A DNA stretch of 38,296 nt from Cytophagales bacterium (GTDB lineage Bacteria > Bacteroidota > Bacteroidia > Cytophagales > Thermoflexibacteraceae): assembly GCA_013298985.1 (NCBI GenBank), contig JAAFJS010000027.1, forward strand, positions 1 through 38,296, read 5' to 3'. Position numbers and translations under genes: made by a program. This document shows, piece by piece, positions 1-38,296 of the stretch. How positions within the stretch are numbered: position 1 is the stretch's first letter; every line of letters begins with the position of its first letter. Below the pieces are notes generated by a model. The model saw nothing but the letters and a program-made list of their open reading frames with translations, ran no database searches and had not been told where the DNA came from.

Positions 1-372
1 GTACAGATTAATGGCGTGGTAGCGGTCGGTCCCACGATTGGGCTGGTAGTGCCTTATTATATCGAATATCGCTTTGCCAATAGGGTACAGCGCACCGAAA
101 AATACGACCCAAGGGAACACCCTTTTTTTGAAAATGTGGTAGGTACACCAGGGCTTTTTACAGGTATTGGCGAGAGCAGTGTGGCACTTGGCGGCACAGT
201 GAAGGCAGGATTACAGTTCGAGTTTGGCAGTTTCAAAAACAACGTTACGGGCTTTGAGCTGGGTGTAACTGCCGATTTCCTGACGCAAAAGGTAAATATT
301 ATGCCGTTGGCAGATAATAGGGCTAACTTTGTTTCGGCTTATATCATTTTGTTTTATGGCGCAAGAAAGTAA
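1..372 (+). CDS. 3' part of an outer-membrane beta-barrel-type protein (partial)
   Basis: The frame is open from the first base of the window, so this is the C-terminal 123 codons of a gene that begins upstream; the GTG at 16 is only an internal Val. Visible features are alternating hydrophobic and polar stretches rich in Gly, Tyr and Phe (for example VAVGPTIGLVVPYYIEYRF near the start) and an end FVSAYIILFYGARK, which resembles a terminal membrane strand. The sequence recalls a conserved Bacteroidota family of predicted outer-membrane barrel proteins with no assigned function. It has no co-directional neighbour within 360 bp. The family assignment is from memory of similar sequences; no enzymatic motif is visible. 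Confidence 0.6.
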   Translation, partial: VQINGVVAVGPTIGLVVPYYIEYRFANRVQRTEKYDPREHPFFENVVGTPGLFTGIGESSVALGGTVKAGLQFEFGSFKNNVTGFELGVTADFLTQKVNIMPLADNRANFVSAYIILFYGARK

Positions 373-735
373 GAACTCAAGCCACTGCACCGCCCACCAA
401 CTTCCTATTTCCGTAAATTTTACAATGCAATTTGGAATAAGACAATTTAATTCGTTATTTAAGTAATATATAAAATTAGTTAAATAGTATAATTTTTTAT
501 ATAAAATGTTGATTATTAAGTATTTGTGTGATTTGTTACTTCCATTAATTCATAATTCATAACTCATAATTCATAACTTATAACTCATAACTTATAATTC
601 ATAACTTATAACTCATAATTCATAACTCATAATTCATAACTCATAACTCATAACTCATAATTCATAACTCATAACTCATAACTCATAACTCATAATTCAT
701 AACTTATAATTCATAACTACTTATCATTCAATCTA
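373..735. other. Intergenic region filled mainly by a heptanucleotide array
   Basis: This 363 bp gap holds an AT-rich stretch (about 420-546) with no recognisable promoter of the TAnnTTTG type and then the heptad array at 547-714. Every frame is closed by the frequent TAA, so it is not coding. Confidence 0.8.
547..714. repeat. 24-copy heptanucleotide tandem array, consensus AAYTYAT
   Basis: Reading in sevens from 547 gives 24 consecutive units with no indel. Every unit is AATTCAT, AACTCAT or AACTTAT, so variation is confined to the third and fifth positions, always C/T. The array ends at 714 with a degenerate unit AACTACT, and the ATG of the next gene is at 736. Shorter copies of the same heptad occur at 3883-3903 and, inverted, at 28491-28546. 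Confidence 0.95.
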
Positions 736-1653
736 ATGCTTGATTCTTTGAAAAATTTTTTGAAAAAATATTTTTTGACCAAAGCCGAATTTCAGAAAGA
801 AATCAATAAGGTACAAAACGAAATTCAGGCAAATCGCTTTTTGTTGGGGCAAGTCAAAACCATGCAAAATAAAAATATTACCTCCATCAAAGAAGCTGAA
901 TTTCAGGTATTTTCGCAGTTTGGTGATGATGGCATCATTCAGTTTTTGCTTCAAAACATCAAGATTGAAAACGAGGTATTTATAGAGTTTGGCGTAGAAA
1001 AATATACAGAAGCTAACACACGTTTTTTGTTGATGAACAATAACTGGCGTGGGCTAATCATAGATGGAAGCCAAGAAAATATTGATTTTATTCATCAAGA
1101 CAGTATTCATTGGCGGTATGGCTTGACGGCAGTTTGCTCGTTTATCACCACCGAAAATATCAATGATTTGTTTATCAAAAATGGATTTATAGGTGAAATT
1201 GGGCTTTTGAGCATCGATATTGATGGAAATGACTACTGGGTTTGGGAAAAAATCAATACCGTAAATCCTATTATTGTGGTGGTCGAGTACAATAGTGTAT
1301 TTGGTTTATTGCCTGTTACTGTTCCGTATCAAGCTGATTTTGTGCGAACTAAGGCGCATTTTTCTAATTTGTTTTGGGGAACTTCGCTGGGCGCGCTCTG
1401 CCACTTGGCAGCGCAAAAAGGTTATGATTTTGTAGGAACAAATAGCGCAGGCAACAACGCTTACTTTGTGAGAAAGGATAAAATGGGCGCAATTCGCCCC
1501 TTGACTCTCGCCGAAGGTTTTACAGATTCCAAATTCAGAGAGTCCAGAAATGAAAAAGGCGAGCTTACTTTTTTGCATGGACAAGAACGCCTACAAGCCA
1601 TCAAAAATTGCGAGGTTTTTGATGTAATACAGAAGAAAATAGTGAAGATTTAG
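736..1653 (+). CDS. FkbM-like SAM-dependent methyltransferase-type protein
   Basis: A 305-residue protein. Residues 1-45 are charged and probably helical. A Rossmann-like core follows: FIEFGV near residue 85 fits the glycine-containing SAM-binding loop, GLIIDGSQEN near 110 fits the acidic end of strand 2, and LLSIDIDGNDYWVWE near 157-171 is the Asp-rich motif seen in FkbM-type proteins found in glycan-modification islands. The reaction would be methyl transfer to a sugar or another small acceptor, but the substrate cannot be read from sequence. There is no signal peptide, so it is cytoplasmic. The ATG lies 22 bp after the heptad array, which therefore occupies its leader or promoter region. 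It is not clearly in an operon; the next gene starts 125 bp downstream. Confidence 0.6.
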   Translation: MLDSLKNFLKKYFLTKAEFQKEINKVQNEIQANRFLLGQVKTMQNKNITSIKEAEFQVFSQFGDDGIIQFLLQNIKIENEVFIEFGVEKYTEANTRFLLMNNNWRGLIIDGSQENIDFIHQDSIHWRYGLTAVCSFITTENINDLFIKNGFIGEIGLLSIDIDGNDYWVWEKINTVNPIIVVVEYNSVFGLLPVTVPYQADFVRTKAHFSNLFWGTSLGALCHLAAQKGYDFVGTNSAGNNAYFVRKDKMGAIRPLTLAEGFTDSKFRESRNEKGELTFLHGQERLQAIKNCEVFDVIQKKIVKI

Positions 1654-1778
1654 TTTGTTAGATAGCCATTAAAATTAAAATAAATCAAACGAAAAAGCGG
1701 AAAAATGCACCTATTTTGTCAAAGATTCGTTAATTTATTATCTATATTTTTTCAAATTCTTAATTCAATATAAAAACA

Positions 1779-2501
1779 ATGATAGACTACATTTTTGGTA
1801 AAATCAAGGAGAAGTTTGAAGATTTTGCAAACGAAATTAATCAGAACAAGCGCGCAAAAGCAGACAAAATCGTTCAAAATAACGTGCTTTGGACGGTGGG
1901 CGCGGGCTTTATTCCTATTCCGATTGTCGATATGGTGGCGGTTACTGCTATCCAAATCGATATGATAAAGAAGATTTCAGAACTTTATGAAGTCAATTTT
2001 TCGGAGGCAAACTTAAAGTCTTGGATTTCAACACTTTCTGGAAGTGTAATTTCTCGATTTGGTGCAGATGCCATCAAATTTATTCCAGGTATTGGCTCAG
2101 TAATTGGCGGTATCAGCGTGGCTGTCCTTTCGGGTGCATCTACGTATGCGGTAGGGCAGGTTTTTATAGAGCATTTTGAAACTGGTGGAGATTTTTCTAA
2201 TTTTCAGGTAGAAGGTTTTGTAGATTTCTATAAAAAGCAGTTTGAAAGAGGCAAGGCTTACGTAGAGGATTTGCAAGGCGGCAAAAAAGACAAGGCGGAA
2301 GAAGTGCCTTTCGAGGAAGTCAAAGATGAAGCGCAGCCAAGCAAGGCAAATACTAACACAGCGAGTAGCGCAAATGCTTCCAGCGCAACAACGAACGACG
2401 AAATAGTGAAACGTTTGAAAGAACTTTCTGAACTTCGCCAGCAGGGGATTATTACCGAAGACGAGTTTAAAATGCTCAAAGACAAGCTGATAAAGGGATA
2501 A
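1779..2501 (+). CDS. DUF697 (YcjF-like) protein with C-terminal SHOCT domain
   Basis: A 240-residue protein in three parts. Residues 1-35 are charged and amphipathic. Residues 36-130 hold hydrophobic Gly/Pro-rich segments (TVGAGFIPIPIVDMVAV and FIPGIGSVIGGISVAVLSG) typical of the DUF697 family, which is linked to membranes and often found with GTPase-like proteins. After a low-complexity Ser/Ala/Thr linker (about 175-205), residues 207-239 form a SHOCT motif (EIVKRLKELSELRQQGIITE followed by DEFKMLKDKLI), a short helical module known from the ends of many otherwise unrelated proteins and thought to mediate oligomerisation. No signal peptide. Function unknown; probably peripheral or integral inner-membrane. 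No partner GTPase is adjacent. Confidence 0.8.
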   Translation: MIDYIFGKIKEKFEDFANEINQNKRAKADKIVQNNVLWTVGAGFIPIPIVDMVAVTAIQIDMIKKISELYEVNFSEANLKSWISTLSGSVISRFGADAIKFIPGIGSVIGGISVAVLSGASTYAVGQVFIEHFETGGDFSNFQVEGFVDFYKKQFERGKAYVEDLQGGKKDKAEEVPFEEVKDEAQPSKANTNTASSANASSATTNDEIVKRLKELSELRQQGIITEDEFKMLKDKLIKG

Positions 2502-2880
2502 TGATTTATAAGTTCGTTTAGAAAGTCCCAATGTTTATTGATGTTCAAAAGTTCCCACCGTTTTAACAGTTAAGATGGTGAGTTCTTATTAGACATATTG
2601 CAGATTAAAAACGCTGTTATGTGTTTTATGTTGGGGGTTCGTCGCTACGATAGCAAATATTTGATATTCAATGTTTTAAGTATTTAGTCCCGTAGGGACA
2701 TACGTTTTGTAGCGATTAGATGATATTTTTTATCAAAGTCCCGTTAGGGACGACACATTTTAGTTACGTCCCTAACGGGACTTTAATGATTGCTTTCTTT
2801 ATTTTCTACAAAGCGGTCGTCCCTATTGGGACTAAGTAAATGAAAAACTATTGTTTTTTTGAATTATTTATTTCTCTAAA
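2502..2880. other. Palindrome-rich intergenic region
   Basis: The 379 bp gap between two co-directional genes contains no open frame of note. From about 2680 to 2839 it is dominated by four short palindromes set symmetrically (described in the separate entry). The stretch 2502-2640 shows no feature I can name. Confidence 0.8.
2680..2839. repeat. Nested palindromic element A (four hairpins, REPIN-like)
   Basis: Four short palindromes occur: 2687-2699 (stem GTCCC/GGGAC, loop GTA), 2738-2751 (same stem, loop GTTA), 2768-2781 (same stem, loop TAAC) and 2819-2832 (same stem, loop TATT). Their centres lie at about 2693, 2744.5, 2774.5 and 2825.5, symmetric around 2759. The middle two with flanks form an 18 bp inverted repeat (2735-2752 with 2767-2784). 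Between the outer and inner hairpins, TTTGTAG (2706-2712) and CTACAAA (2806-2812) are inverted around the same centre. The whole block is thus a long imperfect inverted repeat. Its architecture matches the element at 28662-28902. Confidence 0.85.
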
Positions 2881-3783
2881 ATGAAAATAACATTTTATTT
2901 CTTTTTTTTTCTTTGTCTTTTTTGTTTTCAGCGTGTTCATGCTCAGGAACTGCGTTGCAACGTGATTATCAATGACCAACAAGTGCGAACGCAAGAACGT
3001 CAGATAATTACGGGTATGCGCGATGCAATTTCGCAGTTTATGAACACCACAGAATGGACGCGCGACAAGTATCAGGATTTGGAAAGAATCAAATGTAATA
3101 TTTTTATTACGCTGAGTGGTGATTCCGAAGTCGCGCAAGGGCGATACAGTGCCACAGTACAGATTCAGTCCAGCAGACCTACTTTTGGCTCGGACTACGA
3201 GTCGCCTCTGCTCACCTTTTTTGATAGAAATTTTGCTTTTGAGTACCAACCCTCTCAGCCACTGATTTTTGCAGAAAATGTAGTTACAACTAACTTGACG
3301 GCTACGCTTGCTTATTATGCCTACGTCATCATTGCCTTAGACCAAGACAGCTTTGCCAATCAGGGTGGAAATCCCATTTTGCCCAGAATATTGAACATCT
3401 TAAATAACTCACAACAAGCAAATTACGCAGGCTGGAACTCAGGCGATACGCGCAACCGCTACTGGCTTTCCGAAAATCTAAATAATCCTCAATTTTTGCC
3501 TTATCGCGAAGGACTTTACCAATATCACCGCTTGGCGATGGACGTTTTTAACAAAAATCCAGAAGAAGCAAGAACGAAAATAATTGATGTACTACAAAAG
3601 CTAAAACAAGTCAATCAGGTGCGTCCTGCTTCTATCACCATCAATGCTTTTTTTGACTCCAAAGCTGATGAATTGGTGAGCATTTTTTCCGAAGGAAACC
3701 CCGCTACCATCAAGCAAGCCGTTGATTTACTGGTAGCTATCGACCCCACCAACTCAACCAAATACAGGGCTTTGGTAAAGTAG
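2881..3783 (+). CDS. porD: DUF4835 / PorD-type type IX secretion accessory protein
   Basis: A 300-residue secreted protein with an N-terminal signal peptide (KITFYFFFFLCLFCFQ then HAQ, cleavage near residue 21). The mature start ELRCNVIINDQQVRTQERQI, the segment QFMNTTEWTRDKYQDLERIK, the IQSSRPTFGSDYESPLLTF block near 100-118 and the closing INAFFDSKADELVSIFSEG follow the DUF4835 family across its full length. In Bacteroidota annotation this family is named PorD and linked to type IX secretion; its biochemical role is not established, so the gene name rests on family membership only. The start ATG follows an A-rich stretch with no Shine-Dalgarno, as usual in this phylum. The family is often near coaBC and recN, which are absent here. 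A T9SS cargo protein is encoded at 11799-13283. Confidence 0.8.
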   Translation: MKITFYFFFFLCLFCFQRVHAQELRCNVIINDQQVRTQERQIITGMRDAISQFMNTTEWTRDKYQDLERIKCNIFITLSGDSEVAQGRYSATVQIQSSRPTFGSDYESPLLTFFDRNFAFEYQPSQPLIFAENVVTTNLTATLAYYAYVIIALDQDSFANQGGNPILPRILNILNNSQQANYAGWNSGDTRNRYWLSENLNNPQFLPYREGLYQYHRLAMDVFNKNPEEARTKIIDVLQKLKQVNQVRPASITINAFFDSKADELVSIFSEGNPATIKQAVDLLVAIDPTNSTKYRALVK

Positions 3784-3882
3784 TAAAGTTAAAACTCAAA
3801 TTTATTAAGTAGATGCACAAAATTAGTTTACGTTATAATTATTGCATAATACATTGATTATTAATGAGTTGTATTAAATCAT

Positions 3883-3903
3883 AATTCATAACTCATAATT
3901 ACT
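3883..3903. repeat. Short copy of the AAYTYAT heptad
   Basis: Three consecutive units (AATTCAT, AACTCAT, AATTACT) repeat the array at 547-714, including the degenerate closing unit, and are followed by TATT as the first array is followed by TAT. They sit just beyond the 3' end of the minus-strand gene that stops at 3906. Confidence 0.7.
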
Positions 3904-3905
3904 TA

Positions 3906-5246
3906 TTAATAATCATCATTCAAGGCAAATATTGGTTTCCTCAAAAACCACTTTCCACGCGTAAAGTCAGGAAAAAGCTGTGGCGCGCCTCCCTGCGCTA
4001 TTGATTGCTCCGAGAGGTGGCTAATCACACTCCATGCCGCCGCGTCATAGGCATCTAAGGGCGTAGGAATTTTGCGCTTTGCTGCCTCTATAAAAGCGTT
4101 CAGCACAAAAAAGTCCATGCCGCCATGCCCAGAGCCTTCTGCCTTTTCTTGGTATTTTTTCCAAAGTGGGTGGTCATATTCTTTGATATACTTGGCAGAT
4201 TCCTCCCATCGATGCGGCTGGCTTTTGCCTTCCACATAAATCGTATTGCCATCATTCATCCACAGCCCTTTTGTGCCTTGTACCCTGAACCCCAGTGAGT
4301 AAGGGCGAGGTAGATTCGTATCATGTGTAATTAAAATAGTTTCGCCGTTAAACGTTGTTACTAAGGTACTTACCACATCTCCAAGTTTAAACTCAACCTT
4401 GGCGTTTGGGTGGCTTTCACCTCCTTTTTGGACAATGTAGTTGTGCAGTCCACGCGCTTTGGTAGCTGTAGAAACCAAGGATACAAAACGGTTTCCTCTG
4501 TTGATATTCAGGTAATTAGCGATAGGACCAATACCATGCGTGGGGTACAAATCTCCATTTCTGAAAACGGAATGAGCAGTGCGCCACTTTGCTTCATGTA
4601 CGCCCTTTTCTCCAAATTCAGCATTTGGCTCAAATTTGACCTCTCTCAAATCGTGCTGATAGCCACATTGACAGTGAATTAGCTCGCCAAACATTCCTTG
4701 TCGCGCCATATTCAGAACCGCCATGATGTCCCTGCGATAACATACATTTTCCAATATCATACAGGGGATTCCCGTTGATTCTGAGGTATTTACCAAGTCC
4801 CAACATTCTTCAATCGTATTGGCGGCAGAAACTTCTACACCCGCATATTTTCCTGCTTTCATTGCCGCGACCGCCATTGGCGTATGCCATTCCCAAGGAG
4901 TGGAAATAATAACTGCATCTAAGTCATTGCGTTCCAACATTTTAAGATATGCAAATTCGCCTTGCGTATAAGATTCGGGCTTTTTCATGCCTTTTTTGAC
5001 AATCATATCCTCGGCTATCTTGATGCGGTCTGGGTCAATGTCGCAAATGGCAGGCACGACCACATCATCGCGATAAAGTGCATTTTCTAAGTGGTTTGTC
5101 CCGCGTAGCCCTACGCCTATGAAGCCCAAACGCACTTTTGTATCCGCAAAAGACTGATGGTCATCTGTCCCAGCAAAAGCCTGTGGCACAGCAGAAATTC
5201 CCAAGCCTACGGCGGCATTGGTTTTGAGGAAATCGCGTCGTTTCAT
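3906..5246 (-). CDS. GH109-type Gfo/Idh/MocA oxidoreductase (putative alpha-N-acetylgalactosaminidase), Tat-exported
   Basis: I start at the second ATG (5246), which begins MKRRDFLKTNAAVGLGIS, a twin-arginine signal; the upstream ATG at 5270 would add eight residues before it. This gives 446 residues. A Rossmann NAD-binding fold follows (VRLGFIGVGLRGTNHL, then VVPAICDIDPDRIK). Further conserved blocks are AVIISTPWEWHTPMAVAAM, GVEVSAANTIEECWDLV, ENVCYRRDIMAVLNM and CQCGYQHDLREV, which together mark glycoside hydrolase family 109, enzymes that remove terminal alpha-N-acetylgalactosamine by an NAD-dependent oxidation-elimination mechanism. Tat export of a cofactor-loaded enzyme to the periplasm fits. 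Actual substrate is inferred from the family; related Gfo/Idh/MocA proteins have other sugar specificities. Monocistronic by position. Confidence 0.85.
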   Translation of the reverse strand: MKRRDFLKTNAAVGLGISAVPQAFAGTDDHQSFADTKVRLGFIGVGLRGTNHLENALYRDDVVVPAICDIDPDRIKIAEDMIVKKGMKKPESYTQGEFAYLKMLERNDLDAVIISTPWEWHTPMAVAAMKAGKYAGVEVSAANTIEECWDLVNTSESTGIPCMILENVCYRRDIMAVLNMARQGMFGELIHCQCGYQHDLREVKFEPNAEFGEKGVHEAKWRTAHSVFRNGDLYPTHGIGPIANYLNINRGNRFVSLVSTATKARGLHNYIVQKGGESHPNAKVEFKLGDVVSTLVTTFNGETILITHDTNLPRPYSLGFRVQGTKGLWMNDGNTIYVEGKSQPHRWEESAKYIKEYDHPLWKKYQEKAEGSGHGGMDFFVLNAFIEAAKRKIPTPLDAYDAAAWSVISHLSEQSIAQGGAPQLFPDFTRGKWFLRKPIFALNDDY

Positions 5247-5390
5247 TTTTTTTATGGTTTGAATAAACAATCATTACAGTTTTTAAAATTATAAAAAGAA
5301 AACGCAATATCCATTATTTTTGGTCGATTAAAACTGCCTATCTATCTAAAAGCCTGCATGAAAGTCTAAAAATAAAAGAATAAATTTTTA

Positions 5391-5398
5391 AATTTGAG
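5391..5398 (+). promoter_or_regulatory. Candidate -7 element TAAATTTG upstream of the histidine kinase
   Basis: The octamer matches the Bacteroidota sigma-A -7 pattern TAnnTTTG and lies 38 bp before the chosen ATG. No TTTG is found at the expected -33 distance, so support is weak. Confidence 0.35.
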
Positions 5399-5436
5399 TA
5401 TCTATTAAAACATAAAAGCCTTTGACCCCACTTCGT

Positions 5437-6477
5437 ATGCAAACCTTTATTCAGCGTCATAGAGTCTTATTGATACATTTTTCCTTTTGGTGTTTGTATT
5501 TTTCGTTTTTCTTTTATCAGATTAGCTCTCCGCGTCGTGGCGAAGAAGTTGATTTGACGAAAGCATTTTTTAATGCCGTCTTGCACGTGGTCAATACCAT
5601 GATAATTGCGTATTTAAACTATTTTTATTTTTTGCCTCGTTTTTTGGCGCATAAAAAGCTAAGTAAATACCTATTGGAATTTGGCGGGATATTTATTTTA
5701 TTTGTCATTGTTCATGTAAACCTCAAACGCTTTCAGATTGACGGATACACCTACTCGCAGGAGGGGCATTATTTTTACAGCCAGCGTTTTTTTATCCAGC
5801 ATACGTTTAATGCTTTTTTTGTCGTTGGGTTTATCGCCATGCTCAAATTTGCCGAGAATTGGTTTGCACTCGAAGCCCGTAAAAAAGAGATTGAAAATGA
5901 GAAACTTACCTCAGAGTTGCGTTTTTTGAAAGCACAAATTAATCCTCATTTTTTGTTTAATACGCTGAATAATCTATATTCGCTTGCCTTCATGCAATCG
6001 CCCAATACTACCGAAGTGATTGCCAAACTTTCGCAGATGATGCGCTACATGATTTATGACTCCAATCACCCCAAAGTGCTGTTAAGCAAGGAGATAGAGT
6101 ATATGCAAAGCTATATTAGTTTAGAAAAACTGCGTCTGAACGAGCAAATCCCTATCGAGTTTGAGGTCATGGGAAATCCTGATACTGTGCAGATTGTACC
6201 CTTGATTCTGATTACTTTTCTGGAAAATGCCTTCAAACATGGCGTAGGGAACAATTTTGCGAAGGCGTGGGTCAAGGTAAGTATAGATGTTCAAGAAAAA
6301 AAATGCGTTTATCAGGTTATAAACAGCAAGTTACCTAATGGAAATAACCTCGAAAAGTCAGGCATTGGCTTACAAAACGTCCAAAGAAGGCTTGATTTGA
6401 GCTACCCACAAACCTACACGCTGAATGTAAAAAATGAAAAAGAATTTTATGCAGTGGAATTGGTGATTGTAATTTGA
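5437..6477 (+). CDS. LytS/YehU-type sensor histidine kinase without adjacent regulator
   Basis: I use the ATG at 5437 (346 residues); an in-frame TTG at 5422 would add five residues. Four hydrophobic segments span roughly residues 8-145 (for example VLLIHFSFWCLYFSFFFYQI and LLEFGGIFILFVIVHVNL), followed by a charged coiled linker (EARKKEIENEKLTSELRFLK). The kinase core has INPHFLFNTLNN with phospho-acceptor His171, YISLEKLRLNEQIPIEFEV, and the N-box FLENAFKHG with Asn264, then a GIGLQNVQRRLDL G-box. This is the His_kinase/HATPase pair of the LytS family. No extracellular sensor domain is visible beyond the membrane segments. The usual LytTR response regulator is not adjacent: a gene 5 bp away converges from the other strand. 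Confidence 0.9.
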   Translation: MQTFIQRHRVLLIHFSFWCLYFSFFFYQISSPRRGEEVDLTKAFFNAVLHVVNTMIIAYLNYFYFLPRFLAHKKLSKYLLEFGGIFILFVIVHVNLKRFQIDGYTYSQEGHYFYSQRFFIQHTFNAFFVVGFIAMLKFAENWFALEARKKEIENEKLTSELRFLKAQINPHFLFNTLNNLYSLAFMQSPNTTEVIAKLSQMMRYMIYDSNHPKVLLSKEIEYMQSYISLEKLRLNEQIPIEFEVMGNPDTVQIVPLILITFLENAFKHGVGNNFAKAWVKVSIDVQEKKCVYQVINSKLPNGNNLEKSGIGLQNVQRRLDLSYPQTYTLNVKNEKEFYAVELVIVI

Positions 6478-6482
6478 AACAA

Positions 6483-7589
6483 TTAATATTCTACCACATT
6501 CACATTAAACTCAATTTTTTGGCTGGGCGTGGCAATATCATTCGAGTAAACCATCACCTGTCCTACTTGCTTTCCTGCGACTTTATTTTGTTTGAACCTG
6601 ACCTTTATCACCCTGAACTGCCCTGCGGGAACAATCGCATTTTGCCAAGAAGCAAGGTCTTGTATTTCACAAGCGTCATCAGGGACTAATTTATCAATTT
6701 TTAACTCGACGCTTCCTTCATTATAAATCACAAACTCCGTAATAACCAGCATATCAGGATAGACATTGCCTAAGTTTTGGCGCACTTCACTCACGCGCAA
6801 AGTCGGTTTTCGCATCGAAGTCGTAGGTGAAATATAAGTTGGTACAGGCGCACCAGCGTCCTGCTCTCCCTGAATATCAATCGCCAAAATCATTCGAACA
6901 CTGTCTTTGTCTGCGGTAAACATAATGACTTCTTCTTGGAAAAATCCAACCGCGTTTTTCATAGCGGGGTTGTAGGTCAGTACGATGGCACCTGTTTTTC
7001 CTGCTGGAATGATGTGGGAAGAATCAAAATAGACGTTGATGTGTGGCGGCTTGATAACCCTGTCCGAAAAATAAATATCTTCTTGGGTGGGGTTATACAT
7101 CTCAAATTTGCGGGCAACAGTCGCTTGATTGGTAATACTGCCAAAGTTGAGATTTTTATAGCGAAACGATAATTTGCCGTTGCGATGTGTAAAAATATTA
7201 GCAGGATTTGTATTGGGGGAAATAAAACCTTTGAGTGTAAGTGTCTGACTGCGAGGGCTTCCATCAGAAGTAACTACAAAAGTTTTCTCAAATGCCCCTG
7301 CGCGATACGGCATATATGAAACAGTAATGGACGCTTTTTCATCAGGCTGGATTACTTGCTGAGGAAAAGAAACCGTAGCGCAAGAGCAATCAGGCATCAC
7401 TCCCAAAATGGTCAAAGCCCTGTCGCTGGTATTTTTAAAAACAAAAGAGTGCGTGATTGGTTTCTCATTTTTGGTAACATTGCCTATATTTTGGACAGGT
7501 GTTTCAAAAAGAACAGTGGTTTGTGCGCGTGCGGAAAGGCAGGTAAGTAAGATTAGAAAAGTACAATTTGCTATCAGATGACGTATCAT
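6483..7589 (-). CDS. Secreted protein with three DUF1573/ASH-like Ig repeats
   Basis: A 368-residue protein with a signal peptide (HLIANCTFLILLTCLSARAQ, cleavage near residue 22). Three repeats of an immunoglobulin-like fold of about 100 residues are visible, each beginning with a [F/L]xxxxxNxGN/S motif: ETPVQNIGNVTKNE near 29, LSFRYKNLNFGSITNQ near 140, and RVSEVRQNLGNVYPDML near 265. Each is followed by a (F/V)xxxNxxxxxLxI segment. The first carries the DUF1573 PDCSCATVSFP motif with two close Cys. Such proteins are periplasmic or surface-exposed in Bacteroidota, with no known catalytic role; the repeats suggest binding. The stop is 5 bp from the stop of the convergent histidine kinase, so the two terminators must overlap the genes. 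Confidence 0.85.
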   Translation of the reverse strand: MIRHLIANCTFLILLTCLSARAQTTVLFETPVQNIGNVTKNEKPITHSFVFKNTSDRALTILGVMPDCSCATVSFPQQVIQPDEKASITVSYMPYRAGAFEKTFVVTSDGSPRSQTLTLKGFISPNTNPANIFTHRNGKLSFRYKNLNFGSITNQATVARKFEMYNPTQEDIYFSDRVIKPPHINVYFDSSHIIPAGKTGAIVLTYNPAMKNAVGFFQEEVIMFTADKDSVRMILAIDIQGEQDAGAPVPTYISPTTSMRKPTLRVSEVRQNLGNVYPDMLVITEFVIYNEGSVELKIDKLVPDDACEIQDLASWQNAIVPAGQFRVIKVRFKQNKVAGKQVGQVMVYSNDIATPSQKIEFNVNVVEY

Positions 7590-7645
7590 TATTTCTATGA
7601 TTAGTTTTTTTGACTCAATACAATTACTTTAAAATTTTTAAAAGG

Positions 7646-7676
7646 CAAAAATAATGATAATCTCTTTAAGAAACAA
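7646..7676 (-). promoter_or_regulatory. Candidate promoter for the DUF1573 gene
   Basis: On the minus strand TATTTTTG (7646-7653) matches the -7 pattern TAnnTTTG, and TTG (7674-7676, within GTTG) lies 20 bp upstream of it. The -7 element is about 57 bp before the ATG at 7589. Pattern match only. Confidence 0.45.
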
Positions 7677-7702
7677 CCTTAAATGCAGAGAATATGAAAT
7701 GC

Positions 7703-8158
7703 TTATTTATAGCTTTCATCTTTTATCCACGTCTTTTTATTAAGGTCAAACTTGGTCATTGATTCGTCGTCAGTGAGCAGGAAAGTAGGAATGTTGAGGG
7801 ATTTGCCACCGCTTTTTTCCCAGATTTCGGCAAACCAATTTACAAAAATATTACCCAAGTCTTGATAGGTTTTGCTCAGTTTATCTCGTTCTTTGTCAAG
7901 CTGTTGTAGCTCAGTTTGAGAAATATCTTTGAAAATTCCTTGCCCGTTTAGGAGGTCTTTGTAGCCGAGTTGGTCTTGGTCAGCATTGACAGGATAGAAA
8001 GCAATTTCAAGCTGGGGAAAGAAATATTCAAAAACGAGTGTATTTACTTCCGCACTTTGCTTTTCGTCCTCTAAGAAGAAATTTTTTTGTGCAATTACCT
8101 CTAAATCAGTGGCTAAGACTAAGGCAAATTCATTTAGTTTTTCTTTAAGGTTATCCAT
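7703..8158 (-). CDS. Unrecognised small cytoplasmic protein
   Basis: A 151-residue acidic protein with no signal peptide or membrane segment. Residues 1-45 are helical and charged (DNLKEKLNEFALVLATDLEV), residues 46-80 contain aromatic-rich strands (VFEYFFPQLEIAFYPVNAD), and 88-125 look helical (TELQQLDKERDKLSKTYQDL). I do not recognise the family. The start is 22 bp after the stop of the wecA-like gene on the same strand, so the two are probably co-transcribed. Its function could relate to envelope glycan assembly only by position, which is weak evidence. Codon use looks like that of its neighbours. Confidence 0.6.
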   Translation of the reverse strand: MDNLKEKLNEFALVLATDLEVIAQKNFFLEDEKQSAEVNTLVFEYFFPQLEIAFYPVNADQDQLGYKDLLNGQGIFKDISQTELQQLDKERDKLSKTYQDLGNIFVNWFAEIWEKSGGKSLNIPTFLLTDDESMTKFDLNKKTWIKDESYK

Positions 8159-8180
8159 TGTTTTTCCGTTTTGTAGCGCA

Positions 8181-9293
8181 TTATTTCACCTGTTTGCCTA
8201 TTTGCAGTTGGGTAAAATCATTTGAGTCTTCTGCGATAGGTGTTGGTTTGCCATTGATTTTATTGGCAATCACTTTAAGCAACAAACTTAACAAAAAAGC
8301 AGTAAAAACAATGATAGGAACAAATAAGTTGTCATCATTTCCATCAGTAACGATAGCAAAAACGATAAAGCAGATATTGAACAGGCTCACCAGCATTGTA
8401 GCCTGAATGTGTGTGAGTTTTGCCTCTAAAAGCAAGTGGTGCAGGTGGTTACGGTCGGGCGTAAAGGGCGACCGCTTGTCCAAGATGCGAATCACGAAAA
8501 CACGCAAAGTGTCAAATAATGGATAGACTAAGATGCACGAAACCAAGCTGATAGGGCTGATGAAATGCAGAAAATGTGTTTCTTTCATTACTGCATTTTG
8601 ATTGATAAAACTGATGGTGAGGGTTGCCGCCGCAAAACCCAAAATTAGCGAACCGCTATCTCCCATGAAAATCTGTGTTCGGTAATTATAGATAAGAAAG
8701 CCAATCAAACCTCCAATCAAGCTAAAACAAATAATCGCGGTCGTATAGTTGTGATTTAAGAAAAACCAACTGCCATAAAAAGTAAAAATAATAATGCTAA
8801 TCGTGCCAGCCAAGCCATCAATGCCATCTACGAGGTTAAAAGCGTTAGTTATCACAATGACAGTGAGCAAGGTGATAAAATAGCCCCAATAAATGCTAAT
8901 TTCGTGGATTCCGAGTAATCCATGTAGCGAAGTGAACCGAATATCGCCCAGGTACATGATTAGGAAAGCGGCAAATGTTTCGACTATGAGCTTAATGGAA
9001 GGTTTCAAAGGCATAAAATCGTCGCGTATGCCTATCATAAATATTGCGGTGAGGGCGGCGGCGAAGTATTGAATATTCATTAGCTGATTTTCTATAAAAG
9101 ACCATATCAGCATGGAAATCAGAAAGCCAAAGAAAATAGCTACACCTCCAAAACGCGACACCTTGTGTGCATGGATTTTTCGTTCATCAGGTTGGTCATG
9201 TATTTCGTTTGCATGGGCAACCTTGATAATTTCGGGCGTAAGTAAATAAGCAATAATAAAAGAGGATAGAAGACAAAAAATGATAGAAAACAT
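8181..9293 (-). CDS. wecA: Undecaprenyl-phosphate GlcNAc-1-phosphate transferase (WecA/TagO family)
   Basis: Polyprenyl-phosphate N-acetylhexosamine-1-phosphate transferase that starts surface glycan synthesis by moving GlcNAc-1-P from UDP-GlcNAc to undecaprenyl phosphate at the cytoplasmic face of the inner membrane. I start at the ATG at 9293 (370 residues), because it is followed directly by a membrane segment (MFSIIFCLLSSFIIAYLLTP); an upstream ATG at 9317 adds eight polar residues. About ten hydrophobic segments. Family motifs are all present: RDDFMPLKP (Asp91, Asp92), NAFNLVDGIDGLAG (153-162), FMGDSGSLILGF with Asp212, and PDRNHLHHLLLE (279-290), the WecA-type His-rich loop rather than the MraY one. 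22 bp upstream of an unknown gene and 96 bp downstream of nuoA. Confidence 0.88.
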   Translation of the reverse strand: MFSIIFCLLSSFIIAYLLTPEIIKVAHANEIHDQPDERKIHAHKVSRFGGVAIFFGFLISMLIWSFIENQLMNIQYFAAALTAIFMIGIRDDFMPLKPSIKLIVETFAAFLIMYLGDIRFTSLHGLLGIHEISIYWGYFITLLTVIVITNAFNLVDGIDGLAGTISIIIFTFYGSWFFLNHNYTTAIICFSLIGGLIGFLIYNYRTQIFMGDSGSLILGFAAATLTISFINQNAVMKETHFLHFISPISLVSCILVYPLFDTLRVFVIRILDKRSPFTPDRNHLHHLLLEAKLTHIQATMLVSLFNICFIVFAIVTDGNDDNLFVPIIVFTAFLLSLLLKVIANKINGKPTPIAEDSNDFTQLQIGKQVK

Positions 9294-9389
9294 GGTAATT
9301 TGTTGGTAAATAAACAATTATAATTTATAATTTCTTTGGGTTACAGACACTTCATTAATATTGATTGACGATTTTTGCGTTGTGCAGAT

Positions 9390-9866
9390 TTAGCCTTTTT
9401 TTGTATCTACTTTTTCATTAAAGGCTAAATAAATATCAGGTATTGTATTTTTTTCTGCTTCTTTTTGGGGTTTTACCCAGTCCAAGAATCCTTTTTTCCA
9501 AACATATACCAAACCAAGTGCCAAAATTAATATAAAAATCAGCATTTCAGAAAAACTAAACCAACCCCACAAGCCATTGGTCATTTGTATTAATGATTTT
9601 TTTCCAAAAACACTTGCCCAAGGGAACAAAAAAATTAGCTCTGCTTCAAAAATCATGAAAATGAGTCCCACTACATAAAAACGGCTATTAAAATGCCCCC
9701 AAGCACTGCCAACCGCCTCTTCGCCACACTCATACGTAGCCAATTTTTCCTCATTTGGGCGAGCAGGACGCAATAAACTCGATACTAATAACGCTATGCC
9801 CACAAAAATTATTGCCCCTATGATGAATAAAAGAATAAAACCAAAATCGGAAAGTAGAGAATTCAA
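9390..9866 (-). CDS. nuoA: NADH-quinone oxidoreductase subunit A
   Basis: Small membrane subunit of respiratory complex I, at the junction of the membrane arm and the hydrophilic arm. The 158-residue protein has three membrane segments (about 9-32, 67-88 and 101-122). The signature loop YECGEEAVGSAWGHFNSRFYV is followed by FMIFEAELIFLFPWA, which carries the conserved acidic residues of the family and the ending LFPWA. The C-terminal extension (about 130-158) is polar and slightly longer than in short homologues. No nuoB or other nuo gene flanks it: upstream is a divergent PP2C gene, downstream a wecA-like gene. The rest of complex I must be encoded elsewhere. Confidence 0.93.
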   Translation of the reverse strand: MNSLLSDFGFILLFIIGAIIFVGIALLVSSLLRPARPNEEKLATYECGEEAVGSAWGHFNSRFYVVGLIFMIFEAELIFLFPWASVFGKKSLIQMTNGLWGWFSFSEMLIFILILALGLVYVWKKGFLDWVKPQKEAEKNTIPDIYLAFNEKVDTKKG

Positions 9867-9909
9867 GTTTATTTTTGTTTAAGGTGTATTATTTTTATAA
9901 TTTACGTCG

Positions 9910-9939
9910 CAAAATTAGCTTTTAAAGTGTTAAATCAAA
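9910..9939 (-). promoter_or_regulatory. Candidate promoter for nuoA
   Basis: On the minus strand TTTG (9936-9939), an 18 bp spacer and TAATTTTG (9910-9917) fit the Bacteroidota -33/-7 pattern. The -7 element is about 44 bp before the ATG at 9866, giving a short leader. Confidence 0.5.
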
Positions 9940-10013
9940 AATTTTTTGTTGTCAAAAACACTTCTTTTGTTGATAAATGAGGGTATTTTCTCATAAAAAC
10001 TTAATTTGCACTG

Positions 10014-10829
10014 ATGAAATCAGACTTTTATTCCATTTCCTTTATTGCACGCACAGATACAGGCAGAGTTCGTTCCAATAATGAGGACAGCTTTGCTGTT
10101 GGGAAGCATATTTTTGAGGCGGATTGGTCTGCCACAGAGGGTGTATATGATTCAAAATCAGCAGGAAGCGTGTTTGTGATTGCAGACGGCATGGGAGGAA
10201 CGGACGCAGGAGAGGTAGCGGCGCAGATTGCTGTGCAGAGTGTGCAGGTACAGTTCCAAGAGTTAGCTCAACTTCCTGAAAATGAAGAAGAAACGCATAT
10301 ATTGCTCAAAAATATTATTACCCACGCCCACGAGGAGATTGTGGAGTTTATTGAGGGAAACAAGGATTTGAAGGGCATGGGGACGACCTTGGTGCTTGGC
10401 TGGCTGATACGAAACGAACTGTATGTGGCTTGGTGTGGTGATAGCAGGTGCTACTTGTCAGGCAGTGAAGGCGCAAAATTGCTCACCGAAGACCATTCTA
10501 AGGTGTGGGAAATGGTGCGCGAAGGCTCTCTCACGCCTGAGCAGGCACGCACGCACGAAAAAAGTTATATGATTACGCAGGCACTGGGTGACGCTAAATT
10601 TCCACCCAAAGCTGATGTTAAAACTATATTAATCAATGATTTAGACCGAATTTTGTTTTGCTCTGATGGACTAAATGCCATGCTTACCGAAACGGAAATT
10701 TTTGAAATTTTAGAAAATAGGGAAATGCCTTTGGGAGAAACGGCGGATTTGTTGGTCAGTCGCGCCAATGACGCGGGAGGGAAGGACAATATCACGCTGA
10801 TTTTGGTGCAGTTAGACCATCATACGTAG
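10014..10829 (+). CDS. PP2C-family serine/threonine protein phosphatase
   Basis: Metal-dependent (Mn/Mg) phosphatase of the PPM family that removes phosphate from Ser/Thr residues of proteins; cytoplasmic, 271 residues. Motifs in order: TGRVRSNNEDSFAV with Asp25, VFVIADGMGGTDAGEVAA with Asp58, GMGTTLVLGWL near 124-134, AWCGDSRCYLSG near 142, LTEDHSKVWEMV near 160, ITQALGD, FCSDGLNAMLTETEI, and GGKDNITLILVQL at the end with the last metal-binding Asp. All metal-ligand acidic residues appear intact. The length fits minimal bacterial Stp/PstP-type enzymes with no extra sensor domain. No Hanks-type kinase is adjacent. The next gene on the strand starts 105 bp downstream and has its own candidate -7 element. 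Confidence 0.92.
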   Translation: MKSDFYSISFIARTDTGRVRSNNEDSFAVGKHIFEADWSATEGVYDSKSAGSVFVIADGMGGTDAGEVAAQIAVQSVQVQFQELAQLPENEEETHILLKNIITHAHEEIVEFIEGNKDLKGMGTTLVLGWLIRNELYVAWCGDSRCYLSGSEGAKLLTEDHSKVWEMVREGSLTPEQARTHEKSYMITQALGDAKFPPKADVKTILINDLDRILFCSDGLNAMLTETEIFEILENREMPLGETADLLVSRANDAGGKDNITLILVQLDHHT

Positions 10830-10871
10830 AAATTCTTGCAAATTATGTGGGCAAATCCAAAGAAAAAATTG

Positions 10872-10879
10872 TACCTTTG
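10872..10879 (+). promoter_or_regulatory. Candidate -7 element TACCTTTG upstream of the BI-1 gene
   Basis: Exact match to TAnnTTTG, 55 bp before the ATG at 10935. No convincing TTTG at -33. It supports starting the protein at 10935 rather than at the upstream TTG at 10836. Confidence 0.45.
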
Positions 10880-10934
10880 TTTTAATAAGATTTGTTGTGT
10901 TTTTAACTTAAAAATAATAATCAATTTAAAAATT

Positions 10935-11633
10935 ATGGAACAATCATCAAGATTAACTGCCGAACAGATTAAAGCTGAACAGGCAAGTTTTATGACCAAA
11001 GTGTATGGCTGGATGTCAGTAGCACTGCTCATTACAGGTTTTGTGGCAATGTTTACCGCTTCTACGCCTGCTATGATAGAGTTTATCTTTGGGAATATGA
11101 TAGTTTTTTGGGGTTTATTCATTGGCGAAGTATTGTTGGTGGGCTACCTCGCCTCTGCTATTTCGGGAATGTCAGCAAACATGGCAACGGGCATATTTCT
11201 GTTTTATGCGGCTATTAATGGCTTGACACTTTCTGCTATTTTCCTTATCTACACCGCAGGCTCTATTGCTTCTACATTTTTCATTACGGCAGGAACTTTT
11301 GCGGTGATGAGTGTGTATGGATATTTCACCAAAACAGACCTGACCAGCATGGGCAACTTGCTTTTTATGGCTCTGATAGGCTTGGTAATAGCTTCGGTGG
11401 TGAATATGTTTTTGAAAAGCGAAATGCTCTACTGGGTAAGCACTTATCTTGGCGTGATTATTTTTGTGGGCTTAACGGCTTATGACACCCAAAAAGTAAA
11501 GGAAATGAACGTGATAGGCAACGAAGGCACAGATGATGACCGCAAAGAGGCAATTAGCGGCGCGCTCACTTTGTACTTGGATTTTATTGGGCTTTTTGTC
11601 TATTTACTCAGACTTTTTGGAAGTAGAAAATAA
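10935..11633 (+). CDS. Bax inhibitor-1 / YccA family membrane protein
   Basis: The ATG at 10935 begins MEQSSRLTAEQIKAEQASFM, a typical N-terminus of Bacteroidota members; an in-frame extension to 10836 has the composition of non-coding DNA and overlaps a candidate promoter. The 232-residue protein has seven membrane segments between residues about 24 and 228. Family signatures include FMTKVYGWMSVALLITGFVA, the middle stretch NGLTLSAIFLIY, and near the C-terminus VGLTAYDTQKVKEM followed by LYLDFIGLFVYLLRLFG, where the Asp residues match the pH-sensing di-aspartyl site described for bacterial BI-1 homologues that leak calcium. Cellular role in Bacteroidota unknown. Followed by a hairpin terminator. 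Confidence 0.9.
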   Translation: MEQSSRLTAEQIKAEQASFMTKVYGWMSVALLITGFVAMFTASTPAMIEFIFGNMIVFWGLFIGEVLLVGYLASAISGMSANMATGIFLFYAAINGLTLSAIFLIYTAGSIASTFFITAGTFAVMSVYGYFTKTDLTSMGNLLFMALIGLVIASVVNMFLKSEMLYWVSTYLGVIIFVGLTAYDTQKVKEMNVIGNEGTDDDRKEAISGALTLYLDFIGLFVYLLRLFGSRK

Positions 11634-11660
11634 ATAAGAAATTGTAAATAATTGTAAATC

Positions 11661-11696
11661 AAGGAGAAGTATGTGCGTAAGCAATTACTTCTCCTT
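11661..11696 (+). terminator. Hairpin terminator after the BI-1 gene
   Basis: Perfect 11 bp arms (AAGGAGAAGTA at 11661-11671 and TACTTCTCCTT at 11686-11696) with a 14-nt loop, 28 bp after the stop codon. The following T tract is short (AATTTG), so efficiency is uncertain. Confidence 0.65.
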
Positions 11697-11798
11697 AATT
11701 TGACTGCGCCAAGAGAAAATGAAAATGTATATTTTATTGAGTTATTCAGACTAACTTGTAGTTAAATGTATCTTTTCGAACTATTGAAATTCAAAAAA

Positions 11799-13283
11799 AT
11801 GATAAAACCCAAGCCTGTTGCGCTTATAACTTATATATGTATATTTACTACCACCTTCTTTTTTGCTTTCATTCTTCCAATTCCCCATTGCCTTGCCCAA
11901 AATTGCAATAATGGAGATTTGAATATGCTCAATATTCCTAACTGCAATAGTGCCACTGACTTTAATAGTTCCACCTCTTCGCCTCTGAATATTGATAATA
12001 ACCAAACTGCCTGTACTAACGTTGCTAATTCTACTTTTACAATTAATAATATAAATATGACCCCCAATAGCAATGGAGGTAGTACGCTGATTATCAGGAA
12101 TAACAATAATGTAACGATTAATAATCTGACTATTCAAAACAATAATAATAACGCAAACATCTCTATTTATGTAGAAGCAGGCTCTACTCTGACGATTCTT
12201 AATGGATTTAATACGCCAGGGCGCACACGTTTTGTCAATTATGGTACACTAAATTTTGGGGCAAACCCAAGCGGCTCTGTTACAGTTACAGTACAAAATG
12301 ACAATAATTTGTTCCAAAATGCGATTGGAGCAACGATGCGTTTTAACAGCACCCTCAATTTTGCAAGTGGGAATGATACACGATTTATCAACAATGGAAC
12401 TGTAATCGCAGGGACATTTACTATTAACTCTAACAGTGTGAGGTATATACAAGGAAATAACGCAACCACTACTATTGGGAGTTTGTCCCAAAATAATCAG
12501 ACAGATGTGCTTTGTGTGCCTAATAACACCTGTGCCAAATTTTCGGTAACTACTTCTATTCCTCAGCTCAATAATCAGCTTACCAGTAGCAACGGAACAA
12601 ATATGGGAGGGAGCGGCAGAGGGCAGCAAATTGTTTGTTATCAAGGGACTGCGGCAAATTATAGAGGTGGAAGTCCAGCTTATCCTGCGGGTATCGGCAA
12701 TGCCTTTTCTACAAGTTGTGCTACTAACTGCCCTAATGTAATTTTGCCCATAGAATTATTGTATTTTTCTGCAAAAAAGGTAAATAACAAAATAGAGATA
12801 ACTTGGGCAACTGCACAAGAAAATAATAATCAATCATTTGAAATACAGCGCAGTACAAATGGATTTGATTTTATAACGATTGAAAATGTGCAAGGCAAAA
12901 ATGACTTGCAGATGACGCAAGAATATAAATTTTTTGATATTGACTTTCCCAATAAACAACTTTATTATCGCCTCAAACAAATAGACTTAGATGGTACACC
13001 TACTTATTTTAAAATGGTGCAAGTTGCTGCCCTGTCCGATGAAGTTTTTTTTACGATTTTCCCCAATCCTGCTCAGGAAAAAATAGAGATTTTATTTACA
13101 AAACCTATAAATAAAGCAGAAGTTAAAATCATCAATAGGCAAGGCAACAGCGAATTTTATAAAACAGTAAATGTTGAAAATCAAAGAATTACTTTAAATA
13201 TTGACCTTCATAGCGGGCTATATTTTCTACAAATTATTTCTGATTCCTTTATTCAAACAAAAAAGATTTTGGTCAATAAATAA
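11799..13283 (+). CDS. Asn-rich surface protein with T9SS C-terminal sorting domain
   Basis: I start at the ATG at 11799 (494 residues), which leads into a signal peptide (ALITYICIFTTTFFFAFILP to HCLAQ); an ATG at 11766 adds eleven residues. Residues about 40-300 are rich in Asn, Thr and Ile with repeated short strands (TFTINNINMTPNSNGG, VTINNLTIQNNNNNANISIY, TFTINSNSVRYI), as in right-handed beta-solenoids of adhesins. Residues about 320-415 form a fibronectin-like domain common just before sorting signals (PIELLYFSAKKVNNKIEITW). The last 75 residues are a type A Por-secretion sorting domain: FPNPAQEKIEILF, VKIINRQG, LDLHSGLYFLQI-type end with KKILVNK. It should be exported by type IX secretion and anchored or released at the cell surface. 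Probable role: adhesion or gliding; no catalytic motif seen. Confidence 0.88.
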   Translation: MIKPKPVALITYICIFTTTFFFAFILPIPHCLAQNCNNGDLNMLNIPNCNSATDFNSSTSSPLNIDNNQTACTNVANSTFTINNINMTPNSNGGSTLIIRNNNNVTINNLTIQNNNNNANISIYVEAGSTLTILNGFNTPGRTRFVNYGTLNFGANPSGSVTVTVQNDNNLFQNAIGATMRFNSTLNFASGNDTRFINNGTVIAGTFTINSNSVRYIQGNNATTTIGSLSQNNQTDVLCVPNNTCAKFSVTTSIPQLNNQLTSSNGTNMGGSGRGQQIVCYQGTAANYRGGSPAYPAGIGNAFSTSCATNCPNVILPIELLYFSAKKVNNKIEITWATAQENNNQSFEIQRSTNGFDFITIENVQGKNDLQMTQEYKFFDIDFPNKQLYYRLKQIDLDGTPTYFKMVQVAALSDEVFFTIFPNPAQEKIEILFTKPINKAEVKIINRQGNSEFYKTVNVENQRITLNIDLHSGLYFLQIISDSFIQTKKILVNK

Positions 13284-13316
13284 CTGATATTTGTCTAAAC
13301 GAATAGTCGGTTATAG

Positions 13317-13336
13317 TTGCTTATGCAAATAAGCAA
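13317..13336. terminator. Small hairpin downstream of the T9SS protein gene
   Basis: Perfect 7 bp arms TTGCTTA/TAAGCAA with a 6-nt loop, 33 bp after the stop. There is no T tract on the plus strand, so a terminator role is uncertain. Confidence 0.35.
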
Positions 13337-13344
13337 AAACACAT

Positions 13345-13375
13345 TTTGACTTTCATATTTTTTTTAATACATTTG
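13345..13375 (+). promoter_or_regulatory. Bacteroidota-type promoter for the STAS/toxin-antitoxin unit
   Basis: TTTG (13345-13348), a 19 bp spacer and TACATTTG (13368-13375) fit the -33 TTTG / -7 TAnnTTTG consensus exactly, the best match in the window. The start codon at 13495 is about 113 nt beyond the expected start site, leaving a rather long leader. Confidence 0.6.
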
Positions 13376-13494
13376 CTTCCAAATTTTGCCTACAAATTTC
13401 CAAGGTTCTAAAAATATAATTGTAACTTATGTTTATCATTTATTTGAGCACGTAAAAGGAACAAAACCTTACCTTGCTTTTAATTTTTGCATTC

Positions 13495-13899
13495 ATGGAA
13501 ATATACAAAAGCGAAATACAAACGATTTATTATTACGAGGATAAATCGCTGATGAAAGTAGTGGTATCCCCTAATACAGAGTATATTGGTGATGAAATTT
13601 ACCAAGAAGAGCAGTGGGCAGAAGTTGCATTGATACGGAAATATCTACCGAGCAAACTGTTGATGAACGTGCAGGATTTGCAATATACGCTCCCACCCGC
13701 TATGCAGGAGTGGACAGTAGAAAATATAGGAATGCCCATGATTCAGCTATGTTTGAAAAGAGCGGCTTATGTGATTCCCAAAGATTTTTATGCACAACTT
13801 TCCATTGAGCAGTTAGCAGACGAGCTACCAAGCCTTGATTTTGAAAGGCAAATGTTTCAAGATGAAAAAATGGCAATGGATTGGTTGTTAAAAAGTTAG
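13495..13899 (+). CDS. STAS/SpoIIAA-like small protein, copy 1
   Basis: I start at the ATG at 13495 (MEIYKSEIQT, 134 residues), which aligns with the start of its paralogue; an upstream in-frame start at 13474 adds seven residues. Pattern: N-terminal strands (IQTIYYYEDKSLMKVVVSP), a charged helix (EEQWAEVALIRKYLP), a buried strand LLMNVQDLQYT, and a closing helix after MFQDEKMAMDWLL. The last motif, an acidic turn followed by AMxWL, is common in Bacteroidota STAS/SEC14-like proteins. No known catalytic site; such proteins are usually regulatory or of unknown function. It is a tandem duplicate of the next gene, with nearly identical DNA around 13783-13832. Confidence 0.65.
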   Translation: MEIYKSEIQTIYYYEDKSLMKVVVSPNTEYIGDEIYQEEQWAEVALIRKYLPSKLLMNVQDLQYTLPPAMQEWTVENIGMPMIQLCLKRAAYVIPKDFYAQLSIEQLADELPSLDFERQMFQDEKMAMDWLLKS

Positions 13900-13949
13900 T
13901 AAGATATTGATAATTAATATATTACATGATATATTTTTAATAAAAATGA

Positions 13950-14354
13950 ATGGAAGTACATAAAAGTAATTTGCAAAAGATAAGTTATCAGGCGGAAACA
14001 CGAGTAATGAGTGTAGTAGTTTCATCTGATACGGAGTATATAGGAGATGAGAGCTTTCAGGAAGCGCAATGGAAAATTTTGGTAATGATTAGAAAATATC
14101 TTCCTAATAGTCTGTTAATCAACGTACAAGATTTGCGCTATACGATACCGCCCGAAATGCAAGAATGGACAGCAAAGGAGGTAATTCCTAAAATGATAGA
14201 GATAGGTGTACGAAAACTGGCGTATATTATTCCCCAAGATTTTTATGCACAACTTTCTATTGAACAGTTAGCAGACGAGCTACCAAATTTTAACTTTGAA
14301 AGGCGAATATTCGCAGATGAAAAAACGGCAATGAATTGGTTATTAAATAGTTAA
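13950..14354 (+). CDS. STAS/SpoIIAA-like small protein, copy 2
   Basis: A 134-residue paralogue of the preceding gene, alignable end to end without gaps: shared blocks include SxTEYIGDE, LINVQDLRYT (versus LMNVQDLQYT), and the run DFYAQLSIEQLADELP. The corresponding DNA near 14238-14283 differs from copy 1 only at scattered positions, so the duplication is recent or kept similar by gene conversion. Its stop codon lies 2 bp before the ATG of the DUF433 gene, which makes co-transcription with the toxin-antitoxin pair very likely. Function unknown; the tight linkage is the main clue. Confidence 0.65.
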   Translation: MEVHKSNLQKISYQAETRVMSVVVSSDTEYIGDESFQEAQWKILVMIRKYLPNSLLINVQDLRYTIPPEMQEWTAKEVIPKMIEIGVRKLAYIIPQDFYAQLSIEQLADELPNFNFERRIFADEKTAMNWLLNS

Positions 14355-14356
14355 TA

Positions 14357-14605
14357 ATGAGCAATATGCAACTAAACTATAAAGAATATATTATCTCTAA
14401 TCCTGCGATTATGCTTGGTAAGCCTGTGATTAAGGGAACAAGGATAACAGTAGAACTTGTCATGGAAAAAATCGCTAATGATATTTCTATGGAAGAAATT
14501 TTGATTGCCTATCCGCATATCACACGCAAGCAGGTATTGGCGTGTATTCAATATGCGCTCGAAACAGTAAAAAATGAAGTTGTTTACACATTACAACAAG
14601 CATGA
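14357..14605 (+). CDS. DUF433 antitoxin-like protein
   Basis: An 82-residue protein with the DUF433 pattern: IISNPAIMLGKPVIKGTRITVELVMEKIA, then a helix-turn-helix-like segment MEEILIAYPHITRKQVLACIQYALE. DUF433 proteins are small winged or ribbon-type DNA-binding proteins commonly encoded just before a DUF5615 PIN-like partner, in which they act as the antitoxin and probably as the autoregulator. The stop overlaps the start of the next gene by four bases (ATGA at 14602-14605), which indicates translational coupling. Toxicity and neutralisation are inferred from gene order, not shown. Confidence 0.88.
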   Translation: MSNMQLNYKEYIISNPAIMLGKPVIKGTRITVELVMEKIANDISMEEILIAYPHITRKQVLACIQYALETVKNEVVYTLQQA

Positions 14606-14952
14606 AATTTTTAGCAGATGAAAGCGTAGATTTTCCAATAGTAATATTATTGAGAAAATTAGAATATGAAATAGATGCAATCGTAGAATTTGCCGCAGGA
14701 AGTCCAGATGTAGAGGTACTAAAAATTGCTAATGAAAAAGAGGCTATTTTAATAACTATGGACAAAGATTTTGGAGAATTGGTTTATAGGAATAAACATA
14801 CTACTTTGGGAATTATATTATTGCGAATCAATTACTTACCAAGTGAAAAGCAATTAATTATTGTTAATGAATTAATGAGTAAATATGTAGAGGAATTGCC
14901 CAATAAATTTACAGTGGTACAAGAAAATAATGTGCGAATAAGGACAATATAA
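14602..14952 (+). CDS. DUF5615 PIN-like toxin
   Basis: A 116-residue PIN-like (Mut7-C-type) protein, predicted ribonuclease toxin of the pair. Motifs: MKFLADESVDFPIV at the N-terminus with the paired Asp6 and Glu7, PDVEVLKIANEKEAILITMDKDFGELVY with the DKDFG acidic motif near residues 54-59, and LGIILLRI. These acidic residues would bind a metal ion in the active site. Starts inside the end of the DUF433 gene. The coding sequence is visibly more AT-rich than the odhB gene that follows, which fits a mobile gene pair, though Bacteroidota genes vary in this. Confidence 0.88.
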   Translation: MKFLADESVDFPIVILLRKLEYEIDAIVEFAAGSPDVEVLKIANEKEAILITMDKDFGELVYRNKHTTLGIILLRINYLPSEKQLIIVNELMSKYVEELPNKFTVVQENNVRIRTI

Positions 14953-14977
14953 TAAAAAAAATGAGGTTTATAAAAAG

Positions 14978-15086
14978 TTATAGCGGAAAAATTGGTTTTT
15001 CACGTACTTCGTACCGAGAGATAACACGTGAAAAAATGCCCTATCAATGATTCATGTGTTATCACATGAATTACAATGCGCTAAAA
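14978..15086. repeat. Overlapping inverted repeats forming mutually exclusive hairpins
   Basis: Three hairpins compete for the same bases: TTTTTCACGT (14996-15005) with ACGTGAAAAA (15026-15035); GATAACACGTGAA (15020-15032) with TTCATGTGTTATC (15051-15063, one G-T pair); and TCATGTG (15052-15058) with CACATGA (15063-15069) around a TTAT loop. A weaker outer pair TAGCG (14981-14985) and CGCTA (15079-15083) encloses them. Confidence 0.7.
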
Positions 15087-15211
15087 GATTAGAAGAATCA
15101 AATTTATTGTAACTTTTGAAATATACTCATATGGTAATCCACAGGAAATTACCGAAGCTAACTTCTAAGAAAAGCATATTTTAAAACAATCTTTAATGTG
15201 CCTTAACAAAG

Positions 15212-15299
15212 CCATTCAACTATCTAACTATCTAACTATCAAACCATTAAAAAAACTATCTAACAATCAACAATTTAACCATAAAACCATTTAACAACA
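15212..15299 (+). other. G-free leader tract with AACTATCT repeats
   Basis: No G occurs for 88 bases on the plus strand. Inside it an 8 bp unit close to AACTATCT repeats imperfectly at 15216-15240 and recurs near 15256-15270. It ends 8 bp before the odhB ATG, so it is probably the unstructured leader of that mRNA. Confidence 0.7.
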
Positions 15300-15307
15300 G
15301 ATATTAA

Positions 15308-16849
15308 ATGATAGAAATGAAAGTGCCTGCCGTAGGCGAATCCGTAACAGAAGTAACCATTTCCAATTGGTTCAAAAAAGACGGCGAATACGTAAATGCA
15401 GAAGAAATCTTATGCGAATTGGAGTCTGACAAGGCGACCTTTGAGCTGCCCGCCGAAACATCGGGGATGCTGCGCCACATTGCCCAAAAAGGTGATACAC
15501 TGGCGATTGGGGCAATTATTTGTAAGATAGAAACGACTGATAATCAAGCAAAAACAACAAAAACCAATACTCCTCCGCCCCCTGTGGCTGAGGTCAAAAA
15601 CGAAGCAAAAATGGAAACAAAAACCGAATTGATGACCGTTCCGCCAGTAGGCGAGTCGATTACAGAAGTTACACTCTCTAATTGGACAAAAAAAGATGGC
15701 GATTATGTAAAAATGGACGAAGTTTTATGCGAATTGGAGTCCGATAAGGCAACTTTTGAGCTTCCTTCCAAGGCGGAAGGCATTTTGCGCCACATCGCCA
15801 AAGCTGGTGATGTGCTGGCAATAGGAAGCCCAATATGCAAGATAGAAGTAGGTGCAAGCGCAAGCAGTACGCCCACTACCGTAACGCCATCTGCGAAGGA
15901 AGAGCCTAAAAAAGAGGAAGTGAAAACCGTAGAAAACAAGGACAGCTACGCTACGGGTACGCCTTCGCCTGCCGCCTCGAAGATTTTGTCGGAAAAGGGC
16001 ATCAATCCACAAGAAATCAAAGGCACAGGCAAGGACGGCAGAATCACCAAAGAAGACGCTGTAAATGCCAACCCAAAACCAGAGGAAAAAGCCGCTACTC
16101 CTGTGGTAAAAACTGAAACGCCTGCCGTAATAGCAGTACCATCGGGCGGCAGAAATTCGAGAAGGGAAAAAATGACTCCTTTGCGTAAGACTGTGGCACG
16201 CCGCTTGGTTGCAGTGAAAAATGAAACTGCTATGCTCACTACCTTCAACGAGGTGAATATGGAAGCGATTATGAGCCTCAGAGCCAAATACAAAGACGCT
16301 TTCAAGGAAAAATTCCAAGTAGGTTTGGGCTTCATGTCCTTCTTTGCGAAGGCGGTTTGTATTGCTTTGCAAGAGTTTCCTGCGGTAAATGCGAGCATTG
16401 ATGGCGACGAAATCTTGTATAACGATTTTGTAGATATTTCCATTGCCGTTTCTGCGCCCAAGGGCTTGGTCGTGCCAGTGATTCGCAATGCAGAATCTTT
16501 GGGCTTGGCAGACATCGAGAAAGAAGTGTTGCGCTTGGCGGGCAAAGCAAGAGATAACAAGTTGAGTATCCCAGAGATGACAGGCGGCACATTCACTATT
16601 ACAAACGGTGGCGTATTCGGCTCGCTTATGTCCACGCCTATCATCAATGCGCCCCAATCGGCAATTCTTGGTATGCACAATATCGTAGAACGCCCCATTG
16701 CGCTCAATGGTCAGGTAGTGATTAAGCCCATGATGTACGTGGCACTTTCCTACGACCATAGAATTATAGATGGCAGAGAATCAGTGAGTTTCTTGGTAAG
16801 AGTGAAGCAACTTTTAGAAGACCCAGCAAGAATGTTGTTAGGAATGTAA
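15308..16849 (+). CDS. odhB: 2-oxoglutarate dehydrogenase E2 (dihydrolipoyl succinyltransferase) with two lipoyl domains
   Basis: Transfers the succinyl group from E1-bound lipoamide to CoA in the TCA cycle; cytoplasmic core of the complex. 513 residues: lipoyl domain 1 (1-75, Lys42 in ESDKATF), lipoyl domain 2 (about 108-180, Lys147 in the same motif), a Pro/Lys/Glu-rich linker, the E3-binding domain (about 217-253, [20 protein letters not shown]), then the catalytic domain from about 288 with [12 protein letters not shown] (His484, Asp488). The VGES start of each lipoyl domain favours the succinyl over the acetyl enzyme. Typical OdhB/SucB has one lipoyl domain. No sucA or lpd is adjacent. 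A perfect hairpin follows the stop. Confidence 0.9.
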
Positions 16850-16856
16850 AATAGCT

Positions 16857-16889
16857 AAACCTGTCAGGTTTTCGAGACCTGACAGGTTT
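16857..16889 (+). terminator. Hairpin after odhB, also a REP-like repeat
   Basis: Perfect 13 bp arms (AAACCTGTCAGGT at 16857-16869 and ACCTGACAGGTTT at 16877-16889) with a 7-nt loop, 8 bp after the odhB stop. It is followed by only one extra T before ACAG. The arm sequence shares CTGTCAGGTTTT with the inverted repeats at 28662 and 28902. Confidence 0.65.
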
Positions 16890-16962
16890 TACAGTAGTTT
16901 TAATAACTTTCTTTTCCAAAAAACATACACTCTCAAAAAGAAAAGATATAATTTTTTTTCAT

Positions 16963-16970
16963 TAGTTTTG
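16963..16970 (+). promoter_or_regulatory. Possible -7 element TAGTTTTG before the 961-residue protein gene
   Basis: Matches TAnnTTTG and sits 23 bp before the ATG at 16994; no -33 TTTG at the right distance. Weak. Confidence 0.3.
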
Positions 16971-16993
16971 TTTTGATTCAAACCAAAAAACAC

Positions 16994-19879
16994 ATGAAAA
17001 AACAATCTTTCAACACTATTTTCGCCCTTTTTAGCTTCCTCTGCTTACATTTCAATGCTTCCGTTTTTGCCCAACTCCCTGATATGCAGCAAAATCCGCC
17101 TTCGCAAAGGTGGAAACAACTCAATACGCCTAACTTTCGCGTTATCTATCCTACCAATATGGAAAATGACGCGCAGAGAACAGCCAATACCTTAGAACAT
17201 ATTTATAAAGTGGAGGGTGCAAGTTTGGAACGTAACCCCAAGCCTATCAGCATCTTACTGCAAAACCAAAACGCCATTTCTAATGCTTTTGTAACCATTG
17301 TGCCGCGCAGGTCTGAGTTTTTTACCATGCCTTCCCAAGATTACAATTTTATTGGCACAAATGATTGGCTTAACTTGCTGATGATACACGAGTTTCGCCA
17401 TGTAGTGCAGTACGAAAAAAGCAAAACAGGTTTTAATAAATTCGTGTATAAAATTTTTGGGAATTTGGCTTTGGGTGGGCTTGGCGCGGTTTCCGTTCCG
17501 AATTGGTTTTGGGAAGGCGACGCAGTAGGCATGGAAACGGCTCTTTCTCCAAGTGGCAGAGGTAGAATCCCCAATTTTGATTTGCTCTACCGCACTAATT
17601 TACTGGAAAGAGGCGCATTTACTTACAACAAATCGCACTTGCGTTCACTGAAAAATCAAATCCCTAATCACTATGTACTTGGTTATCTGTTTACTACGCA
17701 CCTACGCCAGCAAACACAAAACGGCAAAATCTGGTCGCCTATCGTTGGGCGTGCCTTTGGGCAGTCCATCATTCCCTTTACTTTTTCTAATTCTATCAAA
17801 AAATTTTCAGGGAAATATGTGGTCAAAACATATCAATCCATGAATCAATCTTTGGACAGTATGTGGCGCAAACAAATCCAAAACCTGCCAATCACAGAAG
17901 CAACAGTTTTAAACCAAAGAAAATCCAAGGTTTATACAGATTATCAATTCCCCCAATACCTCAGTGATGGAAGCGTAATAGCCTTAAAATCAGGCTTGGG
18001 CGATATACAAACGCTGGTCAAAATAGACAAAAATGGCAAGGAAAAAAAGCTGTTTACCGTAGGAATTTTTGCTGACCAAGTGATGCTTTCTGTCGCACAA
18101 AACAAAGTCATTTGGACGGAATTTGAGTTTGACCCACGCTGGCAAATGCGTTCGTACAGAGTCATCAAGCTCTATGATATTGATAATCAAAAACTAAAAG
18201 TATTAAAAAGAAAAACTCGTTTATCTGCTTCTGCGCTTTCCCCTGATGCCAAAATGGTCGTTTCCATTGACAACCAAACGGACGGAAAAATGGAGTTGGT
18301 TATCTTAGATGCCACCACAGGCGCAGAAATCAAGCGTTTTGAAAACCCTGAAAATCAATATATTGGAATGCCTCGCTTCGCAGATGATGGCAAGGAAATT
18401 ATTTTTTTGAAAACGGATAAACAGCAAGGCAAAACCATTGCGCTTTTGAATATAGAAACAGGAGAAAGCAAAAATTTACTTCCTTTTGGTACTGAAAATT
18501 TGGGACACCCCGTCAAGGTCAAAAACTTAGTTTATTACAATTCTCCATTTAACGGCATTGATAATATCTATGTACTTGATTTACAGACAAATAAACAATC
18601 AAAAATCACTTCTCGCAAATTTGCCGCCTATAATCCCTGCATTTCTGAAGATGGTAAAATACTCTTATTCAATGACTTTTCCAAAGATGGAATGGACATA
18701 GCATCAATGCCTTTGAATCCCGAAAACTGGACTGAACTTGGAAAAGTGCAAGACAGAAATACTTATTACTACAAAACCTGGGTGGAACAGGAAGGCAACA
18801 GCCAAATCCTAAAAAATGTACCCAATACACCTTGGAAACCAGAAACTTATAGCAAAGTAGCAGGGCTTTTTAATGTGTATAGTTGGTCGCCACTCTTAGA
18901 TGCCAATACGCCCGAAAAACTGCAAGTAGGTCTTTTTTCACAGAATATTTTGAGTACCATGCAGGCGAGCGCGGGTTATGAGTACAATGCCAACGAGCAA
19001 ATAGGAAATGTTTTTGCCAAAATGAGTTATCAGGGCTGGTTTCCCATGCTCGACTTGGGCGTGCGCTATGGGGGAAGGTCTGGCACTGGGCGCATTACCA
19101 ATCCACAAACCAATCAGACACAGACTGTTAGCCTAAATTGGGAAGAAACCGTACTGGACGCGGGCTTGCGCGTGCCTTTGATTTTGACCAATTCCAAATA
19201 CCGCAGAAACCTATTTTTTAGCCTTACAAGTTCCTATCGGAGCATAGCCAATTTTAATCGCAGAGAGTTCACAAACAGACAGTTAGGGACTATGAGCTAC
19301 GGCATAGCCTACCGCAGCGTATTAAAAGTAGCAGCGAGGGATTTAGCCCCCAAATTTGGGATTATCCTAAACGGAAGCTATCATAGTACCCCTTTTGGAG
19401 GGAATTTTAGTGGGAAACTTTGGGGCGCGCAAGGACGTGTTTACTTGCCAAGTTTTGCCAAACATCACTCCCTAAGTTTGCGTGGGGGCGTACAGTTCCA
19501 GCAAAATACGCAAGGAAGTTACTATTTTTCCAGCCCACTTTTATTTACACGTGGGTATGGCTACCAAAATCACGACAGGCTTGCCAATGCCTCTGTGGAG
19601 TACCGCTTCCCACTTTTTTACCCTGATTTTGCGGTGGGACCTTTGCTAAATATCCAGCGAGTGAAAGGCGCAATTCTTTACGATTTTGGGCAGGGCTACG
19701 ACCAGCTTATTCCCAATCCTAAAACAACTAACTATCAGTCTATTAGCGCGGAATTGGGATTTGACTTGAACTTTTTGCGACTAAACTTTATCCGTTTTGA
19801 TATGGGCATTAGGGCAACTTACTTGCCTGATACACAAGAAATTATCCCAAGCATAGTGATTGGGCAGATTGGGTTTTAG
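16994..19879 (+). CDS. Zincin, beta-propeller and BamA-like barrel multidomain outer-membrane protein
   Basis: 961 residues from the ATG at 16994; an in-frame TTG at 16973 would add seven. Signal peptide at about 1-26 (TIFALFSFLCLHFNASVFAQ). Residues about 30-270 form a peptidase MA-like gluzincin domain: HEFRHVVQY gives HExxH with His132, Glu133, His136, and WFWEGDAVGMET supplies the third ligand Glu174. Residues about 300-590 carry PD40/TolB-type propeller strands (ALSPDAKMVVSIDNQTDGKM, RFADDGKEIIFLKTD, CISEDGKILLFNDFSKDG). Residues about 630-961 are a beta-barrel resembling the BamA/Omp85 end (LRGGVQFQQN, RGYGYQNHDRLANASVEYRF, ending PSIVIGQIGF). Known family role is unclear; I infer an outer-membrane protease or a substrate-binding relic. 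All zinc ligands are intact. Confidence 0.75.
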   Translation: MKKQSFNTIFALFSFLCLHFNASVFAQLPDMQQNPPSQRWKQLNTPNFRVIYPTNMENDAQRTANTLEHIYKVEGASLERNPKPISILLQNQNAISNAFVTIVPRRSEFFTMPSQDYNFIGTNDWLNLLMIHEFRHVVQYEKSKTGFNKFVYKIFGNLALGGLGAVSVPNWFWEGDAVGMETALSPSGRGRIPNFDLLYRTNLLERGAFTYNKSHLRSLKNQIPNHYVLGYLFTTHLRQQTQNGKIWSPIVGRAFGQSIIPFTFSNSIKKFSGKYVVKTYQSMNQSLDSMWRKQIQNLPITEATVLNQRKSKVYTDYQFPQYLSDGSVIALKSGLGDIQTLVKIDKNGKEKKLFTVGIFADQVMLSVAQNKVIWTEFEFDPRWQMRSYRVIKLYDIDNQKLKVLKRKTRLSASALSPDAKMVVSIDNQTDGKMELVILDATTGAEIKRFENPENQYIGMPRFADDGKEIIFLKTDKQQGKTIALLNIETGESKNLLPFGTENLGHPVKVKNLVYYNSPFNGIDNIYVLDLQTNKQSKITSRKFAAYNPCISEDGKILLFNDFSKDGMDIASMPLNPENWTELGKVQDRNTYYYKTWVEQEGNSQILKNVPNTPWKPETYSKVAGLFNVYSWSPLLDANTPEKLQVGLFSQNILSTMQASAGYEYNANEQIGNVFAKMSYQGWFPMLDLGVRYGGRSGTGRITNPQTNQTQTVSLNWEETVLDAGLRVPLILTNSKYRRNLFFSLTSSYRSIANFNRREFTNRQLGTMSYGIAYRSVLKVAARDLAPKFGIILNGSYHSTPFGGNFSGKLWGAQGRVYLPSFAKHHSLSLRGGVQFQQNTQGSYYFSSPLLFTRGYGYQNHDRLANASVEYRFPLFYPDFAVGPLLNIQRVKGAILYDFGQGYDQLIPNPKTTNYQSISAELGFDLNFLRLNFIRFDMGIRATYLPDTQEIIPSIVIGQIGF

Positions 19880-19948
19880 CCTTAGATTTTACAAAGAATT
19901 GTCCTCATATTTTTTTCATAAAAAGACTGAGATAAATAGAAATCCAAT

Positions 19949-19956
19949 TATTTTTG
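19949..19956 (+). promoter_or_regulatory. Possible -7 element TATTTTTG before fabG
   Basis: TAnnTTTG match 26 bp before the ATG at 19983, without a visible -33 TTTG. Confidence 0.35.
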
Positions 19957-19982
19957 TCAAACAATCTTAATCAAAATAAATC

Positions 19983-20720
19983 ATGCGTTTACAAAATAGA
20001 GTAGCCATCATCACAGGTGGCGCAAGGGGAATAGGCAAAGCCGCCGCAGAACTTTTTTGCAAGGAAGGCGCAAAAGTTATCATTTGGGACTTGCTCGACA
20101 TGGGCGAGGCAACCGCCCAAGCGTTAAAAGCGGAGGGCTTTTCGTGTGAGTTTCAAAAAATTTCGACGACTGACGTAGAAGCTATCGAGGCAGCAATCAA
20201 AGACATCGCGACGCGCTACGGAAAAATAGATATTTTGATAAACAATGCGGGCATTACCAGAGATAAAACCTTGCAAAAAATGACGCACCAAGAGTGGCAG
20301 CAAGTAGTAGATGTAAACCTGACAGGCGTTTTTAACTGTACCAAAGCCGTAGTGCCGCAGATGGTAGAGCAAAAATATGGGCGAATCATCTGCACGTCCT
20401 CGGTGGTAGGCGTGCATGGAAACTTTGGGCAAACCAATTACGCCGCTACAAAAGCAGGCGTGATTGCCATGTGCCGCACTTGGGCAAAAGAATTGGGTAA
20501 ATATAATATCACTTCCAATGCCGTTGCGCCAGGATTTATCAGAACTGATATGACAGATGCCATGCCCGACGAAGTGAGGCAGGCAACCATCAACACGATT
20601 CCTGTCCGCCGCATGGGAGAGGGTATCGACATTGCCAATGCGTACCTTTTTCTTGCTTCGGAGGAGGCTTCCTTCGTCAATGGGCAGGTGATAGGTGTAA
20701 ATGGCGGGCAGGCAAGTTAA
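19983..20720 (+). CDS. FabG-like short-chain dehydrogenase (3-oxoacyl-ACP reductase type)
   Basis: A 245-residue classical SDR that reduces a beta-keto acyl thioester with NADPH. TGGARGIG (11-18) is the cofactor glycine motif, LINNAG (85-90) the structural motif, Asn112, Ser140, Tyr153 and Lys157 form the catalytic tetrad (TSSVVGVHGN and QTNYAATKAG), and NAVAPGFIRTDMT completes the family pattern. Length and motifs fit FabG or a PhaB-like acetoacetyl-CoA reductase; sequence alone does not separate them, so I give no symbol. The 3' end overlaps by four bases the end of a type III polyketide synthase gene on the other strand. Genomic fabG normally sits with acpP and fabF, so this is likely a second, specialised copy. 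Confidence 0.85.
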   Translation: MRLQNRVAIITGGARGIGKAAAELFCKEGAKVIIWDLLDMGEATAQALKAEGFSCEFQKISTTDVEAIEAAIKDIATRYGKIDILINNAGITRDKTLQKMTHQEWQQVVDVNLTGVFNCTKAVVPQMVEQKYGRIICTSSVVGVHGNFGQTNYAATKAGVIAMCRTWAKELGKYNITSNAVAPGFIRTDMTDAMPDEVRQATINTIPVRRMGEGIDIANAYLFLASEEASFVNGQVIGVNGGQAS

Positions 20721-21817
20721 GCATACAATTTCATCAAAGCCGATTCTACGGTCAGCCCAGGTCCGAAAGCCATACTCAAAATATGGCTTTCTTTTTTCGA
20801 GGGCTGAAAATTATCCCAAATATTTTTGAGGACAAACGGCACTGTTGCAGAGGACATATTGCCAAAATTACGCAAGATTTCGTAGGCGTATTTGTTTTGC
20901 TCGGCAGAAATTTTCAAACATTTTTCAGCCGTTTCCAAGATTTTTCTGCCGCCAGGGTGAATCGCAAAGCAATCAATCTCCTCAAACTTCAAATTTATTT
21001 TTTGTAACAACCTGTCCGTCAGTTCATTCATTTTGCTTTCCAACAAATGAGGAACATAGGAAGATAGTTTCATTTCAAACCCGAAATCGCGCACAAACCA
21101 CGCCATGTCCTGCTTGCCTTCCGTCGCCAAATCGCAGTGAAAAGCCTCCAAACTAATTGCCTTGCTGTTATTTCTTTCTGATTCGACCAGTATTGCCGCC
21201 GCACCGTCTGCAAAAATAGCATTGGCGAGCAAGTGGTCGTCTGTATTTTCCTTCTGAAAGTGAATCGTACAAAGCTCTACATCTACGATTAAAACTTTGG
21301 AAACAGGATTTGCCCTGCAAATCGCATCAGCTACTTTTAAGGCATTAAAAGCGGCATAGCACCCCATAAAATTAATGGCAATGCGCTGTGTATGAGGAGA
21401 TAAGCCCAGTTTTTCTATCAATTCTATGTCCAGCCCTGGCGCGTACATACCTGTACAGCTAACCGTAATGAGGTGCGTGATTTGAGGGATTAATGCTTTG
21501 TTTGGGAGGCATTGATGGCAGGATTCGATTGCCAGATTAATGGCGTGTTTTTCATACAATTTCATGCGCTGGGCAGTGGTGGGGAAAGGTTCTAAAAACG
21601 CATTGTCAGGAAAAAAACTAAAATCAGCAAATTTGTTGTAATCCTCAATGACCGAATGTCTAAAATCAATGGCTGTAGCCTTATAAATCATACGCAAACG
21701 CCGTTCTGCTACTGCGTCCATGTCAAGTGCTTTTGCCATAAATTGAGAAATTTGTGCTTGCGCGATGCGCGTGGGAGGATTTGCTGTGCCAATGGCAGTA
21801 ATATAAGATTTCGTCAT
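20717..21817 (-). CDS. Type III polyketide synthase (chalcone synthase-like)
   Basis: Homodimeric ketosynthase that extends an acyl-CoA starter with malonyl-CoA and cyclises the product, acting without an acyl carrier protein. The 366-residue length is typical. The catalytic triad is intact: Cys153 in NFMGCYAAFNAL, His287 in AIHPGGRKILE, Asn320 in NFGNMSSATVPFVL. The conserved ending FGPGLTVESALM is also present. The natural product cannot be read from sequence; bacterial relatives make alkylresorcinols, alkylpyrones or naphthalene-type precursors. Neighbours usual for such clusters (methyltransferase, FAD hydroxylase) are missing; only the convergent SDR gene is adjacent. The start ATG at 21817 has no better alternative. 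Confidence 0.92.
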   Translation of the reverse strand: MTKSYITAIGTANPPTRIAQAQISQFMAKALDMDAVAERRLRMIYKATAIDFRHSVIEDYNKFADFSFFPDNAFLEPFPTTAQRMKLYEKHAINLAIESCHQCLPNKALIPQITHLITVSCTGMYAPGLDIELIEKLGLSPHTQRIAINFMGCYAAFNALKVADAICRANPVSKVLIVDVELCTIHFQKENTDDHLLANAIFADGAAAILVESERNNSKAISLEAFHCDLATEGKQDMAWFVRDFGFEMKLSSYVPHLLESKMNELTDRLLQKINLKFEEIDCFAIHPGGRKILETAEKCLKISAEQNKYAYEILRNFGNMSSATVPFVLKNIWDNFQPSKKESHILSMAFGPGLTVESALMKLYA

Positions 21818-21888
21818 TTTGAATTGTCAATAAAATAATATTAATTTGGGTGTTGAAAAATAGTGAGCAGTTTAATTTTTAAATACAA

Positions 21889-22425
21889 ATGAAAATGTAT
21901 AATCTTTTGAAAATCAGTTTATTGGTAAGTTTTTTTGGGGGGTTGATGTCTTGCGTTACACAAAAAACAGTAACTAATTTGCCTCAAAATACAAATTTTA
22001 ATGATGACTTGAGCAAATACAGGATAAAATTTGATGAAAGTACGCTAAAAATAACCAATGTGGAAGGAAAAAACCAACTTCCACCAAGTGCCTCGCTGAA
22101 TCCTCCGCTGTACAGCATGAATGAGCAGTTGGACACACTGACAGAAAGGATAGCCGAAGGGAATAGAACTTTTACCATCAAAGGTTATCGCGTGCAGGCA
22201 TTTTCGGGTTTGCAAAGAAAGGAAGCAGAAATTATCATTGCAGATTTAAAAAAACTCATGCCCGACAAAACCGTCGATTTGGAATATGCCCAGCCCAATT
22301 ACAAGGTCAAAGTGGGCAGTTTTCTGAACCGAATAGATGCTTACAATACTTATTATAGAATCAGGGAAGTCTATCCAAATGTTTCGCTAATCTATGAAAA
22401 AATAAAAGTACCGCGCTATCGATAG
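21889..22425 (+). CDS. SPOR-domain lipoprotein
   Basis: 178 residues. The signal ends in a lipobox (GGLMSC, Cys22), so the mature protein should be lipid-anchored, in Bacteroidota usually to the inner leaflet of the outer membrane. The ATG at 21889 is followed by a second ATG two codons later. Residues about 98-172 form a SPOR domain (FTIKGYRVQAFSGLQRKEAE, LEYAQPNYKVKVGSFLNRID, then AYNTYYRIREVYPNVSLI), which binds peptidoglycan denuded of stem peptides at division sites. Likely role: division or cell wall turnover. The region between lipobox and SPOR is short and probably disordered. It is divergent from the polyketide synthase gene, 71 bp apart. Confidence 0.85.
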   Translation: MKMYNLLKISLLVSFFGGLMSCVTQKTVTNLPQNTNFNDDLSKYRIKFDESTLKITNVEGKNQLPPSASLNPPLYSMNEQLDTLTERIAEGNRTFTIKGYRVQAFSGLQRKEAEIIIADLKKLMPDKTVDLEYAQPNYKVKVGSFLNRIDAYNTYYRIREVYPNVSLIYEKIKVPRYR

Positions 22426-22445
22426 GAAGTAAGACAAAATAAAAG

Positions 22446-22453
22446 TACATTTG
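22446..22453 (+). promoter_or_regulatory. Possible -7 element TACATTTG
   Basis: TAnnTTTG match 80 bp before the ATG at 22534; no -33 TTTG found. Confidence 0.3.
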
Positions 22454-22533
22454 CTTTTAGGCGAAGTTACATTCGTCCAATTAATTAGTTAGGTTTTAAA
22501 TTTTTAAAAACTAAAAACAAACAAAGATGAAAG

Positions 22534-23094
22534 ATGAAAACCTATTTATACTTACTCATCATCTTGCTTTTCAGTAGCATCAAGCTACTGGCACAGATTC
22601 CTACTTTCCCAAATCCACAACCTTCCAATTTAGGTGGTTTTGGAAGTAATAGTCAGTCACCTACCCAGCGTAATAGTGGTTTTCCCCAAAACCAAACGAA
22701 TCCCTTGCAAAATCAATCCCAGCAACAGCAACGCCAAATCCAAGCGCAAAATGAAAGGCTCAAACAAGCAATCGGGAATAAAGAACTTCCCCCAGATGTT
22801 TTAGCAGATATTTGGGAAATGGAGAGAGAGGCAAAAAATAGCACAAATTATCACCTACCTTCCTATAAAAACGCCAATGCACAAACTCAGGCTTATTACA
22901 CTGCTTTTGATAAAATAGCAGAAATGTTAGACGGGAAAAAGCCCTTAGAGCTAAAAAAAGCAATTTTTTTGGTGGAAAATGCCTTTTTCAATAACTCCAT
23001 GTCTTGGGAAAAATTCAATAAAACCATTCAAGACAAAGTGCAGCTATGCCTGCAACTCATGAAACAAAAAGGAGTAAAAGATAATAGTAAATAG
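22534..23094 (+). CDS. Unrecognised secreted protein, possibly a short or truncated form
   Basis: 186 residues with a signal peptide (YLYLLIILLFSSIKLLAQ, cleavage near 20). Residues 21-75 are low-complexity and rich in Pro, Asn, Gln and Ser, including a Gln run near 61-67. From about 80 on it is helical: NERLKQAIGNKELPPDVLAD, KIAEMLDGKKPLELKKAIFL, VENAFFNNSMSWEKFNKTIQ. The phrase about an IFLVENAFF helix recalls, from memory only, the N-terminal part of longer secreted Bacteroidota proteins, so this may be a natural short version or a gene cut after residue 186. No continuation in any frame is evident in the following 300 bp. Function unknown. Confidence 0.6.
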   Translation: MKTYLYLLIILLFSSIKLLAQIPTFPNPQPSNLGGFGSNSQSPTQRNSGFPQNQTNPLQNQSQQQQRQIQAQNERLKQAIGNKELPPDVLADIWEMEREAKNSTNYHLPSYKNANAQTQAYYTAFDKIAEMLDGKKPLELKKAIFLVENAFFNNSMSWEKFNKTIQDKVQLCLQLMKQKGVKDNSK

Positions 23095-23403
23095 ATTTTA
23101 AGACAAACTATTTTGGTAGTTAAAAATAGTAAACAAAGTTTGAAAAAAGATGAAATTTAGCTATTATTTTTTTGAGTCTTGATATACATTTTTCCACTAC
23201 TTTTATGGTTTTTATCAATTCAAACGCTGTTTCTATACTATCACTTTCCTAAGCACAATTTTGAGGATTGAATTAGCAACTTTAATACTTGTATTTCTCT
23301 GAGGAAAACAAAAATTAGACTTCTCGCAAAACAAATATTCTCCCCTTCCCCTCTCGACAAGAGAGGGATAGGCTATAAAAAAAGCACTTTTAAAAGAAGT
23401 CTA
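23095..23403. other. Intergenic region between convergent genes
   Basis: 309 bp without a gene. Apart from one hairpin at 23349-23367 I see no structured signal; the sequence is AT-rich with closed frames. Confidence 0.7.
23349..23367. terminator. Small GC-rich hairpin between convergent genes
   Basis: CCCTCTC (23349-23355) and GAGAGGG (23361-23367) pair around a 5-nt loop. It lies 36 bp past the stop of the minus-strand acyltransferase gene (23404). No long T tract on either side, so it may be a repeat rather than a terminator. Confidence 0.4.
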
Positions 23404-25146
23404 TTAATTTGCCTTGTCCAGCATCTTTATCGTATCTTCTGGGACGCTTTGTAAATCCATTATCAGAAAACCGTCCAGCGCGTCATTGAATTTGGGGTCT
23501 ATGTTGAAGCAAATAATCTTAGAATTTTGGCTGATGTACTTTTTGAGTAAAACAGGAACTTTGGCGTTAGTTGCCTCTATTTCAGATATTTGCGAATCCA
23601 AATCTTTGATATTTTTAAAATTTTGGTTCAATAAAATTTCTGATTCTACAGTTTTCAGCTTGGGCTTAAACTTTTTGCGTGGTTTGATAAATTTTGCCAA
23701 GTCCCAGTCATAGTGGTTTTGCTTGATAAACTTGACCATAAGTTCTTTGGAAAGTGTAGAAAAATTGTTGCTAATACTCACAGGACCAATCAGGTAGCGA
23801 TACTCAGGATTGTTACGAAGATAGAGCAAAACGCCTTTCCAAAGCAAGAAAAGAGAAGCGTGCTTGCCCTGATATTCTGCCACAATGAAAGACCTACCCA
23901 TTTCCAGCGACCTCCGCAAAATAGGTGCAAAACCAACATCAATTTTGAACATCTCGTTCAGGTAAAAGCCCTTGATTTTGAACTTATTATAGAGTTCTGC
24001 GCCACGCCCTATTCGGTAAGCCCCTACCAGCTTTCTTGCCTCTTTGTCCCAAATAAATAGATGCAAATAATGCACATCATACTCGTCAATGTCTATGCTA
24101 CGATTAGTGCCTTCGCCCTCTGCGCGAAAAGTGGTTTCACGCAGGCGACCTATCTCCCTGAGAATGTGAGGAATATCTGTTGCTTCTGCAATAAAAACTT
24201 CATAGTTTTGGTGCTTGATGATGAGGTCTTCCTCGCGTAAGCCTGCCAAGTCTTTTTCTAACTCCTCAGTAGGTATGGCATCTATAATTTGTTCGGGTTT
24301 TGCCTTGATTTTGAATGGATTACGGAAAAATGGGCTGATTTTCAAAGATGAACTTAGCGCATACGTTTTGGCACGCAAGAACCTCAACATCTGGTAGGTA
24401 TTGGACAAATCCTCCAAAGTTTCCGTTTTGATAGGATTACCAATTCGCACCACTACTGTTTCATCTTTTTTATTGAGCATTTCCGAAGGAATTTTGGCAT
24501 CGCGCAGTGAGGAGTTTATCATTCCTAAAATATTGAATAACACACTATTAGAGCCTGAAACATACACAGGAAGTATATTCACTTTTGCTTTTTTGATAAA
24601 CTTTCCTGCATTCAAATCCCACTCTTTGTCTATGATTTTTCTGGAACTTGTCTGGAAATGAGAAACTTCGCCCGCAGGGAAAATGCCAATGGAATTTCCT
24701 TGTTGTAAATAATCAAAAACAGATTTTAACTCATTGACAATCATCATTTTATTGAGTGGCTCGTCAAAGGTAAAAGGAATAAAACTGGACTGTAACTGCG
24801 GCACAGCCTGCAAAAGAGGGTCAGTCATCAGCTTAAAATCGGGACGCTGCTTGGTGAGGATAGAGAGCAAAATCATTTCGTCCAGCGCGCCATACGGGTG
24901 ATTGGCAACGACAATAAATGACCCACGCTTTGGGATTCTATTGAGTTCTTCTTGCGAAACTTCTATCTTGATATTGAGTTCGTTAAGTGCTGTTTCTATA
25001 AATTCTAAGCCTTCTTTGCTTCCTGCTTTCTCGAACAGTTGGTTAAAGCGGTCAATCTTCATCAGTTTCATAAGGGGTACAGCAAGCAACTCCAACTGAT
25101 ATTTGTCTAATTTTAATGTTTTGGTAAAGTCTTCTTTTGTAATCAC
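23404..25146 (-). CDS. olsF: OlsF-like bifunctional lyso-lipid O-acyltransferase and N-acyltransferase
   Basis: 580 residues in two domains. Residues about 50-270 are a PlsC-type acyltransferase: VVANHPYGALDE with His83 and Asp89, and later GIFPAGEVSHF. Residues about 300-500 resemble the OlsB/Acetyltransf_5 GNAT-like N-acyltransferase (EATDIPHILREIGRLRETTF, GAYRIGRGAELYNKFKIKGF, LRRSLEMGRSFIVAEYQGKH). The order matches OlsF, in which the C-terminal part N-acylates an amino acid, usually ornithine, and the N-terminal part adds the second acyl chain, giving an aminolipid of the membrane. The amino acid used here is unknown; Bacteroidota also make glycine lipids with related enzymes. Residues 505-580 are an extra C-terminal region I do not recognise. 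Separated from gcvP by a terminator. Confidence 0.78.
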   Translation of the reverse strand: MITKEDFTKTLKLDKYQLELLAVPLMKLMKIDRFNQLFEKAGSKEGLEFIETALNELNIKIEVSQEELNRIPKRGSFIVVANHPYGALDEMILLSILTKQRPDFKLMTDPLLQAVPQLQSSFIPFTFDEPLNKMMIVNELKSVFDYLQQGNSIGIFPAGEVSHFQTSSRKIIDKEWDLNAGKFIKKAKVNILPVYVSGSNSVLFNILGMINSSLRDAKIPSEMLNKKDETVVVRIGNPIKTETLEDLSNTYQMLRFLRAKTYALSSSLKISPFFRNPFKIKAKPEQIIDAIPTEELEKDLAGLREEDLIIKHQNYEVFIAEATDIPHILREIGRLRETTFRAEGEGTNRSIDIDEYDVHYLHLFIWDKEARKLVGAYRIGRGAELYNKFKIKGFYLNEMFKIDVGFAPILRRSLEMGRSFIVAEYQGKHASLFLLWKGVLLYLRNNPEYRYLIGPVSISNNFSTLSKELMVKFIKQNHYDWDLAKFIKPRKKFKPKLKTVESEILLNQNFKNIKDLDSQISEIEATNAKVPVLLKKYISQNSKIICFNIDPKFNDALDGFLIMDLQSVPEDTIKMLDKAN

Positions 25147-25450
25147 TTTGGTATGATGGTATTTTGTGTGGTTTAGTCAGTTCCAGCCTAATATTTTGAT
25201 ACAAAAATCAAAAAAGTTGTTTTTCTATCTATCATTATCACCAAAAAAGCCTTGATTTTTGCGCTAAAAGATTGATTAGGGCAAAGTAAACAAAAAATTT
25301 GCTTATTCTCCGTATTCTCTGTCTTTAAAATCAAATTTTTAGCTTACTTTTTTCATTTTCTTGTTTTTTGCCTTTTATCTTACAAAAAAACGCTGTCAGC
25401 GGACAAAGCCACTCACAGCGTTTTTCAGTGAAGTCAAAACTGCCTCTCCC
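25147..25450. other. Intergenic region between gcvP and the acyltransferase gene
   Basis: 304 bp. It holds the gcvP terminator (25386-25425) and otherwise AT-rich sequence with no TAnnTTTG match for the downstream gene. Confidence 0.7.
25386..25425 (-). terminator. Rho-independent terminator of gcvP
   Basis: AAAAACGCTGT (25386-25396) pairs with ACAGCGTTTTT (25415-25425), 11 of 11, with further pairing inside including a G-U. On the minus strand the stem runs straight into seven T, 26 bp after the gcvP stop codon. Confidence 0.88.
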
Positions 25451-28354
25451 CTACCCTACTGCACTTTCTGCATATTCTTCTATTGGCGCACAGCTACAAA
25501 CCAAGTTGCGGTCGCCAAAGGCACTGTCTATGCGGCTTACGGTTGCCCACACCTTGTTGTGGCGAAGGTAAGGAAGCGGAAATGCCGCTTTTTCTCGGCT
25601 ATAAGGGCGTTCCCAGTGGTCAGTAATGATAACGGTTTGCGTATGAGGCGCGTGTTTGAGTACATTATCCGTCTTATCAAAGATACCATTCTCTATTTCT
25701 CTGATTTCCTCACGAATCTGCATCATTGCCTCACAAAAGCGGTCAAGTTCTTCTTTGGTTTCGCTTTCTGTGGGTTCTATCATCAGCGTTCCTGCCACTG
25801 GGAAAGAAACCGTAGGCGCATGGAAACCATAGTCCATCAGGCGTTTGGCAATGTCTTCCACTTCTACACCCGCGCTTTGCTTGAACTGGCGGCAATCCAC
25901 AATCATTTCGTGGGCGCATCTTCCATTCTTGCCTATATAAAGGATTGGGTAGTGATTTCTTAGCCTTTCTTTGATGTAATTTGCATTCAAAATCGCTATT
26001 TTCGTTGCCTTGGTCAGTCCTTCGCCGCCCATCATTGCGATATAAGCATAAGAAATGGTGAGGATACTTGCGCTACCATAAGGTGCGGCACTGATTGGTG
26101 TAATTCCTTGACTACCACCTACTTGTACGAGTGGGTGAGCAGGCAAGAAAGGCACTAACTTTTCCACTACGCCAATAGGTCCCATGCCAGGTCCACCGCC
26201 ACCATGCGGAATACAAAAAGTTTTGTGTAAGTTTAGGTGGCAAACGTCAGCCCCAATATTGGCAGGGCTGGTAAGTCCTACTTGGGCATTCATATTTGCG
26301 CCGTCCATATAGACTAAACCGCCGTTTTCATGGATTAATTGGCAAATATCAGTGATTGCTTCCTCAAAAACGCCATGCGTGGAAGGATAAGTAACCATGA
26401 GGCAAGCCAAATCGTCTTTGTGTTCTTGTGCTTTTGCTTTCAAATCTTCTAAATCTACGTTACCATTTTCATCACACTTGGTAACGATAACTTTCATGCC
26501 CGCCATCACTGCGCTGGCAGGGTTCGTGCCATGCGCTGAGGAAGGAATCAAAGCGATATTGCGGTGTCCGTTGCCCTGCGCTAAGTGATACGCACGAATC
26601 ACCATGAGTCCTGCGTACTCGCCCTGCGCGCCCGAATTGGGCTGGAGAGAAACGCCATCAAAACCTGTAACTTCACACAACCATTGCTCTAAATTTTTGA
26701 AAAGCTCTTGATAACCAAGTGTTTGTGCTGTAGGAGCAAATGGGTGCATATTACCAAACTCTGCCCAAGTTACAGGTATCATCTCTGCCGTAGCATTGAG
26801 CTTCATGGTACAAGACCCCAAAGAAATCATGGAATGTGCCAAAGAAATATCCTTGTTTTCCAAGTGTTTGAGGTAGCGCAACATCTCGTGTTCGGTGTGG
26901 TACTTGCTAAAAACGGGGTGCGTAAGGTATGCCGATTTTCTTTGGAGATTTTCAGGAATTTGATTTTTGATGTCCTTTGCTAATTCATTGGTATCAAAAA
27001 TGATTTTCTTTTGCAGGGCAATCGCAAAAATTTCCAAGATTTGATTGATGTCTTCTAATGTATTGGTTTCGTTCAAAGAAATACATATTACTGTATCGTT
27101 TTCATAACGAAAATTAATTTCCTGCAAAGTGGCTAATTTATTGACGTTGTGCTGTAATTCCTCGTTTTCGACATTGATTTTCAGGGTGTCAAAATATGTT
27201 TCGTTTTCAGGTTTTAAGCCCAAAATCGCCAAGCCTCGCGCCAAAAGTTGAGTAAGCCCATAAATTCTTTGAGCAATATTTTTCAAGCCTTCTGCGCCAT
27301 GGTAAACGGAATATGCGCCTGCCATGACCGCCAAAAGTACCTGAGCCGTACAAATATTAGAAGTTGCTTTTTCCCTGCGAATATGCTGTTCACGGGTTTG
27401 CAAAGCCATTCTGTACGCATTGTTGCCTTGTGCGTCTTTGGAAAGCCCAATAATGCGCCCTGGCATCTGGCGTTTGAACTCGTCTTTGGTGGCAAAAAAC
27501 GCCGCATGAGGTCCGCCATAGCCCATAGGCACGCCAAAACGCTGTGCAGAGCCAACTACAATGTCCGCACCCATCTCGCCTGGTGCTTTGAGCATGGTCA
27601 GCGAAAGCAAATCCGCCGCCACTACAATTTTTACCTCATGCTCGTGCGCCGCCTCGATAAAATGCGTATAATCAATGATTTCGCCGTCTTTGGCAGGATA
27701 CTGTAAAAGTACGCCAAAAAGTGAAGGGTCAGTAATATCTATCTGTAAATGATTTCCAATGACAAGTTCCACACCCAAAGGCTCAGTGCGTGTTTTGAGC
27801 AAATCTATGGTCTGAGGAAAACAAAGCTCAGATACAAAAAACTTGTTTGCATCTTTTTTTGCCTTGCTTTTCACTGCCAGCAGCAGGTGCATTGCCTCTG
27901 CCGCCGCCGTAGCCTCGTCAAGAAGAGAAGCGTTCGCAATTTCCATTTGGGTCAAATCCAAAATTGTAGTCTGGAAATTGATGACTGCTTCCAGCCTTCC
28001 TTGTGCGATTTCGGCTTGGTAAGGCGTGTACGCAGTGTACCAGCCTGGATTTTCCAAGATATTTCGCAAAATCACAGGCGGGGTGATGCACTCATAATAC
28101 CCTAAGCCAATGTACGATTTAAAAATTTTATTTTTTTGTGCTAATTTTTTAAAACTTTTCAAAAATTCGTATTCGCTTTGTGCAGGAGGCAAGTTCAAAG
28201 ATTTGCTTAAACGAATATTGGCAGGTACGGTCTGCGCGATAAGCTCGTCCAAAGTGTTTGCCTGAACGGTTTTTAACATTTCGTCGATTTGCGCTTGGTC
28301 AGCACCGAGATGACGGCTCTCAAACTTTTCAGTGTTGTTTATGTTAATTTTCAT
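25451..28354 (-). CDS. gcvP: Glycine dehydrogenase (decarboxylating), P-protein of the glycine cleavage system
   Basis: PLP enzyme that decarboxylates glycine and passes the aminomethyl group to lipoylated H-protein. 967 residues, the length of the single-chain form, with both halves present: the N-terminal half ([15 protein letters not shown], then [40 protein letters not shown]) and the catalytic half ([71 protein letters not shown] with PLP Lys711). No frame damage. gcvT and gcvH are not adjacent, so the system is dispersed. Upstream is a candidate promoter, downstream a strong terminator, so it is probably monocistronic. Confidence 0.97.
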
Positions 28355-28395
28355 GTATTTATAACTGAGGAATCTTATTTTTCAAAAAAATTTGA

Positions 28396-28427
28396 CAAAG
28401 ATAACAAACTAACATCATGATTTGCAA
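28396..28427 (-). promoter_or_regulatory. Candidate promoter of gcvP
   Basis: On the minus strand TTG (28425-28427), 21 bp spacer, TATCTTTG (28396-28403) matching TAnnTTTG. The -7 element is 42 bp upstream of the ATG at 28354. Confidence 0.5.
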
Positions 28428-28490
28428 TTTTGTTTTGTAGGAAGTGTTTGAAGGATTGGAGAAACGAAAATTTTAGGCAAAAGTAGGATT

Positions 28491-28546
28491 TAAGTAATTA
28501 TGAATTATTAATTATGAACGGTTCGCCGCTGCGATTATGAATTAAT
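28491..28546 (-). repeat. Inverted short copy of the heptad repeat
   Basis: Read on the minus strand, 28546 to 28491 contains ATTCATAAT, a GC-rich insert around 28519-28533, then TTCATAAT, TAATAATTCAT and the closing AATTACTTA. The last piece is the same end found after the heptads at 3883-3907. Confidence 0.65.
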
Positions 28547-28661
28547 GAAAAATTAATACAAAACACTGATAAACAATGTTTTATGAAATAATTATACTGT
28601 AAACTAATTTTGTATTTTACTTAAAATATTATTAGAGGTACAAACTGTTTTGTAGAAAAAA

Positions 28662-28902
28662 GCTGTCAGGTTTTGTACATTCGTGCTACAAGGAGTTATT
28701 AATTTGTATGTATTAAAGTCCTGTTAAGGACTTAATATTGGTAGCAAAATATTCCTTCAAAACAATCCAACCTCCGTTAGGAGTTTAATGTTATTCAACT
28801 CCTAACGGAGTTGTTACCTGTTTTTAAATCTACTCTACTACCAATATTTAACACCTAACGGTGTATAATAATTTAAGGCACGAATGTAGAAAACCTGACA
28901 GC
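28662..28902. repeat. Nested palindromic element B with 25 bp terminal inverted repeats
   Basis: Terminal arms 28662-28686 and 28878-28902 match at 24 of 25 positions when one is inverted (start GCTGTCAGGTTTT, end ACATTCGTGC). Inside are four hairpins: 28718-28731 (stem GTCCT/AGGAC, loop GTTA), 28772-28783 (CTCC/GGAG, loop GTTA), 28797-28812 (AACTCC/GGAGTT, loop TAAC) and 28851-28864 (ACACC/GGTGT, loop TAAC). Centres are 53, 27 and 53 bp apart. AATATTGGTAG (28734-28744) and CTACCAATATT (28838-28848) form a perfect nested inverted repeat. Same plan as the element at 2680-2839. Confidence 0.88.
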
Positions 28903-28917
28903 AAGATTGTATTTTCG

Positions 28918-29565
28918 TTAAATAGATTTTTTTGCCAAATAGAAATCAACCATTTCCAAATCGCTTTTTTCACGTGCTTCCAGTTCGTCTAAGGTTTTGG
29001 GAGCAGGAACGATTACTTTGTCGCCTTCATTCCAGTTTAGCGGACAGGCAACTTTGTGTGTATCAACTGTTTGCAAAGCCTTCAGTGTGCGCTTAATTTC
29101 GTGCATATTGCGCCCTACATTTAGCGGATAGTACATAATGAGGCGGATTTTCAGATTGGGGTCTATGAAAAATACGGCTCTGACAGCCGCAGTTTCGCTT
29201 TCGCCAGGCTGAATCATGCCATAAAGTTTGGAAACTTTCATGTCCACATCTGCCACCAAAGGGAAGCGCATCATCACGCCCAAATTCTTGTTTACGTTGC
29301 TGACCCACGCGATATGAGAGTGAATACTATCTACGCTAACACCCATCAGCTTGGTATTCTGGCTTTTAAAAAACTCGTCTTCCATGGCAAAGCCCGAAAG
29401 CTCAGTGGTGCAAACAGGCGTAAAATCGGCAGGGTGCGAGAACAAAATGAGCCAGCTACCCTTGGCATAGTCAGATAGTTTGATTTTACCATGCGTGCTA
29501 TTTGCCTCAAAATCAGGAGCATTATCGCCAATTCTTGGCATCATGTTTACTTGTGTGTTTTCCAT
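28918..29565 (-). CDS. Prx6-type peroxiredoxin
   Basis: Thiol peroxidase that reduces hydrogen peroxide and organic peroxides; cytoplasmic, 215 residues. The peroxidatic centre is HPADFTPVCTTEL with Cys52. Conserved RFPLVADVDMKVSKLYGM and RAVFFIDPNLKIRLIMYYPLNVGRNM follow (the Arg of the active site is in the latter block), and the long C-terminal segment with CPLNWNEGDKVIVPAPKT is diagnostic of the Prx6 subfamily rather than AhpC. One more Cys occurs in HKVACPLNW near residue 178, so a resolving role cannot be excluded. No thioredoxin or OxyR gene is adjacent. Element B starts 16 bp beyond the stop codon. Confidence 0.93.
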   Translation of the reverse strand: MENTQVNMMPRIGDNAPDFEANSTHGKIKLSDYAKGSWLILFSHPADFTPVCTTELSGFAMEDEFFKSQNTKLMGVSVDSIHSHIAWVSNVNKNLGVMMRFPLVADVDMKVSKLYGMIQPGESETAAVRAVFFIDPNLKIRLIMYYPLNVGRNMHEIKRTLKALQTVDTHKVACPLNWNEGDKVIVPAPKTLDELEAREKSDLEMVDFYLAKKSI

Positions 29566-29663
29566 TGTTTTGTTAGAGTTTTAGAATTGAAGTTTTAAAA
29601 CTTTTATTTTAAATTTAGTTAATTTATATTTTCTTTTCACGAAGGTTGATGTAAATATTCCTT

Positions 29664-30770
29664 TTACCAACTTTCCAAAAACGCAATCAAATCAGTCATC
29701 CTTGGGCTTTCCCCGTTTTGTACGTAGGCACCCGAAGTTGCCATGCCCAGCAGCGCGCACTGTGCCTGTTCCATACCCAGCAATAAACCAAGACAATAGC
29801 CTGCGTTCAGGTTATCGCCGCCGCCTGTCAGCACTTTGGGGTGAGGCACTATTTTGCCTTGTATGTGTTCCAGTCCATTTTGCGAGCAAACAAGTGTGCT
29901 TCCTGTGGGGTGAATCAGCAAATATTGGATATTTAACTTATTGAAAATGAATTGTGTAATTTCTTCTAATGCGATTCCGTTGGCGGTGGTATCGTTCAAA
30001 GGCAATTCGTTTAGCGCAAGCCATATTTTGCGTGTTTCGTTCTCATTCATGCCCAGCGTTACTGTTCCTAAGTTGGCAAACTCGCTGATTAAGTCCAGTG
30101 CTTGTACGATTTCGTCAGGGGATTTTTTGCTGGGGTCGCAGAGGTCAAACAGGTAGTGCTTGTTGGGGTTGCCCAAGGGTCTGACCACCTCAGAGAGTAT
30201 GCCGCGCCAAATATCGGTACTGTGCGGTAGATTTACCCAATCTACCAGTGCAACTACTTGGCTTTTAGCGATATAGCTCATAATGTTTTCTAAACCAATC
30301 ACACTTTTGAGGTATGACCAATTTACGCGCTCAAACGTCCCTAAGTCAGAAAACATCAGCTTGCCATCTCCAAATTCCATGGCGTTGGTGATACCCGAAT
30401 GTCCGTAGGTAATGGGCTGACAGAGAGGGTGCATGGTTTTAAATTCGGCACTGAGCTGGGGGAAACCCATAGAGCCTAAGCAGTAGTTTTTTACGCCCAA
30501 GCTCGCCAGCGCATTTGCCAAAATGGGTGCATTCCCTCCTATTTTTGTTTCTTGGGTATGAATTTCTACTTGTCCGCTTTTGCCTGCCAGCGTTCCTAAG
30601 TGCGCGGCAAAGTCTGCAATAGTCGCAAAATAAGTAGATTGCCCATCACTTTCTTTGCGCTTGACGGGGTGCTGAATATAGTCCAGATAGCCATCAAAGC
30701 CTACAAACATTTGGTAGGGCAAGGTTTTGTTGTTTAGTTCCGAAAGTTGAGCAATGGTTTCTTTTATCAT
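29664..30770 (-). CDS. PfkB-family carbohydrate/nucleoside kinase
   Basis: 368 residues, longer than the usual 300-330. Ribokinase-fold features: VGFDGYLDYI at the N-terminus (substrate-binding Asp), KIGGNAPILANALASLGVKNYCLG (GGN motif at about 97-101), and HPKVLTGGGDNLNAGYCLGLLLG, the anion-hole and catalytic Asp motif, in which GGGDN replaces the more common GAGD order. ATP-dependent phosphorylation of a sugar or nucleoside hydroxyl is expected; the substrate is not predictable. The divergence of the last motif and the long insertions suggest a Bacteroidota-specific subfamily. It lies 98 bp upstream of the peroxiredoxin gene on the same strand, possibly co-transcribed. Confidence 0.85.
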   Translation of the reverse strand: MIKETIAQLSELNNKTLPYQMFVGFDGYLDYIQHPVKRKESDGQSTYFATIADFAAHLGTLAGKSGQVEIHTQETKIGGNAPILANALASLGVKNYCLGSMGFPQLSAEFKTMHPLCQPITYGHSGITNAMEFGDGKLMFSDLGTFERVNWSYLKSVIGLENIMSYIAKSQVVALVDWVNLPHSTDIWRGILSEVVRPLGNPNKHYLFDLCDPSKKSPDEIVQALDLISEFANLGTVTLGMNENETRKIWLALNELPLNDTTANGIALEEITQFIFNKLNIQYLLIHPTGSTLVCSQNGLEHIQGKIVPHPKVLTGGGDNLNAGYCLGLLLGMEQAQCALLGMATSGAYVQNGESPRMTDLIAFLESW

Positions 30771-30859
30771 TTTTTGAAACGGTTTTATTCGTAAAAATCA
30801 GTGGTTACGCCAAAATTCTTAAAAGTTTTGTAATTTTACATATTCAATTTTATTTTTAA

Positions 30860-31426
30860 ATGACAAATTACAAATTAATTTTGGCATCACAGTCGCCGCG
30901 CCGCCAGCAACTGTTAAAGCAAATGGGTTATGAGTTTGAGGTGCGCCTCAAAGAAACAGACGAAACTGTGCCTCTTGATGTTCTCGCCCACAAAGTTCCG
31001 CTATTTTTGGCACAAAAAAAGGCGGCTACTTTCAGTAATGATTTGAAAGACAATGAGTTACTTATTACTGCCGATACGATTGTGATTATTGATGGTGAGA
31101 TTCTCAATAAGCCACAAGATGAAAGAGAAGCGTTTGAGATGCTCTCCAAACTTTCGGGTAAGGCACATGAAGTAGTTACAGGTTTTTGTCTTAGTTCTTT
31201 GGAAAAACAAGTTACGGACAGTGACACTACTTTGGTCTTTTTCAAGCACTTAACTACACAAGAAATTTATTTTTACATCAGAAACTATGCACCTTTTGAC
31301 AAGGCTGGGAGCTACGGCGCACAAGATTGGATTGGGTTGGTGGGCGTAGAACGCATCGAAGGCTCGTACTTCAATGTGATGGGGCTTCCTACCCACAAAT
31401 TATATAAAGCGTTGGTGGCTTTTTAA
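30860..31426 (+). CDS. maf: Maf/YhdE-type nucleotide pyrophosphatase
   Basis: 188-residue Maf-family protein that hydrolyses non-canonical or dTTP/UTP nucleotides to monophosphates; early literature links it to septum inhibition. LILASQSPRRQQLLKQMGYEFEV holds the SxSPRR phosphate-binding motif, ITADTIVIIDGEILNKPQD the acidic motif, and LSGKAHEVVTGF and FDKAGSYGAQDWIG the rest of the family pattern. It is monocistronic: divergent from the PfkB gene and followed by a strong terminator. Confidence 0.95.
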   Translation: MTNYKLILASQSPRRQQLLKQMGYEFEVRLKETDETVPLDVLAHKVPLFLAQKKAATFSNDLKDNELLITADTIVIIDGEILNKPQDEREAFEMLSKLSGKAHEVVTGFCLSSLEKQVTDSDTTLVFFKHLTTQEIYFYIRNYAPFDKAGSYGAQDWIGLVGVERIEGSYFNVMGLPTHKLYKALVAF

Positions 31427-31461
31427 GTTTTAGGGGGTTGGGGATTTGAATAATCAAACAC

Positions 31462-31490
31462 CAATGCCAGTACGGGGGATACTGGCATTG
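31462..31490. terminator. Bidirectional terminator between maf and the TPR gene
   Basis: CAATGCCAGTA (31462-31472) and TACTGGCATTG (31480-31490) pair perfectly around a 7-nt loop, with TTTGTTTTTG after it and AATCAAACA before it, giving T-rich ends in both directions. It serves maf on the plus strand and can serve the minus-strand gene ending at 31530. Confidence 0.88.
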
Positions 31491-31529
31491 TTTGTTTTTG
31501 ATTATGTATAAGGTATTAGTTTTGGCTAT

Positions 31530-32750
31530 TTATGATTTTGGAATTACATTTTCATAAGCAATAAGCATAATTTGTACTGCTTTACGGATAGCTTCTTTGT
31601 GGGAAAAATCTTTGGTGCTATCTTTTTCCAATAGCTTTGCTTTGGAAATAATGGGATTAGGGATAGCCCCCTCAGTCATTTTTCCTATTGCTTTTTCCTG
31701 TATCGTATTACTATTTTTGCTGTAAATCACTTCCAGATAATCTTTGGGAGAAAAACGCCATTCCATACCATCACCAGTAGCATGATGTATGTGTACGACC
31801 AAATCATCAGGGGTTGCACCTTGATTTACAAAAATATAGGTGGTAAAAACCACATAAACCATCTCACTTTTATCCATTTTCTTAACTACAAGGTCGTATC
31901 TATTGCCTTTGATGTCTTTCGTAACATTGTAGTAATAAGTAAGATTTGGTTCTTTTACATTTCCCATGAAAGCATTTGGGTTTTCTGCCACATAGTAAAA
32001 ATATTTTTCCATGCCTTCGGGAAGTAACCACTTTTCTTTTTGTAATACATCGCGCAACTCGTCCAACTGCTCAACCGTTGGTGCTTCACCATATACATCT
32101 GTAATTACTTTGGTGCGAAGAGCAGAACTTGCGTCCTCAAATTTGATGAAAGAAAGCCCCATGTGTTCCAGTTTGTCATAGTAAGAAGCTCCTTCTGCAA
32201 TACTGGCAAAGGTATGTGTACTGATGTATTTTTGGGTTTCATCATTTGCATTAGAGATTGGTTTGTTATCTCGCTTGGCAATGGCTCTTTCCAAAAAGTG
32301 TTTTACTTCCTCATTATCAGGCACCATGGTACTTGCTTTGGTAAAGTCCTCCACTGCCTGAGCATACATAGAAAGTTTGTAACGGGCATAGCCTCTGTGC
32401 ATAAAATGGAAATAATTGGGCTTGCCTATTTGGATAGCTTTGTCAAAGTCAGGTAGGGATTCTTTGTAAAATCCTGCATTTTCTTTTGCTAATGCCCTGA
32501 AATAATAGACTTCGGGCTTATTGATACCCATTTGGGTTGCTTTGTCAAAATCTTTGACGGCATTTTCGTACTCACCTGTATAAAAGTAGCCCAAACCTCT
32601 GTCCATGTGCAGGTCGCCTGTATTAGTTGTTTGTAGTAAATTGTCGAAGTACATCAGTGCTTTGACGTTAGTTTCGTACTGCTGACTTTGGCTGTACGCC
32701 ATATATGCACAAAAGAATAAAGTGATAAAAATACTGATTTGTTTTTTCAT
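31530..32750 (-). CDS. Secreted TPR-repeat protein
   Basis: 406 residues with a signal peptide (QISIFITLFFCAYMAYSQ). Residues about 46-150 contain three to four TPR motifs (GLGYFYTGEYENAVKDFDKA, YFRALAKENAGFYKESLPDF and MHRGYARYKLSMYAQAVEDF, then KHFLERAIAKRD). The following 250 residues form a domain I do not recognise, with aromatic-rich strands (EKYFYYVAENPNAFMGN, VVKKMDKSEMVYVVFTTYIF) and a His-rich segment VVHIHHATGDGMEW. TPRs imply protein binding in the periplasm. It is the last of five minus-strand envelope genes and starts 27 bp after the OmpA-like gene, so the two are very likely co-transcribed. Confidence 0.8.
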   Translation of the reverse strand: MKKQISIFITLFFCAYMAYSQSQQYETNVKALMYFDNLLQTTNTGDLHMDRGLGYFYTGEYENAVKDFDKATQMGINKPEVYYFRALAKENAGFYKESLPDFDKAIQIGKPNYFHFMHRGYARYKLSMYAQAVEDFTKASTMVPDNEEVKHFLERAIAKRDNKPISNANDETQKYISTHTFASIAEGASYYDKLEHMGLSFIKFEDASSALRTKVITDVYGEAPTVEQLDELRDVLQKEKWLLPEGMEKYFYYVAENPNAFMGNVKEPNLTYYYNVTKDIKGNRYDLVVKKMDKSEMVYVVFTTYIFVNQGATPDDLVVHIHHATGDGMEWRFSPKDYLEVIYSKNSNTIQEKAIGKMTEGAIPNPIISKAKLLEKDSTKDFSHKEAIRKAVQIMLIAYENVIPKS

Positions 32751-32777
32751 GTGTTTAAATATTTGAAAATGAGTGAA

Positions 32778-33560
32778 TTAATTTTTTGGTTTTGTTGGTT
32801 CTGTTCTTGATTTGATGAATGGTTTGAACTCTACTCTGCGGTTCAATGCCCAGTTTGCGGGTGAAGTATTTAGTACAGTTTCCTTGTCCTTGCCAAAAGC
32901 AACTATCTCTATTCTATTAGGGGAAATGCCTTTGTTCACCAAGTATTGTTTTGCTGCCAAAGCCCTGCGTTTTGATAGTTTTTTCCAAGATTTTTCTGCC
33001 TTACGATTGTCCGTGTGCGCCTCGAGGTGAATAGATATTCTTGGAAAATCAGTAACAAAATCCAGCACCTTGCCTAACTCTGCCCTTGCTTTGGGCAAGA
33101 GAGCCGCCTCTAATTCTTTGGGTTCGGTGGAGCGTGGTCGTCCTGTTTCAAAATTGATATTTTGGAATACGACTGTTGAATTTGTAAATAAGAAAACTTC
33201 TCTTCCGATAGTGGTGCTATCAGATTGTAAGAGATTGATATTGATATTTATGGCTTCATAAAAAGAGTCTTTTTCATAGCTACGTTTAGGAGGTAACTTA
33301 CCTTCTTTGCCAGCTGTAATCTCGACCAAACTTTTTTGAGGGACTCTTATTTTAAACCTTCCTGCACCCAAGTCTATGATGTCTTTGATTGGGGTGGTGT
33401 CAGCCATTGCTTTGATAGTAGCCCCCTCAATGACTTCATTGGTCAGTCCATCTTTGACGGTGATGATGATGTCGGTGCTTTGGGCTTGGGCATGATGGAT
33501 AGCAAGACCAAAAACAAGTATTTTTATGAGAAAAATGAATTTTATGATGTTGGTTTTCAT
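32778..33560 (-). CDS. OmpA-family outer-membrane/periplasmic protein
   Basis: 260 residues. Signal peptide (IFLIKILVFGLAIHHAQAQ, cleavage near 27). Residues about 28-90 are a carboxypeptidase regulatory-like fold (DIIITVKDGLTNEVIEGATI). Residues about 130-247 form an OmpA C-terminal peptidoglycan-binding domain: NINFETGRP, then ISIHLEAHTDNRKAEKSW with Asp184, LSKRRALAAKQYLVNKGI with Arg199, and the closing VAFGKDKETVL and ALNRRVEF. Asp184 and Arg199 are the residues that bind diaminopimelate in the family. No transmembrane barrel is encoded, so it is probably a soluble or lipid-free periplasmic clamp to the wall. It lies between TPR and NlpC/P60 genes of the cluster. Confidence 0.9.
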   Translation of the reverse strand: MKTNIIKFIFLIKILVFGLAIHHAQAQSTDIIITVKDGLTNEVIEGATIKAMADTTPIKDIIDLGAGRFKIRVPQKSLVEITAGKEGKLPPKRSYEKDSFYEAINININLLQSDSTTIGREVFLFTNSTVVFQNINFETGRPRSTEPKELEAALLPKARAELGKVLDFVTDFPRISIHLEAHTDNRKAEKSWKKLSKRRALAAKQYLVNKGISPNRIEIVAFGKDKETVLNTSPANWALNRRVEFKPFIKSRTEPTKPKN

Positions 33561-33623
33561 GGGATTTGTAAAGTATTTGAAAGTGAAAACAGAAAACTAC
33601 CGATAAATATTATGCTTGCTAAT

Positions 33624-34880
33624 TTATAGCTTTAGTTTCTCTACATTAATTTTTGTTTTATTAATAAACTGTACTTCATAATCACATCCAGCATCTCTAT
33701 TATCTCCTAATGTGGCGTTTTGAGGTTTTGTAATATCTGTTTTAAGTTCTATTGAAAAACTATCATTCCTAAAAAAATTAGGGGCGGCTAAAGGAGACGT
33801 TGTATTAAGTGTACAATCAAGTGTATTTATCGCTTTATTGTACTTAAACTTGAAAACAAGATTATAGGTCTTGCTATCTCCTTGATAAGCAACATTATTC
33901 ACCTTAATTTCAAATTCATTATTTTGCATGATTGGAAAGTCAAGATTTTGACTCAAAAAGTTAAAATTAGCATCTTGGCATTTTAAATTAAAGTCCCATT
34001 TTCCAGATATACCTGCATTGATTCGAATAACCCCATATTTGGTAGAAAATCCATTAACTCTGCCTTGCGTTAAAGGTAATGCTCTTACGCCAGCTTCTCC
34101 TAATCTTAAGTTTCTTGCACATAAACCACATCGAGTTTTTTTCTTATTACAATCTGTATCAGAACCATTGGATTGAAATAAAACCTTTCCGCCATAAGCG
34201 GGCATATCTAACACTATTCCTATATGAAACGCCTTGCCTATATCATTGAGCCAATAAATAATATCCCCTGTTTCTACATTTTTATCATTAATTGGTACTT
34301 GTCCTTTATCTTCTACAGTCAATGTTGTCCAATCTGGTATTGCTTTTATTAAGGCATTTTTAATTGATGCGACATTACGTTGCTCATTAGCTGTCCCTTT
34401 TATTAATTCAATCCCCACATGATTAAATAATTGATACATCAGACCAGAGCAGTCCAATCCAATATAACTCATATCTGTATTACATTCACCAAGTGGCTTT
34501 CCTGCACTTGTGTAACTTCTCAAACCATAACCGTATGGAATCTTGCCATCTAACTTAATCGCCAACTCTGCCATTTTTGCAATGATATAATTTCTAACTT
34601 CTTGTGGTCCCATTTCTTTTGTAGCTTCAACTCTCCCATTTTTAAATTTCTGTTTTGTTTGAATTAGGAACTCCTCAACAGAAAGACCATTAGGTAAAAT
34701 TATTTCTGAAGATTTTAGAGGGATGCTTTTCGTATCAAATATGATTTCTGCAATTTCAGGGGGCAACGCATCACCCATATCATTTTGTGTATCAGGTACT
34801 ACTACCTCTTCTGTCTTATTACAAGAAAGCACTGCTATTGATGTCAATAAGACTAAGAATATGAAACGAATTTTTTTCAT
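33624..34880 (-). CDS. NlpC/P60-like lipoprotein
   Basis: 418 residues. Lipobox SIAVLSC (Cys20), so a lipoprotein. Residues about 115-300 carry an NlpC/P60-type cysteine peptidase core: YIGLDCSGLMYQLFNHVGI with Cys144 in the DCSG motif, DIIYWLNDIGKAFHIGIVLD with His219, which probably pairs with Cys144. Between them is a cluster of Cys in DTDCNKKKTRCGLCARN, unusual for the family and possibly metal binding or disulphide. Residues about 300-418 form a C-terminal beta domain (WDFNLKCQDANFNFLSQNLD, KINVEKL end) that I do not recognise. The usual role would be peptidoglycan cleavage, but related folds also act as amidases. It starts 153 bp after the transglutaminase-like gene and a hairpin. Confidence 0.8.
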   Translation of the reverse strand: MKKIRFIFLVLLTSIAVLSCNKTEEVVVPDTQNDMGDALPPEIAEIIFDTKSIPLKSSEIILPNGLSVEEFLIQTKQKFKNGRVEATKEMGPQEVRNYIIAKMAELAIKLDGKIPYGYGLRSYTSAGKPLGECNTDMSYIGLDCSGLMYQLFNHVGIELIKGTANEQRNVASIKNALIKAIPDWTTLTVEDKGQVPINDKNVETGDIIYWLNDIGKAFHIGIVLDMPAYGGKVLFQSNGSDTDCNKKKTRCGLCARNLRLGEAGVRALPLTQGRVNGFSTKYGVIRINAGISGKWDFNLKCQDANFNFLSQNLDFPIMQNNEFEIKVNNVAYQGDSKTYNLVFKFKYNKAINTLDCTLNTTSPLAAPNFFRNDSFSIELKTDITKPQNATLGDNRDAGCDYEVQFINKTKINVEKLKL

Positions 34881-35033
34881 GATTTTTTAGATTTAGAATT
34901 TTTAGAATTTTTTTTAATTCCCCACCACTAAAAACAGCAGGCTAATGATTGAATAATAGGTGATAATGAATAGCTTACCGTTTTAATGCCGTAGTGAAAC
35001 GGTAAGCTATTTTGGTATTTAAGGCACATTTTA
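34881..35033. other. Gap containing a strong hairpin within the envelope gene cluster
   Basis: Holds AT-rich direct repeats of ATTCTAAA-like units near 34895-34915 and the hairpin at 34969-35011. No TAnnTTTG promoter for the gene downstream was seen. Confidence 0.6.
34969..35011 (-). terminator. 15 bp perfect hairpin between the two halves of the envelope cluster
   Basis: AATAGCTTACCGTTT (34969-34983) and AAACGGTAAGCTATT (34997-35011) pair perfectly around a 13-nt loop. On the minus strand, the direction of the genes, it is followed by ATTCATTATC, with no T tract, so it may attenuate rather than fully terminate. Confidence 0.6.
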
Positions 35034-36593
35034 TCAATAAGTCCCCAGCGGTTTTACAATCTCCCTGTATTTGGAAATATCTATTTTTTCAATGTGTTGT
35101 TTTTTCTCCGCAGCTTCCACAACATTATACATACCCTGCTTCATTGCGTCCTCGAAAGTAGCTTTACTACCCAGCATAGTCGTTTCCAAAAAAAACATTT
35201 TCATTTCTTTTGAATCTTCGGAATCCCTGCCATAATACCCAAGAAAGGCATGACCTGGTATTAAAACAAGGAAAGGTGAAATTCCTATTTTTCGTAAAAT
35301 AGAAGCAAAAACAATCGTTCCATCTACACAATTTGCCTGTTTATTATTAATAGCATCACTGAATTGTCGTACTGCCTGGCTTCTTACTTTACTTTTTTCT
35401 GAATCTGGTACAGTTGTGATACTGCTATATTTAATACCTTTATCTTTTAAAACTCTCCAGATGGCTTTGACTTGTGGGGTCTCTAATGCGCCTCCACCCC
35501 AGGAATCAATGTACTTTTTATTCATGCCTTCTTTGAGTAATTCATCAATTTTTGGGTGTTCCTCATTTACATAGGCGGCAAACATAAACTGAAGACTAAG
35601 TGCTTTGTCTTTTTCTTTATCCACATAATAATAAAGACAATCATTGATAGAACGTAATTGTATATTTTCTAATACTTCCTTTTTTGCACCGTTTCTGTCA
35701 TAAATCCTAAAATAAACACCAATTGGGGTAGAGGTAATTTGCTTTTGTAGCACCTCATATTTCCAAGGTATGTGAGGAGAAATAGTTTCAGACTTTCCTG
35801 TATTTTGAGTAATATACTCTCCTTGAATTTTATCAAAAAATCTTTTATCTACACATTCTATCTCATATTTGATGGGTAATCCTGCATATGTTGATGAGAG
35901 AACAATCCCTAAAGCACCAGAATATTCTTTAAATTCAGTGGTAGAGGTGCTAATGACGAAAGAGGGAAATATTTGATTATCAAAGAATACCAAAGGAGCA
36001 ATATTAATATGTGGTAATGGGTTATCTGTTGGCAAAATTGCTGTTTTAGGGTCTTTGGGCATCAAATCTTTAGGCATCATTATCAAAGACAGTGTAGAGG
36101 GCTGATTTCTATACAATTGATAGGCATTCCCTGCGGTGTGGTCATTTTGCTTATTATAAAATTCAAGCCATTTTTTTGCATCTTTTTCTGTAGGAACATA
36201 GTTTTTCTTTTTCTCTTTCACTAAATACATTTTTACGGCAAGAGGTAAAAGATAGCCAGCTACTGCACCAATGAGTCCATTGGTAAATCTTGGGTCTCCT
36301 TCTTCTGGTTTCTGACTGCTACCAGTGGTTACTACCGTAGGCTTAGGAGGAGGCTCAGGAGTGAGTAAATACCCCGCCGCGCCACCTGCCGCACCCAGTA
36401 TATAAGGCATTGCCTTACTTGCTCCTGTTTCTTCGTATTCCCAGCGAGGCTGCACGAGTACTGCGCCATTTCCGCCAGGGATTAGCTCATTGTAAGAGGT
36501 TACGGCTCTTTGGGTTACACAGCTACCCAATAGGAATGTAGGGATGAAATAGGCAATGAAGCTCCATTTCATCAGATTTCTGATGTTTTTCAT
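35034..36593 (-). CDS. Lipoprotein with transglutaminase-like C-terminal domain
   Basis: 519 residues. Lipobox FLLGSC (Cys25) marks a lipoprotein. Residues about 60-76 (ILGAAGGAAGYLLTPEP) and 108-122 (LIGAVAGYLLPLAVK) are hydrophobic Gly-rich segments. The C-terminal 200 residues look like a transglutaminase/papain-like fold: ANCVDGTIVFASILRKIGIS with Cys422, LIPGHAFLGYYGRD with His448, and MKMFFLETT with Glu470, spaced as a Cys-His-acid triad. The middle (about 150-320) is a beta-rich region without a recognised match. Function could be proteolysis, amidation or peptide binding; not assigned. Stop is 42 bp downstream-spaced from the CHAT gene, so likely one transcript with it. Confidence 0.72.
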   Translation of the reverse strand: MKNIRNLMKWSFIAYFIPTFLLGSCVTQRAVTSYNELIPGGNGAVLVQPRWEYEETGASKAMPYILGAAGGAAGYLLTPEPPPKPTVVTTGSSQKPEEGDPRFTNGLIGAVAGYLLPLAVKMYLVKEKKKNYVPTEKDAKKWLEFYNKQNDHTAGNAYQLYRNQPSTLSLIMMPKDLMPKDPKTAILPTDNPLPHINIAPLVFFDNQIFPSFVISTSTTEFKEYSGALGIVLSSTYAGLPIKYEIECVDKRFFDKIQGEYITQNTGKSETISPHIPWKYEVLQKQITSTPIGVYFRIYDRNGAKKEVLENIQLRSINDCLYYYVDKEKDKALSLQFMFAAYVNEEHPKIDELLKEGMNKKYIDSWGGGALETPQVKAIWRVLKDKGIKYSSITTVPDSEKSKVRSQAVRQFSDAINNKQANCVDGTIVFASILRKIGISPFLVLIPGHAFLGYYGRDSEDSKEMKMFFLETTMLGSKATFEDAMKQGMYNVVEAAEKKQHIEKIDISKYREIVKPLGTY

Positions 36594-36636
36594 TTGATTA
36601 TAATATGTTAAAGTGAATTTTTTTGAAATGATTTTT

Positions 36637-38296
36637 TTACTGCCCTACCATGACGAACGGCGCCCAGTAATAAGGCATTTTGTATTGATTTTTGATTTCT
36701 AACTGTGCCTTTTTGAAGGCGGCACGTCTATCTCCTGTTACTAACCAATGTTTGTAAAATGCGGTCATTAGTTTTTGTGTAGATTCATCACTGACTTGCC
36801 AGAGGCTCATCAGTACCGTTTTTGCACCTGCTGTTTGGAAGGCTCGTTGCAAGCCATATACACCTTCTCCATTAGAGATTTTACCTAAACCTGTTTCACA
36901 AGCAGACATCACGACCATTTCTGTTTTATCCAACTTGATGCACATTGCTTCGTAGGCGGTGAAAACTCCGTCCTCTGTACCATCTTTAAACTTTTTGGTA
37001 TAGATGTTTTCAGCACCCGCAAGTAGCAAGCCTGTACGCAAGAGTGGGTTATCTGACATTGCTTTTTCAGAGAAAATACTGTTCTGCGATTCCTTCAAAT
37101 TTGTAACAAAGAAACCATGTGTGGCAATATGTAGCAAAGTAGGGCTATTCAGTTTTTTCATAGTAGCCTCGTCTGCTTGCTCTTTGGTGTAAACTTCCAC
37201 ATTTGTAGTCGAAAATTTGTTTTTGAAAGCATCACCTATGTTTTTTACTTCTATCTCCGTAGCAGGCAATTCGTTGATTGGCACAGAGAAAAACCTTGTC
37301 TTGGGCGTAGGATTTGGATTTACCTCTGGAGTTTTGACATACTTATTTACTTTTGCTATAGAGTCACTTGCTTTATAGTCAGGAAATCCAAACAATACGA
37401 CAGACCAGTCCGAAAAATCATCTTTCTTTGGTTTGGAGAGTTCAGGCTTTTCTATCAAATCTCTTGTACTGGAAATATAGTGCAAATCTATTTCCTCTAT
37501 AATATACTTTTGTGGAGGTAACTTAGGATTAGGGTTAGGGATTCCGATAGCATTGATATTAAGTTGATTATAAACTCCATCAACAGAAAGATATACTTTT
37601 GAGATACCTTTTAGGTTATCAGCAAGTGGCTTCCAATATTTGGAATAAGTATTATCTTTTTCTTTTCCTTGTTTTGCTAATTTATTAAAATTTAAGGCAC
37701 CAATAAGAAAGCCATTTTCTGTTTCTGGGTCGTCCATCATCTTGCCTTCTCCAAAAATTACAGTTTCAGGATAGCCTTTGGTGGTAGATTTGATAATAAG
37801 TGCCACATAAGTAGGGTTCTCAGCAGTACCTATCCTTACTATTTCAACAGCTGCTTCATTTGCTTTTAGTTTTTCTTGCACTTGTCGCCATTCATATTTT
37901 TTATCTTCCTGACTTTGTGAATAAAGCTCGTTGGCAGAGAGTATTTTTTCTAACCTACTTATTTCCTCTTCTATTTCCTTCATGTTCACCTTACTTTGTT
38001 GGAGTTCTGCGGGTGTCTTTAACAGTGCTTGAGAGTGAAAATCTTTCAAATCCATTAACTTCTTGAAGTTATCCTTGGTAGCTTGGTCATCGCTATTCAT
38101 AATTGCTTCACGTAGTTTATTGGCTGTACTGAAAAGCAATGCCTTAGTAGCGAGGAGTTCGTCATAGAGCATGGCACTCAAAATTGGTTTTTTAGGTAGT
38201 TGTGCCAAGAGGAACATTTGCATTACTCCCAAACGATTATTCATTTTACCTAAAAACTTTTCTTTTCCTGACTCATTTAGAGAAGGGAAAACGGTA
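36637..38296 (-). CDS. CHAT-domain protein, 5' end outside window
   Basis: The frame stays open to the right edge with 17 codons before the first Met at 38244, so I treat the gene as partial; those codons (FPSLNESGKEKFLGK) look coding and match the region just after TPR repeats in typical Bacteroidota TPR-CHAT proteins. Residues are numbered from 38244. Residues about 80-135 are a charged coiled coil (MKEIEEEISRLEKIL). From about 140 comes the caspase-like CHAT domain: LLHIATHGFFV with catalytic His376 and VVMSACETGLG with catalytic Cys449, then AFQTAGAKTVLMSLWQVSDE and the ending PYYWAPFVMVGQ. It is a predicted cysteine protease of the caspase clan; its substrate and trigger are unknown. First of five co-directional envelope-related genes. 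Confidence 0.92.
   Translation of the reverse strand, partial: TVFPSLNESGKEKFLGKMNNRLGVMQMFLLAQLPKKPILSAMLYDELLATKALLFSTANKLREAIMNSDDQATKDNFKKLMDLKDFHSQALLKTPAELQQSKVNMKEIEEEISRLEKILSANELYSQSQEDKKYEWRQVQEKLKANEAAVEIVRIGTAENPTYVALIIKSTTKGYPETVIFGEGKMMDDPETENGFLIGALNFNKLAKQGKEKDNTYSKYWKPLADNLKGISKVYLSVDGVYNQLNINAIGIPNPNPKLPPQKYIIEEIDLHYISSTRDLIEKPELSKPKKDDFSDWSVVLFGFPDYKASDSIAKVNKYVKTPEVNPNPTPKTRFFSVPINELPATEIEVKNIGDAFKNKFSTTNVEVYTKEQADEATMKKLNSPTLLHIATHGFFVTNLKESQNSIFSEKAMSDNPLLRTGLLLAGAENIYTKKFKDGTEDGVFTAYEAMCIKLDKTEMVVMSACETGLGKISNGEGVYGLQRAFQTAGAKTVLMSLWQVSDESTQKLMTAFYKHWLVTGDRRAAFKKAQLEIKNQYKMPYYWAPFVMVGQ

Follow-up and report, generated by a model that had tools for sequence, protein, structure and literature searches.

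A probable chimeric element of REP-like hairpins in a MITE, set within a split palindrome of a Cytophagales genome

The element found at 28662-28902 of the window (the whole 38,296-nucleotide stretch of DNA analysed here), between a peroxiredoxin and a gcvP gene, consists of three nested layers: a REP-like core, a MITE and a split palindrome. We consider it likely that this is a chimera, in which a REP-like core from a Y1 transposase locus became the cargo of a MITE, was moved by an IS630-type transposase and was inserted at the apex of a palindrome. The features on which this proposal is based are the following.

28662-28674: left arm of an older 25-bp palindrome (GCTGTCAGGTTTT), 13 bp, split by the element
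28675: apex base G, left copy; the same base stands at 28889
28676-28888: mobile unit, MITE-like, 213 bp, with TIRs at both ends
28676-28686, plus strand: left TIR TACATTCGTGC, 11 bp, matching the pattern TASAYTCGTGC
28716-28864: core layer, REP-like units (each a hairpin, 9 nt and GTAG) arranged as two inverted pairs with a spacing of about 50 bp
28716-28733, plus strand: hairpin A, the stem-loop of a REP unit, AAGTCCT-GTTA-AGGACTT with loop GTTA, read directly
28734-28744, plus strand: linker and GTAG tag of unit A (AATATTGGTAG), GTAG starting 9 nt past the 5-bp core stem
28772-28783, plus strand: hairpin B, CTCC-GTTA-GGAG with loop GTTA, its tag degenerate
28796-28813, minus strand: hairpin C, CAACTCC-TAAC-GGAGTTG with loop TAAC, in the opposite orientation to A and B
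28838-28850, minus strand: GTAG tag and linker of unit D (CTACCAATATTTA), from comparison with Y1-locus arrays and direct reading
28851-28864, minus strand: hairpin D, ACACC-TAAC-GGTGT with loop TAAC
28878-28888, minus strand: right TIR TACATTCGTGC, 11 bp
28889: apex base G, right copy, an apparent 1-bp duplication according to flanking-base comparison
28890-28902: right arm of the split palindrome (AAAACCTGACAGC), 13 bp, recognised from intact genome copies
16861-16885: the 25-bp target palindrome in unsplit form, also in the window (CTGTCAGGTTTTCGAGACCTGACAG)
2691-2828: further hairpins of this family, forming a second group within the window, GTCCC..GGGAC, tagged GTAG/CTAC

Direct reading of the coordinates confirmed the symmetric layout of four hairpins with GTTA and TAAC loops that had been described in a sequence-only reading of this DNA, the hairpin centres (28724.5, 28777.5, 28804.5 and 28857.5) being spaced by exactly 53, 27 and 53 bp. 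The nested 11-bp inverted repeat described there is present as well, formed by AATATTGGTAG (28734-28744) and CTACCAATATT (28838-28848). Folded as single-stranded DNA, the segment reaches -63.4 kcal/mol versus -22.1 +/- 3.5 kcal/mol for shuffled sequences (z -11.7), and none of 200 shuffles folded as well.

The mobile unit with its 11-bp TIRs is not restricted to the window. In the host genome, the end pattern TASAYTCGTGC matched 29 times versus 5 times for a control pattern, and homologues of 221-222 bp with the same ends were found on three contigs (C347, C318 and C30). Three classes of TIR-bounded elements can be told apart in the host by their palindromic cargo, the ends being the same: four hairpins in class 1 (213-222 bp), hairpins resembling those beside the Y1 gene L035 in class 2 (111 or 125 bp), and a single long hairpin in class 3 (about 80-100 bp). 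Because the same ends enclose different cargo, we interpret the 213-bp unit as a MITE with REP cargo; it is short, multicopy, bounded by TIRs and devoid of a transposase, with an apparent target duplication of 1 bp. All 12 distinct elements that lie in non-coding DNA and have both ends carry an identical base next to the left and the right end, which is not so for two TIR pairs that arose by chance within coding sequence. Elements of a high-copy family in G009, which represents another genus of the host's family, are bounded by related ends; the inner end motif had 77 matches there, many of them at contig edges. A 14-bp insert with CAATTCCATTG was seen inside the hairpins of L002, L003, L004, L010, L015 and L030 and of the class-2 elements L220 and L229; its presence in class-1 and class-2 hairpins explains the 111- versus 125-bp forms. 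Furthermore, one host contig (C2, 41449-42217; L009, L012 and L013) carries three tandem four-hairpin copies with a period of about 290 bp and flanks in common.

The 25-bp terminal repeats noted in the earlier reading exist, with matches at 24 of 25 positions and a G/G pair (28675/28889) as the sole mismatch, but they are not one repeat: each is composed of a 13-bp palindrome arm, an apex base and the 11-bp TIR. We rejected a single outer TIR of 25 bp, since the arms vary between copies and match intact palindromes. The intact target palindrome CTGTCAGGT..ACCTGACAG occurs nine times in the host genome, always with 25 bp, and a reversed control of the pattern had no match there. The copy on C347 splits another palindrome, which has intact copies of its own, while L003, L004 and a class-2 element (C5:6633) split REP-type hairpins themselves. 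REP palindromes also serve as insertion sites for IS1397.

In the nine class-1 copies, flanks were palindromic beyond permutation (p = 1.1e-4), and the flanking base was identical in eight. For 22 complete copies in G009, the summed flank match was 209 versus 121 expected, and 17 had an identical flanking base versus 6.6 expected; neither value was attained in 20000 permutations, flank palindromy being weak in some of these copies. The copies in these permutation tests are not completely independent, as some share target palindrome families. A 1.2-Mb sample of G009 contained 17 intact target-family palindromes, of which 14 had an apex of one base, three an apex of two bases and none an N-TA-N apex; arms common to L279 and L307, and to L289 and L293, were each counted once in this tally, and a shorter arm from L300, offset from its apex, was left out. 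The prevalence of one-base apices at intact sites speaks for apex insertion accompanied by duplication of 1 bp.

The alternative that bears most directly on these data is a standard IS630 MITE with TA duplication, whose palindromic context would reflect either the abundance of intergenic palindromes or a preference for N-TA-N loops. The ends do start and finish with TA, one copy in G005 (L339) fits CCTT-TA-AAGG, and canonical IS630/Tc1 elements, including ISY100, duplicate TA and not one base (PMC2170065). Such an element, however, predicts empty sites of the form arm-N-TA-N-arm, which the apices of the intact G009 relatives do not have, so that duplication of TA is disfavoured relative to that of 1 bp; matched flanks are also far more palindromic than permuted ones. 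We regard the standard explanation as unlikely. According to our proposal of apex insertion, the transposase would insert at the apex of existing palindromes and duplicate the apex base, the insertion-site pattern being observed and the enzymology deduced from it; in the window, such an event would have split the 25-bp palindrome between peroxiredoxin and gcvP. Insertion at the apex keeps the target arms paired and makes the hairpin longer, whereby repeated rounds would build up nested symmetry.

The mobiliser of the 213-bp unit is likely an IS630-type DDE transposase, an assignment made from a C-terminal fragment in the draft genome G009 (330 contigs). In five G009 copies with these ends, which are of the type TAGTGTCGTGC, an open frame runs out to the end (...IPNFFKHPKLGFYNNL*) and is cut by the contig ends. 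The typed distant relatives of its 45-amino acid C-terminal tail, among 390 genomes of the order, are the C-termini of IS630/DDE_3 transposases. In G005, these C-terminal codons recur in an internally deleted remnant whose two ends are exact copies of TACATTCGTGC. Transposase sequence adjoining the TIRs thus comprises C-terminal fragments only: a DDE_3 search of the host draft genome (383 contigs) gave four matches, none with the window's TIRs, no intact transposase with these TIRs was found in that draft, and a plasmid search with the transposase C-terminus had no match. The congener G002 has a high-copy IS630-like element, the starts of many of its contigs (C21, C24, C38, C42, C52 and C95) lying inside the same DDE_3 transposase; the window's TIR was not found beside this gene in the stretches fetched. 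Taken together, the TIRs, the duplication of one flanking base and the transposase fragments next to the ends suggest movement by a DDE transposase of the IS630 type, not by Y1. Based on the ends that it has in common with transposase fragments in related genomes, the MITE would have been moved in trans, after the REP-like units had become cargo between the 11-bp TIRs TACATTCGTGC.

Eight Y1_Tnp genes were detected in the host genome. Hairpin/tag units like those of the window flank three of them (L031, L032 and L033), which are divergent copies, each beside these hairpins and with no boundaries seen in common; L032, the one closest to the window's units, is interrupted by an in-frame stop. Three others are flanked by different palindrome families. 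Several Y1 types with palindrome families of their own thus coexist in one genome: L034 (C239), L035 (C112) and L036 (C95), the families being listed as CCGTTTTAACGG; GCCTTTTAAGGC with CCCCTCGCTTTAGCGGGGG; and AATTTGTAATT-type. We extended the comparison to 63 homologues (identity at least 44%) from other genomes, mostly Bacteroidota. The density of short hairpins was 6.68 per kb within 500 bp of the gene versus 1.12 per kb far away, and at 59 of the 63 loci hairpins surround the gene (at least 2 per kb). Y1 genes accompanied by the same hairpins, for which a search had been suggested, do exist. The distance between neighbouring hairpins is 46-56 bp for 161 of the 295 pairs near a gene but for 4 of the 104 far ones, and a minor peak lies at about 23-30 bp. 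This period of about 50 bp is absent around far Y1 relatives (36-39% identity).

On the gene-ward side, GTAG began 7-10 nt past the hairpin in 76 of 78 cases (flanks pooled, in inverted orientation), and the linker ahead of it is roughly G-A-A-A-T-R-T-T-K; exact GTAG is present at only 29 of the 63 loci. A strict count of hairpin-N8..10-GTAG in a 0.78-Mb genome sample gave 25 matches, 21 of them at a distance of exactly 9 nt, the total being only mildly above, about twice, that of the reversed sequence (13). In the window, unit A (GTCCT-GTTA-AGGAC-TTAATATTG-GTAG) and unit D, read on the minus strand (ACACC-GTTA-GGTGT-TAAATATTG-GTAG), agree with the unit consensus of the Y1 loci, and the tag of unit A is placed as in the unit arrays near Y1 genes. 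The 53/27/53 spacing would thus amount to two array units facing two inverted units, as expected of a Y1 locus from which the gene is absent. The core of the window would accordingly correspond to the flanking arrays of such a locus, of subclass 1.2, minus the gene, its units having probably been amplified by Y1/HUH enzymes that act on hairpins in single-stranded form. In the Y1-flanking arrays of two Flavobacterium loci (L106 and L107), a second, longer hairpin CAACGGGTTTCAACCCGTTG directly follows each GTAG-tagged hairpin.

The Y1 proteins match the signature of TnpA_Y1 subclass 1.2, with a Y1_Tnp domain, HUH, Y---Q--HH and about 150 amino acids. Among the 63 homologues, Y---Q--HH is found in 61 and DH[VILF]H in 62, at a mean length of 150 amino acids, in line with the DH[IV]H, WQ and Y---Q--HH motifs, length and mostly Bacteroidetes distribution of this subclass. 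L031 and L033 score 35-37 bits with the RAYT model NCBIfam NF047646, below its cut-off of 80 bits, whereas the Y1 proteins exceed the cut-off of the NCBIfam IS200 model; the nearest solved structures are transposases of this kind. Subclass 1.2 has been tabulated with "no" REP and described as generally lacking IS hairpins (Quentin et al. 2018, PMC6006769), in contrast to the hairpins clustered round the gene at 59 of our 63 loci. The REP search of that study was confined to stems of 7 bp or more with GT[AG]G no further than 2 nt from the 5' foot (PMC6006769), and would therefore have missed hairpin-N9-GTAG units. The subclass thus gains an apparent substrate system, having been described as without one, and its role becomes directly testable.

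Like the REP, REPIN and BIME systems associated with TnpA_REP (RAYT), the units described here are short GTAG-tagged palindromes, dispersed and in inverted pairs, whose arrays adjoin a Y1/HUH transposase gene in a REPtron-like manner. They differ in their tag, which follows the hairpin on the 3' side at a distance of about 9 nt where the known systems have it 0-2 nt from the 5' foot, in their short stems (core 5-7) and regular period of about 50 bp, and in a subclass-1.2, IS200-scoring transposase in place of the class 2 enzyme of RAYT systems. As tag position and core stems depart from the canonical definition (a GT[AG]G guide that precedes the stem by 0-2 nt on the 5' side, and a basal stem of 7 or longer), we call the units REP-like and not canonical REPs; judged by their sequence organisation, they may nevertheless work like REPs, through an enzymatic step of the Y1 type.

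These likenesses raise the question whether the whole 213-241 bp, outer repeats included, could be a REPIN/BIME-like unit copied by a Y1 transposase, which is close to what the sequence-only reading proposed. Hairpin units are indeed common to the element and the Y1 loci, and four-hairpin cores without TIRs exist (L020, L187 and L188). Identical ends, however, bound unrelated cargo, and the outer arms vary by copy and match separate intact palindromes. That one base is identical on either side of the element is likewise unexpected, as IS200/IS605 Y1 elements are not known to duplicate their target. We consider such a unit improbable as an account of the whole. What holds of the earlier proposal is a non-autonomous, structured REP-like family with covarying stems, whose hairpins flank Y1/HUH genes; it fits the core layer (28716-28864) only and does not extend to the movement of the 213-bp unit, for which we favour the DDE transposase.

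With IS630/Tc1-mariner MITEs, the mobile unit shares short TIRs, TA ends, its non-autonomous nature, presumed mobilisation in trans and, for its putative transposase, DDE_3 relatives; it is set apart by REP cargo, by apex insertion and by a duplication that apparently comprises 1 bp and lies outside the terminal TA. Another MITE with a GTAG REP inside is QMITE2 of Coxiella burnetii (PMC5896051); it has direct repeats of 7-11 bp and no reported apex targeting, and its REP is itself the target of IS1111. In IS1111 (PMC5896051) and ISPpu9 (PMC8450116) the insertion target is a palindrome as well; these are autonomous ISs directed to one REP family, whereas many unrelated palindromes are targeted here. 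As far as we found in the open-licence literature, hairpin-tip insertion with a one-base duplication is undescribed, although the IS630 papers of Tenzen (1990, 1991) may describe a TA-in-palindrome preference. If apex insertion is real, cruciform or hairpin loops would be sensed as structure, and the growth of nested, symmetric palindromic elements would be explained. Our results suggest that two unrelated chemistries feed one repeat, with single-strand multiplication by Y1 and spread as cargo by a DDE transposase. We lean, by a small degree, towards the broader combination: an IS630-lineage system that recognises the apices of many palindromes, duplicates only the apex base and carries the REPs of several Y1 systems, together with an undescribed hairpin-N9-GTAG REP system, of about 50-bp period, of Bacteroidota subclass-1.2 Y1.

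A BLAST search of the host genome (6.06 Mb, 383 contigs) gave 47 matches to the element, about ten of them near full length, and 11 were found in G002, so the element is not a single-copy feature. Across 14 aligned copies, 93.5% of stem cells pair versus 86.6% in shuffles; stems have hence changed with pairing largely kept. Ten pairs were altered on both sides versus 4.6 in shuffles, and the covariation score was 0.232 versus 0.111. None of 500 shuffles attained these values and a slid partner register abolished the signal, which bears out the compensatory stem change inferred earlier from the four hairpins of the window. Whole Watson-Crick swaps account for 28 cells versus 5 with one-sided (G-U) changes, which fits selection or copying at the level of DNA structure better. 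A structured RNA or transcription terminator regulating peroxiredoxin or gcvP, the former being an alternative in the sequence-only reading, is very improbable: the element ends 16 bp past the peroxiredoxin stop codon with TTTTTT after the outer stem on that strand, but copies lie at many unrelated genome places, no Rfam match and, in a standard terminator scan, no terminator-like site were found, and base-pair swaps prevail over G-U steps. Integron attC sites and CRISPR-like repeats were considered from the layout only, with nothing in their favour.

The split palindrome (region 28656-28674 and 28890-28918) lies 16 bp past the peroxiredoxin stop codon, with TTTTTT next on that strand; it may have been the terminator of this gene, the element having inserted in its loop. 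The neighbouring gcvP protein, scanned against viral contigs, retrieved gcvP relatives only. Elsewhere in the window, tandem 7-bp repeats (CATAACT/CATAATT) lie in intergenic DNA at 546-732.
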